This document shows positions 1 through 64,000 of a DNA stretch of 64,000 nt, one piece after another. Within the stretch, counting starts at the first letter, position 1. Every line of letters starts with the position of its first letter. The notes beneath the pieces are model-generated. The model was not told the origin of the DNA and ran no database searches. It saw only the letters and a program-made list of their open reading frames with translations. This stretch comes from Streptomyces sp. NBC_01294. GTDB lineage: Bacteria > Actinomycetota > Actinomycetes > Streptomycetales > Streptomycetaceae. The stretch lies in assembly GCF_035917235.1 (NCBI RefSeq), contig NZ_CP108423.1, forward strand, positions 5,981,501 to 6,045,500. The letters run 5' to 3'. The position numbers and the translations under genes were made by a program.

Positions 1-1187
1 TGATCTTCGGCAGCTCGCTGCTCATCACCGTGCTCGGTCTGGTGATGGTGTACTCGGCGTCCATGATCAAGGCGCTCCAGCTCGGCCTCGGCGACGCCTA
101 CTTCTTCAAGAAGCAGTTCCTGGCCGCCCTCATCGGCACCGGACTCTTGCTGCTCGCCTCCCGGATGCCCGTCAAACTGCACCGGGCGCTGTCGTATCCG
201 GTGCTCGCCGGCACGCTGTTCCTGATGGTCCTGGTCCAGGTCCCCGGGATAGGGGTCTCGATCAACGGCAACCAGAATTGGATCTCCCTTGGCGGTCCGT
301 TCATGTTGCAGCCCAGTGAGTTCGGCAAACTGGCACTGATCCTGTGGGGCGCCGACCTGCTGGCACGCAAGGGCGACAAGGGGCTGCTGAGCCAGTGGAA
401 GCACCTGCTGGTGCCGCTGGTCCCGGTGGCCTTCCTGCTGCTCGGGCTGATCATGCTGGGCGGCGACATGGGCACCGCGATGATCCTCGGTGCCATCCTC
501 TTCGGCCTGCTCTGGCTGGCGGGCGCCCCGACCCGGATGTTCGTCGGGGTGCTGGCCTTCGCGGGTGCGATCGTCGCACTGCTCATCAAGACCAGTCCGC
601 ACCGGATGGACCGGCTGGAGTGCCTCGGCGCGACAGAACCGGGCAAGAACGACCTTTGCTGGCAGGCCGTCCACGGGATCTACGCCCTCGCCTCGGGCGG
701 ATGGTTCGGTTCCGGCTTGGGTGCAAGTGTGGAAAAATGGGGGCAACTACCCGAAGCCCACACCGACTTCATCTTCGCCATCACCGGGGAGGAACTGGGT
801 CTGGCGGGGACGCTGTCGGTGCTCGCCCTGTTCGCGGCTCTAGGCTATGCGGGTATCCGCGTGGCCGGACGCACGGAGGATTCCTTCGTACGGTTTGCCG
901 CGGGAGGCGTGACCACCTGGATCACGGCCCAGGCCGTGATCAACATCGGTGCGGTGCTCGGCCTGCTGCCGATCGCCGGAGTCCCGCTCCCGCTGTTCTC
1001 CTACGGGGGATCGGCCCTGCTGCCGACGATGTTCGCGGTCGGACTGCTCATCGCCTTCGCGCGTGAGGAGCCGGCGGCGCGCGCGGCCCTCGCGATGCGC
1101 CAGCCGAAGACCGGCTGGATGCGGACCGTGGTGAGATGGAAGTCGATGAGACGGCGCGTCAAGAAGCGTCCGTCCGGAGAGCGGTGA
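1..1187 (+). CDS. ftsW: FtsW, septal peptidoglycan polymerase (5' end missing)
   Basis: SEDS-family integral membrane protein that polymerises lipid II at the division septum, working with a class B penicillin-binding protein. The window opens inside the gene: the frame is open from base 3 and codes IFGSSLLIT ahead of the GTG at 30, so that GTG is not the true start. Family marks are the PSEFGKLAL segment, the GGDMGTAMI segment, the HTDFIFAITGEELG loop and the C-terminal PLPLFSYGGSALLP motif, with about nine hydrophobic segments. The basic C-terminal tail is cytoplasmic. The stop is 6 bases before murG, so the two are co-transcribed. FtsW rather than RodA is chosen because murG, ftsQ and ftsZ follow. 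Confidence 0.95.
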   Translation, partial: IFGSSLLITVLGLVMVYSASMIKALQLGLGDAYFFKKQFLAALIGTGLLLLASRMPVKLHRALSYPVLAGTLFLMVLVQVPGIGVSINGNQNWISLGGPFMLQPSEFGKLALILWGADLLARKGDKGLLSQWKHLLVPLVPVAFLLLGLIMLGGDMGTAMILGAILFGLLWLAGAPTRMFVGVLAFAGAIVALLIKTSPHRMDRLECLGATEPGKNDLCWQAVHGIYALASGGWFGSGLGASVEKWGQLPEAHTDFIFAITGEELGLAGTLSVLALFAALGYAGIRVAGRTEDSFVRFAAGGVTTWITAQAVINIGAVLGLLPIAGVPLPLFSYGGSALLPTMFAVGLLIAFAREEPAARAALAMRQPKTGWMRTVVRWKSMRRRVKKRPSGER

Positions 1188-1193
1188 ATTTCG

Positions 1194-2288
1194 GTGCATG
1201 TCGTACTCGCCGGTGGGGGGACCGCCGGCCACATCGAGCCGGCGCTCGCCCTCGCGGACGCCCTGCGCAGGCAGGACCCTTCAGTGGGCATCACCGCCCT
1301 CGGCACGGAGCGCGGACTTGAGACCCGCCTGGTGCCGGAACGCGGTTACGAACTGGGCCTGATCCCGGCCGTGCCGCTGCCCCGCAAGCCCACCCCGGAG
1401 CTGATCACCGTCCCCGGGCGGCTGCGCGGCACCATCAAGGCGGCAGAGGAGATCCTGCTGCGCACGAAGGCCGACTGCGTCGTCGGTTTCGGCGGTTACG
1501 TGGCCCTGCCCGGCTACCTCGCGGCCAAGCGGCTCGGGGTGCCGATCATCGTCCACGAGGCCAACGCCCGGCCCGGACTGGCCAACAAGATCGGCTCCCG
1601 GTACGCGCATGCCGTCGCGGTCTCCACCCCCGACAGCAAGCTGCGGGGCGCCCGCTACATCGGCATTCCGCTGCGGCGCTCGATCTCCACCCTCGACCGG
1701 GCCGCGGTGCGCCCGGAGGCGCGCGCCGCCTTCGGCCTGGACCCCAACCTGCCCACGCTGCTGGTCTCCGGCGGCTCGCAGGGCGCCCGGCGCCTCAACG
1801 AGACGATCCAGCAGGTCGCTCCGACCCTCCAGCGCTCCGGGGTCCAGATCCTGCACGCCGTCGGGCCGAAGAACGAACTGCCGCGTGTCGACAACATGCC
1901 CGGGATGCCGCCGTATGTGCCGGTACCGTACGTGGACCGGATGGATCTCGCGTACGCCGCCGCCGACATGATGCTGTGCCGCGCGGGCGCGATGACCGTC
2001 GCCGAACTCTCCGCCGTCGGGCTCCCGGCCGCCTACGTCCCGCTGCCGATCGGCAACGGCGAACAGCGGCTGAACGCCCAGCCGGTGGTCAAGGCCGGCG
2101 GCGGCCTGCTCGTCGACGACGCGGAACTGACGCCCGAGTGGGTGCTCAGCCAGGTCCTCCCGGTGCTGTCCGACCCGCACCGCCTGTACGAGATGTCCCG
2201 CGCCGCCGGCGAGTTCGGCCGCCGGGACGCCGACGACCTGCTGGTCGCCATGGTGTACGAGGCGATCGCGGCCCACCGGTCCCGCTGA
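1194..2288 (+). CDS. murG: MurG, lipid I to lipid II GlcNAc transferase
   Basis: UDP-GlcNAc:undecaprenyl-pyrophosphoryl-MurNAc-pentapeptide GlcNAc transferase, a peripheral enzyme on the inner face of the membrane that makes lipid II. It has 364 residues, normal for the family. The N-terminal glycine-rich loop GGGTAGH (residues 7-13), the second-domain loop [12 protein letters not shown] and the donor-site segment [16 protein letters not shown] are all present (GT-B fold, family GT28). The start is a GTG, 6 bases after the ftsW stop. It supplies the substrate for FtsW immediately upstream. Confidence 0.96.
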
Positions 2289-2320
2289 GGCGGGACAGCA
2301 CAGACGCAGGAGGCACAGGA

Positions 2321-3220
2321 GTGGCCGGAGCGACGACCGCACAGCGCGGGTCACCGTTTTCTGATCGGTCCGGCCGCTCCGCCCGCAAGGGCGGCGGCTC
2401 TCCCAAGCCGCCCAAGCCACCCAGGCGACCCAAACCGCCCAAGCCTCCGAAGTCGGCCAAGTCGGCCAAGTCCGCGAAGTCCGAGCAGAGGTCCGGCCCC
2501 CAGGGTCCCGTCAGGCGCCTGCGCGGGGCCCCCGTGCTGGCCTCCCTGGCCGCCGCGGTGCTCCTCGCCGCAGGCGGGACCTGGGTGCTCTACGGCTCCT
2601 CCTGGCTCCGCGTCGAGAAGGTCACCGCGGCCGGCACGGAGGTGCTCACCCCCGAGCAGGTCCTCGCCGCGGCGGCGGTGCCCGTCGGCGCACCCCTGGT
2701 GAGCGTCGACACCGACGAGATCGAGGGCCGGGTCCGCGGCCGGCTGCCCCGCATCGATTCGGTCGACGTGGTGCGGGCCTGGCCGCACGGGATCGGGCTG
2801 AAAGTGACGGAACGCAAACCCGTCCTGCTCATCAAGAAGGACGCGAACTTCGTGGAAGTGGACGCTTCGGGTGTGCGATTCGACACGGTTCCGAAAGCAC
2901 CCGCTGGTGTTCCGGTCCTCGAATTGAACGCGGGGCGCTCCCCGAGCGCCCGCCGCTTCGACGAGGAACGGCTGCTGCACGAGGCCGTGAGCGTCGCGGG
3001 ATCCCTCCCGGGGCCGATCGCGCGGGAAACCGTGCAGGTCAAGGTGGGTTCCTACGATTCGGTCGTGCTGGAGCTCACCGGTGGCCGGTCCGTGACGTGG
3101 GGGAGCGGTGAACAGAGCGATGCGAAGGGGCGGGCGCTGACCGCTCTGTTGAAAGCCGCGCCCGGGTCCCGCCACTTCGACGTGAGCGTCCCCACCGCCC
3201 CTGCCGCGGCCGGGAGTTGA
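2321..3220 (+). CDS. ftsQ: FtsQ/DivIB cell division protein
   Basis: Bitopic divisome protein that links early and late division proteins. The GTG at 2321 is chosen because AGGAGG lies 7 bases upstream (2308-2313); the frame is open further upstream but runs inside murG. The product has 299 residues. The cytoplasmic N-terminus is rich in Pro, Lys and Ser-Ala-Lys repeats (about residues 25-55), followed by one membrane segment (about 73-92). The external POTRA domain begins around VEKVTAAGTEVLTPEQVL and is followed by the FtsQ beta domain with VTERKPVLLI. The basic proline-rich tail is longer than in many bacteria. It sits between murG and ftsZ as in other actinomycetes. Confidence 0.93.
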   Translation: MAGATTAQRGSPFSDRSGRSARKGGGSPKPPKPPRRPKPPKPPKSAKSAKSAKSEQRSGPQGPVRRLRGAPVLASLAAAVLLAAGGTWVLYGSSWLRVEKVTAAGTEVLTPEQVLAAAAVPVGAPLVSVDTDEIEGRVRGRLPRIDSVDVVRAWPHGIGLKVTERKPVLLIKKDANFVEVDASGVRFDTVPKAPAGVPVLELNAGRSPSARRFDEERLLHEAVSVAGSLPGPIARETVQVKVGSYDSVVLELTGGRSVTWGSGEQSDAKGRALTALLKAAPGSRHFDVSVPTAPAAAGS

Positions 3221-3365
3221 CGTCGAGTCGAACAGCGGCGCACCCTGGTTGGCCAGCGATACGGGTGATCACATAGGGTGAAAAGAAAAACGGGAGGTTC
3301 GGCGTGTTCGTTGAACACGCGCTACTTGTCGACTTAGTGTCCTGTTCGGAAGAGTCCAAGGAACA

Positions 3366-3401
3366 GACACACCCCTAACCCTAAACTTCAGGGTGAGGGT
3401 T
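3366..3401 (+). promoter_or_regulatory. ftsZ upstream region: GACAC box and small inverted repeat
   Basis: The 279-base gap before ftsZ is long for this compact cluster, and in Streptomyces it is known to hold several ftsZ promoters. Visible here are a GACAC pentamer (3366-3370), the core recognised by the sporulation regulator WhiA, and a short inverted repeat ACCCT/AGGGT (3378-3382 and 3390-3394). A second AGGGTT (3396-3401) can pair with AACCCT (3377-3382). Assigning the box to WhiA is an inference from ftsZ being an established WhiA/WhiB target. A pentamer alone is weak evidence, and no promoter hexamers are assigned. Confidence 0.35.
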
Positions 3402-3499
3402 CGGGTCGGCGCGTTCGGACCGTCCCTATTTCGGCATCAGTCGTCGCAACGCAGGCCCGCGAGGCGGCGACACGTAACTCGAGGCGAGAGGCCTTCGAC

Positions 3500-4705
3500 G
3501 TGGCAGCACCGCAGAACTACCTCGCAGTCATCAAGGTCATCGGTGTCGGCGGCGGTGGTGTCAATGCCATCAACCGAATGATCGAGGTCGGTCTCAAGGG
3601 CGTCGAGTTCATCGCCATCAACACGGACGCCCAGGCGCTGTTGATGAGCGACGCCGACGTCAAGCTCGACGTCGGCCGCGAACTCACCCGGGGCCTCGGC
3701 GCCGGCGCCAACCCGGCCGTCGGCCGCAAGGCGGCAGAGGACCACCGCGAGGAGATCGAGGAGGTCCTCAAGGGGGCCGACATGGTCTTCGTCACCGCCG
3801 GTGAAGGCGGCGGCACCGGCACCGGCGGCGCACCCGTCGTCGCCAACATCGCGCGCTCGCTGGGCGCCCTGACGATCGGTGTGGTCACCCGGCCGTTCAC
3901 CTTCGAGGGCCGGCGCCGCGCGAACCAGGCGGAGGACGGCATCGCCGAGCTCCGCGAAGAGGTCGACACCCTCATCGTCATCCCCAACGACCGGCTGCTG
4001 TCCATCTCGGACCGCCAGGTCAGCGTGCTCGACGCCTTCAAGTCGGCCGACCAGGTCCTGCTCTCGGGCGTCCAGGGCATCACCGACCTCATCACCACCC
4101 CGGGTCTGATCAACCTCGACTTCGCCGACGTCAAGTCCGTGATGTCCGAGGCCGGCTCGGCCCTGATGGGCATCGGCTCGGCCCGCGGCGACGACCGCGC
4201 GGTGGCCGCGGCCGAGATGGCGATCTCCTCGCCGCTGCTGGAGGCGTCCATCGACGGCGCCCGCGGCGTGCTGCTCTCCATCTCCGGCGGCTCGGACCTC
4301 GGTCTCTTCGAGATCAACGAGGCCGCGCAGCTGGTGAGCGAGGCCGCGCACCCCGAGGCGAACATCATCTTCGGCGCCGTCATCGACGACGCGCTCGGCG
4401 ACGAGGTACGGGTCACCGTCATCGCGGCCGGGTTCGACGGCGGACAGCCCCCGGCCCGCCGGGACAACGTCATCGGCGCCGCGTCCACCAAGCGCGAGGA
4501 GCCGGCCCCGGCTCCGGTCCGCGCCGCCGAGCCGGCCCGCCCGGCCTTCGGCGGACTCGGCTCGGTCACCCCGCGCGAGGACCCCCCGGCCCCCGTAGAG
4601 GCGGCCCCGGTCGAGGCCCAGGCCCCCGCGCCGCAGGTCCCCACGGCCCGGCCGTACCAGGACAGCCCGGCCGAGGAACTGGATGTCCCGGACTTCTTGA
4701 AGTGA
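3500..4705 (+). CDS. ftsZ: FtsZ, tubulin-like division GTPase
   Basis: Cytoskeletal GTPase that forms the Z ring (ladders of rings in sporulating aerial hyphae). It has 401 residues with a GTG start. The GTP-binding loop GGGTGTGG is at residues 103-110 and the catalytic T7 loop NLDFADV at about 205-211. The core ends near residue 320. A variable proline/alanine-rich linker leads to the conserved C-terminal peptide LDVPDFLK, the docking site for SepF, which is encoded three genes downstream. The stop overlaps the GTG of pgeF (GTGA). Confidence 0.98.
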
Positions 4706-5433
4706 CACCCGAGCAGCATCACGTGGGCGGCGCCCACTTCGCCTTCACCGACCGGTGGGGCGGAGTGAGCGCCGTTCCGTACGAAGAGCTCAACCTCGGC
4801 GGCGCGGTCGGTGACGACCCGGCCGCCGTTCTCGCGAACCGGGCACTGGCGGCGCGGTCCCTGGGTCTCGCCCCGGACCGGGTGGTCTGGATGAACCAGG
4901 TGCACGGCCGGGACGTGGCGGTGGTGGACGGGCCCTGGGGTCCGGACGTCGCCGTCCCCGCGGTGGACGCGGTGGTGACCGCCCGCCGGGGGCTCGCCCT
5001 CGCGGTGCTCACCGCCGACTGCACCCCGGTCCTGCTGGCGGACCCCGTCGCCGGGGTCGCGGGGGCCGCCCACGCCGGGCGGCCTGGACTGGTCGCCGGG
5101 GTGGTGCCCGCGGCCGTCGAGGCGATGGTCGCCCTCGGGGCCGAGCCGGGGCGGATCGTCGCCCGGACCGGACCCGCGGTGTGCGGGCGCTGCTACGAGG
5201 TGCCCGCCGAGATGCGGGATGCGGTGGCAGAAGTGGTTCCCGACGCGCGGGCCGAGACCAGCTGGGGGACACCGGCGGTCGACGTGGTCGCCGGGGTGCA
5301 CGCCCAGCTCGCGGAGGCGGGGGTGGTGGACAGCCTCCGCTCCCCGGTCTGCACACTGGAGTCGCGGGACCACTTCTCGTACCGCCGCGACCGGGTGACC
5401 GGGCGGCTTGCCGGATATGTCTGGTTGGACTGA
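4702..5433 (+). CDS. pgeF: PgeF/YlmD-type laccase-domain protein
   Basis: Member of the DUF152/YfiH family, annotated as peptidoglycan editing factor or as a zinc-dependent purine nucleoside phosphorylase/adenosine deaminase. The 243-residue product shows the family motifs [16 protein letters not shown] and [11 protein letters not shown], whose His and Cys residues bind zinc. The usual AHAGWRG motif reads AHAGRPG here. The GTG start overlaps the ftsZ stop by four bases, so translation is probably coupled. The gene is routinely found between ftsZ and yggS in actinobacteria. Its cellular role in this position is not established. Confidence 0.85.
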
Positions 5434-5436
5434 GGA

Positions 5437-6156
5437 ATGACGGATCGTAAGCCGGAGCTCGCCGAGAACCTGGCGCGGGTGGAGGAACGTATCTCGTCCG
5501 CCTGCGCGGCGGCGGGCCGCAAGCGGGAAGAGGTGACGCTCATCGTGGTCACCAAGACCTATCCCGCGAGCGACGTACGACTGCTGGCGGAGCTGGGTGT
5601 CCGTCATGTTGCGGAGAATCGCGACCAGGATGCCGCCCCCAAGGCCGCGGCCTGCGCGGATCTGCCCCTCAGCTGGCACTTCGTCGGTCAGTTGCAGACG
5701 AACAAAGTCCGTTCCGTGGCGGGATACGCGCATGTGGTGCAGTCGGTCGACCGCCCCAGGCTCGTGACCGCCCTCTCGGCCGCCGCCTCCGCCGCCGGGC
5801 GGGAGATCGGCTGCCTCGTGCAGATCGCCCTCGACGCCGAGTCGGGGGCGCGCGGGACCCGCGGCGGCGCGGCGCCGGAGCAGCTCGCGGAGTTGGCGGA
5901 CCTCGTCGCCGGGGCGCCGGGACTGCGCATCGACGGTCTGATGACCGTCGCTCCGCTGTCCGGCCCCTACGCGGGGCGCGAACAGGCCGCCTTCGAGCGG
6001 CTGGTGGAATTGTCATCCCGCATGCGCGCGGACCATCCGGCTGCCACGATGGTGTCGGCTGGGATGAGCGCAGACCTGGAACAGGCCGTTGCGGCCGGTG
6101 CGACACATGTACGCGTCGGCACTGCGGTACTCGGCGCGAGACCCCGGCTCGGGTAA
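5437..6156 (+). CDS. YggS/YlmE family PLP-binding protein
   Basis: Single-domain pyridoxal-5'-phosphate protein of the alanine-racemase-like TIM-barrel family, involved in vitamin B6 and amino acid homeostasis and not known to have strong catalytic activity. The 239 residues include the cofactor lysine in VTKTYP near the N-terminus and VAENRDQD, a variant of the usual GENY/GENR motif. The core HFVGQLQTNKVR and the phosphate-binding TMVSAGMSADLEQAV and THVRVGTAVLG segments are intact. It starts 3 bases after pgeF and belongs to the ylm-type group between ftsZ and divIVA. Confidence 0.9.
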   Translation: MTDRKPELAENLARVEERISSACAAAGRKREEVTLIVVTKTYPASDVRLLAELGVRHVAENRDQDAAPKAAACADLPLSWHFVGQLQTNKVRSVAGYAHVVQSVDRPRLVTALSAAASAAGREIGCLVQIALDAESGARGTRGGAAPEQLAELADLVAGAPGLRIDGLMTVAPLSGPYAGREQAAFERLVELSSRMRADHPAATMVSAGMSADLEQAVAAGATHVRVGTAVLGARPRLG

Positions 6157-6305
6157 CGTCGCGAAGAAAGTCGGACCACAGCAGAAAATATGGTCATTCC
6201 CGACGATGAGCGGGCAGACCACGTGGATCGCGGGCAGTTGGTGACATTCGTGACACGGCGGCACCTGCGACAGGGCGATCCACCACAGAGCGGAGGACTC
6301 GGAGA

Positions 6306-6923
6306 ATGGCCGGCGCGATGCGCAAGATGGCGGTCTACCTCGGCCTCGTGGAGGACGACCGGTACGACAACCCGGGGTACGACCCCGACGACGAGTTCGA
6401 GCCCGAGCCCGAGATGGAGCGAGCTCGGGACCGGGATCGCCGACAGCAGCCCGTGCACCAAGCGCCCGTATCGGACGAACCGGTACGAGTGGTACAGCCG
6501 CCGGCTCAGCGGGAACCCATCCCAATTCCGGTGGAAAACGGACGTCCTGCGCGAATTGCCCCCGTGGCATCCATCACACCTGATCGCACGAACCTGGAGA
6601 AGAACGCCCCCGTGATCATGCCCAAGGTCGTCTCCGAGCGGGAGCCGTACCGCATCACGACGCTGCACCCCCGGACCTACAACGAGGCCCGTACCATCGG
6701 GGAACACTTCCGTGAGGGCACTCCGGTGATCATGAATCTCACGGAGATGGACGACACGGATGCGAAGCGTCTCGTGGACTTCGCCGCCGGTCTCGTCTTC
6801 GGCCTGCACGGCAGCATTGAACGCGTGACACAGAAGGTGTTCCTGCTGTCGCCTGCTAACGTCGATGTCACGGCGGAGGACAAGGCTCGCATCGCGGAGG
6901 GCGGGTTCTTCAACCAAAGCTAG
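6306..6923 (+). CDS. sepF: SepF, FtsZ membrane anchor
   Basis: Cytoplasmic protein that bundles FtsZ filaments and tethers them to the membrane. The N-terminal stretch [14 protein letters not shown] is a typical amphipathic membrane-binding helix. It is followed by an acidic disordered linker (about residues 17-90), which is why the protein is 205 residues against about 150 in Bacillus. The DUF552/SepF core then runs from about residue 105, with [24 protein letters not shown] content, [10 protein letters not shown] and [13 protein letters not shown]. The start is supported by GGAGGACTCGGAG just upstream; Met5 or Met8 are alternatives. The 149-base gap upstream may hold its own promoter. Confidence 0.93.
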
Positions 6924-6983
6924 ACCGATCCGTCAGATACGGGACCGGGATGAGAGCGGGAAACGGGGAGAGGGAAGCGCGGG

Positions 6984-7280
6984 ATGGGCGTCGCACTACA
7001 GGTGGTCTACATCGTGCTGATGTGCTTCCTCATCGTGCTGATCTTCCGACTGGTCATGGACTACGTGTTCCAGTTCGCACGTTCATGGACACCCGGCAAG
7101 GCGATGGTGGTCGTTCTGGAGGCCACCTACACTCTTACCGATCCACCGCTCAAGCTTCTTCGGCGGTTCATCCCGCCGTTGCGTCTCGGGGGCGTGGCAC
7201 TCGACCTGTCCTTCTTCGTTCTGATGATCATCGTTTACATCCTCATCAGCTTCGTGAGCAGCGCTGCGAGAAGCGTGTGA
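6984..7280 (+). CDS. YggT family membrane protein
   Basis: Small integral membrane protein of 98 residues with two strongly hydrophobic regions (about residues 4-24 and 70-93) separated by the family signature PPLKLLRRFIPPLR. YggT (YlmG) proteins lie between sepF and divIVA in Gram-positive genomes and are linked to division and cell-shape control; no biochemical activity is established. A purine-rich ribosome binding site (GGGGAGAGGGAA) precedes the ATG. A gap of 82 bases separates it from divIVA. Confidence 0.88.
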   Translation: MGVALQVVYIVLMCFLIVLIFRLVMDYVFQFARSWTPGKAMVVVLEATYTLTDPPLKLLRRFIPPLRLGGVALDLSFFVLMIIVYILISFVSSAARSV

Positions 7281-7362
7281 GCGATGAACTTCTCCGCGCG
7301 CGCGGGGACAGTCCCGATACGGTCTTGCCGACTGCCGACGACTACGTAGAGGTGAAGAAGAC

Positions 7363-8580
7363 ATGCCGCTGACTCCCGAGGACGTGCGGAACAAGCAGTT
7401 CACGACCGTCCGCCTGCGAGAAGGCTATGACGAGGACGAGGTCGACGCCTTCCTCGACGAGGTCGAGTCCGAACTGACGCGCCTGCTGCGCGAGAACGAG
7501 GACCTGCGCGCCAAGCTGGCCGCGGCCACGCGTGCCGCTGCGCAGAACCAGCAGCAGCAGGGCATGCGCAAGCCGGAACCCCAGGACCAGCGCGGCCCCG
7601 GCGCCCCCGTGCCCGCGGCCATATCCGGCCCGCCGCAGCAGCAGCAGCAGATGGGCCCGCCCCAGCTGCCGGGCGGCCAGCCGCAGCTTCCGCCGGGCCC
7701 CGGCGGCCAGGGCCAGCAGGGCCCCGGCCCGATGGGCGGCCCCATGGGCGGTCCCATGCAGCAGCACCCCATGGGTGGACCGCAGGGCATGGGCCAGCAG
7801 CAGATGCAGCAGCAGTCGATGGGCGGCCAGAACCCGCTCGGCCAGCAGATGCAGCCCATGGGCCAGCAGATGCAGCCGATGGGCCAGCAGATGCAGCCGA
7901 TGGGCCAGCAGATGCAGCAGATGCAGCAGCCGCAGCTCCCGCAGCAGGGCCCTGGTGGCGACAGCGCCGCCCGCGTCCTCTCGCTGGCGCAGCAGACCGC
8001 CGACCAGGCGATCGCGGAGGCCCGCTCCGAGGCCAACAAGATCGTCGGCGAGGCCCGGTCGCGCGCCGAGGGCCTGGAGCGGGACGCCCGCGCCAAGGCC
8101 GACGCGCTGGAGCGGGACGCCCAGGAGAAGCACCGTGTCGCGATGGGCTCCCTGGAGTCCGCCCGCGCCACGCTGGAGCGCAAGGTCGAGGACCTGCGGG
8201 GCTTCGAGCGTGAGTACCGTACGCGTCTGAAGTCCTACCTGGAGTCGCAGCTGCGCCAGCTGGAGACCCAGGCCGACGACTCCCTGGCCCCGCCGCGCAA
8301 CCCGGGCGCCCCGTCGCTGCCGCCGTCGCCGTCGCCTTCGATGGCTCCGGCCGGTGCGATGGGCCACTCGATGGGCGGTCCGTCGATGGGCGGCCCCTCC
8401 ATGGGCGGTCCGTCCCCCATGGGCGGCCCCTCGATGGGTGCGGGCCCGTCCTACGGCGGCCAGCAGCAGATGTCCCCGGCGATGACCCAGCCGATGGCTC
8501 CGGTGCGGCCGGTTGCGCCGCAGCCGATGCAGGCGCCGTCGCCGATGCGGGGCTTTCTGATCGACGAGGACGACAACTAG
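7363..8580 (+). CDS. divIVA: DivIVA, polar growth coiled-coil protein
   Basis: Polar scaffold that directs tip extension and branching in Streptomyces (Wag31 in mycobacteria). The conserved membrane-binding N-terminus MPLTPEDVRNKQFTTVRLRE is followed by a first coiled coil (to about residue 55). A long Gln/Met/Gly/Pro-rich spacer (about 60-200) contains a four-copy 21-base repeat (7840-7923, giving GQQMQPM units). A second coiled coil with repeated RAEGLERDARAKADALERD-type heptads covers about 205-305, and a Gly/Met/Ser-Pro-rich tail ends in FLIDEDDN. At 405 residues it has the size expected of a streptomycete DivIVA. It closes the division cluster. Confidence 0.96.
   Translation: MPLTPEDVRNKQFTTVRLREGYDEDEVDAFLDEVESELTRLLRENEDLRAKLAAATRAAAQNQQQQGMRKPEPQDQRGPGAPVPAAISGPPQQQQQMGPPQLPGGQPQLPPGPGGQGQQGPGPMGGPMGGPMQQHPMGGPQGMGQQQMQQQSMGGQNPLGQQMQPMGQQMQPMGQQMQPMGQQMQQMQQPQLPQQGPGGDSAARVLSLAQQTADQAIAEARSEANKIVGEARSRAEGLERDARAKADALERDAQEKHRVAMGSLESARATLERKVEDLRGFEREYRTRLKSYLESQLRQLETQADDSLAPPRNPGAPSLPPSPSPSMAPAGAMGHSMGGPSMGGPSMGGPSPMGGPSMGAGPSYGGQQQMSPAMTQPMAPVRPVAPQPMQAPSPMRGFLIDEDDN
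7840..7923 (+). repeat. 21-bp in-frame tandem repeat inside divIVA
   Basis: Four tandem 21-base units (7840-7860, 7861-7881, 7882-7902 and 7903-7923) encode GQQMQPM, GQQMQPM, GQQMQPM and GQQMQQM. They lie in the spacer between the two coiled coils. The length is a multiple of three, so changes in copy number keep the frame. Confidence 0.9.
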
Positions 8581-8615
8581 GCGCCGCCGCCGTTTCTGCG
8601 GTCGGCAGCCGCTCT

Positions 8616-8659
8616 ACGGGCCGGGCCCGAGGTTCCACGGAACCTCGGGCCCGGCCCGT
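8616..8659 (+). terminator. Hairpin terminator after divIVA
   Basis: Perfect 21-base inverted repeat (8616-8636 and 8639-8659) around a 2-base centre, 36 bases after the divIVA stop. There is no U-tract, as is usual for streptomycete terminators. The stem could act on both strands. Confidence 0.85.
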
Positions 8660-8684
8660 TTGCGTGCCCGGGCGCGCCACCGTT

Positions 8685-8960
8685 GCGGGGGCCGGCCCCC
8701 GACCCCCGCGCCTCAAACGCCGGCGGGGCTGAAAGAACGGGGCTCCGCCCCGGACCCCGCGCCTCAAACGCCGGCGGGGCTGGGTGGTGCGGCGGGGCTG
8801 AAAGATCGGGGCTCCGCCCCGGACCCCCGCGCCTGAAACGCCGGCGGGGCTGGGTGGTGCGGCGGGGCTGAAAGATCGGGGCTCCGCCCCGGACCCCCGC
8901 GCCTCAAACGCCGGCGGGGCTGGGTGGTGCGGCGGGGCTGGGTGGTGCGGCGGAGCCCCG
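8685..8960. repeat. Dispersed GC-rich repeat, including a 70-bp tandem array
   Basis: The 461-base gap between divIVA and ileS contains no credible gene. Between the two terminators it holds copies of the repeat whose core reads CCTCAAACGCCGGCGGGGCT (first at 8711, then from 8761, 8831 and 8901). From 8761 the unit is 70 bases long and is repeated almost perfectly (8761-8830 and 8831-8900, then a partial copy; one visible C/G difference at 8835). Each unit also contains GGGGCTCCGCCCC, itself an inverted repeat. Related copies lie near 15815, 18716, 34715, 34926, 43965, 44354 and 54424. Confidence 0.85.
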
Positions 8961-8990
8961 GGAAACGGTGAGAGAGCCCGGTGGGGAAAG

Positions 8991-9033
8991 CAGAGCGGCC
9001 CGCACCCCCTACCGGGAGGTGCGGGCCGCTCTG
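8991..9033 (-). terminator. Hairpin terminator after ileS
   Basis: Perfect 16-base arms (8991-9006 and 9018-9033) around an 11-base loop, immediately downstream of the ileS stop on the - strand. Confidence 0.85.
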
Positions 9034-9041
9034 GGCCGGGG

Positions 9042-12000
9042 TTACGCCTTGCGGAGGCGGAAGGTCAGGGACAGGGGCTCGTCCGTGAACGGGTCGCCGT
9101 ACGCCGCGTCGGCCGAGCCGTCCGCGAAGTCCGTGGCCAGGACCTCGTCCGCGATGAGCGTCGCGTGGTCCGTCAGGGCCGTGACGACCTCCGGGTCCGC
9201 GGAGGACCACCGCAGCGCGATCCGGTCCGCGACGTCCAGGCCGGAGTTCTTCCGGGCCTCCTGGATCAGGCGGATCGCGTCACGCGCCAGGCCCGCCAGC
9301 CGCAGCTCCGGGGTGATCTCCAGGTCCAGGGCGACCGTCGCGCCCGAGTCGGACGCCACCGACCAGCCCTCGCGCGGGGTCTCCGTGATGATGACCTCCT
9401 CCGGGGAGAGGGACACCTCCTCGCCGTTCACCGACACGACCGCGGTGCCCGAGCGCAGGGCCAGCGACAGCGCCGCCGCGTCGGCCGCGGCCACCGCCTT
9501 CGCCACGTCCTGGACGCCCTTGCCGAAGCGCTTGCCCAGCGCGCGGAAGTTCGCCTTCGCCGTGGTGTCCACCAGGGACCCGCCGACCTCGGAGAGCGAG
9601 GCCAGGGAGGAGACGTTCAGCTCCTCGGTGATCTGCGACCGCAGCTCGGGGGAGAGCGCGTCGAAGCCCACCGCGCCGACCAGGGCCCGGGAGAGCGGCT
9701 GGCGGGTCTTGACGCCCGACTCGGCGCGCGTGGCGCGGCCCAGCTCGACCAGGCGCCGGACCAGCAGCATCTGCTGGGACAGGGTCCGGTCCACCTGGGA
9801 CGCGTCCGCCACCGGCCACGTCGAGAGGTGCACCGACTCCGGGGCGTCCGGGGTGACCGGGACGATCATGTCCTGCCAGACCCGCTCCGTGATGAAGGGG
9901 GTCAGCGGGGCCATCAGGCGGGTGACCGTCTCGACCACGTCGTGCAGGGTGCGCAGCGCGGCCGCGTCGCCCTGCCAGAAGCGGCGGCGCGAGCGGCGGA
10001 CGTACCAGTTGGAGAGGTCGTCGACGAACGCGGAGAGGAGCTTGCCGGCGCGCTGGGTGTCGTACGACTCCATCGCCTCGGTGACCTCGCCGACCAGGGC
10101 GTGCAGCTCGGAGAGCAGCCAGCGGTCGAGGACCGTGCGGTCGGCCGGGGCCGGGTCGGCCGCGGACGGCGCCCAGCTCGACGTACGGGCGTACAGGGCC
10201 TGGAAGGCGACCGTGTTCCAGTACGTGAGGAGGGTCTTGCGGACGACCTCCTGGATCGTGCCGTGGCCGACGCGGCGCGCCGCCCACGGGGAGCCGCCGG
10301 CCGCCATGAACCAGCGCACCGCGTCCGCGCCGTGCTGGTCCATGAGCTGGATCGGCTCGAGGGTGTTGCCCAGGTGCTTGGACATCTTGCGGCCGTCCTC
10401 GGCGAGGATGTGGCCCAGGCAGACCACGTTCTCGTAGGAGGACTTGTCGAAGACGAGGGTGCCGACCGCCATCAGCGTGTAGAACCACCCGCGCGTCTGG
10501 TCGATGGCCTCCGAGATGAACTGCGCCGGGTAGCGCTTCTCGAAGATCTCCTTGTTCTTGTGCGGGTAGCCCCACTGCGCGAACGGCATCGAGCCCGAGT
10601 CGTACCAGGCGTCGATGACCTCGGGCACGCGGACGGCGGTCAGCTCGCAGCCCTCGGCCGTGCAGGGGAAGGTGACGTCGTCGATGTAGGGGCGGTGCGG
10701 GTCCAGGGCGGACTGGTCCGTCCCGGACAGCTCCGTCAGCTCCGCGCGCGAGCCGACGCAGGTGAGGTGGTTTTCCTCACACCGCCAGATCGGCAGCGGG
10801 GTGCCCCAGTAGCGGTTGCGGGACAGCGCCCAGTCGATGTTGTTGTTCAGCCAGTCGCCGAAGCGGCCCTGCTTGACGGAGTCCGGGAACCAGTTGGTCT
10901 TCTCGTTCTCCCGCAGCATCGCGTCCTTGACGGCGGTGGTGCGGATGTACCAGGACGGCTGCGCGTAGTAGAGCAGGGCCGTGTGGCAGCGCCAGCAGTG
11001 CGGGTAGCTGTGCTCGTAGGCGATGTGCTTGAAGAGCAGGCCGCGCGCGTCGAGGTCGGCGGTCAGCTTCTCGTCGGCCTTCTTGAAGAAGATGCCGCCG
11101 ACCAGCGGGACCTCCTCCTCGAAGGTGCCGTCGGGGCGGACCGGGTTCACGACGGGCAGGCCGTACGCGCGGCAGACCGCGAGGTCGTCGGCGCCGAAGG
11201 CGGGGGACTGGTGGACCAGACCGGTGCCGTCCTCGGTCGTGACGTACTCGGCGTTCACGACGTAGTGGGCCTCGGCCGGGAATTCCACGAGCTCGAAGGG
11301 GCGCTGGTAGGTCCAGCGCTCCATCTCCTTGCCCGTGAAGGTCTCGCCGGTGGCCTCCCAGCCCTCGCCGAGGGACTTCTCCAGCAGCGGCTGGGCGACG
11401 ACCAGCTTCTCCTCGCCGTTGGTGGCCACGACGTACGTGACCTCCGGGTGCGCGGCCACGGCGGTGTTGGAGACCAGGGTCCAGGGGGTCGTCGTCCAGA
11501 CCAGCAGCGCGGCCTGGCCGGCCAGCGGGCCGGAGGTCAGCGGGAAGCGGACGAAGACCGAGGGGTCGACGACCGTCTCGTAGCCCTGGGCCAGCTCGTG
11601 GTCGGAGAGGCCGGTGCCGCAGCGCGGGCACCAGGGGGCGACGCGGTGGTCCTGGGTGAGCAGACCCTTGTTGAAGATCTCCTTCAGCGACCACCACACG
11701 GACTCGACGTACTCGGGGTCCATGGTCCGGTAGGCGTCGTCCAGGTCGACCCAGTAGCCCATCCGGGTCGTGAGCTCGGTGAACGCGTCGGTGTGGCGGG
11801 TCACGGACTCGCGGCACTTGGCGTTGAACTCGGCGATGCCGTACGCCTCGATGTCCTGCTTGCCGTTGAAGCCCAGTTCCTTCTCGACGGCGAGCTCGAC
11901 GGGCAGGCCGTGGCAGTCCCAGCCGGCCTTGCGGGCCACGTGGTAGCCGCGCATGGTGCGGAACCGGGGGAAGACGTCCTTGAAGACGCGGGCCTCGATG

Positions 12001-12188
12001 TGGTGCGCGCCGGGCATGCCGTTCGCGGTGGGCGGGCCCTCGTAGAAGACCCACTCGGGGCGGCCCTCGGACTGCTCCAGGGTCGTGGCGAAGGTCTTGC
12101 TCTCGCGCCAGAAGTCGAGGACCGCGTGCTCGAGGGCAGGCAGGTCGACCTGGGCGGGTACCGGGCGGTACTGCGGCGGTGTGGTCAT
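9042..12188 (-). CDS. ileS: Isoleucyl-tRNA synthetase with GXHH-type signature
   Basis: Class I synthetase that charges tRNA-Ile. The ATG at 12188 (MTTPPQYRPV) is chosen over an open frame that continues upstream because that upstream part lies inside the T-box leader. The product has 1048 residues, the size of the eukaryotic-like type 2 IleRS. The first signature, normally HIGH (HXGH), reads GAHH at residues 60-63. The second is a clear KMSKH (in GRKMSKHLGNT). The editing domain and anticodon-binding domain follow, and paired Cys motifs such as CPRCG and CWRC are visible. A swapped GXHH signature has been described in some type 2 IleRS enzymes, associated with very strong mupirocin resistance; that property is only inferred here. 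Confidence 0.97.
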   Translation of the reverse strand: MTTPPQYRPVPAQVDLPALEHAVLDFWRESKTFATTLEQSEGRPEWVFYEGPPTANGMPGAHHIEARVFKDVFPRFRTMRGYHVARKAGWDCHGLPVELAVEKELGFNGKQDIEAYGIAEFNAKCRESVTRHTDAFTELTTRMGYWVDLDDAYRTMDPEYVESVWWSLKEIFNKGLLTQDHRVAPWCPRCGTGLSDHELAQGYETVVDPSVFVRFPLTSGPLAGQAALLVWTTTPWTLVSNTAVAAHPEVTYVVATNGEEKLVVAQPLLEKSLGEGWEATGETFTGKEMERWTYQRPFELVEFPAEAHYVVNAEYVTTEDGTGLVHQSPAFGADDLAVCRAYGLPVVNPVRPDGTFEEEVPLVGGIFFKKADEKLTADLDARGLLFKHIAYEHSYPHCWRCHTALLYYAQPSWYIRTTAVKDAMLRENEKTNWFPDSVKQGRFGDWLNNNIDWALSRNRYWGTPLPIWRCEENHLTCVGSRAELTELSGTDQSALDPHRPYIDDVTFPCTAEGCELTAVRVPEVIDAWYDSGSMPFAQWGYPHKNKEIFEKRYPAQFISEAIDQTRGWFYTLMAVGTLVFDKSSYENVVCLGHILAEDGRKMSKHLGNTLEPIQLMDQHGADAVRWFMAAGGSPWAARRVGHGTIQEVVRKTLLTYWNTVAFQALYARTSSWAPSAADPAPADRTVLDRWLLSELHALVGEVTEAMESYDTQRAGKLLSAFVDDLSNWYVRRSRRRFWQGDAAALRTLHDVVETVTRLMAPLTPFITERVWQDMIVPVTPDAPESVHLSTWPVADASQVDRTLSQQMLLVRRLVELGRATRAESGVKTRQPLSRALVGAVGFDALSPELRSQITEELNVSSLASLSEVGGSLVDTTAKANFRALGKRFGKGVQDVAKAVAAADAAALSLALRSGTAVVSVNGEEVSLSPEEVIITETPREGWSVASDSGATVALDLEITPELRLAGLARDAIRLIQEARKNSGLDVADRIALRWSSADPEVVTALTDHATLIADEVLATDFADGSADAAYGDPFTDEPLSLTFRLRKA

Positions 12189-12202
12189 GAGGCTGAACTC
12201 TT

Positions 12203-12479
12203 CCTCCGGCGGGGTGTCACTTCCGTCCGGAGGGACGAGAGCCGACTGCTGCTCCCGCGGTACCACCCTCCTTGGCCGCCGGACGGAATCCCGGTGGCCC
12301 CCTCATTGGGGTGCGAAGCCGGTTCTACTCGCCGTACGGGATCCGGGCGGGATCCGTACGGCTTTCTTCCGGCGGCTCAGGGGTGATCCTTCACATCGCG
12401 CTCGCCCCCGGGCTCTCACCGTCCCCGGGTCGCTCCTGGCTGCGTCCGACGCTACTCGTCCCCGTCCATGCCTTTCGCT
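12203..12479 (-). promoter_or_regulatory. T-box leader controlling ileS (translational type)
   Basis: The RNA upstream of ileS carries the T-box core AGGGTGGTACCGCG (12269 to 12256), whose UGGU pairs with the free acceptor end of uncharged tRNA. The AGGG of the core can pair with a downstream CCCU (antisequestrator). The alternative is CCUCCGG (12233-12227) pairing perfectly over 7 bp with CCGGAGG (12209-12203), which contains the ileS Shine-Dalgarno sequence. This is the layout of actinobacterial translational T-boxes. A candidate Ile specifier codon AUC lies at 12387-12385. The 5' limit rests on the putative -10 box at 12491-12486. Confidence 0.9.
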
Positions 12480-12485
12480 GGGCCC

Positions 12486-12491
12486 AGTGTA
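12486..12491 (-). promoter_or_regulatory. Putative -10 box for the ileS leader
   Basis: TACACT on the - strand (12491 to 12486) fits TANNNT and would place transcription start near 12479, just ahead of the first recognisable T-box helices. No convincing -35 box is seen. The rest of the gap up to 12824 shows nothing else recognisable. Confidence 0.35.
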
Positions 12492-12824
12492 CGGGCCGAG
12501 GGGGCGCGCGGCAGACCGGTTTACGGGGGCCCGTGCGCGGCTCGCGGGCCCGGCGTGGCGGGGGTGTTCCCGGGGGCGCGGCCGGGGGGTGAGGAGGGGT
12601 GCGGCCGGGGCACGGGACGGGTCCGCGGGTGACCCGAATGGGCCTGACGCGCCGGTCCGGACGCGGGTGGGGCGGGAGTGGCGGATTACCGGGCCTCCGG
12701 ATGGGCACAACGGATGCAGGTTGACCTCGATGGATGCGTGCCCCGTTGCCGCGGGGCTGGAGTCGATTTATCGTTCCGGCACGATTCGCGAGCAATGATC
12801 ACAGTATGTGAAGGGGCCGCGGCC

Positions 12825-13622
12825 ATGGTGGCGAAGAAGACCGCCGGGAGTACTGCCAAGAAGGCTGTCGGGAAGGCGGCGGTCTCCGAGGACGCGGCTC
12901 CCGCCGAGAAGGCGGCCGCCGCCCGGAAGACCGCTGCCGCGGACAGGGCCCCGGTCGACAGGGCTCCGGCAAAGAAGGCTCCGGCCCGGAAGGCCGCGGC
13001 CGGCAAGGCCCCGGCCGAGAAGGCGACCGCCGTCGCGAAGACGACCGCCGTCGGGAAGCGGACGGCCACGGCCAAGAAGGCCGGGGCCGAGGGGGCGGCG
13101 CACGCCGCGAAGGAGACGGGAGTCCGGAAAGTGGTTGCCAAGAAGAGCACCGGTACGGCGAGGAAGGCGGCCGAGGCCGCCACGAGCGGGCTGCCCAAGA
13201 CACGGGCCACGGCGGCCCTGAGCCCCGGCGAGCTGGCCGTACGGCCCGGGGAGGACCCCTGGACCGCCAAGGAGGTCGAGGACGCCCGTACGGAGCTGCT
13301 GTCGGAGGTGCTGCGGCTGCGCGCCGAGCTCGACGCCTCCGAGGTGGCCATCTCGGGCCTGATGCGGGACTCGGGCGACGGCGCGGGCGACGACCAGGCC
13401 GACACCGGCACAAAGAACATCACCCGGGAGTCCGAGCTGGCGCTCGCGGCGAACGCCAGCTCGATGCTGGAGCAGTCCGAGCGGGCCCTGGAACGGCTGG
13501 AGGCGGGCACGTACGGGCTCTGCGAGAACTGCGGGAAGCCGATCGGCAAGGCCAGGATGCAGGCCTTCCCGAGGGCCACGCTGTGCGTGGACTGCAAGCA
13601 GAAGCAGGAGCGGCGGCACTAG
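12825..13622 (+). CDS. TraR/DksA-type zinc-finger protein with Lys/Ala-rich N-terminus
   Basis: Two-part protein of 265 residues. The first 125 or so residues are rich in Lys and Ala with AKK and AEKA-type repeats, resembling histone H1-like or HU C-terminal tails and probably binding nucleic acid. The C-terminal third has a short coiled coil followed by a four-cysteine finger (CENCGKPI ... CVDCK) of the DksA/TraR family, whose members bind in the RNA polymerase secondary channel. Whether this protein binds RNA polymerase, DNA or both cannot be told. The ATG at 12825 has AGGGG 8 bases upstream; an ATG at 12795 is an alternative. It diverges from ileS and is followed by lspA. Confidence 0.8.
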   Translation: MVAKKTAGSTAKKAVGKAAVSEDAAPAEKAAAARKTAAADRAPVDRAPAKKAPARKAAAGKAPAEKATAVAKTTAVGKRTATAKKAGAEGAAHAAKETGVRKVVAKKSTGTARKAAEAATSGLPKTRATAALSPGELAVRPGEDPWTAKEVEDARTELLSEVLRLRAELDASEVAISGLMRDSGDGAGDDQADTGTKNITRESELALAANASSMLEQSERALERLEAGTYGLCENCGKPIGKARMQAFPRATLCVDCKQKQERRH

Positions 13623-13638
13623 CCGGGCGCGGAGAGGC

Positions 13639-13682
13639 CACGGCGAGGGCACGGCGAGGGCACGGCTAGAGCACAGAGAGGG
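13639..13682. repeat. 11-bp tandem repeat
   Basis: Four 11-base units starting CAC (13639-13649, 13650-13660, 13661-13671 and 13672-13682). The first two are identical (CACGGCGAGGG) and the last two degenerate. They lie between the DksA-type gene and lspA. Confidence 0.7.
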
Positions 13683-13718
13683 CACGAGGTGGGAGGTGGG
13701 GCAGGCGGTGTGCGGGGG

Positions 13719-13747
13719 CCCTGACGTACCCTCGTGTCTCGTCAGGG
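13719..13747 (+). promoter_or_regulatory. Inverted repeat upstream of lspA
   Basis: CCCTGACG (13719-13726) and its exact complement CGTCAGGG (13740-13747) flank a 13-base spacer that begins with TACCCT, a possible -10 box. It ends 40 bases before the lspA start. It may be an operator or a leader hairpin. Confidence 0.4.
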
Positions 13748-13787
13748 TCCAGGAGGAGCCTGGTTCGAGCTAGTTCGAGGGACTCAC

Positions 13788-14348
13788 GTGGCAGAGGCGG
13801 AGCGCATCATCGGTACGCCGGAGGTCGGGGACGACGCCCAGCCGGAGTCCGTCGTGCCCAAGGGGCACCGGCGGATCGTCGCGCTGCTCGTCGTGGCGTT
13901 GCTCGCCTACGTGCTGGACCTCGGCACCAAGATGCTGGTCGTGGCGAAGCTGGAGCACCAGCCGCCGATCGAGATCATCGGTGACCTGCTGAAGTTCGAG
14001 GCGGTCCGCAACCCGGGCGCGGCCTTCGGCTTCGGCGAGGCCTTCACCATCATCTTCACCTGCATCGCGGCCTCCGTGATCGTGGTGATCGTGCGGCTGG
14101 CCCGCAAGCTCTACAGCCTGCCGTGGGCGATCGCGCTGGGCCTGCTGCTGGGCGGTGCGCTGGGCAACCTGACCGACCGGATCTTCCGTTCGCCGGGTGT
14201 GTTCCGGGGCGCGGTCGTCGACTTCATCGCGCCGGCCCATTTCGCCGTCTTCAACCTCGCCGACTCGGCGATCGTGTGCGGCGGCATCCTCATCGTGCTC
14301 CTGTCCTTCAAGGGCCTGGACCCGGACGGCACCGTCCACAAGGACTGA
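13788..14348 (+). CDS. lspA: LspA, lipoprotein signal peptidase (signal peptidase II)
   Basis: Inner-membrane aspartic protease that removes the signal peptide from diacylated prolipoproteins. The GTG at 13788 ([13 protein letters not shown]) has GAGG 7 bases upstream, giving 186 residues. A 40-residue hydrophilic N-terminal extension precedes four membrane segments. The conserved [20 protein letters not shown] and VVDF regions and the FNLADS motif are present; the two catalytic aspartates are those in VVDF and NLADS. Its partner enzyme Lgt is encoded at 53342. The RluD-type gene follows 41 bases later. Confidence 0.95.
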
Positions 14349-14389
14349 TCGCGGGACGGTACGACCGTCGAGTCCTGCATACTCGACGG

Positions 14390-15331
14390 GTGAGTACGAT
14401 TCCCGAGATCCGCACCCTGCCCGTTCCCGATGGCCTCGAGGGCGAGCGCGTCGACGCCGCCATCGCCCGTATGTTCGGTTTCTCCCGGACGAAGGCGGCC
14501 GATCTCGCGGCCGCGGGGAAGGTGTCGGTCGACGGCAGTGTCGTCGGGAAGTCCGAGCGTGTACACGGTGGCGCCTGGCTCGAAGTCGAGATGCCCGAGC
14601 CGCCACGACCGGTCGAGGTCGTCGCCGAGCCCGTCCCCGGCATGGAGATCGTCCATGACGACGACGACATCGTCGTCATCATGAAGCCGGTGGGCGTCGC
14701 CGCCCACCCGAGCCCCGGCTGGACCGGCACCACCGTCATCGGCGGTCTCGCCGCGGCGGGATACCGCATCTCCACCTCCGGCGCGTCCGAGCGCCAGGGC
14801 ATCGTGCACCGCCTCGACGTCGGCACGTCCGGCCTGATGGCCGTCGCGAAGTCGGAGCGCGCGTACACCTCGCTGAAGAACCAGTTCCGCGAGCGGATCG
14901 TGGACAAGCGCTACCACGCGCTGGTGCAGGGCCACCCGGACCCGATGAGCGGCACGATCGACGCGCCGATCGGCCGCCACCCGAGCGCGGACTACAAGTG
15001 GGCCGTGACGCAGGACGGCAAGGACTCGGTCACCCACTACGACCTGATCGAGGCCTTCCGCGCCGCCTCGCTGCTGGACATCAAGCTGGAGACCGGGCGT
15101 ACGCACCAGATCCGCGTGCACATGTCCGCGCACCGGCACCCCTGCGTCGGCGACCTGACCTACGGCGCCGACCCGACCGTCGCGAAGCGGCTCGGCCTCA
15201 CCCGGCAGTGGCTGCACGCGGTGCGGCTCGGCTTCGAGCACCCGTCCGACGGGCAGTGGGTGGAGTTCGAGAGCACCTACCCGGCGGACCTCCAGCACGC
15301 GCTGGACGTCATCCGGGCGGAGAGCGAGTGA
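14390..15331 (+). CDS. RluD/RluA-family 23S rRNA pseudouridine synthase
   Basis: RNA pseudouridine synthase of 313 residues. It has an N-terminal S4 RNA-binding domain (about residues 12-75, with [17 protein letters not shown]) and a catalytic domain with the [11 protein letters not shown] motif, whose Asp attacks the uridine. Later motifs [12 protein letters not shown] and CVGDLTYG are typical of the RluA/RluD group. It lies next to lspA, a common bacterial arrangement. The GTG start at 14390 is preceded by a GC-rich spacer without a clear Shine-Dalgarno sequence. Its stop overlaps the start of the next gene (GTGA). Confidence 0.92.
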
Positions 15332-15804
15332 CCGCCGTCGGGTTCGAGGTACGGGTCGCCGACTCCGAGGCCGACAGGGCGGCGTGCTTCGCCGTACGGC
15401 ACGAGGTGTTCGTGGTCGAGCAGTGCGTGCCGGAATCGATCGAGTACGACGCGTACGACGCGGGCGCGGTCCACGTGCTGGCCGTGGGAGCGGACGGGGC
15501 GGCGCTGGGCACGGGCCGGCTGCTGCACGGCGCCGCCGCACTGGGCAAGATCGGGCCCGGGGCCGTCGGCGTCGGCTCGCTCGGGCGCCTCGCCGTCGCC
15601 AAGGCCGCGCGCGGGCTGGGCGTGGGCGTCGCGCTGGTGCGGGCGATCGAGGCCGAGGGGGTCCGGCTCGGCCTGACGGCCGTGGACCTGGGCGCGCAGA
15701 CGCATGCGCTCGGCTTCTACGAGCGGCTCGGGTACGTGGCCTACGGCCCGGAGTTCGAGGACGCGGGCATCCCGCACCGAGCCATGCGACGCCCCCTGCC
15801 GTAG
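15328..15804 (+). CDS. GNAT-family N-acetyltransferase
   Basis: Acetyl-CoA-dependent N-acetyltransferase of 158 residues. The N-terminus [19 protein letters not shown] resembles the ElaA/YjcF subgroup. The acetyl-CoA binding region is at about residues 85-110 ([17 protein letters not shown]), followed by the C-terminal motif [16 protein letters not shown] and a terminal IPHRAM. Its GTG start overlaps the RluD-type stop by four bases, suggesting translational coupling. The substrate is unknown. Confidence 0.85.
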
Positions 15805-15814
15805 CCCTGCCATC

Positions 15815-15843
15815 CAGCCCCGCCGGCTTTTGAGGCGCGGGCG
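15815..15843. repeat. Single inverted copy of the dispersed repeat
   Basis: Reads CAGCCCCGCCGGC, then TTTTGAGGCGCGGG, the reverse orientation of the element arrayed at 8711-8960. It lies in the gap between the GNAT and antiporter genes. Confidence 0.7.
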
Positions 15844-15935
15844 CGGAGCGCCGTAGGGGTTCGGGTGCAGCCCGACACGGAGGTGCAGGCCCGTCACCGC
15901 CCGAGCCAAGCGCAGCGGACTGGCAGGGTGGGGGA

Positions 15936-17528
15936 GTGGATCAGCTTGCTCTGCTGTTCGTGCTCCTGCTCGGGGCCGTGGTCACGGTGCCGCTCGGGGA
16001 TCGGCTGGGACTGCCCGCGCCCGTGCTCATGACCATCGGCGGGGTGATCCTCGCGCTGGTCCCGGCCGTGCCGAACGTCGAGGTCCCGCCCGAGTTCATC
16101 CTGCCGCTGGTGCTGCCCCCGCTGCTGTACGCCTCCGTGCAGCGCACCTCCTGGCGGCAGTTCGCCGCCAACGTCCGGCCCATCCTCCTGCTGGCCGTGG
16201 CCCTGGTGTTCGTGACGACCGCCGCCGTGGCCGCCGTCGCCAACGCCGTCGTGCCCGGGCTGCCGATCGCCGCGGCCGTCGCGCTCGGCGCGCTCGTCGC
16301 CCCGCCCGATCCGGTCGCGGCCACCGCCGTCGCCGGATCGCTCGGGCTGCCCCGCCGGATGATCTCGATCCTGGAGGGCGAGGGGCTCTTCAATGACGTG
16401 ACGGCGATCGTGCTCTATCACGTGGCCGTCGCCGCGGTCGTCAGCGGCAGTTTCTCCTGGCCGGACGCGCTCGGGGAGTTCGTGCTCTCGGCCGTGGTGG
16501 CCGTGGCCGTGGGCCTCGCGCTCGGCTGGATCACCCACCGGCTGATGGGACGGCTCGGTGACGCCACGCTGCAGATCGGGCTGACGCTGCTGGTGCCGTT
16601 TGTGGCCTACGTGGTCGCGGAGGAGCTCCAGGGGTCGGGGGTGCTGGCCGTGCTGACGACGGCCCTGTTCCTGGCCGAGTACGCCTCCGACGCCGACGAC
16701 GTGCTGGGGCGCCTCGCCGGGCACACCTTCTGGGAAGTCGTCGACATGCTTGTCACCGGGGTGGCCTTCGGGCTGATCGGGCTGGAGCTGCACAACGTCT
16801 TCGGGACGGCGGAGGGCCGCGCGTGGGAGATGGCCGGATGGGCGGCCGTCGTGGTCGCGGTGGTGGTCGGCGTACGGCTGGCGTGGCTGCTGCCGGCCGG
16901 CTGGCTCGCCAAGAAGCTGCACCGGCGGCGCGACTACGACGAGGAGATCCCGCTGAGCTGGCGGGAGAGCGTGGTGATGTGGTGGGCCGGGATGCGGGGG
17001 GTGGCCTCGGTGGCCCTGGCGCTGGCGATTCCCCTGCGGACGGATGCCGGTGAGCCCTTCCCGGGGCGGGACCAGATCATTTTCATCGCGTTCGCGGTGA
17101 TCATGGCGACCCTGGTGTGCCAGGGGCTGACCCTGCCGTGGCTGGTGCGGCGGCTGGGGGTGGAGGCCGACACGGACGCCGGGCGGGACGCCGAGCGGCG
17201 GCTGGCGATCCGCGCCGCCCAGGCCGCGAAGCGGCGGCTGAAGGAGATCGAGCAGGCCGAGGACCTGGCGGAGGACCTGGTCGAGCAACTGCACCGGCGG
17301 GCGTACGACGTGGGGGCCAGGATCAGCCCCGACATGGTGGACGAGGAACGGCGCGAGGCGTACGCGCAGCGGGTGCAGCGGCTCCACGACATCCAGCGGA
17401 TCCAGCGGGAGATGATGTCGGCCGCCCGCCACGAGGTGCTGGCCGCCCGCAGCGAACCCGGCTCCGACCCGGAGATCGTGGACCGGGTGCTGCGGCACCT
17501 CGACGTACGGAGCCTGCGCTCGCCCTAG
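15936..17528 (+). CDS. Na+/H+ antiporter, CPA1 (NhaP/YjcE) family
   Basis: Cation/proton exchanger of 530 residues with about 12 membrane segments in the first 410 residues. The CPA1 ion-site region is visible: ALVAPPDPVAATAV (paired Asp in transmembrane segment 5) and EGEGLFNDVTAIVL, together with MWWAGMRGVASVALALAIP further on. The remaining 120 residues form a charged helical cytoplasmic tail (RRLAIRAAQAAKRRLKEIEQ), probably regulatory. The start is a GTG after GGGGGA. It ends tail-to-tail with the SRPBCC gene, and the two stop codons overlap. Confidence 0.9.
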   Translation: MDQLALLFVLLLGAVVTVPLGDRLGLPAPVLMTIGGVILALVPAVPNVEVPPEFILPLVLPPLLYASVQRTSWRQFAANVRPILLLAVALVFVTTAAVAAVANAVVPGLPIAAAVALGALVAPPDPVAATAVAGSLGLPRRMISILEGEGLFNDVTAIVLYHVAVAAVVSGSFSWPDALGEFVLSAVVAVAVGLALGWITHRLMGRLGDATLQIGLTLLVPFVAYVVAEELQGSGVLAVLTTALFLAEYASDADDVLGRLAGHTFWEVVDMLVTGVAFGLIGLELHNVFGTAEGRAWEMAGWAAVVVAVVVGVRLAWLLPAGWLAKKLHRRRDYDEEIPLSWRESVVMWWAGMRGVASVALALAIPLRTDAGEPFPGRDQIIFIAFAVIMATLVCQGLTLPWLVRRLGVEADTDAGRDAERRLAIRAAQAAKRRLKEIEQAEDLAEDLVEQLHRRAYDVGARISPDMVDEERREAYAQRVQRLHDIQRIQREMMSAARHEVLAARSEPGSDPEIVDRVLRHLDVRSLRSP

Positions 17529-18019
17529 GAGGCGAGACGCTCCAGGGCGAGGAGGAAGCGGACGTACGGGGACCAGCGGGCGCGGCGGGCGACCGTGCCC
17601 GTGCAGGCGCGTTCGGCGCGGTCCAGGCTGTCCTCCAGGCAGGCGTCGTGCACCGGGCGCCAGGCCAGCGGCCAGGTGACGCGGGCCAGGCCGCTGGTGG
17701 ACATCGCGAGGGTGTGGCGCAGCACGGTGCGCTCGGCGTCGACGGGCAGGACGGCGAACTCGTGGAAGCCGTGGAAGCCGCGCGGCCCGGTGAAGGTGAA
17801 GCGGACCCAGGTGCCGGGCACGTACGAGGCCACCGTGTACCGGACCGGCCCGTGGCCGCCCACCGCGCCGACCGACAGCGGACGGTCGAACTCCATCGGC
17901 TCCCACACGCGGCCCGGCCACAGTCGGTCGGCGTCCCCGGCGGACAGCGTGTCGACGAGTGCGCCCACCTCGCTCGCCTTTGCCGCCAGCAGCCGTTCGT
18001 GCACGTTGTAGACGCCCAT
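17525..18019 (-). CDS. SRPBCC-family protein
   Basis: Small protein of 164 residues with the look of the START/Bet v1-like SRPBCC ligand-binding fold: an N-terminal helix (MGVYNVHERLLAAKASEVGA), a central YTVASYVPGTWVRFTFTGPR beta region, and HEFAVLPVDAERTVLRHTL. The start ATG at 18019 has AGGGGAGGG upstream. It diverges from a TetR regulator with a palindromic operator between them (18037-18060), so it is probably the regulator's target and may bind or process the inducer. The ligand is unknown. Confidence 0.75.
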   Translation of the reverse strand: MGVYNVHERLLAAKASEVGALVDTLSAGDADRLWPGRVWEPMEFDRPLSVGAVGGHGPVRYTVASYVPGTWVRFTFTGPRGFHGFHEFAVLPVDAERTVLRHTLAMSTSGLARVTWPLAWRPVHDACLEDSLDRAERACTGTVARRARWSPYVRFLLALERLAS

Positions 18020-18036
18020 GCGCCCTCCCCTTCGCG

Positions 18037-18060
18037 TTATTAGAGAGGAGTCTCTAATAA
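18037..18060. promoter_or_regulatory. Perfect 24-bp palindromic operator between the SRPBCC and tetR genes
   Basis: TTATTAGAGA (18037-18046) and its exact complement TCTCTAATAA (18051-18060) surround GGAG. It lies 17 bases before the SRPBCC start and 22 bases before the tetR start. Its A/T-rich arms stand out in this DNA. Size, symmetry and position are those of a TetR-family operator controlling both genes. A TACTCT at 18070-18075 could be the tetR -10 box, which would make the tetR mRNA leaderless. Confidence 0.85.
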
Positions 18061-18082
18061 TCTGGAGGGTACTCTCTGATTC

Positions 18083-18673
18083 ATGGCGAGACCACCCCGC
18101 TTCGACACCGACCAGATCCTCGACGCCGCCGTCCGGCTGGCCGCCTCCGCCGGACCGGGCGGCGTGACCGTGTCCGCCGTGGCCCAGGCCATCGGCGCAC
18201 CGAGCGGGTCCATGTACCACCGCTTCTCCGGGCGCACGGCGCTGCTCGCCGAGGTGTGGCTGCGGACCGTCGAGCGCTTCCAGGAGGGGTACTTCGCCGC
18301 CCTCCACAGCGACGCCGACCCCCGCCGGGCCGCCCGTGCGGCCGCCCGGCACGTCGTGGCGTGGAGCCGGGCCCATCCGCAGGAGGCGGCCCTGCTGCTC
18401 CACGGCCCTGCGGAGTTCGGCCGCGGCGACTGGGCCGAGGAGCACATCCGGCGGGCCGACTCCGGCAACGAGCGCGTGTACGCGGCGATCGGCGGGCTCG
18501 CGGCGTCTCTCGGGGTGACGGTGACGGATGCGCAGGGGCGCGACCGGGTCGTCCTGGCGCTGATCGACCTGCCGCTGTCGGTCGTCCGCCGGTACGTGCG
18601 TGCGGGTGCGGCGTTGCCGGCGCACGCCGAGGATCTCGCCGAGGAGTGCGCGGTGTCGCTGCTGACGTCCTGA
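18083..18673 (+). CDS. TetR/AcrR-family transcriptional regulator
   Basis: One-component repressor of 196 residues. The N-terminal helix-turn-helix covers about residues 8-53 (ILDAAVRLAA ... VTVSAVAQAIGAPSGSMYHR). The C-terminal ligand domain is of the AcrR type. It diverges from the SRPBCC gene and the shared 24-bp palindrome is its likely binding site, so both genes would be induced when a small molecule binds. No Shine-Dalgarno sequence is seen before the ATG, consistent with a leaderless transcript. Confidence 0.9.
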   Translation: MARPPRFDTDQILDAAVRLAASAGPGGVTVSAVAQAIGAPSGSMYHRFSGRTALLAEVWLRTVERFQEGYFAALHSDADPRRAARAAARHVVAWSRAHPQEAALLLHGPAEFGRGDWAEEHIRRADSGNERVYAAIGGLAASLGVTVTDAQGRDRVVLALIDLPLSVVRRYVRAGAALPAHAEDLAEECAVSLLTS

Positions 18674-18699
18674 CCCGTCTGCGGGTCGGCTGCCGGGGG

Positions 18700-18945
18700 C
18701 GCTGCCCCCGGACCCCCGCGCCTCAAACGCCGGCGAGGCTGAAAAGAACGGGGCTCCGCCCCGGACCCCCGCGCCTCAAACGCCGGCGGGGCTGGGATTG
18801 CCGGGCGGGGGTGAAAGATCGGGGCTCCGCCTCGGACCCCCGTGCCTCAAACGCCGGCGGGGCTGGGATTGCCGGGCGGGGGTGAAAGATCGGGGCTCCG
18901 CCTCGGACCCCCGTGCCTCAAACGCCGGCGGGGCTGGATTTTCCT
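18700..18945. repeat. Dispersed repeat, 71-bp tandem array
   Basis: The 271-base gap after tetR holds four copies of the CCTCAAACGCCGGCG element (from about 18721, 18774, 18845 and 18916). The last three are spaced exactly 71 bases apart, with near-identical unit sequence. The unit differs from the 70-base unit at 8761 in its middle part (GGGATTGCCGGGCGGGGG instead of GGGTGGTGCGGCGGGG), so the two arrays seem to have amplified independently. No gene is seen. Confidence 0.85.
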
Positions 18946-19994
18946 CAGGCGCCCGGGCGGGGGCTGGCCTCCGTGGTGGCGATGTGGGGCAAGGCGTGGG
19001 GGTGGTGGGTCACCAGCCAGGTGATCAGGCGTTCGCGGACCGCGCACCGCAGCGTCCACAAGTCGTCCGCGTCCTTCGCCGTGACCACCGCGCGGACCTG
19101 GACCGTGTGCGGAGTGGTGTCCGTCACGGCGAGGCCGCCGCCGCGGCCGTCCCACTCCGGGAGTTCCTTCAGGATCTCCTGGAGCTGCTCCCGCATCAGG
19201 TCGAGCGGCGCGCTGTGGTCCAGGTGCCAGAAGACCGTGCCGGTCATCTGCGCGCCGCCGCGCGACCAGTTCTCGTACGGCTTGCTCGTGAAGTACGACA
19301 CAGGCATCGTGATGCGGCGCTCGTCCCAGGTGCGGACGGTCAGGAAGGTCAGGGTGATCTCCTCGACCCTGCCCCACTCCTTGTCGACGACCACCGTGTC
19401 TCCGATGCGGACGGTGTCGCCGAAGGCGATCTGGAGGCCGGCGAAGAGGTTGCCCAGCGCGGCCTGGGCGGCGATGCCCGCCACGATTCCGAGGACGCCC
19501 GCGGAGGCGAGCAGCGAGGCGCCGACCGCACGCATCGGCGGGAAGGTCAGCAGCATCGCCGCCGCCGCGACCACGACCACCAGCGCCGTGACCACCCGCT
19601 GGATCAGCGTGACCTGCGTGCGGACCCGGCGGACCCGGGCGTCGTCCTCGGTCACGGCGGCGTAGCGCGCGTACGTGGAGTCGACCGCGGCCGTCGCGAT
19701 GCGCACCGCCAGCCAGGCGGCGGAGCCGATCAGCACCAGGGTGAGGAACCGGCCGACGCCGAAGGCGTGGTCGGGCAGGATCCCCGCCTGCCGGTACGAG
19801 GCTCTGAGCAGCGAGGTGCAGAGCACCACCTGGAAGGGCAGCCGGCAGCGGCGCAGGAGGCCCCAGAGCGGGGTCTCGGTGTGCCGGGCGTCGGCCCGGC
19901 GCAGCAGCAGGTCCAGCAGCCAGCCCGCGATCAGGGTGGCGACCAGCGAGCCGCCGATGACCGTCACGGGGCGCAGGACGTTCTCCATCTCCAT
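18945..19994 (-). CDS. MscS-type mechanosensitive channel
   Basis: Small-conductance mechanosensitive channel family protein of 349 residues. About four or five membrane segments occupy residues 8-185. The pore-lining helix and beta-domain entry are clear: GVLGIVAGIAAQAALGNLFA, followed by GDTVRIGDTVVVDKEWGRVE and the VPVSYFTSKPYENWSR-like region. The cytoplasmic C-terminal domain follows. Such channels release solutes on hypo-osmotic shock. The ATG at 19994 (MEMENVLRP) is chosen; the ATG at 19988 is equally possible and neither has a clear Shine-Dalgarno sequence. It diverges from the next gene with only 30 bases between starts. Confidence 0.9.
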   Translation of the reverse strand: MEMENVLRPVTVIGGSLVATLIAGWLLDLLLRRADARHTETPLWGLLRRCRLPFQVVLCTSLLRASYRQAGILPDHAFGVGRFLTLVLIGSAAWLAVRIATAAVDSTYARYAAVTEDDARVRRVRTQVTLIQRVVTALVVVVAAAAMLLTFPPMRAVGASLLASAGVLGIVAGIAAQAALGNLFAGLQIAFGDTVRIGDTVVVDKEWGRVEEITLTFLTVRTWDERRITMPVSYFTSKPYENWSRGGAQMTGTVFWHLDHSAPLDLMREQLQEILKELPEWDGRGGGLAVTDTTPHTVQVRAVVTAKDADDLWTLRCAVRERLITWLVTHHPHALPHIATTEASPRPGA

Positions 19995-20024
19995 GGGGAT
20001 GAACGTAGCTGGCACGATGGAGGC

Positions 20025-20594
20025 ATGAACATCATGCTTTTCCATTCGACGTACGGGCTGCGGCCCGCGGTGCACGCGGCGGCCGACCGGCTGCGCGCGG
20101 CCGGGCACCAGGTCCAGGTGCCGGATCTCTTCGGGGGACGCACTTTCGGGACCGTCGAAGAGGGCATGGCCCACCAGGACGAGATCGGCCGTGACGAACT
20201 GCTGAAGCGCGCGGTGCTGGCCTCCGCCCCGTACTCCGACCAGGGCCTGGTCTACGCGGGCTTCTCCTTCGGCGGCTCGATCGCCCAGCACCTGGCGCTG
20301 GCCGACCAGAAGGCGCGCGGGCTGCTGCTCCTGCACGGGACGGCGGACCTGGACGACGACGCCTCCGTGGACGAACTGCCGGTGCAGCTGCACATCGCGG
20401 ACCCGGACCCGTTCGAGCCGCACGACTGGCTGACCGCCTGGTACCTGCGGATGCAGCGCGCCGGGGCGGACGTGGAGGTCCACAGCTACCCGGGTGCCGG
20501 GCACCTGTTCACCGACCCGGAGCTGGACGACTACGACGCCGAGGCCGCCGAGCAGGCGTGGAAGGTCGCGATCGGCTTCCTCGACACCCTCTAA
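20025..20594 (+). CDS. Dienelactone-hydrolase-like alpha/beta hydrolase
   Basis: Short alpha/beta hydrolase of 189 residues. The nucleophile elbow reads GFSFGGS, with Ser where true dienelactone hydrolase has Cys. The acid is probably the Asp in HIADPDPFEPHD, and the catalytic His is in YPGAGHLFTD. The N-terminus MNIMLFHSTYGLRPAVHAAA is typical of the family. The ATG at 20025 has GGAGG only one base upstream, whereas an ATG at 20034 would have the ideal spacing, so the start may be three codons further in. The substrate is unknown. Confidence 0.82.
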   Translation: MNIMLFHSTYGLRPAVHAAADRLRAAGHQVQVPDLFGGRTFGTVEEGMAHQDEIGRDELLKRAVLASAPYSDQGLVYAGFSFGGSIAQHLALADQKARGLLLLHGTADLDDDASVDELPVQLHIADPDPFEPHDWLTAWYLRMQRAGADVEVHSYPGAGHLFTDPELDDYDAEAAEQAWKVAIGFLDTL

Positions 20595-20638
20595 CCGGCC
20601 TGTGGTCAAAGGCCGGAGGTCAAAGGCCGAAGGCCGAG

Positions 20639-20674
20639 GGGCCCGGGCCGGCGGATGCCGGACCGGGCCCTTTT
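20639..20674 (+). terminator. Rho-independent terminator
   Basis: GC-rich stem 20639-20652 with 20657-20670 (one mismatch, 4-base loop) followed directly by TTTT. It is one of the few terminators in the window with a classic U-run and serves the hydrolase gene ending at 20594. The stem may also act on the metalloprotease transcript from the other strand. Confidence 0.88.
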
Positions 20675-20695
20675 CCGTTCGAGTGCGGCAGGAGG

Positions 20696-21691
20696 TCAGC
20701 CGGCCCGGTAGGCCGTCCAGCTGCTCGACATGCGGGCCACCTGGCCCGCGGTGAACTGGTACATGCACGAGTCGTACGTGTAGTCCATGAAGTTGCGGAT
20801 CGGGTCCGCGCCGGGCTTGCTGGCGCAGCTGTCGCGCCCGGTCGGGCACTCGTACGCGGCGCTCTTCTCGGCCGGGGTGTCGGAGACGTAGTCGCCGTTG
20901 CCGTTACAGCCGCCCTGGAAGGTGTGGTAGAGCCCCAGCCAGTGGCCGACCTCGTGGGTCGCGGTGTCGCCCTCGTTGTAGTTGGCCGCGGTGCCGCCGG
21001 GCAGCGAGCTGTCGAGCACGACCACGCCGTCCATCTTGGGGCTGGAGGCGTAGGAGGTCGGGAAGGTCGCCCAGCCCAGCAGGCCGCCGGAGAGCTTGGC
21101 CGTGTAGAAGTTGAGCGCGCCCGGGCCGCCCTTGCGCAGGGTGTTCTTCATGTCCTTCTCGGCCTGGGAGCCGGAGGCCAGGTTGTACCAGGAGGCGTTG
21201 TCCGTGTAATCGGTGGACGCGAGGGTGAACTGGAAGTTCGTGTTGACATTGCCGGTGCCCTGGCCGCCGTAGGCCGCGTTGAGGACCGCCAGCTGGTTGT
21301 TGACGGCCGTGGCCGACAGCTTTCCGGTGGTGCCGGAGTGCACGACGTGGAAGTACACGGGGATGTTCACGGTGGCCTCGGCGGCACTGAGGCTGCGCTG
21401 CGGTTGGTTCTTGAGGGCCTTGTCCAGCTTCGCCTTGAGGTCGGCGTCCATGGCCTTCGCCTGCGCGTCGGTGAGCTTGTTGGGCTCGTCCGCGTGCTCG
21501 TCGTGGGCGCGGGTCACACGGGCGTTGGCCGCGCCGGTGGTGGACTCCTCGGCGCACACCTCGGCGGGGGTCTTGGCGGCCGCGAGCGTCGTGGGGGACG
21601 CGAGCGGGGTGAAAGCCAGGGTTCCGGCCAGAACCGCCGTGCCCATCAGGCGGCGGCGAAGAAGGGGGGATATGCGAGCAATTGCGCGCAC
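20696..21691 (-). CDS. Secreted zinc metalloprotease, M43 (pappalysin/cytophagalysin) type
   Basis: Exported protease of 331 residues. The N-terminal signal peptide has a basic region, a hydrophobic core ([18 protein letters not shown]) and an Ala-rich end near residue 38. The zinc motif [11 protein letters not shown] (HExxHxxGxxH) and a downstream Met-turn ([12 protein letters not shown]) place it among the metzincins, closest to M43. Four or more cysteines probably form disulfides. A propeptide between about residues 39 and 95 is likely. The start is GTG with AGGAG 5 bases upstream. It is expressed alone, from a possible promoter at 21761-21789. Confidence 0.9.
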
Positions 21692-21760
21692 GTGTGCTCC
21701 TTGCGGGTGGGGGGTGGTGGGGGGTGGTGGCCTGAAGGATCTTCTTCAGCTGGCGCGAAG

Positions 21761-21789
21761 CTTATGTGTGCATGACATATTCAGGTCAA
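21761..21789 (-). promoter_or_regulatory. Possible promoter of the metalloprotease gene
   Basis: On the - strand TTGACC (21789-21784) is followed after 17 bases by CATAAG (21766-21761). The -35 is good and the -10 poor. The surrounding sequence is unusually A/T-rich for this DNA, which fits a promoter region. Confidence 0.4.
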
Positions 21790-21822
21790 GGGTCTTACGT
21801 AAAAGATTTGTTGCCACAAACG

Positions 21823-21860
21823 CACAAGGGGCGCCTGGTATGTACCAGGCGCCCCTTGTG
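21823..21860 (-). terminator. Strong hairpin after phoD
   Basis: Perfect 18-base arms (21823-21840 and 21843-21860) with a 2-base centre, 20 bases past the phoD stop on the - strand. On that strand it is followed by TTTGTGGC and later a TTTT run. Confidence 0.88.
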
Positions 21861-21880
21861 GCGGGAGAATTGACGGTCAA

Positions 21881-23548
21881 TCAGCCGACCGGCTGGTAGG
21901 ACCGCTCCACCTTCTGGGTCCCGTTCAGGGTCCGGTAGGAGCGGGTCCACGCGGACGTCGCGGCCTGCTGCCGCTTGTCGGACACGACGTAGTAGTCCAT
22001 CTGCGAGCGCTCCGCCGTCACGTCCAGCACGCCGTAGCCGTGCGCGTCCATGTCCAGCCACTTCACGTGCCAGTTGGCGGCCCTGACGGCCGACTCGGCG
22101 ACCAGCGAGGCGGTGTCCGCCGGCACGTGCAGGATGTCGTCGAGGTTGTCCGAGGTCACCGAGGTGACGACGAACTCGGTCGCCGTCGTGCCCGAGCTCG
22201 GGTACGTCGCCATGTTCACCGGGACCTCGTTCGCCCAGGCCATGTGGATGTCACCGGTCAGGAACACGGTGTTCTTGACGTTGCGGTCCTTCAGGTGGCC
22301 CAGCAGCTCCTTGCGGTCGTCCGTGTACCCGTCCCACTGGTCGACGTTGACCGCTATGCCGCCTTCGGGTAGCCCGAGCAGCTTGGCCAGCGGCTTCATC
22401 AGGTGCGCGGGCAGCGAGGCGAAGGCCACCGGCGAGATCATCACCGAGGTGCCGACCAGCTTCCAGGTCGCGTTCGAGCCCGCGAGGCCCGACTTGAGCC
22501 AGTCCAGCTGGGCGCGGCCGGTGATGGTCCGCTCCGGGTCGTCCACCGAGCCGCTGCCCGTCTTGACCTGCTGCGAACGGAAGGAGCGCAGGTCCAGCAG
22601 GTGCAGGTCGGCGAGGGTGCCGAAGCGCAGCCGCCGGTAGACCGTGCCCGCCGTGGAGGTGCGTACGGGCATCCACTCGAAGTACGCCTGCTTGGCGGCG
22701 GCCGCGCGGGCCGCCCACTCGCCCTCGGCGCCGGGCGTGTGGTTGTCGGCGCCGCCGGACCAGGTGTCGTCGGCGAACTCGTGGTCGTCCCAGATGGCGA
22801 TGACCGGGTGCGCGCGGTGCAGCGCCTGGAGGTCGGTGTCCGTCTTGTACTTGCCGTGCCGGGCGCGGTAGTCGGCCAGCGAGACGATCTCGTGCTTCGG
22901 CTCGTGCTGGCGTACGACGTACTTCGCCTCCGGATATCCCCCGGTCTGGTACTCGTAGATGTAGTCGCCCAGGTGCAGGACCGCGTGCAGATCGGTGCGG
23001 GCGGCCAGGTGGCGGTACGCGGAGAAGTAGCCGGACTCCCAGTTGGCGCAGGAGACCACACCGAAACGGACCCCCGAGGTCGTCACGTCGTGGCCCGGGG
23101 TGGTCAGGGTGCGCCCGGAGGGGGAGACGGCCGAGCCGGCGGTGAACCGGTACCAGTACGGCGTCTGCGGCTGCAGTCCGCGCACGTCCACCTTGACCGT
23201 GTGGTCGGTGGCGGCGCTCGCGGTGACGGTTCCCCCGGCGACGATGCGGGAGAAGGCCTGGTCGGAGGCCACCTCCCAGCCCACCTGGACGGCCGGGCCG
23301 AGCCCGGAGCCGGGCACGGCCTCGGTGGTGGGGGTGACGCGGGTCCACAGCAGGACCCCGTCGGGCAGCGGGTCGCCCGAGGCGACGCCGTGCAGGAAGG
23401 CGGGCGCGGTGCTGCTGCCCGCCGCGTGGGCGGCCGAGGCGCCCAGTGAGGTGAGGGGGGCCAGCGCGGCCGTGGCCGCGGCGGCGAGGACGACCGTACG
23501 GCGACGGGGAGTTGCCGCGGTCTGAGAAGGGATGAGTTGACTGGTCAC
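21881..23548 (-). CDS. phoD: PhoD-type alkaline phosphatase/phosphodiesterase, Tat-exported
   Basis: Secreted metallophosphatase of 555 residues. The N-terminus carries a twin-arginine signal ([19 protein letters not shown], with AHAA as the probable cleavage site). An N-terminal PhoD-like domain (about residues 50-150) precedes the catalytic domain with [29 protein letters not shown] and [15 protein letters not shown], whose Asp, His and Cys residues bind metal, plus GDIHMAW near the C-terminus. The enzyme releases phosphate from organic phosphates when phosphate is short. The GTG start lies only 8 bases after a TAATAT (-10), suggesting a leaderless transcript. Confidence 0.92.
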
Positions 23549-23556
23549 GGATGATC

Positions 23557-23585
23557 ATATTACCGACGGGTACACCCGATGGAAC
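23557..23585 (-). promoter_or_regulatory. phoD promoter region, weak PHO-box-like repeats
   Basis: TAATAT at 23562-23557 (- strand) is a good -10 box. Just upstream are two adjacent 11-base units (23585-23575 and 23574-23564) in the position expected for PhoP boxes. They match the GTTCACC consensus only loosely, with four and three of seven positions. The promoter call is reasonable; the PHO box is speculative. Confidence 0.35.
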
Positions 23586-23599
23586 AGGCGTCGGAATGC

Positions 23600-23636
23600 A
23601 ACGGGCGGGCGAACTCTGGGAGTTCGCCCGCCCGTT
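23600..23636 (-). terminator. Hairpin terminator after the DsbA-like gene
   Basis: Perfect 16-base arms (23600-23615 and 23621-23636) around a 5-base loop, 43 bases past the stop on the - strand. It separates this gene from phoD. Confidence 0.85.
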
Positions 23637-23678
23637 GGCGCGGCCTGTCCGGAAAGAGCTTCCCGGATTGTCCGGCGA

Positions 23679-24473
23679 TCAGCCCTGCAGGGCCTTGTCG
23701 ATCGCCGCCGTGAACTGCTCCGCCGTCTGCGGGGTGTCTATCTTCTTGCCGTCCATCTTCAGCGTCGGGGTGCCCTTCACGCCCGACTTGTCGAAGGACT
23801 TCGACATCTCCAGCGCCCACCGGTCGTACGTGCCGTCCTCGACGGCCTTCTTGAACTCGGCGTTCCCCTTGAGCGCGGGGACGGTGTCCGCGACCTTCAG
23901 CAGGTAGTCGTCCTTGCCGAAGCTGTCGACGGTCTCCTCGGGGTGCAGCTCCTTGGAGTACAGCGCGCCCTTGAAGTCGAGGAAGGCCTGCGGGCTGACG
24001 TTCAGCGCCGCGCCCAGCGCGCTCAGCGCGTTCTTCGAACCCTCGCCCTTGACGGCGTTGTCGATGAACGTGGCGCCGATGTACTGGAGCTTGTACTTGC
24101 CCGCGTCCACGTCCTTCTTGATCTGCTCGCCGGCCGCCTGCTCGAAGCCGGCGCAGGCCGGGCAGCGCGAGTCCTCGTACAGCTCCAGGGTCTTCTTCGC
24201 CTCGGGCTTGCCGACGACCACCGTGGTGCCGTCCTCGCCCTCGGTGTTCTTCGGCTTGACCAGGGCGGCCGTGGCGGCCTTCTCCCAGTGGTCGGGCTGG
24301 TTGGCCTGCACGACCGCGTAGCCGACGGCGCCGACCAGGCCGAGCGCGGCCAGGACCCCGCCCGCCACGATCACCTGGCGGCGCACCTTGTCCTTCTTCG
24401 CCTGCGCCTCGCGCTCGGCGCGCAGACGCTCGCGGGCCGCTGCCTTGTTCGCCTGGCTGTTGCGTGAACTCAT
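23679..24473 (-). CDS. Membrane-anchored DsbA-family thioredoxin-fold protein
   Basis: Thiol-disulfide oxidoreductase of 264 residues facing the outside. A charged cytoplasmic tail (residues 1-32, RERLRAEREAQAKKDKVRRQ) precedes one membrane segment (about 33-55). The DsbA/thioredoxin_4 domain has the CxxC site CPAC (in YEDSRCPACAGFEQ), an all-helical insert and a cis-Pro loop, GVKGTPTLKM. It probably assists disulfide formation in exported proteins. A paralogue with the same layout lies at 52262-53254. The membrane-protein gene at 24522 lies 48 bases upstream and is probably co-transcribed. Confidence 0.88.
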   Translation of the reverse strand: MSSRNSQANKAAARERLRAEREAQAKKDKVRRQVIVAGGVLAALGLVGAVGYAVVQANQPDHWEKAATAALVKPKNTEGEDGTTVVVGKPEAKKTLELYEDSRCPACAGFEQAAGEQIKKDVDAGKYKLQYIGATFIDNAVKGEGSKNALSALGAALNVSPQAFLDFKGALYSKELHPEETVDSFGKDDYLLKVADTVPALKGNAEFKKAVEDGTYDRWALEMSKSFDKSGVKGTPTLKMDGKKIDTPQTAEQFTAAIDKALQG

Positions 24474-24521
24474 CGTGATCTCCGTGGGGTGTGACGTGTG
24501 AAAGGGACTGCCGTACGTGCG

Positions 24522-25211
24522 TCAGGCGCGGGCGAGCGCGCCGAGCACGGGGGGTCCCCGCCGTCTCACGGAGTGTGCGGGGAATCGCGTACGGGCCCCC
24601 GTGCCCGGGAGCGCCGACCGCAGCGCCCGCCCGGCCGACCCGCAGGTCACGGCGACCGCGGCCACCGCGAGCAGCAGCGGCCGGAAGGCGAAGGCGGCCA
24701 CCGCGCGCAGCAGCCGGCCCAGCGCCCGCTCGCCGTGGCGCAGCCACGCGGCGGCGAGCAGTCCGACCGAGACGTGGACGCCGAGCAGCAGCCAGGGCGA
24801 CCACGGCCCGGGGGCGGCCAGCAGTGCGGCGGGGTCGGCGGCGGGCCCGGCGACCTCGGCCAGCGGGCCGCCCACCGGCGTGCCGCCGCACAGGGCGTCC
24901 AGGCCCATCGCGCGCAGCGGACCCGAGACGGGGCCGCCGGCCGGGCCGTAGCAGAGGTGCTGCCCGGTGGTGAAGACGGTGTCGGCGGCCAGCTCCAGGG
25001 GCACGAGGAGCCCGGCGATGGGGCCGAAGCCCCGTTCGCGGCCCGCGAGCGCGTAGGCGATCACGAACACGGCGGCGAAGGCCCCGCCCACCAGCGCGGG
25101 CGGCAGCGGAACCTGGGACATGAGGACGTGCGAGCCGGCCGAGAGCAGCACGACGAGCGCGCTGAACAGCGCGGCCCGCAGCCCTCGAAGCCCCATTCCT
25201 GAAATGTCCAT
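24522..25211 (-). CDS. Multi-pass membrane protein of unknown function
   Basis: Hydrophobic protein of 229 residues with about five or six membrane segments: residues 10-30, 38-58, 68-88 and three more in the second half. The central region TTGQHLCYGPAGGPVSG contains a conserved-looking Cys and His. I recognise no domain. It precedes the DsbA-like gene in the same direction and might help assemble or supply electrons to it, but that is only context. Start ATG at 25211. Confidence 0.6.
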   Translation of the reverse strand: MDISGMGLRGLRAALFSALVVLLSAGSHVLMSQVPLPPALVGGAFAAVFVIAYALAGRERGFGPIAGLLVPLELAADTVFTTGQHLCYGPAGGPVSGPLRAMGLDALCGGTPVGGPLAEVAGPAADPAALLAAPGPWSPWLLLGVHVSVGLLAAAWLRHGERALGRLLRAVAAFAFRPLLLAVAAVAVTCGSAGRALRSALPGTGARTRFPAHSVRRRGPPVLGALARA

Positions 25212-25310
25212 CGCCGCGAGTGTCCCATGCGTACCTGTGGAAGCGGGCCCTCAGGGGGTGTCTTGCCGGTCACCCCGCACGACCGGCACGACACTCCCCG
25301 GGGTCCGGCG

Positions 25311-26636
25311 CTACGGCGTGATGCGGCCGTTGCGGAAGAGGTCCACGAAGATCTGGTGGTCGGCGCGGGCCCGGGCGCCGTACGCGTGGGCGAAGTCCAC
25401 CAGCAGCTCCGCGAAGCCCTCCTCGTCGGCCGCGATCGCCGCGTCGATGGCCCGCTCGGTGGAGAACGGCACCAGGGACTGCCCGCTCTCGGCCTCGTCG
25501 GCCGACGCGTGCATGGTCGCCGTGGCCCGGCCCAGGTCCGCGACCACGGCCGCGATCTCCTCCGGGTCGTCCAGGTCCGACCAGTCCAGGTCCACCGCGT
25601 ACGGGGAGACCTCCGCCACCAGCTGGCCCGCCCCGTCCAGCTCCGTCCAGCCCAGCCACGGGTCGGCGTGCGCCTGCAGGGCGCGCTGCGAGATCACCGT
25701 GCGGTGCCCCTCGTGCCGGAAGTACTCCCGCACCGCCCGGTCCGTGATGTGCCGGGAGGCGGCCGGGGTCTGCGCCTGCTTGAGGTAGATCACGACGTCG
25801 TTCTCCAGGGCGTCGCTGTGCCCCTCCAGCAGGATGTTGTAGGAGGGCAGGCCCGCCGAGCCGATCCCGACGCCCCGGCGTCCCACCACGTCCTTGACCC
25901 GGTAGGAGTCGGGCCGGACGAGCGACTCGTCGGGGAGCGTCTCCAGGTACCCGTCGAAGGCGGCCAGGACCTTGTAGCGGGTGGCGGCGTCCAGCTCGAT
26001 GGAGCCGCCGCCGGAGGAGAAGCGGCGCTCGTAGTCCCGTATCTCCGTCATCGACTCCAGGAGGGCGAAGCGGGTGCGGGAGCGGGCCGAGCGCAGCGCC
26101 GCCAGCAGCGGGCCCTCGGCGGTGTCCAGGTTGAAGGAGGGCACCTCTTCGTATTTGGCCCCGGCGGCCAGGCGGTGGATCCGCTCCCGGTAGGCGCCGG
26201 CGTAGATCCGCACCAGTTCGCTTATCTGGTCGTCGCTGAGCGCCTTGGTGTAGCCGATCAGGGCGACGGAGGCGGCGAACCGCTTCAGGTCCCAGGTGAA
26301 GGGGCCGACGTAGGCCTCGTCGAAGTCGTTGACGTTGAAGATCAGCCGGCCGTTGGAGTCCATGTACGTGCCGAAGTTCTCGGCGTGCAGATCGCCGTGG
26401 ATCCAGACCCGGCCGGTCCGCTCGTCCAGGTACGGGCCGCCGTGCCGGTCCCGCTCCAGGTCGGAGTAGAAGAGGCAGGCCGTGCCGCGGTAGAAGGCGA
26501 AGGCCGAGGCGGCCATCTTGCGGAATTTGACCTGGAAGGCAGCGGGGTCGGCGGCGAGCAGCTCACCGAACGCGGTGTCGAACACGTCGAGGATCTCTTC
26601 GGCGCGCTGCTCGTCGGTCGTCTCGGGAACCGCCAT
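25311..26636 (-). CDS. DUF2252 family protein
   Basis: Protein of 441 residues with the kinase-like DUF2252 fold. Motifs visible are FYRGTACLFYSDL, the phosphotransferase-like HGDLHAENFG, and FNVNDFDEAYVGPFTWDLKR, which resemble the catalytic and metal-binding loops of aminoglycoside phosphotransferases. A C-terminal domain ends FVDLFRNGRITP. No substrate is known for the family. The ATG at 26636 has AGGAGG 9 bases upstream, which fixes it against an open frame that runs much further upstream antisense to dnaE. It diverges from dnaE. Confidence 0.85.
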   Translation of the reverse strand: MAVPETTDEQRAEEILDVFDTAFGELLAADPAAFQVKFRKMAASAFAFYRGTACLFYSDLERDRHGGPYLDERTGRVWIHGDLHAENFGTYMDSNGRLIFNVNDFDEAYVGPFTWDLKRFAASVALIGYTKALSDDQISELVRIYAGAYRERIHRLAAGAKYEEVPSFNLDTAEGPLLAALRSARSRTRFALLESMTEIRDYERRFSSGGGSIELDAATRYKVLAAFDGYLETLPDESLVRPDSYRVKDVVGRRGVGIGSAGLPSYNILLEGHSDALENDVVIYLKQAQTPAASRHITDRAVREYFRHEGHRTVISQRALQAHADPWLGWTELDGAGQLVAEVSPYAVDLDWSDLDDPEEIAAVVADLGRATATMHASADEAESGQSLVPFSTERAIDAAIAADEEGFAELLVDFAHAYGARARADHQIFVDLFRNGRITP

Positions 26637-26831
26637 GGCGGATGCCTCCTGGTGCACGGGGTGGTACAGGTCCTGCCCGACGGGACGCCGGTCCGGTGAT
26701 CCTGGTTCTGCAACGCCCGACCGTACCCGTGAGTGCCCGCGCCACGGGAGGCTCGGGGCGACCCTTGTGTGTCGGTCCGGCGACGTAGACTTCGAGGCTG
26801 CCACATCTCTCCCCTCCGGAGGACTCTCACC

Positions 26832-29800
26832 GTGACCAAGCCGCCGTTCACGCACCTGCACGTCCACACCCAGTACTCGCTGCTGGACGGTGCCGCGCGG
26901 CTGAAGGACATGTTCAACGCGTGCAATGAGATGGGCATGACGCACATCGCCATGTCCGACCACGGCAACCTGCACGGGGCCTACGACTTCTTCCACACCG
27001 CGAAGAAGGCCGGAGTCACGCCGATCATCGGCATCGAGGCGTACGTCGCCCCCGAGTCCCGGCGCAACAAGCGGCGCATCCAGTGGGGCCAGCCGCACCA
27101 GAAGCGCGACGACGTCTCCGGTTCCGGCGGTTACACCCACAAGACGATCTGGGCGGCGAACGCGACCGGTCTGCACAACCTCTTCCGGCTGTCCTCCGAC
27201 GCGTACGCCGAGGGCTGGCTCACCAAGTGGCCGCGCATGGACAAGGAGACCATCTCCCAGTGGTCGGAGGGCCTGATCGCCTCCACCGGCTGCCCCTCCG
27301 GAGAACTCCAGACCCGACTGCGCCTCGGCCAGTTCGACGAGGCCCTGAAGGCGGCCTCCGAGTACCAGGACATCTTCGGCAAGGACCGCTACTTCCTGGA
27401 GCTGATGGACCACGGCATCGAGATCGAGCGCCGGGTCCGCGACGGGCTGCTGGAGATCGGCAAGAAGCTCGGCATCCCGCCGCTGGTGACCAACGACTCG
27501 CACTACACGTACGCGCACGAGTCGGCCGCGCACGACGCCCTGCTGTGCATCCAGACCGGCAAGAACCTCTCGGACCCGGACCGCTTCCGCTTCGACGGCA
27601 CCGGCTACTACCTCAAGTCCACGGACGAGATGTACGCCGTCGACGCCTCGGACGCCTGGCAGGAGGGCTGCCGCAACACCCTCCTGGTGGCCGAGCAGAT
27701 CGACACCACCGGCATGTTCCAGGCCCGGAACCTCATGCCGAAGTTCGACATCCCGGAAGAGGGCTACACCGACACCACCTGGTTCAAGGAGGAAGTGCGG
27801 CGCGGCATGATCCGCCGCTATCCGGGAGGCGTCCCCGAGGATCGGCAGAAGCAGGCCGAGTACGAGATCGACGTCATCATCGAGATGGGGTTCCCGGGCT
27901 ACTTCCTCGTCGTCGCCGACTTCATCATGTGGGCCAAGAACCAGGGCATCGCGGTGGGCCCCGGCCGTGGCTCCGCGGCCGGCTCGATCGTCGCCTACGC
28001 CATGGGCATCACCGACCTCGACCCGATCACGCACGGCCTGATCTTCGAGCGGTTCCTCAACCCCGAGCGCGTCTCCATGCCCGATGTCGACATCGACTTC
28101 GACGAGCGCAGGCGCGTCGAGGTGATCCGGTACGTGACCGAGAAGTACGGCGACGACAAGGTCGCCATGATCGGCACGTACGGAAAGATCAAGGCGAAGA
28201 ACGCCATCAAGGACTCCGCGCGCGTCCTCGGCTACCCGTACGCCATGGGCGACCGGCTGACCAAGGCGATGCCCGCCGACGTCCTCGGCAAGGGCATCGA
28301 CCTCAACGGCATCACCGACCCCTCGCACCCGCGCTACGGCGAGGCCGGCGAGATCCGCGCGATGTACGAGAACGAGCCGGACGTCAAGAAGGTCATCGAC
28401 ACCGCCCGCGGCGTCGAGGGCCTGGTCCGCCAGATGGGCGTGCACGCCGCCGGCGTGATCATGTCCAGCGAGCCGATCGTCGACCACGCCCCCGTCTGGG
28501 TGCGGCACACGGACGGCGTGACCATCACGCAGTGGGACTACCCCCAGTGCGAGTCGCTCGGCCTGATCAAGATGGACTTCCTGGGCCTGCGCAACCTCAC
28601 GATCATGGACGACGCCGTCAAGATGGTGAAGGCCAACAAGGGGATCGACCTCGATCTCCTCGGTCTGCCGCTCGACGACCCCAAGACGTACGAACTGCTC
28701 TGCCGCGGTGACACGCTCGGCGTCTTCCAGTTCGACGGCGGGCCCATGCGCTCCCTGCTGCGCCTGATGAAGCCCGACAACTTCGAGGACATCTCCGCCG
28801 TCTCGGCCCTGTACCGGCCGGGCCCGATGGGCATGAACTCGCACACGAACTATGCCCTGCGCAAGAACAAGCAGCAGGAGATCACCCCGATCCACCCGGA
28901 GCTGGAGGAGCCCCTCAAGGAGATCCTCGGCGTCACCTACGGCCTCATCGTCTACCAGGAGCAGGTGCAGAAGGCCGCCCAGATCATCGCCGGCTACTCG
29001 CTCGGCGAGGCCGACATCCTGCGCCGCGTGATGGGCAAGAAGAAGCCCGAGGAACTGGCGAAGAACTTCGTCATCTTCGAGGCGGGCGCCAAGGAGAAGG
29101 GCTTCAGCGACCAGGCGATCAAGGCCCTGTGGGACGTCCTGGTCCCCTTCGCCGGCTACGCCTTCAACAAGGCCCACTCCGCCGCGTACGGCCTGGTCTC
29201 CTACTGGACCGCCTACCTCAAGGCCAACTTCCCGGCCGAGTACATGGCGGGTCTCCTCACCTCGGTCAAGGACGACAAGGACAAGTCCGCGATCTACCTG
29301 AACGAGTGCCGCCGCATGGGCATCAAGGTGCTCCCGCCGAACGTGAACGAGTCGGAGTCGAACTTCGCCGCCCAGGGCGACGACGTGATCCTCTTCGGCC
29401 TCACCGCGGTGCGCAACGTCGGCAGCAACGTCGTCGAGTCGATCATCAAGAGCAGGAAGGCCAAGGGGAAGTTCTCCTCCTTCCCCGACTTCCTGGACAA
29501 GGTCGAGGCCGTCGTCTGCAACAAGCGGACCGTCGAGTCGCTGATCAAGGCCGGCGCCTTCGACGAGATGGGCCACACCCGCAAGGGCCTGGTCGCCCAC
29601 CACGAGCCGATGATCGACAACGTGGTCGCGGTCAAGCGCAAGGAGGCCGAGGGGCAGTTCGACCTCTTCGGCGGAATGGGCGACGAGGACGCGGGCGACG
29701 AGCCGGGCTTCGGCCTCGACGTGGAGTTCTCCGACGTCGAGTGGGAGAAGTCCTACCTGCTCGCCCAAGAGCGCGAGATGCTCGGCCTCTACGTCTCCGA

Positions 29801-30377
29801 CCACCCGCTCTTCGGCCTGGAGCACGTGCTGTCCGACAAGACGGACGCCGGCATCTCCCAGCTGACCGGCGGCGAGCACTCCGACGGCGCCGTCGTCACC
29901 ATCGGCGGCATCATCTCCGGCCTCCAGCGCAAGATGACCAAGCAGGGCAACGCCTGGGCCATCGCCACCGTCGAGGACCTGGCCGGCTCCATCGAGTGCA
30001 TGTTCTTCCCGGCGACCTACCAGCTCGTCTCCACCCAGCTGGTCGAGGACACCGTGGTCTTCGTCAAGGGCCGCCTCGACAAGCGCGAGGACGTCCCCCG
30101 CCTCGTCGCCATGGAGATGATGGTCCCCGACCTCACCTCGGCCGGCACCAACGCCCCGGTGGTCCTCACCATCCCCACCGTCAAGGTCACGCCGCCGATG
30201 GTGACCCGTCTGGGGGAGATCCTGCGCCACCACAAGGGCAACACCGAGGTGCGGATCAAGCTCCAGGGGCCGCGGACCACCACCGTGCTGCGCCTCGACA
30301 AGCACCGCGTCCAGCCCGACCCGGCCCTCTTCGGCGATCTCAAGGTGCTGCTCGGCCCGTCCTGCCTGGCCGGATAG
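26832..30377 (+). CDS. dnaE: DNA polymerase III alpha subunit (replicative)
   Basis: Catalytic subunit of the chromosomal replicase, 1181 residues, the usual DnaE1 length. Order: N-terminal PHP domain (HLHVHTQYSLLDGAARL), polymerase palm with the catalytic Asp motifs MPDVDIDFDERRR, the fingers, NKAHSAAYGLVSYWTAYLKA, helix-hairpin-helix, the beta-clamp binding region, and a C-terminal OB fold (GAVVTIGGIISGLQRKMTKQ). The GTG at 26832 follows GGAGGA; the upstream extension of the frame has no such support. A bidirectional hairpin follows the stop. Confidence 0.97.
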   Translation: MTKPPFTHLHVHTQYSLLDGAARLKDMFNACNEMGMTHIAMSDHGNLHGAYDFFHTAKKAGVTPIIGIEAYVAPESRRNKRRIQWGQPHQKRDDVSGSGGYTHKTIWAANATGLHNLFRLSSDAYAEGWLTKWPRMDKETISQWSEGLIASTGCPSGELQTRLRLGQFDEALKAASEYQDIFGKDRYFLELMDHGIEIERRVRDGLLEIGKKLGIPPLVTNDSHYTYAHESAAHDALLCIQTGKNLSDPDRFRFDGTGYYLKSTDEMYAVDASDAWQEGCRNTLLVAEQIDTTGMFQARNLMPKFDIPEEGYTDTTWFKEEVRRGMIRRYPGGVPEDRQKQAEYEIDVIIEMGFPGYFLVVADFIMWAKNQGIAVGPGRGSAAGSIVAYAMGITDLDPITHGLIFERFLNPERVSMPDVDIDFDERRRVEVIRYVTEKYGDDKVAMIGTYGKIKAKNAIKDSARVLGYPYAMGDRLTKAMPADVLGKGIDLNGITDPSHPRYGEAGEIRAMYENEPDVKKVIDTARGVEGLVRQMGVHAAGVIMSSEPIVDHAPVWVRHTDGVTITQWDYPQCESLGLIKMDFLGLRNLTIMDDAVKMVKANKGIDLDLLGLPLDDPKTYELLCRGDTLGVFQFDGGPMRSLLRLMKPDNFEDISAVSALYRPGPMGMNSHTNYALRKNKQQEITPIHPELEEPLKEILGVTYGLIVYQEQVQKAAQIIAGYSLGEADILRRVMGKKKPEELAKNFVIFEAGAKEKGFSDQAIKALWDVLVPFAGYAFNKAHSAAYGLVSYWTAYLKANFPAEYMAGLLTSVKDDKDKSAIYLNECRRMGIKVLPPNVNESESNFAAQGDDVILFGLTAVRNVGSNVVESIIKSRKAKGKFSSFPDFLDKVEAVVCNKRTVESLIKAGAFDEMGHTRKGLVAHHEPMIDNVVAVKRKEAEGQFDLFGGMGDEDAGDEPGFGLDVEFSDVEWEKSYLLAQEREMLGLYVSDHPLFGLEHVLSDKTDAGISQLTGGEHSDGAVVTIGGIISGLQRKMTKQGNAWAIATVEDLAGSIECMFFPATYQLVSTQLVEDTVVFVKGRLDKREDVPRLVAMEMMVPDLTSAGTNAPVVLTIPTVKVTPPMVTRLGEILRHHKGNTEVRIKLQGPRTTTVLRLDKHRVQPDPALFGDLKVLLGPSCLAG

Positions 30378-30400
30378 CGCCGCCCCCCCCGCACGTACCG

Positions 30401-30433
30401 AAGGGCCTGCCCGGCGATGCCGGGCAGGCCCTT
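30401..30433. terminator. Bidirectional hairpin between dnaE and the 53-aa gene
   Basis: Perfect 15-base arms (30401-30415 and 30419-30433) with loop GAT, between the convergent stops at 30377 and 30454. It can serve both transcripts. There is no U-run. Confidence 0.88.
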
Positions 30434-30453
30434 CCCGTCACAGAGTGCGGGCG

Positions 30454-30615
30454 TCAGTTGTGGCCGAACTTCTTCTGCTTGCTCTTGTGGGCCAGATCCA
30501 TCGGACTCGGCGACGGATTCATCGACTCGGTCGAGGACTCGGTCGAGGTCTTCGACGGATCCTGCGACGAGCGGGCCTGCTGCTTCGGCTGCTTCTGCTG
30601 CTTGTTCTTGGCCAT
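30454..30615 (-). CDS. Small hydrophilic protein, 53 residues
   Basis: Short gene with a good ribosome binding site (GGAGG, 7 bases before the ATG at 30615) and G/C-biased third positions. The product begins MAKNKQQKQPKQQAR, continues with Ser/Thr/Asp-Pro-rich sequence (STESSTESM, PSPSPMD) and ends LAHKSKQKKFGHN. It is very hydrophilic with basic ends, has no cysteines and is probably unstructured. It lies convergent to dnaE with a shared terminator. The function is not known; nucleic-acid binding is possible from its charge only. Confidence 0.7.
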   Translation of the reverse strand: MAKNKQQKQPKQQARSSQDPSKTSTESSTESMNPSPSPMDLAHKSKQKKFGHN

Positions 30616-30692
30616 GGTGGAGCCTCCGTGAGGGTCTAGGGGCCAGGACCGCCTTCACACTCACACAGGCCCGGAAACCGCGCATTTTGGAT

Positions 30693-30712
30693 CATTACTG
30701 CGCGTAGCAATG
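30693..30712. promoter_or_regulatory. Imperfect 20-bp palindrome in the divergent gap
   Basis: CATTACTGCGCGTAGCAATG matches its own complement at 16 of 20 positions, centred on GCGC. It sits in the 222-base gap between the divergent 53-aa gene and the NYN-domain gene. An operator role is possible but unsupported beyond symmetry. Confidence 0.25.
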
Positions 30713-30837
30713 CCCCCTCTCCCCGTGCACCGTGAGATCCGCCACGCCGATGATCGAGTTCCGGCCTTCAACACCCTTGAGGTCGGGCAGACTCGGGGCA
30801 CCCGCCGAAAAACACAGAGGAACCCCCAGGGAAGAGG

Positions 30838-32145
30838 GTGGAACGCGTGGACCGCTGCGTCGTCCTGGTGGACGCCGGCTACCTGCTGGGTGCCGCCGCC
30901 AGCCTTCTCGCCGGGGAGCCCTCCCGCTCCCGGATCACCGTCGACCATGCCGCCCTCATCCAGGGCCTGCGCGAGCGGGCCGAGGCCGACACCGAGCAGC
31001 CCCTGCTGCGCATCTACTGGTTCGACGGCGCGCCCGACCGGGTGCCGCAGCCCGAACACCGGCGGCTGCGCGTCATGCCCCGCGTCACCGTCCGGCTCGG
31101 CGCCCTGACCCGCAGCGACGGCCGCTGGGCGCAGAAGGGCGTCGACGCCGCCATGCACGCCGAGCTCACCGAGCTCGCCCGCAACCGCGCCTGCTCCGAC
31201 GTGGTCCTGGTGACCGGCGACGGCGACCTGCTGCCCGGCCTGATGTCCGCCAAGGAACACGGCGTCGCCGTCCACCTGTGGGCCGTCCAGGCCGCCGACG
31301 GGGACTACAACCAGTCCGAGGACCTCGTCGCCGAGGCCGACGAACGCCGCGTCCTGGACCGTGCCTGGATCACCCGGGCCGTCCGCGCCAAGGACCTCAC
31401 CGGACTGTGCTCCCCGCCGCCCGCGCCGCGCCCCGACATCGCCGCCATCCTCTCCGCCCCGCTGCCCGAGGCGGCGCTCGCCGAGGCCGCCCGCAACGGC
31501 ACCGCCGCCACCGGCGACGACGACCGGGAGGGAGTCCCCGTACCGGCGCCGACCACCCCCGGGGGCAAGCCGGTCCCCACGCCCAAGGACCTCGCCGGCG
31601 CCCTGCGGGCCCCCGGACACCAGGCCGGCGCGCAGGGCGGGCCGAGCGCCGCGCCCGCCCCGTCCAGCGCCCTGCGCTGGTCCTCCGACAAGGGCTGGAT
31701 CGACCGGGCAGGACCGCTCGGCGAACCCGCCGAGACCGCCTCCCTGCCCACCCTCGCCCAGCTCACCAGCGCTGAGCAGCGCTGGGCGGACCGGGAGGAG
31801 GACATCACCACCGTCGGCGGGGACCCGTTCGAGGTGGGACAGGTGTTCGCCCGGCGCTGGATGGAACGGCTCCCGGAGACCGTGCACCTGCAGAAGCTGG
31901 CCACGATGTACCCGCGCATCCCGCACCGGATCGACGGCGAGCTGCTGCGCTACGCCGCCCGGTTCGGCCTGCTCGCGCACAAGGACGACCAGATCGACGA
32001 GCACGACCGGTACGCCATCCGCGCCGGGTTCTGGCGGGAGATCGATGTGCGTGCGGCCGCCGAGCACGTGGCCGCCGTACCGGCCGCCGCACCGGGAACG
32101 GGCCCCGTCGACGTCGCCGCCCCGCTGACCCCGGCGGCCGAGTAG
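30838..32145 (+). CDS. NYN-domain (PIN-like) putative ribonuclease
   Basis: Protein of 435 residues. The N-terminal NYN domain (about residues 5-170) shows the acidic positions expected of a PIN/FLAP-like metal-dependent nuclease: VVLVDAGYLLGAAA at the start, KGVDAAMHAEL in the middle and DVVLVTGDGDLLPGL later. A Pro/Ala-rich linker (about 190-285) leads to a conserved C-terminal region (RIPHRIDGELLRYAARFGLL) that looks like a winged-helix or LOTUS-like domain. RNA processing or decay is likely by family. The GTG at 30838 follows AGGGAAGAGG. Confidence 0.82.
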   Translation: MERVDRCVVLVDAGYLLGAAASLLAGEPSRSRITVDHAALIQGLRERAEADTEQPLLRIYWFDGAPDRVPQPEHRRLRVMPRVTVRLGALTRSDGRWAQKGVDAAMHAELTELARNRACSDVVLVTGDGDLLPGLMSAKEHGVAVHLWAVQAADGDYNQSEDLVAEADERRVLDRAWITRAVRAKDLTGLCSPPPAPRPDIAAILSAPLPEAALAEAARNGTAATGDDDREGVPVPAPTTPGGKPVPTPKDLAGALRAPGHQAGAQGGPSAAPAPSSALRWSSDKGWIDRAGPLGEPAETASLPTLAQLTSAEQRWADREEDITTVGGDPFEVGQVFARRWMERLPETVHLQKLATMYPRIPHRIDGELLRYAARFGLLAHKDDQIDEHDRYAIRAGFWREIDVRAAAEHVAAVPAAAPGTGPVDVAAPLTPAAE

Positions 32146-32173
32146 GGGCGGGAACCCCGTAGGCTGCTCCCTC

Positions 32174-33211
32174 GTGAGTACGGGCACAGCACAGGCGCAC
32201 AACGGCACGGCGGCAGCCGCGGGGGCGGCGTCGGACGTGATCTGCGCGGTGCGTGACCTCGTCAAGACGTATCCCGCGGTACGCGGACGGCGCGGGGCCC
32301 CGGCCCTGCCCGAGACCCGCGCCAACGACGGGATCTCCCTGGACGTCCGGCGCGGCGAGATCTTCGGCCTGCTCGGCCCCAACGGCGCCGGCAAGTCCAC
32401 CCTGGTCCGCCAGCTGACCGGCCTGATGCGGCCCGACGCCGGCTCCGTGACCCTGCTCGGCCACGACCTCGTACGCCACCCCCGGCGGGCGGCGCGGCTG
32501 CTCGCCTACCTGGGGCAGGAGTCCACCGCCTTGGACGAGCTCACGGTGGCGCTCGCCGCCGAGACCACCGGGCGGCTGCGCGGGCTCGACGCACGGGCCG
32601 CGCGGGCCGAGCGCGACGCCGTACTGGAGGAACTCGGGCTGACCGCGATCGCCGGACGGCCCCTGAAGAAACTTTCCGGCGGCCAGCGCCGCCTGGCCTG
32701 CTTCGCCTCCGCGCTGGTGGGGGAGCGGCCCCTACTGGTCCTCGACGAGCCCACCACCGGCATGGACCCGGTGGCCCGGCGGGCCGTGTGGTCGGCCGTG
32801 GACCGGCGGCGCGCCCAGCACGGCGCGACCGTCCTGCTCGTCACCCACAACGTCATCGAGGCCGAGACCGTCCTCGACCGGGTCGCCGTCATCGACCAGG
32901 GCAGGGTCATCGCCTGTGACACCCCGGCAGGACTGAAGGCCAGTGTCCCGGGCGAGGTCCGGCTGGAGCTCGTGTGGCGGTCCGCCCCGCCGCTGGAGGT
33001 CCCGGAAGTCGCATCGCTCGCGCCGCTGGCCGCCGAGTCGGGTCGCCGCTGGGTGCTGCGGCTGGCGCCGGACGAGGCGCGGGCCGCGGTGGCCGCGGTC
33101 ACCGGAGGCCCGGCCTTCGCCGCCCTCGACGACTTCACGCTGGCGACACCGAGCCTGGAGGACGTCTACCTGGCGCTCGGCGGGCGGATGAAGGGGCTGG
33201 TGAAGTCGTGA
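32174..33211 (+). CDS. ABC transporter ATP-binding subunit
   Basis: ATPase of an ABC-2 type exporter, 345 residues with a GTG start. Walker A GPNGAGKST, signature LSGGQRR, Walker B LLVLDEPTTGMDP and the switch His in LLVTHN are all intact. After the nucleotide-binding domain (to about residue 250) comes a C-terminal accessory region typical of the DrrA/CcmA-like group. The stop overlaps the permease start (GTGA). The substrate is unknown; such pairs export lipids, antibiotics or peptides. Confidence 0.93.
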   Translation: MSTGTAQAHNGTAAAAGAASDVICAVRDLVKTYPAVRGRRGAPALPETRANDGISLDVRRGEIFGLLGPNGAGKSTLVRQLTGLMRPDAGSVTLLGHDLVRHPRRAARLLAYLGQESTALDELTVALAAETTGRLRGLDARAARAERDAVLEELGLTAIAGRPLKKLSGGQRRLACFASALVGERPLLVLDEPTTGMDPVARRAVWSAVDRRRAQHGATVLLVTHNVIEAETVLDRVAVIDQGRVIACDTPAGLKASVPGEVRLELVWRSAPPLEVPEVASLAPLAAESGRRWVLRLAPDEARAAVAAVTGGPAFAALDDFTLATPSLEDVYLALGGRMKGLVKS

Positions 33212-33993
33212 CCACCACCACTGCTGTGGACACCGTCGTGGGCGTGCTCGCGCCGAAGGCGCGGTTCTTCCCCTCGCTGGCCGCCGTGTACCGGGCGCAG
33301 CTGTCCCGGGCGCGGGTCGCCCGGATCCCGCTGCTGTTCGTGGCCACCTTCCAGTCCGTCGGGATCATGATCCTGATGCGCGGGGTGGTCGACGGGGGCT
33401 CGGAGGCCCGGGCCGTCGTCGCCGGGTCCTCGGTGCTCGTCGTCGCCTTCGTCGCACTGAACCTGCTCGCGCAGTACTTCGGACAGCTGCGGGCCGGCGG
33501 CGGGCTCGACCACTACGCCACCCTGCCGGTGCCGCCCGCGTCCGTGGTGCTGGGCGCGGCCGCCGCGTACGCCTCCTTCACGCTGCCGGGGACGCTGGTC
33601 ACCGCCGTCTTCGGGTGCCTGCTCTTCGGCCTGCCGATGGGCGGGCTGTGGATCCTGGCCGCGGTGGTCCCGCTGGCCGGGGCCGCGCTGGCCGGGCTGG
33701 GCGCGGCGCTGGGGCTGCTGGCGCCGCGGCAGGAGCTGGCCACCCTCGCCGGGCAGCTCGGGATGTCGGCGGCGCTGCTGCTGGGCGTGCTGCCGCCCGA
33801 GCGGATGCCGGACATGATCGTGTGGGCCCGGGACCTGCTGCCCTCAACGTACGGCGTGGAGGCGTTCGCGCAGACCTTCGCACCCGAGCCCGACTGGGCG
33901 GCCGTCGCCTTCGACCTCGGCGTGTGCGGGGCGGTCGGGGTCCTCTCGCTGGCCCTCGCCACGTGGGCGTACCGGCGGGCCGCGGTCCGCTGA
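33208..33993 (+). CDS. ABC-2 type transporter permease
   Basis: Membrane subunit of 261 residues with six predicted membrane segments and an N-terminal cytoplasmic helix (FFPSLAAVYRAQLSRARVAR). A conserved motif near the last segments (DLLPSTYGVEAFAQTF) is typical of ABC-2 permeases. The GTG at 33208 overlaps the ATPase stop by four bases, so the pair forms one exporter. Confidence 0.9.
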   Translation: MTTTTAVDTVVGVLAPKARFFPSLAAVYRAQLSRARVARIPLLFVATFQSVGIMILMRGVVDGGSEARAVVAGSSVLVVAFVALNLLAQYFGQLRAGGGLDHYATLPVPPASVVLGAAAAYASFTLPGTLVTAVFGCLLFGLPMGGLWILAAVVPLAGAALAGLGAALGLLAPRQELATLAGQLGMSAALLLGVLPPERMPDMIVWARDLLPSTYGVEAFAQTFAPEPDWAAVAFDLGVCGAVGVLSLALATWAYRRAAVR

Positions 33994-34040
33994 CACGGTC
34001 CGCCGATGTCGTCTCCGGGCGCACCTGGCACGATGTGGGG

Positions 34041-34694
34041 GTGACCGAAGCCGTGACCCCGCCGTCCCCGTTCGACCCGCCGTCGCTCCCGCCCGAGAAG
34101 CCCGGTGGGTCCTCCGGCGCCGTCACCCCGGAGGACGTCCGGGACGCGGCCGTCGTGGCCCTGGCGATCGGCGTGGCCGGACTGCTCCTCGGACTGCTGT
34201 GGGTGTGGCTGGCGCCGCGCGTGCAGTACGTCTCCAACGGCGAGTCCGTGTTCCTGCGCAACAGCGAGAGCGAGGCGCGGATCGCGTCCGACGGGACCTT
34301 CTTCCTGCTGTCGGTGGGGCTGGGCGTGCTGAGCGCCGTCGGCACGTTCCTGTGGCGGCGGCGCGGTGGCGTGCCGCTGGTGATCGGGCTCGCGGTCGGC
34401 TCCGGCTTCGCCGCGCTGGTGGGGTGGCGGTTCGGGCTGTGGCTGGGGCCGTCGCCGGACCTGGTCGCCGCGGCGGCGAAGGCGGGCAAGGGGGTGCCGT
34501 TCGACGCGCCGCTGCAGTTGCTGGCGCACGGGGCGCTGCTGGCGTGGCCGATGACCGCGGTCCTGCTGCACCTGGGCCTGACGGCGCTGTGGTCGCCGCG
34601 GGATCCGGAGCCGTCCCCGCTGGCCGGCTGGACCGGCTACTACCAGGCCGCGCCGGCCGACGCGGCCGCCCCGCCGGAGCCCCCGCGCACCTGA
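34041..34694 (+). CDS. Membrane protein, DUF2567-like
   Basis: Protein of 217 residues: a Pro-rich cytoplasmic N-terminus (residues 1-40), a membrane segment (about 41-62), an external loop with YVSNGESVFLRNSESEARIASD, then three more hydrophobic segments and a Pro-rich C-terminus. The layout resembles the actinobacterial DUF2567 family, but I am not certain of the family. It follows the ABC pair by 47 bases in the same direction and may be part of the same transcript. The GTG at 34041 lacks a good ribosome binding site. Confidence 0.65.
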   Translation: MTEAVTPPSPFDPPSLPPEKPGGSSGAVTPEDVRDAAVVALAIGVAGLLLGLLWVWLAPRVQYVSNGESVFLRNSESEARIASDGTFFLLSVGLGVLSAVGTFLWRRRGGVPLVIGLAVGSGFAALVGWRFGLWLGPSPDLVAAAAKAGKGVPFDAPLQLLAHGALLAWPMTAVLLHLGLTALWSPRDPEPSPLAGWTGYYQAAPADAAAPPEPPRT

Positions 34695-34711
34695 CGGTTC
34701 ACCGCCCGCCC

Positions 34712-34977
34712 GCGCCGCCTCAATCGCCGGCGGGGCTCAAGGATCGGGGCTCCGCCCCGGACCCCGCGCCTCAAACGCCGGCGAGGCTGAAAGAGCGCCT
34801 CAAACGCCGGCGGGCTGAAAGAGCGTCTCAAACGCCGGCGGGCTGAAAGAGCGTCTCAAACGCCGGCGGGGCTGAAATGGCCTGCGGGAATTCGGCTGTG
34901 CAGGTGGGCGGGGCCGCATCATCCAGCCTCGCCGGCGATTGAGGCGCGGGGGTTCGGGGGCGGAGCCCCTGACAGCG
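34712..34977. repeat. Dispersed repeat copies with a 28-bp tandem
   Basis: Part of the 423-base gap between the DUF2567-like gene and ybaK. It has the element CGCCTCAATCGCCGGCGGGGCT (34715 onward). A run of short copies with CTCAAACGCCGGCGGG spaced exactly 28 bases (34799, 34827, 34855) follows, then an inverted copy (AGCCTCGCCGGCGATTGAGG, 34925-34944). No gene is seen. Confidence 0.8.
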
Positions 34978-34980
34978 GCG

Positions 34981-35103
34981 GCGAGCCCGGCGGACTGCGG
35001 GCGGCCCCCGGTGCGGCGGCGGCGAGCCCGGCGGACTGCGGGCGGCCCCCGGTGCGGCGGCGGCGAGCCCGGCGGACTGCGGGCGGCCCCCGGTGCGGCG
35101 GCG
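34981..35103. repeat. 41-bp tandem repeat, three exact copies
   Basis: Units at 34981-35021, 35022-35062 and 35063-35103, each beginning GCGAGCCCGGCGGACTGCGG, identical as read, followed by a degenerate fourth start at 35104. The array stops 14 bases before the ybaK stop codon. Confidence 0.9.
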
Positions 35104-35117
35104 GCGCGCCCGGTGGG

Positions 35118-35612
35118 CTACGGGCGGGCGATCGGGGCCAGGGTGGCCCTCGTGAGGGCGGTCAGGTCGGTGGGGGACAGTTCGATCTCCAGGCCGCGCC
35201 GACCCGCCGAGCAGCAGATCGTGGCCTGCGCCGAAGCCGACGCGTCGATCACCGTACGCAGCCGCTTGCGCTGCCCCAGCGGGGAGATGCCGCCCAGGAC
35301 GTAGCCCGTCGTGCGCTCCGCCAGCGCGGGATCCGCCATCGCCGCCCGCTTCCCGCCGACCGCTGACGCGAGCGCCTTCAGGTCCAGCGACCCCGAGACC
35401 GGGACCACCGCCACCGTCAGGACGCCGTCCACGTCGGCGACGAGGGTCTTGAAGACCTGGGTCGGTGAGACGCCCATCGCCTCGGCCGCCTCCTGGCCGT
35501 ACGAGGGGTGCGCCGGGTCGTGCTCGTACGCGTGCGTGGTGAACGGGACCCCGGCCGCCGTCAGGGCGACGATCGCCGGGGTGCCGGCCGCCTGCTTCGT
35601 CTTCTTCGCCAT
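35118..35612 (-). CDS. ybaK: YbaK/EbsC family Cys-tRNA(Pro) deacylase
   Basis: Trans-editing enzyme of 164 residues that hydrolyses Cys mischarged on tRNA-Pro. Family motifs are HDPAHPSYGQEAAEAMGV, VFKTLVADVD and LKALASAVGGKRAAMADP, with the catalytic-site Lys in FKTL, followed by GYVLGGISPLGQRKRL. Its stop lies next to the 41-bp tandem array. It is read after the LON-domain gene, from which it is separated by a 34-base spacer with an 8-base repeat, TCTGTCCG. Confidence 0.92.
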   Translation of the reverse strand: MAKKTKQAAGTPAIVALTAAGVPFTTHAYEHDPAHPSYGQEAAEAMGVSPTQVFKTLVADVDGVLTVAVVPVSGSLDLKALASAVGGKRAAMADPALAERTTGYVLGGISPLGQRKRLRTVIDASASAQATICCSAGRRGLEIELSPTDLTALTRATLAPIARP

Positions 35613-35646
35613 CGGTGATCCGTCTGTTCGTCTGTCCGTCTGTCCG

Positions 35647-36384
35647 TCAGTTCGGGCTCGTCGGGGTACGGGTCAGGTCCACCGCCGGCAGGGACGGGAG
35701 GTGGCGGATCACCGCCGTCTCCGCGCGCAGCAGTTTCAGTTCCTCCGCCAGCCGGGTCGCCGTGTCCGGGGCCTGCAGCAGCCGCTGCTTCGCCGGGATG
35801 TCCAGCACCGCCGCCGCTGCCACCAGGTACGAGACCACCGACGGCTCGTCGGGGAGGTCCGCACCCGTCAGGGACCGCTCGCGGGCTCCGGCCAGCCGCT
35901 TCTGGTAGTTGCGGAAGGCCCGCAGCACCCCCTCGGCCAGGGCGCCCGCGCCGTCGCCCGCGTCCTCCGCGATCTCTTCCAGCTCCGCCGTCAGGAAGGG
36001 GCCCGAGGAGTCCACCGAGAGCAGGCGGACCCGCGTGGTGCCGGTCGCCAGGACCTCGAAGCTGCCGTCCTCCCGCTCGCGGATCGTCGCCGCGTCCGCG
36101 ATGCAGCCCACCCGGTGGAAGGCCTGGATCGGGTCGGAGCCGAAGCCCGCGGCGGGGCCCCGCTCCGGCAGGGCCGTCTGGTCCGGCAGGCCGGGCGCGG
36201 TCGGCGCGACCTCCCGGCCGTCACGGATCGCGACGACGGCGAAACGGCGCGGCTCGTCCTCGCCCGTCTTCAGCAGCTCGCGCATCATGGCGCGATAACG
36301 CTCCTCGAAGATGTTCAGCGGGAGGACGAGTCCCGGGAACAGCACCGAGTTCAGCGGGAAGAGGGGCAGGCGAACGGTGGTCAC
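35647..36384 (-). CDS. LON-substrate-binding-domain protein
   Basis: Stand-alone version of the N-terminal domain of Lon protease (245 residues) without ATPase or protease parts. It begins RLPLFPLNSVLFPGLVLPLN, the typical start of this domain, followed by FEERYRAMMRELL and a C-terminal helical bundle. It probably binds unfolded or specific proteins; the role in actinomycetes is not established. The gene is 31 bases after the membrane-anchored repeat protein and 34 before ybaK, so the three may be co-transcribed. Confidence 0.88.
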   Translation of the reverse strand: MTTVRLPLFPLNSVLFPGLVLPLNIFEERYRAMMRELLKTGEDEPRRFAVVAIRDGREVAPTAPGLPDQTALPERGPAAGFGSDPIQAFHRVGCIADAATIREREDGSFEVLATGTTRVRLLSVDSSGPFLTAELEEIAEDAGDGAGALAEGVLRAFRNYQKRLAGARERSLTGADLPDEPSVVSYLVAAAAVLDIPAKQRLLQAPDTATRLAEELKLLRAETAVIRHLPSLPAVDLTRTPTSPN

Positions 36385-36415
36385 GAGGCACAGGGTAATG
36401 GCCTGACAGGCCCCG

Positions 36416-38011
36416 TCACCCCCGCCTCAGCAGCCGGGAGGCGCCCGCCGCCACCGTCGTGGCCAGGATCCAGCCCATGATGACGAGGCCCGCGGCCCCC
36501 CACTGCCAGCCGCCCTCCAGCTTCCACTGGCCCTGCTGGCCGAGGTCGATGACGGGCAGCAGCAGATCCAGCGCGTACAGGGCGGCGCTCCACTGCGGGT
36601 GCTCGTTCTCCTTGATCGCCGGTGGGTCGAGCTGGGAGAAGAGCAGCGCGCCCGCCGCCCACAGCACCGCCATCCACAGCGCGGCCCGGCCCGGCCGGTA
36701 CCCGTAGACCACCGTCCAGTCCTGGAGGTACCCCCACGCCTTGGGCCCCGGCGGCAGCGTGGCCCGGCGCCGGCGCTGCTTGGCCAGCAGCACCTCGCGG
36801 GCGTCGGCGTCCTCCCCGCTGGCCCGCAGTACGGCGGCCAGCCGCTCGTACGGCTCCGGCGAGTACTCGGGCGTGGCCGCCGCCACCCACGCCAGCCGGC
36901 GGGAGAGCGGGAAGTGGCCGCGGGGCGCGAGGTTCTCGTAGACGAATCCCTCGATGGACACCCCGCCCGGGCCCGGCCAGCTCGTGGAGGTGTCGACGAG
37001 CTTGACCACCTTGGCCCCGGACACCACCACCCGCCCGTGCTCGGGCCGCTCGCCGACGAAGCGGAACTCGGGGGTCTGGATCCGGCGCAGGGATATCTCC
37101 TGCTCCTCGGTGAGCACGAACCGCGCGCCGTAGAAGTCGATGGCGTCCCCGAACCGGCCGTCGTCCAGCCGCAGCCCGCCCCGGCACTCGAAGCGCTGCG
37201 CCCGCTGACCGCGCACTGGGGTCGCCCCCACCCCGTACGGGGGAGTGGAGGAGCCCCCGCCCGGTACGTAGTCCCGCGCGATCGAGGTCAGGTAGAGGGT
37301 CCGCTCGACGGTCAGCTGCGGGGCGTTCAGCGCGTACCGCCCGGACGGGTTGCGCAGGCGGGCCCCGCGCAGGTTCATCGACACGCCGACCTTCGCGCCG
37401 CGCAGGCTCACCTCCCCGTACGTCTCCAGCAGCTCGCCCTGGAAGTCCTGCGCGACCGACAGCCCGTCGGCGGCGATCGCCCGGCCCTTGTTGTCCCGCT
37501 GCACCACGGCCTGGCTGACCAGCAGGTCGGTGCCGATCTGCGCGTCGGTCAGCCGGATCCCGCGGGCCACCCGGCAGCGCGGCAGGTGCAGGTCGCCCTC
37601 GGTGTGCAGGCGGGCCGCCTCCAGCCGGGGAACCGCACAGTTGATCATGCGGAGCGTGCCGAAGCGGGCCTCGGACAGCTGGATCTCGCTGTCGAAGCGG
37701 CAGGACTGGAGCTCCACGTACGGGGCCACCGTGCCCCCGGACAGATCGAGCCGCCCGCTGATCCGCACGCCGCGCAGCTTGAGGGAGGCCACCCGGCCCG
37801 GCACGGGTGGCGGCCCGTGCAGCAGCAGAAGGGCGACCACCCCGGCGCGGACGCTGCGCCCGGGACCCCACACGCGGTCGGCGTGCGGATCGTCCTGGTC
37901 GGCGGCGCGCGCACTGAGGTCGCAGATGCTGCCCGTGCGGAACGCGTCCCACATGCGGCGCTCGGCGGCGGTGAGATCCGCCGGTTCCTCGCCCGCGCGC
38001 GCCTCGGTCAA
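36416..38011 (-). CDS. Large membrane-anchored protein with beta-helix-like repeats
   Basis: Protein of 531 residues from a TTG at 38011 (GGAGGGG upstream); an ATG at 38092 would add 27 residues. The first 400 residues contain repeated short motifs such as LKLRGVRISGRLDLSGG, YVELQSCRFDSEIQL and VSLRGAKVGVSMNLRGARL, with the alternating pattern of a right-handed beta helix related to pentapeptide repeats. The last 100 have two or three membrane segments (ALWMAVLWAAGALLF and LVIMGWILATTVAAGA). Similar streptomycete proteins are loosely annotated as oxidoreductases, but no cofactor motif is visible. A scaffold or sensor is equally likely. Confidence 0.65.
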   Translation of the reverse strand: MTEARAGEEPADLTAAERRMWDAFRTGSICDLSARAADQDDPHADRVWGPGRSVRAGVVALLLLHGPPPVPGRVASLKLRGVRISGRLDLSGGTVAPYVELQSCRFDSEIQLSEARFGTLRMINCAVPRLEAARLHTEGDLHLPRCRVARGIRLTDAQIGTDLLVSQAVVQRDNKGRAIAADGLSVAQDFQGELLETYGEVSLRGAKVGVSMNLRGARLRNPSGRYALNAPQLTVERTLYLTSIARDYVPGGGSSTPPYGVGATPVRGQRAQRFECRGGLRLDDGRFGDAIDFYGARFVLTEEQEISLRRIQTPEFRFVGERPEHGRVVVSGAKVVKLVDTSTSWPGPGGVSIEGFVYENLAPRGHFPLSRRLAWVAAATPEYSPEPYERLAAVLRASGEDADAREVLLAKQRRRRATLPPGPKAWGYLQDWTVVYGYRPGRAALWMAVLWAAGALLFSQLDPPAIKENEHPQWSAALYALDLLLPVIDLGQQGQWKLEGGWQWGAAGLVIMGWILATTVAAGASRLLRRG

Positions 38012-38101
38012 GGCGGCCCCCCTCCGCTGTCCCCCACACGCACACGCGTGTGAAAAAGATCTACGGGGAACGCTAGCGGGGGCCTGTGACATCCGGGGCG
38101 T

Positions 38102-38118
38102 GTATCAGCCAGTGATAC
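38102..38118. promoter_or_regulatory. 17-bp palindrome upstream of hisD
   Basis: GTATCA (38102-38107) and TGATAC (38113-38118) flank GCCAG, giving exact 6-base arms. It ends 40 bases before the hisD start and is near the divergent gene as well. Size and place suit a dimeric repressor or activator of the his operon; the protein is unknown. A GAGAAT at 38147-38152 could be the hisD -10 box, implying a leaderless mRNA. Confidence 0.5.
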
Positions 38119-38158
38119 GGGCGACCGGTGGCGCGAAGCGGTCTGAGAGAATTGTGGG

Positions 38159-39481
38159 GTGATCTCTCGTATCGACCTGCGCGGTGACGCCCTCCCCGAG
38201 GGCGGCGCCCTGCGCGATCTGCTGCCCCGTGCCGAGTTCGACGTAGAAGCTGCCCTGGAGAAGGTGCGGCCCATCTGCGAGGACGTCCATCATCGTGGCA
38301 CGGCGGCGCTGATCGAGTACGCGCAGAAGTTCGACGGGGTCGAGCTCTCGCAGGTCCGGGTACCCGCGGAGGCCCTCAAGGCCGCCCTGGAAGAACTGGA
38401 CCCGGCCGTCCGCGCCGCCCTGGAGGAGTCGATCCGGCGCGCCCGGATCGTGCACCGGAACCAGCGCCGCACCGAGCACACCACCCAGGTGGTCCCCGGC
38501 GGCACCGTGACAGAGAAGTGGGTTCCGGTGGAGCGCGTGGGGCTGTACGCCCCGGGCGGCCGCTCGGTGTACCCCTCCTCCGTCGTGATGAACGTCGTGC
38601 CGGCCCAGGAGGCGGGCGTCGAGTCCATCGCGCTCGCGTCCCCGCCGCAGAAGGATTTCGGCGGCCTGCCGCACCCCACGATCCTCGCCGCGTGCGCGCT
38701 GCTCGGCGTGGACGAGGTGTACGCGGCCGGCGGCGCCGTCGCCGTCGCGATGTTCGCGTACGGCACCGAGGACTGCCTGCCGGTCAACATGGTGACCGGC
38801 CCCGGCAACATCTGGGTCGCCGCCGCCAAGCGCTACTTCACAGGGCGGATCGGCATCGACACCGAGGCCGGCCCCACCGAGATCGCGGTCCTCGCGGACT
38901 CCACGGCCGACCCGGTGCACGTCGCCGCCGACCTGATCAGCCAGGCCGAGCACGACCCGCTGGCCGCGGCCGTCCTCGTCACGGACTCCGCGGAGCTCGC
39001 GGACGCCGTCGAGCGGGAGCTGGAGCCGCAGGTCGCCGCGACCAAGCACGTCGAGGACCGGATCAAGCCCGCCCTCGCCGGCAGGCAGTCCGCGATCGTG
39101 CTCGTCGACAGCCTGGAGGACGGCCTCAAGGTCGTCGACGCGTACGGCGCCGAGCACCTGGAGATCCAGACCGCCGACGCCGCCGCCTGGGCCGCCCGCG
39201 TGCGCAACGCCGGCGCGATCTTCGTGGGCCCGTGGGCCCCGGTCTCGCTCGGCGACTACTGCGCCGGGTCGAACCACGTGCTGCCCACCGGCGGCTGCGC
39301 CTGCCACTCCTCGGGCCTGTCCGTACAGTCCTTCCTGCGCGGCATCCACATCGTCGACTACACGCGGGACGCCCTCGCCGAGGTCACCCACCACGTGGTG
39401 ACGCTGGCCGAGGCCGAGGACCTGCCCGCGCACGGCGCCGCCCTGAAGGCGCGCTTCGGATGGAAGGTGCCGACCGCATGA
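38159..39481 (+). CDS. hisD: HisD, histidinol dehydrogenase
   Basis: Catalyses the last two steps of histidine synthesis, from L-histidinol through the aldehyde to L-histidine with NAD+. The 440 residues are the standard length. Motifs [28 protein letters not shown], the zinc and catalytic region [13 protein letters not shown] and the C-terminal HVLPTGG segment are present. The GTG start has no Shine-Dalgarno sequence and probably lies at the 5' end of the mRNA. First gene of the his operon; its stop overlaps hisC (ATGA). Confidence 0.97.
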
Positions 39482-40593
39482 CGTCGAACATCGGGATCGA
39501 CGACCTCCCCATCCGGGACGAGCTGCGCGGCAAGACCCCGTACGGCGCCCCGCAGCTCGACGTGCCCGTCCAGCTGAACACCAACGAGAACCCGTACGAG
39601 CTGCCCGAGGAGCTCGTACGGCGCATCGCCGAGCGCGTCGCCGAGGCCGCCCGCACCCTCAACCGCTACCCCGACCGGGACGCGGTCGAGCTGCGCACCC
39701 AGCTCGCCGCCTACCTCACCCGTACGGGCAGGCACCCGGTCGCGCGCGAGAACGTCTGGGCCGCCAACGGCTCCAACGAGGTCATCCAGCAGCTGCTGCA
39801 GACCTTCGGCGGACCCGGCCGCACCGCGATCGGCTTCGAGCCCTCGTACTCGATGCACGCGCTGATCTCCCGCGGCACCGGCACCGGGTGGATCTCCGGC
39901 CCCCGCCGCGAGGACTTCACGATCGACGTGGAGGCGGCGGAGCAGGCGATCGCCGAGAACGCCCCCGACGTCGTCTTCATCACCTCGCCCAACAACCCCA
40001 CGGGCACCGCCGTCGAGGCCGAGACGGTCCTCGCCCTCTACGAGGCCGCGCAGGCGGCCAAGCCCTCCCTCGTCATCGTGGACGAGGCGTACGTGGAGTT
40101 CAGCCACCGCGACTCGCTGCTGCCCCTCATCGAGGGCCGCCCGAACATGGTGGTCTCCCGGACCATGTCCAAGGCCTTCGGCGCCGCGGGACTGCGCCTG
40201 GGCTACCTGGCCGCGCACCCCGCCGTCGTGGACGCCGTCCAGCTGGTCCGCCTGCCGTACCACCTGTCGGCCGTCACCCAGGCCACCGCGCTGGCCGCCC
40301 TGGAGCACACCGACACCCTGCTCGGCTACGTCGAGCAGCTCAAGGCCGAGCGCGACCGCCTGGTCGTCGAACTGCGGGCCATCGGCTACGAGGTCACCGA
40401 GTCCGACGCGAACTTCATCCAGTTCGGGAAGTTCGACGACGCGCACACCGCCTGGCAGAAGATCCTCGACCAGGGCGTCCTGGTCCGGGACAACGGCGTA
40501 CCCGGCCGGCTGAGGGTCACCGCCGGCACCCCGGCAGAGAACGACGCGTTCCTGGAAGCGGTTCGCGCACTGAAGAAGGAGCAGCACGCATGA
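39478..40593 (+). CDS. hisC: HisC, histidinol-phosphate aminotransferase
   Basis: PLP enzyme that converts imidazole-acetol phosphate to histidinol phosphate. 371 residues; class I/II aminotransferase fold with [10 protein letters not shown] at the N-terminus, SPNNPTGT in the middle and the cofactor lysine in [18 protein letters not shown]. The ATG at 39478 overlaps the hisD stop by four bases. Its own stop overlaps hisB. Confidence 0.96.
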
Positions 40594-41183
40594 GCCGCAT
40601 CGGACGGGTCGAACGGACCACCAAGGAGACCTCCGTCGTCGTCGAGATAAACCTCGACGGCACCGGCCAGGTCGACGTCTCGACGGGCGTGGGCTTCTAC
40701 GACCACATGCTGGACCAGCTCGGCCGCCACGGCCTCTTCGACCTCACGGTCAAGACCGACGGCGACCTGCACATCGACACCCACCACACCATCGAGGACA
40801 CCGCCCTCGCGCTGGGCGCCGCCTTCAAGCAGGCCCTCGGCGACAAGGTGGGCATCTACCGCTTCGGCAACTGCACCGTCCCGCTCGACGAGTCCCTCGC
40901 CCAGGTGACCGTCGACCTGTCGGGCCGCCCCTACCTCGTGCACACCGAGCCCGAGAACATGGCGCCGATGATCGGCACGTACGACACGACGATGACCCGG
41001 CACATCTTCGAGTCCTTCGTCGCGCAGGCCCAGATCGCCCTGCACATCCACGTCCCGTACGGCCGCAACGCCCACCACATCGTGGAGTGCCAGTTCAAGG
41101 CCCTCGCCCGGGCCCTGCGGTACGCAGCGGAGTTCGACCCGCGCGCGGCCGGCATCCTGCCCTCCACGAAGGGCGCCCTCTAG
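40590..41183 (+). CDS. hisB: HisB, imidazoleglycerol-phosphate dehydratase
   Basis: Mn-dependent dehydratase of histidine synthesis, 197 residues, single-function form without the phosphatase domain found in enteric bacteria. Metal motifs DTHHTIED and the later NAHHIVE are both intact, as is [14 protein letters not shown]. The start overlaps hisC by four bases. Confidence 0.97.
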
Positions 41184-41185
41184 CC

Positions 41186-41353
41186 GTGAACGGCCTCAAC
41201 ACCATCCTGATCGTCCTCGGCCTCTTCCTGGCCGGCGGCGTCTACTCCTTCCAGAAGCAGCAGATGCCCAAGTCGGTCGTCGTGCTGCTCGCCATCGGCT
41301 CCGCGATGTGTCTCGCCGCCGGAGTCCTGCGGATCCAGGGAATTTGGGAATGA
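41186..41353 (+). CDS. Small membrane protein inside the his operon, 55 residues
   Basis: Tiny protein of 55 residues (GTG start, [14 protein letters not shown]) with two membrane segments (about residues 4-20 and 32-50) joined by a basic turn, [10 protein letters not shown]. It begins 2 bases after hisB and its stop overlaps the hisH start (ATGA), so it is a translated member of the operon. No domain is recognised. It could tether biosynthetic enzymes to the membrane or be unrelated to histidine. Confidence 0.75.
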
Positions 41354-42000
41354 GCACAGCACGTCCCACCAAGAAGGTCGTGGTCTTCGACTACGGCTTC
41401 GGCAACATCCGGTCCGCCGAGCGCGCCCTCGCCCGCGTCGGCGCCGACGTCGAGATCACCCGCGACTACGACAAGGCCATGGACGCCGACGGACTCCTCG
41501 TCCCCGGCGTCGGCGCCTTCGCCGCCTGCATGCGGGGCCTCAAGGACGCCCGCGGCGACTGGATCATCGGCCGCCGGCTCTCCGGCGGCCGCCCGGTCAT
41601 GGGCATCTGCGTCGGCATGCAGATCCTCTTCGAGCGCGGCATCGAGCACGGCGTCGAGACCGAGGGCCTGGACGAGTGGCCCGGCACCGTCGGCCCGCTC
41701 AAGGCCGCCGTCGTCCCCCACATGGGCTGGAACACCGTCGAGGCCCCGGCCGACAGCCAGGCCTTCGCCGGCCTGGACGCCGACGCCCGGTTCTACTTCG
41801 TGCACTCCTACGCGGCGCGCGACTGGAGCCTGGAGGTCACCAACCCGCTGATCCGCGCCCCCAAGGTCACCTGGGCCACCCACGGCGAGCGCTTCGTCGC
41901 GGCGGTGGAGAACGGTGCCCTGTGGGCCACCCAGTTCCACCCCGAGAAGTCCGGCGACGCCGGCGCCCAGCTCCTCACCAACTGGATCGAGACCCTGTGA
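41350..42000 (+). CDS. hisH: HisH, glutamine amidotransferase subunit of IGP synthase
   Basis: Class I glutaminase that feeds ammonia to HisF, 216 residues. The nucleophile cysteine is in [11 protein letters not shown] and the His-Glu pair in [20 protein letters not shown] is also typical. The partner HisF is encoded at 43120. The start overlaps the small membrane protein gene by four bases. Confidence 0.96.
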
Positions 42001-42737
42001 TGACCGTGTCCTCAGCCAAGCTGGAGCTCCTGCCCGCGGTCGACGTCCGTGACGGCCAGGCCGTCCGCCTCGTGCACGGGGTGTCCGGCAGCGAGACCTC
42101 CTACGGCTCCCCCCTGGAGGCGGCCCTCGCCTGGCAGCGCTCCGGCGCCGAATGGCTGCACCTGGTCGACCTGGACGCCGCCTTCGGCACCGGCGACAAC
42201 CGCGCCCTGGTCGCCGAGATCACCGGCGCCATGGACATCAAGGTCGAGCTCTCCGGCGGCATCCGCGACGACGCCTCGCTCGCCGCGGCCCTCGCCACCG
42301 GCTGCACCCGCGTCAACCTGGGCACCGCCGCCCTGGAGACCCCCGAGTGGGCCGCCAAGGCCATCGCCGAGCACGGCGACAGGATCGCGGTCGGCCTCGA
42401 CGTCCGCGGCACCACCCTCAAGGGCCGCGGCTGGACCAGCGAGGGCGGCGACCTGTACGAGACCCTCGCGCGCCTGGACTCCGAGGGCTGCGCCCGGTAC
42501 GTCGTCACCGACATCGGCAAGGACGGCACCCTCACCGGCCCCAACCTGGAGCTGCTGAAGAACGTCTGCGCCGCCACCGACCGGCCCGTCGTGGCCTCGG
42601 GCGGCATCTCCTCCCTGGACGACCTGCGGGCCCTGGCCGAGCTGGTGCCGCTGGGCGTCGAGGGCGCGATCGTCGGCAAGGCCCTGTACGCCAAGGCGTT
42701 CACCCTGGAAGAAGCACTGAAGGTGGTCTCCGCATGA
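42000..42737 (+). CDS. priA: PriA, bifunctional HisA/TrpF isomerase
   Basis: TIM-barrel isomerase of 245 residues that acts on ProFAR (histidine pathway) and on phosphoribosyl anthranilate (tryptophan pathway). Actinobacteria usually lack a separate trpF, and none is present in the trp genes here, which supports the dual role. Catalytic Asp residues lie in [10 protein letters not shown] (residue 15) and [15 protein letters not shown]. The start ATG shares one base with the hisH stop (TGATG). Confidence 0.93.
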
Positions 42738-43123
42738 GCAGCTCCTCCGACGTACGCCGCATCTCCTCCGGCGGCCCCTACGAGGACGTCATCGCGTACT
42801 CCCGTGCCGTCCAGCTCCCGAACGGCTTGGTCCTCGTCTCCGGCTGCACCGCGGCCGACGCGGGAGGCCCGTACGACCAGGCGGTCGCGGCCTTCGGCGT
42901 CGCCTTCAAGGCCCTCGCCCAGGCCGGTCTCGGCCCCGAGGACGTGGTCCGCACCCGCATGTACCTGACGCACGCCCGCGACGTGGACGAGGTGGGCCGC
43001 GCGCACAAGGAACTCTTCGACGCGGTCCGCCCGGCCGCGACGATGCTCATCGTCTCCGGCTTCGTCGACCCCTCGATGGTCGTCGAGGTGGAGGTCGAGG
43101 CGTACAAGGCGGTGTCCGGATGA
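42734..43123 (+). CDS. RidA/YjgF-family protein
   Basis: Small protein of 129 residues of the RidA superfamily, which hydrolyses reactive enamine/imine intermediates from PLP enzymes. It has the family pattern [11 protein letters not shown] and [17 protein letters not shown]. The usual Arg for imine hydrolysis may be the one in RTRMYL, but the C-terminal PxAxEIE-type motif is altered to [12 protein letters not shown], so it may belong to a subgroup with another role. It overlaps both priA and hisF by four bases, placing it inside the his operon. Confidence 0.85.
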
Positions 43124-43875
43124 GCCTCGCCGTACGCGTGATCCCCTGCCTGGACGTGGACAACGGCCGGGTCGTCAAGGGCGTCAACTTCCAGAACCTG
43201 CGCGACGCCGGTGACCCGGTGGAGATGGCCAAGCTGTACGACGCCGAAGGCGCCGACGAGCTGACCTTCCTCGACATCACCGCGTCCTCCGGCAACCGCG
43301 AGACCACGTACGACGTGGTGCGCAGGACCGCCGAGCAGGTCTTCATCCCGCTGACCGTGGGCGGCGGCGTCCGCACCGCCGACGACGTGGACAAGCTGCT
43401 GCGGGCCGGCGCGGACAAGGTGGGCGTGAACACGGCCGCCATCGCGCGTCCCGAGCTCATCGAGGAGATCGCGGAGCGCTTCGGACGGCAGGTCCTCGTG
43501 CTGTCCGTGGACGCGCGCCGCACCGAAGCGGGCACCTTCGAGGTCACCACGCACGGCGGTCGCAAGGGCACCGGCATCGACGCCGTCGAGTGGGCCCACC
43601 GGGCGGCCGAGCTGGGCGCCGGGGAGATCCTGCTGAACTCGATGGACGCGGACGGCACCAAGGACGGCTACGACACCGAGATGATCGCGGCCGTGCGCAA
43701 GCACGTCACGGTCCCGGTGATCGCCTCCGGCGGTGCGGGCCGGCTCGCGCACTTCGCCCCGGCGATCGAGGCGGGCGCGGACGCGGTGCTCGCGGCGTCG
43801 GTGTTCCACTTCGGCGACCTGCGGATCTCCGAGGTCAAGTCCGCCCTCCGCGAAGCGGGCCACCCCGTCCGCTGA
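43120..43875 (+). CDS. hisF: HisF, cyclase subunit of IGP synthase
   Basis: TIM-barrel cyclase that, with ammonia from HisH, forms imidazole-glycerol phosphate and AICAR. 251 residues. Catalytic Asp residues lie in [15 protein letters not shown] and [14 protein letters not shown], and the phosphate-binding segments VIASGGAG and [13 protein letters not shown] are present. Last gene of the operon; followed by a long repeat-filled gap. Confidence 0.97.
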
Positions 43876-43960
43876 CCGTCCCTCCCGGGTGCGGCCCCGG
43901 TGGCCACGCCCCTGCCCTGGCCGGGCGGTGCGTGTCGGTCCCCCGGCTGCGGCCCCGGTG

Positions 43961-44400
43961 GCCGCGCCTCAATCGCCGGCGGGGCTGGGTTCGTGCCCCT
44001 GGCCGGAGGCGTGGCCCTCGGGTCGAGCATGCCGACAGCTTCGGGTGGGGCGGTGCCCCTCCGGGGGCTCTCCTCGGCTCGCGCCTGCGGCCGTGGTTCT
44101 GCCGTGCGGCCTGGGTTGCGCGCTCGTCCTGCGGGGAGCCCCCGGAGTGTCCCCGCCCCACGGCCCCGCTTCGTCCGAGACGGGGCGCGGATCCGCCGGG
44201 TGGGGGTGTGGGGACGGTGGGGGGTGTCCCCGCAGGACGAGCGCGCAACCACCCCGTACGGCCGGGACATGCCCGCAGGCGCGAGCCGAGGAGACACCCC
44301 CCGGCGGCACCGCACCCCCACCCCCGGTCCGACCCCGTCCAGGGCACACATCCCCAGCCCCGCCGGCGTTTGAGGCGCGGGGGTCCGGGGGCTGGCCCCC
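43961..44400. repeat. Large nested imperfect palindrome between hisF and the next gene
   Basis: The 542-base gap has no credible gene. Its centre is a long inverted repeat: 44071-44137 against 44227-44292. The outer 20 bases (44071-44090 with 44273-44292) and inner 22 bases (44116-44137 with 44227-44248) are perfectly complementary and the middle is diverged. The similarity continues outward with gaps. The whole is flanked by inverted copies of the dispersed repeat (CCTCAATCGCCGGCGGGGCT from 43967, and AGCCCCGCCGGCGTTTGAGG from 44356). It could be a decayed mobile element or a structured RNA. Confidence 0.8.
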
Positions 44401-44417
44401 GGAGGACGGCCCGCAGG

Positions 44418-45050
44418 TCAGATGCCCAGCTCGGCCACCGTCAGCTTGGCGACGGCCTCCTTCTCCCCGTCCAGCGTCACAGCGGCAGCGTCCTGGCGGC
44501 CGAAGCAGAACAGCGTCAGCTCACCCGGCTCGCCCGTCACCGTCACCACCGGCGCCCCCTTGTGCGCCACCGCCGTCTGCCCGTTCGGCCGGCGCAGCAC
44601 CAGGCCCACCGGCGACCGGCGGCCCGTGAGGCGGGCCAGCTTCTCCAGGCGCGACCACAGCGAGTCCGAGAACACCGGGTCCAGCTCCCGCGGGGACCAG
44701 TCCGGCTGCGCCCGGCGGACGTCCTCCGCGTGGACGTAGAACTCGACCGCGTTCGCCGCCTCGTCCAGCTGCTTCAGCGCGTACACCGACATCTTCGGCG
44801 GGCCGGTGCGGATCAGCCGGACCAGTTCCTCGTACGGCTTGGCCGTGTACTCCTCCATCGCCTTGTCCAGGCGGGCCTTCAGGACGTTCAGCAGGATCCC
44901 GCCCGCCGCGTCCGGCCGCCGCTCCCGGACGACGACGTGCGCGGCCAGATCCCGGCAGGTCCAGCCGGCGCACAGCGTGGGGGCCTCCGGACCGGCCGCC
45001 TCCAACAGGTCCGCCAGCAGCAGTCGTTCACGCTTCGCATGGGTAGACAT
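44418..45050 (-). CDS. TIGR03085-type / maleylpyruvate-isomerase-like protein
   Basis: Protein of 210 residues with a DinB-like four-helix N-terminal domain of the mycothiol-dependent maleylpyruvate isomerase type. [21 protein letters not shown] is the typical region that provides metal-binding His. The C-terminal half has a sterol-carrier-like MDMPI_C pattern. This matches the actinobacterial TIGR03085 family of metal-binding proteins. Mycothiol dependence is inferred from the family. The ATG at 45050 is read away from hisI. Confidence 0.78.
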
Positions 45051-45141
45051 GCGGGCCAGCCTAAGGCCGGAACACGCCGCGCGCCCGCCCATCAGGCGGA
45101 CAAGGATCATTGCTCCCATCCCGGCCCGGCACAATGGCCAC

Positions 45142-45510
45142 ATGAGTACGTCCCCCCGCCCCGGCAACCTCGATCCCGCCATCGCCGCGCGCCTCAAGCG
45201 CTCCGCCGACGGCCTGGTACCGGCCATCGCCCAGCAGTACGACACCGGTGAGGTGCTCATGCTCGGCTGGATGGACGACGAGGCCCTGCACCGCACCCTG
45301 ACCACCGGCCGCTGCACCTACTGGTCCCGCAGCCGCCAGGAGTACTGGGTGAAGGGCGACACATCCGGCCACTTCCAGCACGTGAAGTCCGTCGCCCTCG
45401 ACTGCGATGCCGACACCGTGCTCGTCAAGGTCGACCAGGTCGGAGCCGCCTGTCACACCGGCACCCGTACCTGCTTCGACGACGATGTCCTCCTCCGCGC
45501 AGCCGACTAG
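45142..45510 (+). CDS. hisI: HisI, phosphoribosyl-AMP cyclohydrolase
   Basis: Zinc/magnesium enzyme opening the adenine ring of PR-AMP in histidine synthesis. 122 residues, cyclohydrolase domain only, so the hisE-type pyrophosphohydrolase is elsewhere. Motifs are [43 protein letters not shown] and CHTGTRTCF, the last with the zinc cysteines. It is separate from the main his operon and 15 bases upstream of trpE. Confidence 0.95.
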
Positions 45511-45525
45511 GTAGGGTCCCACGCC

Positions 45526-47016
45526 ATGGATCTTGAGACGTTCCGCAAGCTTGCGGCCGACCGCCGCGTCATCCCCGTGAGCCGCAAGCTGCTGGCCGAC
45601 GGGGACACCCCCGTCGGGCTCTACCGCAAGCTGGCCGCCGAACGCCCCGGCACCTTCCTGCTGGAGTCCGCCGAGAACGGCCGCTCCTGGTCCCGCTACT
45701 CCTTCGTCGGGGTCCGCAGCGACGCCACCCTGACCGCCCGCGACGGCCGCGCACACTGGATCGGCACCCCGCCCGTCGGCGTCCCCGTCGACGGCGACCC
45801 CCTCGACGCCCTGCGCGCCACCGTCGAGGCCCTGCACACCCCCCGCGACCTGGCGGGCGGCATGCCCCCCTTCACCGGCGGCATGGTCGGCTACCTCGGC
45901 TACGACATCGTGCGCCGCCTGGAGCGCATCGGCGAGCACGGCGGCGACGACCTGAAGCTGCCCGAGCTGACCATGCTGCTCACCTCCGACCTGGCGGTCA
46001 TGGACCACTGGGACGGCACCGTCCAGCTCATCGCCAACGCCATCAACCACAACGACCTCGACTCGGGCGTGGACGAGGCGTACGCGGACGCCGTGGCCCG
46101 CCTCGACGCCATGGAGGCCGACCTCGCGCGGCCCGCCCCCTACGTGCCCGCCCCGCTGCCCGACTCCGAGCTGCCCGAGTTCTCCGCCCTCTGGGGCGGC
46201 GAGAAGTACCAGGCGGCCGTCGAGGACATCAAGGAGCGGATCCGGGCCGGCGAGGCCTTCCAGGTGGTCCCCTCGCAGCGGTTCGAGACCCCCTGCCGGG
46301 CCTCCGCGCTGGACGTCTACCGGGTGCTGCGGGCCACGAACCCGTCCCCGTACATGTACCTCTTCCGCTTCGAGAACGGCTTCGACGTGGTCGGGTCGAG
46401 CCCGGAGGCGCTGGTCAAGGTCGAGGACGGGCGGGCCATGGTCCACCCCATCGCCGGCACCCGTCACCGCGGTGCGACCCCGCAGGAGGACCACGACCTC
46501 GCCGAGGAGCTGCTGGCCGACCCCAAGGAGCGCGCCGAGCACCTGATGCTCGTCGACCTGGGCCGCAACGACCTCGGCCGGGTCTGCGAGCCGGGCTCCG
46601 TCGAGGTCGTCGACTTCATGAAGATCGAGCGGTACTCGCACGTCATGCACATCGTGTCCACCGTCACCGGGCGGGTCGCCGAGGGGAAGACCGCCTTCGA
46701 CGTGCTCACCGCCTGCTTCCCGGCCGGCACCCTCTCCGGCGCGCCCAAGCCCCGCGCCATGCAGATCATCGAGGAGCTGGAACCCTCCCGCCGCGGCCTC
46801 TACGGCGGCTGCGTGGGCTACCTGGACTTCGCCGGGGACTCCGACACGGCCATCGCCATCCGCACCGCGCTGCTGCGCGACGGCACGGCGTACGTGCAGG
46901 CCGGCGCCGGTGTGGTCGCCGACTCGGTGCCCGAACTGGAGGACAACGAGTGCCGCAACAAGGCGGCCGCCGTGCTGCGCGCGGTGGGAGCGGCGAACCG
47001 CCTCCACGGCTCTTGA
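45526..47016 (+). CDS. trpE: TrpE, anthranilate synthase component I
   Basis: Chorismate-using subunit of anthranilate synthase, 496 residues. The N-terminal domain has the Trp feedback region ([18 protein letters not shown]). The chorismate-binding domain has [27 protein letters not shown] and [12 protein letters not shown], and [15 protein letters not shown]. No glutaminase (trpG) is adjacent or fused. It is probably co-transcribed with hisI and the following membrane protein. No Trp-rich leader peptide is seen. Confidence 0.96.
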
Positions 47017-47039
47017 AGGCGTAGGGGATAGTGGGGTAC

Positions 47040-47753
47040 GTGAGTGCCGTACCCCCGCCCCGATCCGATGCCGACTCCGAGCCCGAGGCTCCCGGCCACC
47101 GCAGCGCCCGGCGCAGCGTGGCCGCGGCCCTGCTGCTCGGCACGCTCGGCGCCACCGTCGTCCTGCTCGCCTCCGGCCGGACCTGGGCCCGGGGCACCAC
47201 CGCCATCGACGGCGACGCGCTCCAGCTGGCCGCGGACGGGCGGGCCGTCACCGGCCTCCCCGCCGCCCTGGCCATCGTGGGCCTCGCCGCGCTCGTCGCC
47301 GTCTTCGCCGTACGCGGCAAGAGCCGGCTGCTGGTCTCGGCGCTGCTGGCGCTCAGCGGCCTGGGTGCGGCCCTGTCCGCCCTCTTCGGCGCGGACGGCC
47401 GTCGGGCCCTGGACGCGCAGGCCGCCCGTACGACCGCGGACACCGCGGCGCACGCGGCCGGGCTGACCCAGACGACCTGGCCGTACGTCACGGCCGCCGG
47501 CGCCCTCCTGATCCTCGCCGCGGGCCTGCTGGCGCTGCGCTTCGGCCGGGGCTGGCCCTCGATGGGAGGCCGCTACGAGCGTGACGGCAGCGCCCGTCCG
47601 CGCAGGGTCGCGGCGGTGGATCCGGACCGGCCGGAAGATCTGTGGAAGGCTCTGGACCGCGGCGAGGATCCCACCACGGATCCGGCCACGGATCCGGCCA
47701 CGGATCCGGCCACGAATCCCCCTGCGGACCCGCCCGCCGACCAGGCACGCTGA
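47040..47753 (+). CDS. Trp-biosynthesis-associated membrane protein (TIGR02234 type)
   Basis: Membrane protein of 237 residues from the GTG at 47040 (GTG 47031 would add three). Four membrane segments (about residues 22-45, 70-90, 97-115 and 145-170) and a loop with DAQAARTTADTAAHAAG match the family found next to trp genes in actinobacteria; its role is unknown. The Pro/Asp-rich C-terminus contains three exact 12-base repeats (47675-47710) coding for the unit DPAT. It follows trpE by 23 bases. Confidence 0.82.
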   Translation: MSAVPPPRSDADSEPEAPGHRSARRSVAAALLLGTLGATVVLLASGRTWARGTTAIDGDALQLAADGRAVTGLPAALAIVGLAALVAVFAVRGKSRLLVSALLALSGLGAALSALFGADGRRALDAQAARTTADTAAHAAGLTQTTWPYVTAAGALLILAAGLLALRFGRGWPSMGGRYERDGSARPRRVAAVDPDRPEDLWKALDRGEDPTTDPATDPATDPATNPPADPPADQAR

Positions 47754-47865
47754 CCCGACCCCCGTGGACGGCGAACGCGCCCGGTGCGGGACAATGGGCC
47801 CCGAGCCGTTCGACACAGACCGCGCTTTCCACACAGCACCGCGACAGAGCAACGAGGAGCAACTC

Positions 47866-48117
47866 ATGGCGGGCACAGACCACGGACACACCCCGGCCGC
47901 CTGGACCGGTGTCATCATCGCCTTCATCGGTTTCTGCATCTCCGGCGCCTTCATGGTGCTCGCGAACCCGCTGGGCTTCTGGGCCGGTCTCGTCGTCGTC
48001 GCGATCGGTGGTGTCGTCGGCCTGGCGATGCGGGCCGCGGGCATGGGTGCGCCGAAGGCCGCCCACAAGGACCTCGCCGACGTCATCGCCGCGGCCAAGG
48101 TTCCCGCCAAGGTCTGA
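47866..48117 (+). CDS. HGxxPAAW-motif small membrane protein
   Basis: Protein of 83 residues carrying HGHTPAAW near the N-terminus, the signature of a conserved actinobacterial family. Two membrane segments follow (about residues 13-35 and 38-57), then a short helical tail, KDLADVIAAAKVPAKV. GAGGAG lies 7 bases before the ATG. The function is unknown. A hairpin terminator follows. Confidence 0.85.
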   Translation: MAGTDHGHTPAAWTGVIIAFIGFCISGAFMVLANPLGFWAGLVVVAIGGVVGLAMRAAGMGAPKAAHKDLADVIAAAKVPAKV

Positions 48118-48148
48118 GCGTGACCCACGCCGTCACCGGCAACCCAGC

Positions 48149-48182
48149 CGAAAGGCGCGGCCCCGCCGGGCTGCGCCTTTCG
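48149..48182 (+). terminator. Hairpin terminator after the HGxxPAAW gene
   Basis: 15-base stem (48149-48163 and 48168-48182, one G-U pair) with a 4-base loop, 32 bases past the stop. Confidence 0.85.
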
Positions 48183-48205
48183 TCATGACCGGAGAGAATC
48201 AGCGG

Positions 48206-48655
48206 GTGGACGCCTCACACAGCCCCGATGTCCGGCCGTCGCCGACGCCCCCGGCATCACGGGCCCGGCGGCTCGCCGTCCCGGCGCTCTACCTGGCCGC
48301 GGCCGCCTCGGCCTTTGCATACGTGGGCACCGTGGACCCCAACGAGCCCGGCCACTATCCGGTCTGCCCGCTGCTGCGGCTGACCGGAATCCTGTGCCCC
48401 GGCTGCGGCGGCCTGCGCAGCGCGCACGCGTTCGCCCACGGCGATCTGATCACCGCTTTCGGGGCGAATGCCCTCGCCGTCGTGGCCTACTTCGCCTTCG
48501 CGGGGTTCATGGCCCTGTGGCTGGTTCGCGCCTGCCGCGGCGGGCCGGTTCCGAGGATCGTCCTGCGGCCGCCGTACTGGTGGGCGCTGGGCGCGGTGGC
48601 CCTGGTGTTCGTCGTCGTCCGAAATCTTTCTTTCGGCTCGGCGCTGGCCCCCTGA
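48206..48655 (+). CDS. DUF2752 membrane protein
   Basis: Protein of 149 residues with three membrane segments and the family motif CPLLRLTGILCPGCGGLRS, in which three cysteines (C-x8-CPGCG) are conserved and may bind metal. The GTG at 48206 is preferred because GGAGAG lies 9 bases upstream; an ATG at 48185 touches the preceding terminator. The role is unknown. It lies between the trpE and trpC groups. Confidence 0.8.
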   Translation: MDASHSPDVRPSPTPPASRARRLAVPALYLAAAASAFAYVGTVDPNEPGHYPVCPLLRLTGILCPGCGGLRSAHAFAHGDLITAFGANALAVVAYFAFAGFMALWLVRACRGGPVPRIVLRPPYWWALGAVALVFVVVRNLSFGSALAP

Positions 48656-48764
48656 GCCCGCCCGGCAGCCCGGATGAAGCCCGGATTCCGACTGTCCAGT
48701 TACTGGGACGCCGTCAACCGCGTGCGGAGTGCAACGCCTCCTGCGGATACCATTTGATTGCTGA

Positions 48765-48790
48765 CCTTGCAGTTGTACGTGTCTGCAAGG
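48765..48790 (+). promoter_or_regulatory. Inverted repeat upstream of trpC
   Basis: CCTTGCAG (48765-48772) and CTGCAAGG (48783-48790) are exact complements with a 10-base spacer. It ends 37 bases before the trpC start. It may be an operator or part of a leader hairpin. The 172-base gap shows no short ORF rich in Trp codons, so classical attenuation is not supported. Confidence 0.45.
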
Positions 48791-48827
48791 CGGCCGACCG
48801 TCATCGACCCGGAAGGGGGCCGCTCGC

Positions 48828-49637
48828 GTGAGTGTGCTCGACGAGATCATCGAAGGGGTCCGCGAAGACCTTGCCGAACGGCAGGCCCGCGTGAGCCTCG
48901 ACGAGCTCAAGGAGCGTGCCGCCAAGGCGCCCCAGGCCAAGGACGGCGTCGCTGCCCTGCGCGGCGACAGCGTCAAGGTGATCTGCGAGGTCAAGCGCTC
49001 CAGCCCCTCCAAGGGCGCGCTGGCCGCGATCGCGGATCCGGCCGGGCTCGCCGCCGACTACGAGGCGGGCGGTGCGGCGGTCATCTCCGTCCTCACCGAG
49101 CAGCGCCGATTCGGCGGCTCGCTGGCCGACCTGGAGGCCGTCCGCGCCCGCGTGGACATCCCGATCCTGCGCAAGGACTTCATCGTCACGGCGTACCAGC
49201 TCTGGGAGGCCCGCGCCTACGGCGCCGACCTCGTCCTGCTGATCGTCGCGGCCCTGGAGCAGGAGGCCCTCGTCTCCCTCATCGAGCGGGCCGAGTCCAT
49301 CGGCCTGACCCCGCTCGTCGAGGTCCACGACGAGGACGAAGTGGAGCGCGCGGTCGCCGCAGGCGCCAAGATCATCGGCGTCAACGCCCGCAACCTCAAG
49401 GACCTCAAGGTCGACCGCTCCACCTTCGAGCGCGTCGTCGGCGAGATCCCGGCCCACATCGTCAAGATTGCCGAGTCCGGCATCCGCGGGCCGCACGACC
49501 TGATCGCCTACGCGAACGAGGGCGCCGACGCCGTCCTCGTCGGGGAGTCCCTGGTGACCGGCCGCGACCCGAAGTCGGCCGTGGCCGACCTCGTCGCCGC
49601 CGGCGCCCACCCCGCCCTGCGCCACGGGCGGAGCTGA
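48828..49637 (+). CDS. trpC: TrpC, indole-3-glycerol-phosphate synthase
   Basis: TIM-barrel enzyme that closes the indole ring. 269 residues. Characteristic [12 protein letters not shown] (catalytic Lys), [23 protein letters not shown] and IAESGIRG segments are all present. The GTG start follows GGAAGGGGGCC. It opens the trpC-trpM-trpB-trpA group. Confidence 0.96.
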
Positions 49638-49646
49638 CCCGTTCCC

Positions 49647-49871
49647 ATGACCCACGACCGCCCCTCCGTCCGTACGCAGTCCGCGCCGCCGGCAGCTCGC
49701 CGCGGCAGGGTCGGCGTGCCGACGGCGCACGCGCCCCTGGCGCGCGGCTGCCGCCCCCGCGGCTGCCGTGCCCCGGCCCGGCGCGTGCACGGGCGACGGG
49801 TCCGCTACGTGATCGGCTCCGAGCCCGGTCAGGTCAACGGCATGCGATGGCGCCGCGGAGGCGCGCTGTAA
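49647..49871 (+). CDS. trpM: TrpM-like small basic protein
   Basis: Protein of 74 residues, very rich in Arg (about a quarter), with a Cys pair in [20 protein letters not shown] and a C-terminal [20 protein letters not shown]. The place between trpC and trpB and the size match trpM (trpX) of S. coelicolor, reported to modulate tryptophan synthesis and development. Assignment is from position and general character, recalled and not aligned. It starts 9 bases after trpC and ends in a rare TAA stop. Confidence 0.7.
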
Positions 49872-49881
49872 CGAGGGCCGC

Positions 49882-49914
49882 CGCGGCCCGGTACGCGAGA
49901 CGTACCGCGCCGCG
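49882..49914 (+). terminator. Hairpin between trpM and trpB
   Basis: 14-base arms with one mismatch (49882-49895 and 49901-49914) and loop CGAGA, 10 bases past the trpM stop. It could be a partial terminator or a processing or stability element inside the operon. The remaining 162 bases before trpB show nothing else clear. Confidence 0.5.
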
Positions 49915-50076
49915 AGGGGGTCCCGTACGGCCTGCCGCCCGGGCCGACCGGCTCCGGGCGCGGGCCGCCCCGTACCGTCCGCACCACATCCCCCAGCGGG
50001 GTGTGCGCGGCGCGGGCGGGCGGCGCAATACGGTGAATCCACCCCGCCGCATCTCGCACCCGTAGGAGCACTGGAC

Positions 50077-51320
<1,244 letters not shown>

Positions 51321-51324
<4 letters not shown>

Positions 51325-52151
51325 CCACCGCCAGTGAGAAGACCGGTCGCATCCAGCTGCTGAGCGACACCCTCGCCAAGGCGAAGTCCGAGGACCGCGC
51401 GGCCCTCGTCGCCTACCTCCCGGCGGGCTTCCCGACCGTCGACGGCGCCATCGAGGCCGTCAAGGCCGTCATCGAGGGCGGCGCGGACATCGTCGAGATC
51501 GGCCTCCCGCACAGCGACCCGGTGCTGGACGGCGCGATCATCCAGACCGCCGACGACATCGCCCTGCGCGGTGGCGTGAAGATCGCCGACGTGATCCGTA
51601 CGGTCCGCGAGGCGCACGAGGCGACCGGGGCCCCGGTCCTGGTGATGACGTACTGGAACCCCATCGACCGCTACGGCGTCGAGCGGTTCACGGCCGAGCT
51701 GGCGGCGGCGGGCGGCGCCGGCTGCATCCTGCCCGACCTGCCGGTGCAGGAGTCCGCGCTGTGGCGCGAGCACGCCGAGAAGCACGGTCTGGCGACCGTC
51801 TTCGTCGTGGCCCCGAGCAGCAAGGACGCGCGCCTGGCCACCATCACGGCGGCCGGCTCCGGCTTCGTCTACGCCGCCTCCCTGATGGGGGTCACCGGTA
51901 CCCGCGAATCGGTCGGCAACCAGGCCGCCGACCTGGTGCGCCGCACCCGCGCCACCAGCGACCTGCCGGTCTGCGTCGGTCTGGGCGTCTCCAACGCCGT
52001 CCAGGCCAAGGAGGTCGCGGGCTTCGCCGACGGCGTGATCGTCGGCTCGGCCTTCGTGAAGCTGCTGCTGGACGCGCCGGACCTGCCGGCCGGACTGGAC
52101 GCCGTACGGTCGCTCGCTGGCGAGCTCGCGGAAGGCGTGCGCAGGAGCTGA
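51321..52151 (+). CDS. trpA: TrpA, tryptophan synthase alpha chain
   Basis: Splits indole-glycerol phosphate and channels indole to TrpB. 276 residues. Catalytic Glu in [16 protein letters not shown] and Asp in [21 protein letters not shown] and [10 protein letters not shown] form the phosphate site. Last gene of the trp group; a strong hairpin follows at 52219. Confidence 0.97.
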
Positions 52152-52218
52152 CGTGCGCGTTCGATCGAAGGCGCGGACGTCTGAACGGGTTCTGTAGCCC
52201 GATCGGGTGGAAGTGGGA

Positions 52219-52246
52219 GCGGGGAGGCACGCGAGTGCCTCCCCGC
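52219..52246 (+). terminator. trp operon terminator
   Basis: 12-base perfect stem (52219-52230 and 52235-52246) with loop GCGA, followed by TTCGTTT, 67 bases past the trpA stop. Confidence 0.88.
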
Positions 52247-52261
52247 TTCGTTTGGCCGAAC

Positions 52262-53254
52262 GTGAGCGAGAAGAACGACGGTGCGAACCGCGATGCGACG
52301 AAACGATCGGCCCGGGAGCGACTCCTCGTGGAGCGCGAGCGGCAGAAGACCCGGGACAAGCGCCGGCGGACCCTCATCGTGACGGCGGCGGTGGTCGGCG
52401 TGCTGGGCCTGGCGGCCGTCGTCGGCGTGATCGCGGCCAACACCGGCAAGGACGGCTCCTCCAAGGCGGGCCCGGTGGTCGCGCCCTCGGGGGCCACCGG
52501 CAAGGACGCCCTCGCCATCCAGACCGGCAAGGCCGAGGCCAAGTCCTCCCTCACCGTCTGGGAGGACTTCCGCTGCCCCGCCTGCAAGGTCTTCGAGGAC
52601 CAGTACCGGGACGTCATCCACGACCTGGAGGCCAAGGGGCTGCTCAAGGTCGACTACCACCTGGTCACCCTCATCGACGCGAAGATGGGCGGCAGCGGCT
52701 CGCTGAAGGCGGCGAACGCGGCGGCCTGCGCGCAGGACGCCGGCAAGTTCACGGCGTACCACGACGTCCTGTTCCAGAACCAGCCGCAGGAGATCGACGA
52801 CGCCTACGGCAAGAACGCCAAGCTGCTGGAGCTGGCCGGCAAGGTGGACGGGCTGGACACTCCCGCGTTCCGCAAGTGCGTGGAGGACGGCACGTACAAC
52901 AGCTGGGTGACCAAGTCGTACGAGGCCTTCGGCGCCGGGAACTTCCGGGGCACACCGAGCGTGCTGCTGAACGGCAAGGACATCTTCGCCGACCAGGCCA
53001 ACCCGCTGACCCCGCAGAAGCTGAAGGAGCAGGTGGAGGCCGCGGGCAAGGCCTCCGGCGGTTCCGAGGCCGGAGCGGGAGCCGGGAACGGGAAGGGGGA
53101 GGGGGAGGCGAAGGCCTCCCCGTCGACGAAGTCCGGGGCGAAGGCCTCGCCCTCGCCGTCGCCCTCACCCACCAGGACCACGTCGAACGGCTCCTCGGGC
53201 AGCTCGTCGAACAGCTCCTCGAACGGTCGCTCGAACGGCTCCTCGGAGAACTGA
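52262..53254 (+). CDS. Membrane-anchored DsbA-family thioredoxin-fold protein, paralogue 2
   Basis: 330 residues; charged N-terminus (RERLLVERERQKTRDKRRR), one membrane segment (about residues 39-60), then an external thioredoxin_4 domain with CxxC site CPAC (in WEDFRCPACKVFEDQ) and a cis-Pro loop FRGTPSVLLNG. An extra Cys pair (AAACAQD and FRKCVED) may form a structural disulfide. After residue 265 a low-complexity tail runs from Gly/Glu/Ala through Ser-Pro to Ser/Asn-rich (SSGSSSNSSSNGRSN), absent from the paralogue at 23679. The GTG at 52262 lies 15 bases after the trp terminator. Confidence 0.88.
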   Translation: MSEKNDGANRDATKRSARERLLVERERQKTRDKRRRTLIVTAAVVGVLGLAAVVGVIAANTGKDGSSKAGPVVAPSGATGKDALAIQTGKAEAKSSLTVWEDFRCPACKVFEDQYRDVIHDLEAKGLLKVDYHLVTLIDAKMGGSGSLKAANAAACAQDAGKFTAYHDVLFQNQPQEIDDAYGKNAKLLELAGKVDGLDTPAFRKCVEDGTYNSWVTKSYEAFGAGNFRGTPSVLLNGKDIFADQANPLTPQKLKEQVEAAGKASGGSEAGAGAGNGKGEGEAKASPSTKSGAKASPSPSPSPTRTTSNGSSGSSSNSSSNGRSNGSSEN

Positions 53255-53290
53255 GCGCCGCCCGGTCCATGTCTGGATTTGGTTTCGTCT

Positions 53291-53322
53291 TGCCGGGCGG
53301 TTGCCCTCAGCACCGCCCGGCA
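53291..53322 (+). terminator. Hairpin before lgt
   Basis: 10-base perfect arms (53291-53300 and 53313-53322) around a 12-base loop. It lies 36 bases after the DsbA-like stop and 20 bases before lgt, so it may terminate the first transcript. Confidence 0.7.
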
Positions 53323-53341
53323 GGGTAGCGTCAGCTCTGCC

Positions 53342-54343
53342 ATGGACATTGCTTACATCCCCAGTCCGTCGACCGGCGTGATCCATCTCGGACCGATCCC
53401 GCTCCGCGGCTACGCGTTCTGCATCATCATCGGCGTCTTCGTCGCCGTCTGGCTCGGCAACCGGCGCTGGATCGCGCGCGGCGGAAAGCCGGGCACGGTC
53501 GCGGACATCGCCGTGTGGGCGGTGCCGTTCGGCCTGGTCGGCGGTCGCCTCTACCACGTGATCACCGACTACCAGCTCTACTTCGGCGAGGGCCGCAACT
53601 GGGTCGACGCCTTCAAGATCTGGGAGGGCGGCCTCGGCATCTGGGGAGCGATCGCGCTGGGCGCGGTGGGTGCCTGGATCGGCTGCCGGCTGCGCGGCAT
53701 CCCGCTGCCGGCCTGGGCGGACGCCCTGGCCCCCGGTATCGCGCTGGCCCAGGCCTGCGGACGCTGGGGCAACTGGTTCAACCAGGAGCTGTACGGCCGG
53801 GCCACCGACCTGCCGTGGGCGGTGGAGATCACCGCGGGCCCGAACCGGGACGCCGGGACCTACCACCCGACCTTCCTGTACGAGTCGCTGTGGTGCGTCG
53901 GCGTCGCCTTCCTGGTGATCTGGGCCGACCGCCGCTTCACGCTCGGCCACGGGCGGGCCTTCGCCCTGTACGTCGCCGCGTACTGCGTCGGCCGCGGCTG
54001 GATCGAGTACATGCGCGTCGACGAGGCGCACCACATCCTGGGCCTGCGGCTGAACGTCTGGACCTCGATCGTCGTCTTCATTCTGGCGGTCGTCTACTTC
54101 GTGCTCTCGGCGAAGCTGCGGCCGGGCCGCGAGACGGTCGTCGAGCCGGACGCCTCCGGCGGCAAGGGCGGCAAGGGCGGGGACGCGGAGGCCACCGAGG
54201 CCGAGGCCGGGGACGAGCCCTCGGACATGTCGGAGGCCAAGGTCGAGGCGTCCGTGCTGACGAAGGGCGAGCTCGCCAAGGCCGACCTGCGCAAGCCGCG
54301 GCGGACCGAGGACGACACCACCGCGGAGTCCGACACACCCTGA
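53342..54343 (+). CDS. lgt: Lgt, prolipoprotein diacylglyceryl transferase
   Basis: Membrane enzyme that attaches diacylglycerol to the lipobox cysteine, the step before LspA (13788). 333 residues, seven membrane segments in the first 265. The catalytic region GRWGNWFNQELYGRATDLPW, YHPTFLYESLW and the Arg-containing GRGWIEYMRVDEAH are intact. The last 65 residues are an acidic, Glu/Ala/Lys-rich cytoplasmic tail, longer than in E. coli. A TAGCGT 10 bases before the ATG could be a -10 box, giving a very short leader. Confidence 0.95.
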   Translation: MDIAYIPSPSTGVIHLGPIPLRGYAFCIIIGVFVAVWLGNRRWIARGGKPGTVADIAVWAVPFGLVGGRLYHVITDYQLYFGEGRNWVDAFKIWEGGLGIWGAIALGAVGAWIGCRLRGIPLPAWADALAPGIALAQACGRWGNWFNQELYGRATDLPWAVEITAGPNRDAGTYHPTFLYESLWCVGVAFLVIWADRRFTLGHGRAFALYVAAYCVGRGWIEYMRVDEAHHILGLRLNVWTSIVVFILAVVYFVLSAKLRPGRETVVEPDASGGKGGKGGDAEATEAEAGDEPSDMSEAKVEASVLTKGELAKADLRKPRRTEDDTTAESDTP

Positions 54344-54356
54344 CCCGAACGCTCTG

Positions 54357-54393
54357 CAAGAGGGGTGCCGCACACGCCGCGGCACCCCTCTTG
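54357..54393 (+). terminator. lgt terminator
   Basis: 14-base perfect arms (54357-54370 and 54380-54393) around a 9-base loop, and further pairing of GAACGC (54347-54352) with GCGTTC beyond the stem. It begins 13 bases after the lgt stop. Confidence 0.88.
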
Positions 54394-54420
54394 CGCGTTC
54401 CGATATCAGCGGGAGCCGCT

Positions 54421-54520
54421 ATCAGCCCCGCCGGCGTTTGAGGCGCGGGGTCCGGGGCGGAGCCCCGATCTTTGAGCCTCGCCGGCGATTGAGGCGCGGG
54501 GTCCGGGGCGGAGCCCAGGG
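54421..54520. repeat. Two copies of the dispersed repeat
   Basis: Two successive elements in the same orientation, AGCCCCGCCGGCGTTTGAGG from 54424 and AGCCTCGCCGGCGATTGAGG from 54476, each followed by GCGCGGGGTCCGGGGCGGAGCC. They lie between lgt and the end of the seven-gene operon. Confidence 0.85.
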
Positions 54521-54561
54521 AAGCCGCGCCGCGCTCGGCTCCGCGGGAGCACGGGCTCCGC

Positions 54562-55377
54562 TCAGCGCGCCGGGACCCGCGCGGCGAGCGCAAGGGTGCG
54601 GTGCGCAGCCGCCACCACGGCCGGATCCACGAACCGCCCGTCGGGCAGCGCCAGCGCCCCCGGCGTAGCCCGGGCCGCGCTCAGGACCTCCACCGCGGCG
54701 TTCACCTCCTCCGGCGCCGGCAGATAGGCACGCTCGATCACCGGGAGCTGCCGCGGGTGGATCGCCGCCCGGCCGAGGAACCCGAGGGCGCGACCGCGGA
54801 CGCAGGAGACGGCCAGCGCCTCCAGGTCCCGGATGTCCGGGAAGACGGATTGGGCGGGGGGCGCCAGCCCCGCCGCCCGCGCGGCCACCACCACCCGCGA
54901 GCGGCACCAGTCCAGGCCCGCCTCCGCGCTGACGGCCAGGTCGGCCCGCAGGTCCGCCTCGCCGAGGGAGAGCCCGCGCAGGGCGGGGTGCGCGCGGGCG
55001 ATCTCGTACGCGCGCTCCACGCCCACCGCCGACTCCAGCAGCGCGTGCAGGCTCACTCCGCCGGTGCGGACGGCGACGGCGGCGATCTGCTCCGGGGCGC
55101 TGATCTTGGGCAGCCGCAGCCCCGCGAGGCCGTGCAGCCCGCCGAGCGCGGTGAGGTCGGCGCCGCCCCAGGGGGAGTCGAGGGCGTTGACGCGGACGTG
55201 GACGGGCACCGGTGGCCGCTCGCCGAGCAGGTCGGCGGTGGCGGCGCGGGCGTACTCCTTGCGGGAGGCCGGTACCGCGTCCTCCAGATCGACGATGACG
55301 GCGTCCGCCCCGCAGCCGAGGGCCTTGGCGACCACCTCGGGGCGGTCGCCGGGCGCGTACAGCCAGGTCAGGATCAC
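54562..55377 (-). CDS. CitE-like lyase (HpcH/HpaI aldolase family)
   Basis: Protein of 271 residues of the citrate lyase beta / malyl-CoA lyase family. Mg-binding and acyl-CoA motifs are visible: WLYAPGDRPEVVAKA, ADAVIVDLEDAVPASRKEYAR, HVRVNALDSPWGGADL, the catalytic-region LHALLESAVGVERAYEI, and RALGFLGRAAIHPRQL. It is a stand-alone form without citrate lyase partners, so C-C cleavage of a short acyl-CoA is likely. Last gene of the seven-gene operon; its GTG overlaps the stop of the CoA-transferase gene. Confidence 0.85.
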   Translation of the reverse strand: MILTWLYAPGDRPEVVAKALGCGADAVIVDLEDAVPASRKEYARAATADLLGERPPVPVHVRVNALDSPWGGADLTALGGLHGLAGLRLPKISAPEQIAAVAVRTGGVSLHALLESAVGVERAYEIARAHPALRGLSLGEADLRADLAVSAEAGLDWCRSRVVVAARAAGLAPPAQSVFPDIRDLEALAVSCVRGRALGFLGRAAIHPRQLPVIERAYLPAPEEVNAAVEVLSAARATPGALALPDGRFVDPAVVAAAHRTLALAARVPAR

Positions 55378-56564
55378 AGGGCTCCCCCGCTCCGCAGCGC
55401 GGTGATCTCGGCCTCGGTCAGGCCGAGTTCGGTCAGGACCTCCCGGGTGTCCGCCCCGTGCGGGCGGCCCGCCCAGCGGATCCCGCCGGGGGTCTCGGAG
55501 AGCCGGAAGAGGATGTTCTGCATCCGCAGTGGTCCCAGCTCCGGGTCCTCGATCTCGGTGACCGTGTCGAGGGCCGCGAACTGGGGGTCCTCCATCACGT
55601 CCCGGACGTCGTAGACCTGGGCGACGGCCGCCTCGGCCTCCTCGAAGGCGGCGACGACCTCCTCCGCCTTGTGGCGGGCGATCCAGCCGCCGACCGCGTC
55701 GTCCAGGACGTCCGCGTGCCGGGCCCGCCCGGCGCCGGTCGCGAACCACGGCTCGCCGATCAGCTCGGGCCGCCCGACCAGCCGCACCACCCGCTCGGCG
55801 ATGGACTGGGCGGAGGCGGAGACCGCCAGCCAGCGGCCGTCGGCGCTGCGGTAGGTGTTGCGGGGGGCGTTGTTGGCGGAGCGGTTGCCGGTGCGGGGCT
55901 GGACGTAGCCGAGCTGGTCGTACCAGAGCGGGTGCGGGCCGAGCACGGTCAGCATCGGCTCGATGATGGCCAGGTCCACGACCTGTCCGTGCCCGGTGCG
56001 GTCCCGGCCGGCGAGGGCCGTCATGACGGCGTACGCGGTGGTCAGCGCGGCGATCGAGTCGGCGAGCCCGAAGGGCGGCAGCGTCGGCGGACCCTCCGGC
56101 TCGCCGGTGATCGCGGCGAACCCGCTCATCGCCTCGGCGAGCGTGCCGAAGCCCGGGCGGTGGGCGTACGGGCCGTGCTGGCCGAAGGCCGTCACGCGGG
56201 CCAGGACCAGGCGCGGGTTGGCGGCGGACAGCTCGGGCCAGCCCAGCCCCCACCTCTCCAGGGTGCCGGGGCGGAAGTTCTCGATGACCACGTCGGCCGT
56301 GGCGGCGAGCCGCAGCAGGGTGTCCCGGCCACCGGGCGTGGACAGGTCGAGGGTCATCGTCCGCTTGTTCCGGCCGAGCAGCTTCCACCACAGGCCGATG
56401 CCGTCCTTGGCCGGGCCGTGGCCGCGGGAGGGGTCGGGACGGTCGGGGTGCTCGACCTTGACGACCTCGGCTCCGAAGTCGCCGAGCAGGGTGGCGGCGA
56501 GGGGCCCGGCGAAGAGGGTGGCGAGGTCGAGCACGCGGAGCCCCTGCAGGGGCCCGGCGGTCAT
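55374..56564 (-). CDS. CaiB/BaiF class III CoA-transferase
   Basis: CoA-transferase of 396 residues from the ATG at 56564 (a GTG one codon earlier is possible). It shows LQGLRVLDLATLFAGPLAAT, DFGAEVVKVEHPDR, VVIENFRPGTLERWGL and the catalytic Asp region FGLADSIAALTTAYAVMTAL. Family members move CoA between carboxylic acids such as carnitine, formate/oxalate, mesaconate or succinate. Together with the CitE-like gene it suggests activation and cleavage of an organic acid. It overlaps its neighbours by 1-4 bases on both sides. Confidence 0.9.
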   Translation of the reverse strand: MTAGPLQGLRVLDLATLFAGPLAATLLGDFGAEVVKVEHPDRPDPSRGHGPAKDGIGLWWKLLGRNKRTMTLDLSTPGGRDTLLRLAATADVVIENFRPGTLERWGLGWPELSAANPRLVLARVTAFGQHGPYAHRPGFGTLAEAMSGFAAITGEPEGPPTLPPFGLADSIAALTTAYAVMTALAGRDRTGHGQVVDLAIIEPMLTVLGPHPLWYDQLGYVQPRTGNRSANNAPRNTYRSADGRWLAVSASAQSIAERVVRLVGRPELIGEPWFATGAGRARHADVLDDAVGGWIARHKAEEVVAAFEEAEAAVAQVYDVRDVMEDPQFAALDTVTEIEDPELGPLRMQNILFRLSETPGGIRWAGRPHGADTREVLTELGLTEAEITALRSGGAL

Positions 56565-57475
56565 CACGAGGCGGCTCCGGGCTGCGTCGCGGCGAAGGCG
56601 TCGGTTTCGGCGCGGGCGGGCATCGAGTCCTGGGCACCGGGGCGCTGGACGGACAGCGCGGCCGCCGCCGAGGCCCAGCGCAGGGCGACGGGCATCGGCC
56701 GGCCCTCGCCGAGGGCCACGGCCAGGGCGCCGACGAAGGTGTCCCCGGCGGCGGTGGTGTCCACGGCCCGGACCCGGGGCGCGGGCACGGAGAGGGGCTC
56801 CCGGCCGCGGGCGGCGTACAGGACGCCGGCCGCGCCGAGGGTGATCACCACCTCGGGCACGTCGTCCAGCAGGGCCTCGGCGGCCTGGCGGGGGTCGGTG
56901 AGCCCGGTCAGGGTGGCGGCCTCGTGCTCGTTGGGCACCAGGAGGTCGGTGGCGGCGAGGAGCTCGGCGGGCAGCGGCTGGGCGGGGGCCGGGGTGAGCA
57001 CCGTACGGACGCCGTGCGCGCGGGCGGCGCGGGCGCCGGCGAGGACGGCGGGGAGGGGCAGTTCGAGCTGGAGGAGGAGGGAGCCGGCGGCGGCGATCCG
57101 GGCGTCGTCGCCCGCCTCCAGCCCGGTGACGTGGGCGTTGGCGCCGGGGATGACGATGATGCTGTTGCCGCCCTCGTCGTCCACGGTGATGTGGGCGGTG
57201 CCGCTGGCGCCCTCGACGGTGCGCAGGGCCGCCGTCTCGACCCCGGCCGCGGTGAGCGCGGAGCGCAGCCGTACGCCGAACTCGTCGGCTCCGACCGCGC
57301 CGATCATCACCACCTCCCCGCCGGAGCGGGCGGCGGCGACGGCCTGGTTGGCGCCCTTGCCGCCGGGGACCGTGCGGAAGGCCCGGCCGGTGACGGTCTC
57401 CCCGAGGCGGGGGGCCTTGGGGACGTAGGCGACGAGGTCCATGTTCGTACTGCCGAGCACGGCGATGGCCGTCAT
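56564..57475 (-). CDS. rbsK: Ribokinase-type PfkB sugar kinase
   Basis: 303-residue PfkB-family kinase. N-terminal substrate region VLGSTNMDLVAYVPKAPRLG and glycine signature VPGGKGANQAVAAARSGG are those of ribokinase. The C-terminal signature DTTAAGDTFVGALA holds the catalytic Asp and anion hole. Ribose or a ribosyl nucleoside is the likely substrate. No ribose transporter or repressor is adjacent, so the sugar probably comes from inside the cell, released by the ADP-ribosylglycohydrolases encoded upstream. The start overlaps the preceding gene (ATGA). Confidence 0.88.
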   Translation of the reverse strand: MTAIAVLGSTNMDLVAYVPKAPRLGETVTGRAFRTVPGGKGANQAVAAARSGGEVVMIGAVGADEFGVRLRSALTAAGVETAALRTVEGASGTAHITVDDEGGNSIIVIPGANAHVTGLEAGDDARIAAAGSLLLQLELPLPAVLAGARAARAHGVRTVLTPAPAQPLPAELLAATDLLVPNEHEAATLTGLTDPRQAAEALLDDVPEVVITLGAAGVLYAARGREPLSVPAPRVRAVDTTAAGDTFVGALAVALGEGRPMPVALRWASAAAALSVQRPGAQDSMPARAETDAFAATQPGAAS

Positions 57476-59187
57476 GAGCGTGCTGCCTCCTGTGCGGTGA
57501 GGTGGGCGAGGGTGTCGAAGCCGATGCCGTCGAAGCCGGGGACGGTGGTGGCGAGGCGGTTCTTGAGGGGGGTGGTCCAGCGGTCCGGGAGGGCGTCCGG
57601 GGAGCCGGCGACCAGTCCGGCGAGCGCGCCGGCGGTGGCCCCGTTGGAGTCGGTGTCCCAGCCGCCGGACACGGCGCGGCAGACGGAGCGGGTGAAGTCC
57701 CCGTCGGCGTGGGTGAGGGCGGCGGTGATCAGGGCGGTGTTGGGCACGGCGTGGACCCAGTGGTAGTGCCCGTAGCGCGCGTGCAGCCGGTCGACGACCA
57801 GGTCGAAGCCGGCCGTGTCCCGTGCGGCGCCGATCGCGAAGCGGACGGCCTCGGCGAGGCGGGAGCGGGGCGGTACGACGGCCAGTCCGGCCCGGAGCGC
57901 GGCGTGCACGTCGGCGCGGCCGGTCGCCGCCTCGGCGGTGGCGGCGGCGACGAACAGGGCGGCGTAGACGCCGTTGCCGGTGTGGGTCAGTGCGGCGTCC
58001 CGGTACGCCTGGGCCGCGGCGGCGGCCGGGTCCCCGGGGTTGGTCCAGCCGTGGACGTCGGCGCGGATGAGGGCGCCGATCCACTCGCGGAAGGGGTTGT
58101 GGTGGGTGGCGGTGGCGGGCGGCTCCAGCCCGAGGAGGAGGTTGCGGTAGGCGATGCGCTCGGCGGTGAAGGTCCGCCCGGCGGGCAGCTCGTCGAGCCA
58201 CAGGCGGGCGACGTCGGCGGTGGTGAAGCCCTTGCCGTGCCGCTGGAGCAGGAGCAGGCCGAGGAGGGGGTAGTTCAGGTCGTCGTCCTCGGGCATGCCG
58301 TCGATGTTCTCGGCGAGCGAGGTGGGGGCGGAGCGGCGGTTCCACGGGTACGCGGCCAGCAGCTCCGGCGGGACGCCGCGGGCGGTGAACCAGTCGTCCA
58401 GCGGCCAGTTGCCGGCGGCGCGGGCGAGGGCGCGGATCCCCTCCAGCGGCAGCTTCTCGACGGGCTTGCCGAGCAGACACCCGACGGCCCGCCCGAGCCA
58501 GGCGGCCTCCAGCCGGGTCCGCAGACCGGTGCCGGCCCCCGGGACCCGCGAAGCCGGGGCCGTGTCCCGGGGCCCCGCTCCGAGGGCGGGCTCCCGGCCC
58601 CCTGTCGTCCGGGGCAGGCCCCGGGGGCCTGGATCGGGGCGGGTGCCCCGATCCAGGCCTCCGGCAGGTTGGACGGGCTGGACGGGCTGGACGGGCCCGG
58701 TGGGCAGCGCGTCGACTGCCGGGCGGAGGGCCCCGGCTTCCCCGGCGCCCGCGCCCGCCGCGGCGGTGGGGGGCTGCGCGCGGGTGTCGGGCGCCGCCCG
58801 CGAGGTCCGGGCCGTGGGTGCGGTCGCGGCTTCGCCGCGCCAGGGCGGGACCTCGGGCCAGGCGGCGCGGATGGACTCCCAGGAGTCCGGTTCGTCGGCG
58901 GAGAGCGGGCGGGGAAGGGAGGCCAGCTCGTCCAGGAGGCGGGACGCGAGGGCGCGGAGTTCCGGGGGCGCCGGGGTGGGGGAGGCTCCGGCCCGTTCGG
59001 GCGCCGGGTGGCCGCCCGCCGCCGGCCAGGCCCGCCGGGCGGATCCGGCGTCCCGGCCGTCCTCGGCGGCCTGCCGCAGCTCGTGCCCGATCAGGTCCTC
59101 GGGCTGCGCCCAGGTCAGGCGTACGGGGGGACCGGGCGCGGGTCCCTCCGTACGCCCGGTTCCGTTCCCGCAGGCAGCACCGCTCAC
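57472..59187 (-). CDS. ADP-ribosylglycohydrolase-family protein A
   Basis: 571 residues. The N-terminal part (1-115) has a conserved-looking helix, LTWAQPEDLIGHELRQAAED. A Pro/Ala/Gly-rich linker (about 116-222) includes a PVQPVQPVQP run, and the DraG-like domain starts near residue 225 (LEAAWLGRAVGCLLGKPVEK). The usual GDALG reads GCLLG, and the metal motif TDDT is replaced by EDDDLNYP, while the C-terminal SGGWDTDSNGATAGALAG keeps the paired Asp. This looks like a distinct DraG subfamily with metal binding preserved. The GTG at 59187 overlaps the stop of paralogue B. Confidence 0.85.
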   Translation of the reverse strand: MSGAACGNGTGRTEGPAPGPPVRLTWAQPEDLIGHELRQAAEDGRDAGSARRAWPAAGGHPAPERAGASPTPAPPELRALASRLLDELASLPRPLSADEPDSWESIRAAWPEVPPWRGEAATAPTARTSRAAPDTRAQPPTAAAGAGAGEAGALRPAVDALPTGPVQPVQPVQPAGGLDRGTRPDPGPRGLPRTTGGREPALGAGPRDTAPASRVPGAGTGLRTRLEAAWLGRAVGCLLGKPVEKLPLEGIRALARAAGNWPLDDWFTARGVPPELLAAYPWNRRSAPTSLAENIDGMPEDDDLNYPLLGLLLLQRHGKGFTTADVARLWLDELPAGRTFTAERIAYRNLLLGLEPPATATHHNPFREWIGALIRADVHGWTNPGDPAAAAAQAYRDAALTHTGNGVYAALFVAAATAEAATGRADVHAALRAGLAVVPPRSRLAEAVRFAIGAARDTAGFDLVVDRLHARYGHYHWVHAVPNTALITAALTHADGDFTRSVCRAVSGGWDTDSNGATAGALAGLVAGSPDALPDRWTTPLKNRLATTVPGFDGIGFDTLAHLTAQEAARS

Positions 59188-60329
59188 CGGGGGTCCGCGA
59201 TCGCGGTGAAGGCCGACTCGTGGGCCCGGCGGCGGGTGCGGTCCAAGGCGAAGATCTCGCGGGCCACGGCGGCCAGCGACCGGGCCGGGGCGTGCAGGTC
59301 GAGGCGGCTGGCCTCGGCGACCTGCTTGGCCCAGGCCGCAGGGATCACCGCCTCGCCGCCCAGGGCCCCCGCGATCGCCCCCGCCATGGTGGCGATGGAG
59401 TCGCAGTCCCGGCCGTAGTTGACGGCGCCGAGGACCGAGCCCTCGTACCCTCCGTCCGCGATCAGCAGCATGCCGAGGGCGATCGGCAGTTCCTCGATGG
59501 CCTGGAGCCGGGAGGGGCGGCGGGCGTCGAGCGAGGGGTTGCGGTAGTCCGGCCCGACCGAGTCGTACGGGGCCACCGCCGCCCGCAGCGGGGTCAGCGC
59601 CGACTCGAAGTCCCGGTGGGCGGCGGCCACTTCGCACACGGCCGCGATCGCGGTGCGCGTGCCGTCCTTGGCCAGGGCCAGGGCCGTGTCCACGACCGAG
59701 GCCGCCGTCGCCCCGGGCACGCACGCGGCCGCCACCGCCGCCGCGAACACGCCCGCCGCCTCCCGCCCGTACGAGGACTGGTGCGCGCCGGCGATGTCCA
59801 GCGCCTCGGCGTACGCGCCCGCCGGGTTGCCCGCGTTGGCGATGCCCGCCGGCGCCATGTACATCGCCGCACCGCAGTTGACGATGTTGCCGCTGCCGGC
59901 CTCGCGCGGGTCGACGTGCGCGTAGTGGAGGCGGGTGACGATCCACTTCTCCGCCAGGAAGACCCGCTGCAACGGCAGGGCCTCGGCCTCCAGTTCGGGG
60001 ATCCAGCGCGGGGTGGACATGAGGTCCGGGACCAGGTGCTCGGCGATCGCGTAGGCGTCGAGGTGGTCCCGTACGGCCTCGTAGACCCGCACCAGCGCGT
60101 GCGTCATCAAGGTGTCGTCCGTGACGTGTCCGTCGCCCTTGTGGTACGGCGCGATGGGGCGGGCCGTGCGCCAGTTCTCGTACCAGGGGCCGACGATGCC
60201 GTGCACGCGGCCGCCGTGCCGTTCCACGATCTGGTCCGGGGTCCAGCCCTCCACCGGGCCGCCGAGCGCGTCGCCGACGGCCGCTCCGACGAGGGCGCCT
60301 GCGGCCCGGTCCTCCAACGTGAGCGTCAT
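59184..60329 (-). CDS. ADP-ribosylglycohydrolase-family protein B
   Basis: 381 residues, a single DraG-like domain. The N-terminal GALVGAAVGDALGGPVEGW, the metal motif HVTDDTLMTHAL and the C-terminal NYGRDCDSIATMAGAIAGAL are all present, so both Mg/Mn-binding clusters look complete (DxDS instead of DxDT). Family members remove ADP-ribose from arginine, serine or small molecules. It is the canonical enzyme of the four along with paralogue D. Start and stop overlap neighbours by four bases. Confidence 0.9.
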   Translation of the reverse strand: MTLTLEDRAAGALVGAAVGDALGGPVEGWTPDQIVERHGGRVHGIVGPWYENWRTARPIAPYHKGDGHVTDDTLMTHALVRVYEAVRDHLDAYAIAEHLVPDLMSTPRWIPELEAEALPLQRVFLAEKWIVTRLHYAHVDPREAGSGNIVNCGAAMYMAPAGIANAGNPAGAYAEALDIAGAHQSSYGREAAGVFAAAVAAACVPGATAASVVDTALALAKDGTRTAIAAVCEVAAAHRDFESALTPLRAAVAPYDSVGPDYRNPSLDARRPSRLQAIEELPIALGMLLIADGGYEGSVLGAVNYGRDCDSIATMAGAIAGALGGEAVIPAAWAKQVAEASRLDLHAPARSLAAVAREIFALDRTRRRAHESAFTAIADPR

Positions 60330-62350
60330 GTCCGAATCATCCCCTGAGGTTTGGGTGAGGTGAGTTCCGTGCGCGCGAGGAGCGCGGCGAGTTCGACGAG
60401 GTCGGTGCCGGCGAGGCGGGGCAGGGCGCAGCCGGAGAGGGTGCGGCAGGCCTCGCGCCAGGCGGCGGGGATCGAGTCGCCGCCGCCGAGCACACCGGTG
60501 AGCGCTCCGGCGAGGGCGGGGGCGGAGTCCGCGACGCGGGACAGGCAGGCGGCGGCCGGGACGGCCTCGGTCACCCTGCCGCGGGCGGCGGTCGCGAGGG
60601 CGAGGGCCACGGGGACGGTCTCGGCGGCGGCGATCCCGTAGCTGTAGACGTGGTCCACGATCTCGTGTTCGAGGGTGGGGACGATGGCGAAGGCGCCGCC
60701 GTCGGCGTGCGTACGGAGGTGGGTGCGGGCGAGTCCGACGGCGTGGCGGGCGTTGCGGCCGATCTCGGTGGCCTCGGGGAGCTGGGCGAGGGCGGCGTCC
60801 ACGGCGGCGTCGACGTTCCCGGTGGTGAGGGCGGTGGCGATGGCGGCGGCCATGGCGCGGGCGCCGTGGACGCCGTCGCCGTCCTGCGTGTAGCGGGCGT
60901 CGAACTCGGCGAGGTCGGCCGCCGCCGCGGCGTCGCCGGGATGGACGACGGCGAGGACGCAGGCGCGGATGCAGGCGGCGTCGTCGAAGTAGTGCGGGTT
61001 GTCGTGGCCGGTGGCGGGCGGGCGCAGGCCGGCGGCGAGGTTGCCGAGGCCGGCGCGGACGGAGATCCGGGCGCGGAGGGGGAGGACGGCGGACTCGACC
61101 TCGGGCGCGCGTTCCGCCGCCGCGGCGACCTCGGAGGCGAGGGCGTTCCACGCGAGGTCGATGGCGGCGCGCATTCTTCTGGACCGGCTGAGGTCGGAGA
61201 GCAGGACGCCGGCGGCGGTGAGCACGGACTCGGCGACGAACGCGGCCCATTCGGCGTCGTCGGACGGGCCGAGGCGCAGGGGTTCGGGGGGCTGGTTGAG
61301 GGCGATGGGGACGGGGAGGGTGGTGGTGGCGTTCTGCTCGGCGAAGGTGTCGAGCTCGCGGGTGAGGCGGCGGGTCCACTCGGGCATCCGGCTGGCGCGG
61401 TGGCGGGCGGCGGGCCAGCCGGCGGCGTCGCCTGCGGCGAGCCCGAGGAGGAGTCCCTCGATGCGGCGTTGGCCGGCGGCGGGCTGGGCGGGCTGGACGG
61501 TCCGTGCGTCGGCCGGGCCCGTACGGGGTTCCGCGCGCAGGACCCCGACCCCGCCGCCGGGGGCTCCGGCGGCCCGCACCACGGCGATCTCCCCCACCCC
61601 GCCCCTTCCCGAAAGCAGGGGCAGGCCCCTGGACCCCGGGTCCACCGGTGGCCCGGACCCCGGTTCCGCCGGGCCCGCGGCCGGTCCCGCTTCGGCCGGG
61701 GCCGCCGGGACCGGCCGGTCCACCGTCGGCCCCGCCACCGACAGGCCGGGGAGGGCCGGAACGGGAGCCATGTCCACCGGGAAGGCAGCCGGTCCTGCCG
61801 GGGCGGCGGAGGCCGGGTCCGGCGGGAGGGTGGTGGAGCGTGCCGGGCCGGCGGCCGGGTCTGCCGGGAGGGCGGCGCGGGCGGCGCGGGTGGCGCGTGG
61901 GCCGGGTTCGGCCGGGGCGTGCCCGCCCGCAGAGGGCCCGACCGGCGGCAGGCCGAAGCGGGCCGGGGTGGCCGTGCCTGCCGGGAGGGCGGGCACGCCT
62001 GCCTGGTCGGCAGCCGGGTCCGGCGGCAGGGTGGTCGAGCCTGCCACGACGAGCCTCATGCCTGCCGGGGCGGGGGCGGGGTCCGTCGGAAGGGTGGCGA
62101 GGGCCGTGGGTGGCATCGGATCGACCGGGCCCCGCCCGCCCGCGGCCGTCCCGGCCGAGGGCAGTCCGGGACGGGCCGGGACGGGGGCGCGGCTCGCCAC
62201 GGCGGCGGCCGGGTCCGGCGGGAGGGTGGCCGGGGCTGCCGGGGCTGCCGGGGCTGCCCGGGCGGGGGCGGGGGCCGGGGTCGGCGGGAGGGTGGCGAGG
62301 GTGGTGTGTGTGTGTTCGGTCGGGGGGTTGGCGGGGGCCTCCGGGGTCAT
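60326..62350 (-). CDS. ADP-ribosylglycohydrolase-family protein C, with long low-complexity N-terminus
   Basis: 674 residues if the ATG at 62350 is used (it overlaps the stop of paralogue D). Residues 1-294 are almost only Pro, Ala, Gly, Thr, Val and Leu, with a recurring TLPPDPA motif (about residues 42, 107 and 174, with variants near 87 and 161). The DraG-like domain starts near 296 (RIEGLLLGLAAGDAAGWPA). It has SDDAEW for the first metal motif, but the C-terminal DxDT is replaced by RVADSAPALAGALTG, so one ligand pair is missing. It may be inactive or regulatory. A later start cannot be excluded. Confidence 0.8.
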   Translation of the reverse strand: MTPEAPANPPTEHTHTTLATLPPTPAPAPARAAPAAPAAPATLPPDPAAAVASRAPVPARPGLPSAGTAAGGRGPVDPMPPTALATLPTDPAPAPAGMRLVVAGSTTLPPDPAADQAGVPALPAGTATPARFGLPPVGPSAGGHAPAEPGPRATRAARAALPADPAAGPARSTTLPPDPASAAPAGPAAFPVDMAPVPALPGLSVAGPTVDRPVPAAPAEAGPAAGPAEPGSGPPVDPGSRGLPLLSGRGGVGEIAVVRAAGAPGGGVGVLRAEPRTGPADARTVQPAQPAAGQRRIEGLLLGLAAGDAAGWPAARHRASRMPEWTRRLTRELDTFAEQNATTTLPVPIALNQPPEPLRLGPSDDAEWAAFVAESVLTAAGVLLSDLSRSRRMRAAIDLAWNALASEVAAAAERAPEVESAVLPLRARISVRAGLGNLAAGLRPPATGHDNPHYFDDAACIRACVLAVVHPGDAAAAADLAEFDARYTQDGDGVHGARAMAAAIATALTTGNVDAAVDAALAQLPEATEIGRNARHAVGLARTHLRTHADGGAFAIVPTLEHEIVDHVYSYGIAAAETVPVALALATAARGRVTEAVPAAACLSRVADSAPALAGALTGVLGGGDSIPAAWREACRTLSGCALPRLAGTDLVELAALLARTELTSPKPQGMIRT

Positions 62351-63333
62351 CGGGGGGCCTCGTATTCGGGGGTGAGGAGGTCCGCGATGTCCAGGACGTG
62401 GTAGCCCCGCATCGAGGGGAGGCAGCTGCCGCGGACCGGGCCGATGGCCGAGGACCAGGCGGCGGGGATCGCGGCGGCGCCCGACATCGCGCCGGCCAGC
62501 GCGCCCGCCACCGCCGCCGTGGTGTCCGCGTCGCGGCCCATGTTGACCGCGGTCAGGACCGAGGACGGGAAGTCGCCCCGGCACGCCGCGAACGCGCCGA
62601 AGGCGAGGCCGACGGCTTCGGGGGCCAGGTCCGTCCACGGGTAGCCGCCGATGACCACCGCCGAGCGCACCGCCCGTTCGCCGCGCGGGGCGGCGGTGAC
62701 CGCCCGGCGCAGCGAGCGGGCCGTCCAGGAGTCCGAGGGGATCACGGACAGGGCCGCGGAGACGACGGAGGCCGGGCTGCCGCCGGCCATCGCCGCGGCC
62801 ACGCCCGCCGCCACCGCCTGGCCGCCGTAGATGCCCTCGCCGTCGTGGCTGACCGTGCCGTCGATGGCGACGAGCCGGGCCGCCTCCGCGGGCCGGCCCG
62901 CCGCGAAGACTCCGAACGGCGCCGCCCGCATCGCCAGGCCGTCCGACCACGCGTGCCGGTGCTGCGCGGAGATGGGGGCCGCCAGCCCCCGGCGGAGGTT
63001 CTCCAGGGTGCCGCGCTCCGAGAAGCCCGCGCCGCGGAACGGGCCCTCGTCGAGGTCCGCGATCCAGTGGTGCCAGGCCCGCTCCACGTGGGAGACGGTG
63101 AGCGCCGAGCCGTGGCGGGCCAGCAGCAGCCCCGAGAAGATCGCGTACTCGGTGTCGTCCGTGCCCGCCGGGTCGTCCGACACGAAGCCTTCGATGCGGC
63201 CCCATTTCGCCCGGATCTCCGACGGCTTCATGTTCTCCGCCGGGGCGCCCAGCGCGTCGCCCACCGCGAGGCCCAGAAGAGCGCCCCTGGCCCGTTCGAG
63301 GAGGACCTGCGGATTGCATGCAATCAGCTCCAT
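62347..63333 (-). CDS. ADP-ribosylglycohydrolase-family protein D
   Basis: 328 residues, first gene of the operon. A complete DraG-like domain: ARGALLGLAVGDALGAPAE, the metal motif GTDDTEYAIFSG and the C-terminal NMGRDADTTAAVAGALAG. The ATG at 63333 has GGAGAGG upstream (AAGTGGAGAGGCGCGCC). A perfect 14-base palindrome lies across codons 3-8 (63312-63325). It is read away from the VIT1-like gene. Confidence 0.9.
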   Translation of the reverse strand: MELIACNPQVLLERARGALLGLAVGDALGAPAENMKPSEIRAKWGRIEGFVSDDPAGTDDTEYAIFSGLLLARHGSALTVSHVERAWHHWIADLDEGPFRGAGFSERGTLENLRRGLAAPISAQHRHAWSDGLAMRAAPFGVFAAGRPAEAARLVAIDGTVSHDGEGIYGGQAVAAGVAAAMAGGSPASVVSAALSVIPSDSWTARSLRRAVTAAPRGERAVRSAVVIGGYPWTDLAPEAVGLAFGAFAACRGDFPSSVLTAVNMGRDADTTAAVAGALAGAMSGAAAIPAAWSSAIGPVRGSCLPSMRGYHVLDIADLLTPEYEAPR

Positions 63334-63393
63334 GGCGCGCCTCTCCACTTGATGGGACTCATGATGAGCCCTTGGGGGATTTGTGCCATGGCA
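63312..63393. promoter_or_regulatory. Cluster of palindromes at the head of the ADP-ribosylglycohydrolase operon
   Basis: Three symmetric sites lie close together: GATTGCATGCAATC (63312-63325, perfect 14 bp, inside the first gene), CTCATGATGAG within 63350-63370, and TGCCATGGCA (63384-63393, perfect 10 bp). The last two are upstream of the start. Which one, if any, is an operator is unclear. The rest of the 247-base divergent gap (to 63580) shows no convincing promoter hexamers. Confidence 0.4.
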
Positions 63394-63580
63394 TGTGGTT
63401 TGTCGCTCGTCGCGAAACACCCCGCGCGCCCCGTCGTCACCCGGTCGCCGACCCGCAAAACCGCAGGTAAGTACGGCCTTCCTTGCTGGCGGGCGGCAGA
63501 AATCGTGCGTAGTTTCGAGGTGTTCAGGGGGAGCGGGGCGCGTCACGGCGCCCGTTGGCACAAATGGGGAGATACGCCGC

Positions 63581-64000
63581 ATGTCCATCATTGACATCGA
63601 AGCACCACTGCACACCGCCCACCGCGACAACCACACCCACCGCGACGTCAACGGTGGATGGCTGCGGCCGGCCGTGTTCGGTGCGATGGACGGGCTCGTC
63701 TCCAACCTCGCGCTGATGACCGGCGTGGCGGGCGGCGCCGTCGCCCCGCAGACCATCGTGATCACCGGCCTGGCGGGTCTCGCGGCAGGCGCCTTCTCGA
63801 TGGCGGCCGGCGAATACACCTCCGTCGCCTCGCAGCGCGAACTGGTCCTCGCCGAACTCGACATCGAGCGTCAGCAGTTGCGCAAGCACCCGGTCGACGA
63901 GATGGAGGAGCTCGCCGAGCTCTACGTCTCCCGCGGCGTCGAGCCGCCGCTCGCCCGCGAGGTCGCCATGCAGCTGTCCCGCGACCCCGAGCAGGCGCTG
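63581..64000 (+). CDS. VIT1/CCC1-family transporter (3' end outside the window)
   Basis: Open to the last base of the window: 140 codons with no stop. The product begins MSIIDIEAPLHTAHRDNHTH, a His-rich start. It continues with the family's first membrane segments, VFGAMDGLVSNLALMTGVAG and ITGLAGLAAGAFSMAAGEY. The hydrophilic region ELAELYVSRGVEPPLAREVA is typical of the cytoplasmic metal-binding domain. VIT1/CCC1 proteins carry Fe2+ or Mn2+. GGGGAG precedes the ATG. Confidence 0.9.
   Translation, partial: MSIIDIEAPLHTAHRDNHTHRDVNGGWLRPAVFGAMDGLVSNLALMTGVAGGAVAPQTIVITGLAGLAAGAFSMAAGEYTSVASQRELVLAELDIERQQLRKHPVDEMEELAELYVSRGVEPPLAREVAMQLSRDPEQAL

Follow-up and report, generated by a model that had tools for sequence, protein, structure and literature searches.

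A coupled Streptomyces operon with four ADP-ribosylglycohydrolase-like genes: a probable carbohydrate-type catabolic pathway that has lost its linked importer

The window analysed here is a stretch of 64,000 nucleotides from the genome of Streptomyces sp. NBC_01294. Seven genes on its minus strand, g1 to g7, form a compact block; all seven reading frames are open, each has a single terminal stop, and their positions and overlapping junctions are those described in a sequence-only reading of the same DNA. The genes and their associated features are as follows.

63334..63593, minus strand: operon upstream region, in which a LacI-type palindrome is absent
62347-63333, minus strand: g1, ATG start, DraG/ARH-type, ADP-ribosylglycohydrolase-like
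60326-62350, minus strand: g2, ATG start, divergent ARH-fold protein
61481..62350, minus strand: N-terminal tail of g2, rich in Pro and Ala and spanning about 290 residues in the window
59184-60329, minus strand: g3, ATG start, ARH-type hydrolase, core gene
57472-59187, minus strand: g4, GTG start, ARH-type hydrolase, core gene
58842..59121, minus strand: helical N-terminal domain conserved in g4 (LTWAQPEDL...)
from that domain to about 58501, minus strand: low-complexity linker of g4, variable in length
56564-57475, minus strand: g5, ATG start, ribokinase (PfkB)
55374-56567, minus strand: g6, GTG start, class III CoA-transferase
54562-55377, minus strand: g7, GTG start, CitE-like C-C lyase (beta-hydroxyacyl-CoA lyase type)

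The operon is adjoined by genes that we tentatively take to be trpA-, lgt- and VIT-like.

The junction overlaps in the window are of 4 bases; that of g5/g6 becomes 1 base, as originally read, if g6 is started at an in-frame ATG directly after its GTG. Among the 80 best-matching loci, counting those in which both neighbours are readable, the 4-base overlap recurs at g4/g5 (52/52), g6/g7 (77/77), g5/g6 (48/52), g1/g2 (47/59) and g3/g4 (42/69), and at g2/g3 in only 15 of 67, where a 7-base gap is found in 28. Since the overlaps recur across loci they are not due to chance, and together with the family matches and the orthologues they rule out chance reading frames. Pfam cut-offs are passed by all seven proteins, with PF03747 in g1-g4, PfkB in g5, CoA_transf_3 in g6 and HpcH_HpaI in g7. 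This bears out the earlier assignment of four diverged ADP-ribosylglycohydrolases, a ribokinase, a CoA-transferase and a CitE-like lyase; as judged from the sequences, the paralogy of g1-g4 is ancient.

The g1 protein (PF03747, 205.1 bits) has complete metal motifs, TDD and DADT, with the motif Asp residues invariant in 76/76 orthologue rows and T58 present in 75 of the 76. Its closest solved structure by sequence is Rhodospirillum rubrum DraG (2woe); it scores 79.2 against the model for DraG proper (TIGR02662, cut-off 337.05) and 45.6 against that for the Tri1 ADP-ribosylarginine hydrolase, an immunity protein (NF041672, cut-off 490). An adenine-binding ExxA motif is described for DraG in the available text of PMC7050489, and in a phmmer alignment g1 has no Glu at the place of ExxA Glu121, a chain position that depends on our own reading of the numbering. 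The g2 protein (PF03747, 117.5 bits) gave no match to the TIGR02662 profile and carries VADS in place of the second metal motif, DxDS. The first Asp of this motif, domain residue 316, is V, L, T, N or Q in 81 of 82 orthologue rows and falls in a gap in the other. On these alignments g2 is conserved despite the loss of a metal-binding Asp in 81/82 sequences. It groups with g1 in a tree of the paralogues, and its predicted fold is ARH-like, with low TM-scores. The loss of the metal ligand fits a g1/g2 heteromer, and g2 is possibly the partner of g1. Among the other loci measured, the N-terminal tail of g2 has between 1 and 394 residues; its codon-position GC is coding-like, yet weaker than that of the g2 domain.

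The metal motifs of g3 (PF03747, 164.1 bits) are also complete, TDD and DCDS, and their residues are invariant in 90/90 rows. Its scores of 58.0 against TIGR02662 and 49.0 against NF041672 compare with cut-offs of 337.05 and 490, and a Glu lies near the aligned ExxA place, in a weak alignment. In g4 the first motif reads DDD, as opposed to TDD in g1 and g3, and the second DTDS; the metal Asp residues are invariant in 102/102 rows, with Asp in place of the Thr of TDD. This protein scores 20.0 against TIGR02662 (cut-off 337.05), and the ExxA comparison search gave no match for it. The motif W.QPEDL of its N-terminal domain is present in all 49 g4 rows that are aligned there, out of 79 listed, and also in loci L157, L188 and L197-L200. 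The g4 model has pLDDT values of 67-93 for residues 1-90 and below 50 for the linker. A structure search with the whole protein, which barely tested the N-terminal domain, returned only weak rows for that part.

The g5 protein passes the ribokinase equivalog model TIGR02152 (314.8, cut-off 299.65) and falls below a second ribokinase model, NF008353 (281.2 vs 341). The g6 (PF02515, 407.7 bits) and g7 (PF03328, 101.8 bits) proteins are less closely placed by NCBIfam: g6 lies under all listed cut-offs, its best match being to succinate--glutarate CoA-transferase (NF052585, 229.7 of 750), and the best match of g7 is to RipC_Ccl (144.3, cut-off 375). Itaconate/citramalyl-CoA type pathways employ a class III CoA-transferase and a CitE-like lyase, RipC/Ccl. 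The adjacent g6 and g7 are of the same enzyme classes, and the best match of g7 points the same way; however, the operon departs from itaconate degradation (Ict/Ich/Ccl, Rip) in these sub-threshold scores and in having no hydratase or dehydratase alongside g6 and g7 among its seven genes.

The 80 best-matching loci, 79 of which are titled Streptomyces, encode proteins about 63-98% identical to those of the window. All seven genes occur in order in 38 of them and all except g5 in 21 more, so that g5 is missing from 21 of the 59 loci having the other six. LacI, permease and solute-binding protein (SBP) genes had no match (E <= 1e-3) in any of the 80 loci, in 59 of which the sequence upstream of g1 runs to 4 kb or more. 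The exception seen in the genus is Streptomyces G014 (locus L228), which keeps LacI, both permeases and the SBP in front of g1. Homologues of the SBP (E <= 1e-40) are present in 25 of 37 same-genus genomes, though not in the source genome; by coordinates only that of G014 lies at the operon, with some doubt left by draft contigs for the others. Replacement of the linked importer by an unlinked one was considered and set aside, as presence of the homologue does not track the operon (18/26 genomes with g2 vs 7/11 without).

A different arrangement is seen in 17 non-Streptomyces actinomycete loci with g3 and g4. In 16 of these, LacI, two sugar-ABC permeases and an SBP stand beside the module (families LacI + Peripla_BP_3, BPD_transp_1 and SBP_bac_1); the 17th, L213, ends at g3 by a contig edge. 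The PDB relatives of the SBP are mostly named as sugar-binding proteins. One relative that keeps the importer is Nonomuraea gerenzanensis, with its SBP gene at L157:5119-6429. Genes g6 and g7 accompany the module in 14/17 loci, the other three lacking them within the fetched stretch, and g5 does so in 13/17. The g1 and g2 genes are likewise found in 13 and missing in four, including the contig-cut L213; g1+g2 and g3+g4 mostly go together as pairs. Locus L198 is reordered and still together, reading g6 g7 LacI perm perm SBP g3 g4 g1 g2. An extra protein, X, has FGE-type domains above the Pfam cut-off in its C-terminal part, with EgtB/SenA models matching only below their cut-offs; motifs in the N-terminal part may, in our reading, point to a (beta/alpha)8 glycoside hydrolase, and a profile of that part against the PDB found nothing convincing (best E 0.009, to a designed protein).

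The coupled operon is thus conserved far past one strain, its gene order recurring both within Streptomyces and in further families of actinomycetes and not being peculiar to NBC_01294. The original remark that no transporter is present holds for the window only. With the importer beside the same genes in these relatives, the ancestral substrate was most likely imported; the earlier proposal of a substrate made in the cell is consequently not supported in the form given, although an internal substrate may still apply in Streptomyces, where importer and LacI are missing from the loci examined.

Palindromes of the LacI type (for example CGTAAACGTTTACA) are found close to the LacI start in 13/16 non-Streptomyces loci and also in L228. 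Among 60 Streptomyces upstream regions one (L137) has such a palindrome, and the 64-kb window has none; a block conserved among these upstream regions lies at about 63460-63493 in the window. A scan for promoter and terminator consensus sequences over 54300-63700 gave no match, and no RNA element reached gathering scores in 54000-64000.

Four adjacent DraG homologues, SCO2028-SCO2031, are listed as uncharacterised or potential hydrolases in Streptomyces coelicolor (PMC9411070, PMC5087735), which according to the accessible text has eight homologues per genome; the source genome likewise has eight PF03747 matches. SCO2028-SCO2031 are probably the orthologues of g1-g4, the numbering being deduced from the four adjacent homologues and the trp locus at SCO2038. 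In the accessible parts of the two publications there is no mention of the operon, coupling, CoA-transferase and lyase partners or importer linkage. A literature search, with subscription journals outside its reach, gave no description of the operon among the matches listed, and it turned up no DraG-containing ribose locus of Bacteroides. A similar arrangement already described is yegTUV of Escherichia coli, comprising a putative nucleoside symporter, a putative ADP-ribosylglycohydrolase and a putative sugar kinase under the repressor GgaR/YegW (PMC10819704; NC_000913 annotation), all three products being without clear known function in the text available (PMC10819704). The two systems are alike in placing a DraG-type hydrolase and a sugar kinase in the same operon as a transporter, under a repressor dedicated to it. 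They differ in that yegTUV has a single hydrolase, neither CoA-transferase nor lyase, and an MFS symporter with a GntR-family repressor where relatives of the present operon have an ABC importer and LacI; the 80 best-matching loci have no transporter and repressor at the locus, and YegU sits on a very long branch outside g1-g4. Plasmids of Mycolicibacterium arabiense (L158) and Deinococcus aetherius (L159) carry LacI/sugar ABC transporter/ribokinase/DraG clusters, in which a g4-type DraG (44% and 37% identity) accompanies ribokinase and carbohydrate ABC transporter genes; these differ in having one or two DraG genes, and their annotated stretch contains neither a CoA-transferase nor a CitE-like gene.

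Given the sugar importer in its relatives, the operon probably consumes a sugar-linked compound and does not edit proteins. The reading we favour, with some confidence, is a catabolic operon of the carbohydrate-uptake kind, serving an organic-acid conjugate of a ribosyl (or another glycosyl) group, importer and repressor having been lost in most Streptomyces sampled. In this conjugate ribose, or a sugar resembling it, would be joined to an organic acid or to an acid-yielding aglycone. Its glycosyl bond, probably N- or O-ribosyl, would be cleaved by the ARH-type proteins g1/g2 and g3/g4 using a two-metal centre; g5 would phosphorylate the freed sugar for the pentose-phosphate pathway, g6 would activate the freed hydroxy-dicarboxylic-type acid as its CoA ester, and g7 would cleave the beta-hydroxyacyl-CoA to acetyl-CoA and a 2-oxo acid. 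Import would ancestrally have been by a carbohydrate ABC transporter of the same operon, presumably under LacI control. In most Streptomyces sampled, including the source strain, importer, repressor and operators would have been lost and the enzyme block retained, so that the pathway here would depend on a different transporter or on a compound from inside the cell.

The plasmid clusters with g4 relatives and the TIGR02152 match of g5 count for this catabolic reading, as does the inactivity of SCO2028 and SCO2030, the probable orthologues, on a U-alpha-ADPr (ADP-ribosyl-uracil) probe, as given in the accessible part of PMC13036486. Counting against it are the missing hydratase, the low TM-scores of g2, the absences of g1+g2 and of g6+g7 outside Streptomyces, the loss of the linked importer within the genus, the lack of association between SBP homologues elsewhere in the genome and the operon, and the absence of g5 from so many otherwise complete loci, which makes ribose phosphorylation by the operon dispensable. 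The catabolic logic first proposed, of glycohydrolase, ribokinase, CoA-transferase and C-C lyase, agrees with this reading; the accompanying salvage idea is supported in part, for a catabolic operon and not for the internal origin of the substrate. The suggestion of a complex or a series of substrates is addressed only in part, by the g1+g2 and g3+g4 pairs and the metal loss of g2. In a bolder version, advanced tentatively, a new pathway would have g1 with metal-defective g2, and g3 with g4, acting on an imported glycosyl-ribosyl-organic-acid conjugate, and in Streptomyces would have been detached from import and redirected to a ribosylated metabolite of the cell's own.

Three other explanations have to be weighed against the catabolic reading. 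The Streptomyces operon, without importer and repressor, might have been re-purposed for the salvage of a ribosylated or ADP-ribosylated metabolite from inside the cell, and the unmatched importer genes of the 80 loci, the lack of a LacI-type palindrome in 59/60 upstream regions, the lack of a close SBP homologue in the source genome and the persistence, nevertheless, of similar and coupled enzymes would all suit this; we consider it unlikely, since G014 shows that an external substrate is still in use within the genus, and an unrelated transporter could serve. Somewhat more doubtful is reversal of protein or nucleic-acid ADP-ribosylation, as by DraG, ARH1 and ARH3, with the metabolic genes as bystanders. 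The published ARH activities found in the accessible literature are all on ADP-ribosyl groups, which counts against the catabolic reading; however, the g1 scores against DraG proper and Tri1 argue otherwise, as may, on our reading of the numbering, its lack of a Glu at the aligned ExxA place, and this rival would fail to explain why importer, kinase, CoA-transferase and lyase genes stay linked in different families.

An immunity or defence role against ADP-ribosyltransferase toxins, in the manner of ART-ARH pairs, is highly improbable. The structural matches of g4 do include the ART/ARH toxin-immunity structures 6dre and 8za7, beside many other ARH structures, but no ART family is found among the seven proteins, the conserved partners are metabolic and transport genes, and the Tri1 score is far below its cut-off.

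From its genomic partners, the set of four Streptomyces DraG homologues is more likely to belong to a carbohydrate catabolic pathway, a view that would redirect the assays of these putative ADP-ribosylation hydrolases towards ribosyl small molecules. As a conserved metal-defective sister, g2 would allow the idea of a pseudo-glycohydrolase within a putative pair to be tested, and the Streptomyces operon, deprived of importer, repressor and operators, would be a clear case of a catabolic operon that has lost its input. If the bolder pathway is true, much of the bacterial ARH family would consist of small-molecule glycosidases and not of ADP-ribose erasers.

The seven genes lie on the minus strand, from 63333 down to 54562 of the window, in an 8.5 Mb genome of two contigs. 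Each reading frame is open with a single stop, and all six junctions overlap by 4 bases (1 base at g5/g6 if g6 begins at its second codon). Pfam and NCBIfam searches placed g1-g4 in the DraG/ARH family PF03747, and identified g5 as a ribokinase, g6 as a class III CoA-transferase and g7 as a member of the HpcH/HpaI-CitE family. Reading frames, overlaps and family matches thus bear out the sequence-only reading of seven coupled minus-strand genes, four of them DraG-like. Of the genome's eight PF03747 matches, four are within this operon. Two hypervariable segments vary widely in length among Streptomyces loci, with the overlapping start codon mostly unmoved:

Window 61481-62350, minus strand: Pro/Ala-rich low-complexity insert at the start of g2, with TLPPDPA-type repeats
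Window 58501-58842, minus strand: low-complexity linker inside g4

A scan of the genome collection with the g4 domain found at least 539 relatives, of which the best 80 were retained; these are the closest matches and not a random sample (79 titled Streptomyces, one ‘Actinobacteria bacterium’). Among these 80, g1-g7 are all present in order at 38 loci (37 plus L105, where g1 matched in two pieces), and g5 is absent from 21 of the 59 loci holding the other six genes (20 plus L144, with g2 matched in two pieces). The other 21 are partial, mostly through contig ends; at three loci sequence is present at the place where g1 (L099), g1-g3 (L110) or g2-g3 (L137) was not found. The 4-base overlap is kept at g4/g5 (52/52), g6/g7 (77/77), g5/g6 (48/52), g1/g2 (47/59), g3/g4 (42/69) and g2/g3 (15/67) in this same set, and g4 and g6 overlap in 21 of 24 loci lacking g5. 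Across 61 sampled genomes, g2 was matched at E < 1e-160 in 26 of 37 from the same genus (the host included) versus 0 of 24 others. Many Streptomyces also carry a second, single g4-type gene (L203, L204, L215; ∼ 47% identical, ∼ 360 residues) at a separate locus, without g1-g3, g5 or g6 as neighbours. In G012, a close relative whose g2 is 94% identical, the operon is scattered, through either rearrangement or misassembly, and g6 and g7 were not found within the three stretches concerned:

L264:7146-8129: g1 alone, at 7.16 Mb
L208:9587-11892: g2-g3, at 8.84 Mb
L209:9192-10960: g4-g5, at 8.88 Mb, close to a contig end

A class-wide sample of 394 genomes gave g4 matches at E ≤ 1e-20 in 72, with, by our count, 31 of these outside the genus (E ≤ 1e-95 or near). 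Loci were examined for 16 of the 31, among 30 stretches, together with three plasmid-collection loci. Genes g3 and g4 occur together in 17 non-Streptomyces loci (L157, from Nonomuraea gerenzanensis, L188-L200, L213, L216 and L217), and 16 of these adjoin a LacI regulator, two ABC permeases and a solute-binding protein (SBP); the exception, L213, is a stretch that starts at g3. Pfam scans of importer examples confirmed SBP_bac_1, BPD_transp_1 and LacI/Peripla_BP_3. Thirteen of the 17 carry g1 and g2, 13 carry g5, and 14 carry g6 and g7 (absent from L157, L195 and L196). Moreover, L198 has the same gene set in a different order, which argues for function and not inheritance alone. Elsewhere, L201-L206 hold a g4-type gene without g1-g3, some of them alongside ribokinase or transporter genes, and in L207 g1-g2 and a g4-type gene surround transporter genes.

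Ten of the 17 loci encode an extra protein, X (∼ 620–710 residues), ahead of g6:

L188:12030-14033: X; also in L189-L191, L197, L199, L200, L213, L216 and L217

Its C-terminal part is an FGE-sulfatase domain, above the Pfam cut-off; the N-terminal part is unassigned, and on our reading its motifs may resemble those of a glycoside hydrolase barrel. X was present in 19 of the 394 genomes, in 18 of them within ∼ 2 kb of the g4 homologue by coordinates (the exception being G267). Outside Streptomyces it is almost confined to this gene set.

Thirteen of 16 non-Streptomyces loci have LacI-type palindromes (e.g. CGTAAACGTTTACA, TGGAAACGTTTCCA) close to the start of LacI, start coordinates being approximate on minus-strand loci; none was found in L194, L199 or L217 (151 bases tested in the last). 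By the same rule there is none in the 64-kb window, and only one (L137) in 60 Streptomyces upstream regions of 260 bases, the window's included. LacI, permease, SBP and X were not found at E ≤ 1e-3 in the best 80 loci, 59 of which include 4 kb or more of sequence ahead of g1. L228, which has a palindrome, is the only Streptomyces locus seen with LacI, permeases and SBP ahead of g1. These absences suggest that most of the genus lost the importer, the repressor and the operators together. SBP homologues (E ≤ 1e-40) occur in 25 of 37 same-genus genomes, the linked one of G014 included, without association to the operon (18 of 26 genomes with g2 versus 7 of 11 without); none was found in the host genome at that threshold. 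In Streptomyces loci L229-L232, two permeases and an SBP ∼ 51–61% identical to the operon's importer genes lie away from it. A block, CCGCCAGCAAGG.AGGC (window ∼ 63460-63493), is conserved across the 60 upstream regions; it lies between g1 and a divergent gene, which we take to be VIT-like, and may belong to either.

DraG and ARH3 act on ADP-ribosyl groups in published accounts, as far as the available extracts go. g1, however, falls far under the DraG and Tri1 equivalog cut-offs and, in our alignment, no Glu was seen at the position of the DraG ExxA adenine motif (described in available text of PMC7050489). The S. coelicolor proteins SCO2028 and SCO2030, probably orthologues of genes in this operon, are given as inactive on a U-alpha-ADPr probe in the accessible part of PMC13036486. 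A single negative substrate leaves others possible: SCO5809, an ARH-like S. coelicolor protein outside the four-gene group, strips ADP-ribose from RNA phosphate ends (PMC11833690, in extract). SCO2028-2031 or SCO2028-2030 are catalogued as uncharacterised DraG homologues in the portions available of PMC9411070 and PMC5087735, and among the matches listed in the open-access literature no description of the operon itself was found. The E. coli yegTUV genes, whose function is unknown according to the extract of PMC10819704, share its transporter, DraG and sugar-kinase logic, and we rate the operon as belonging with DraG, sugar kinase and importer systems.

Judged from the families of the observed genes, an ARH-type glycohydrolase would free a sugar to be phosphorylated by the ribokinase, and an acid would be activated by the CoA-transferase and the resulting hydroxyacyl-CoA cleaved by the CitE-like lyase. 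The loci lacking g5 (21 of 59) and those outside Streptomyces lacking g6 and g7 (3 of 17) argue against a rigid pathway. Uptake and breakdown is suggested because the ancestral operon had a LacI-linked carbohydrate importer. Catabolism of a ribosylated or ADP-ribosylated metabolite had been proposed earlier; the catabolic part has partial support and is now better founded, but we do not favour a substrate made in the cell as the original condition. The simplest reading is that the pathway would import and break down an organic acid conjugated to a ribosyl (or similar glycosyl) group.
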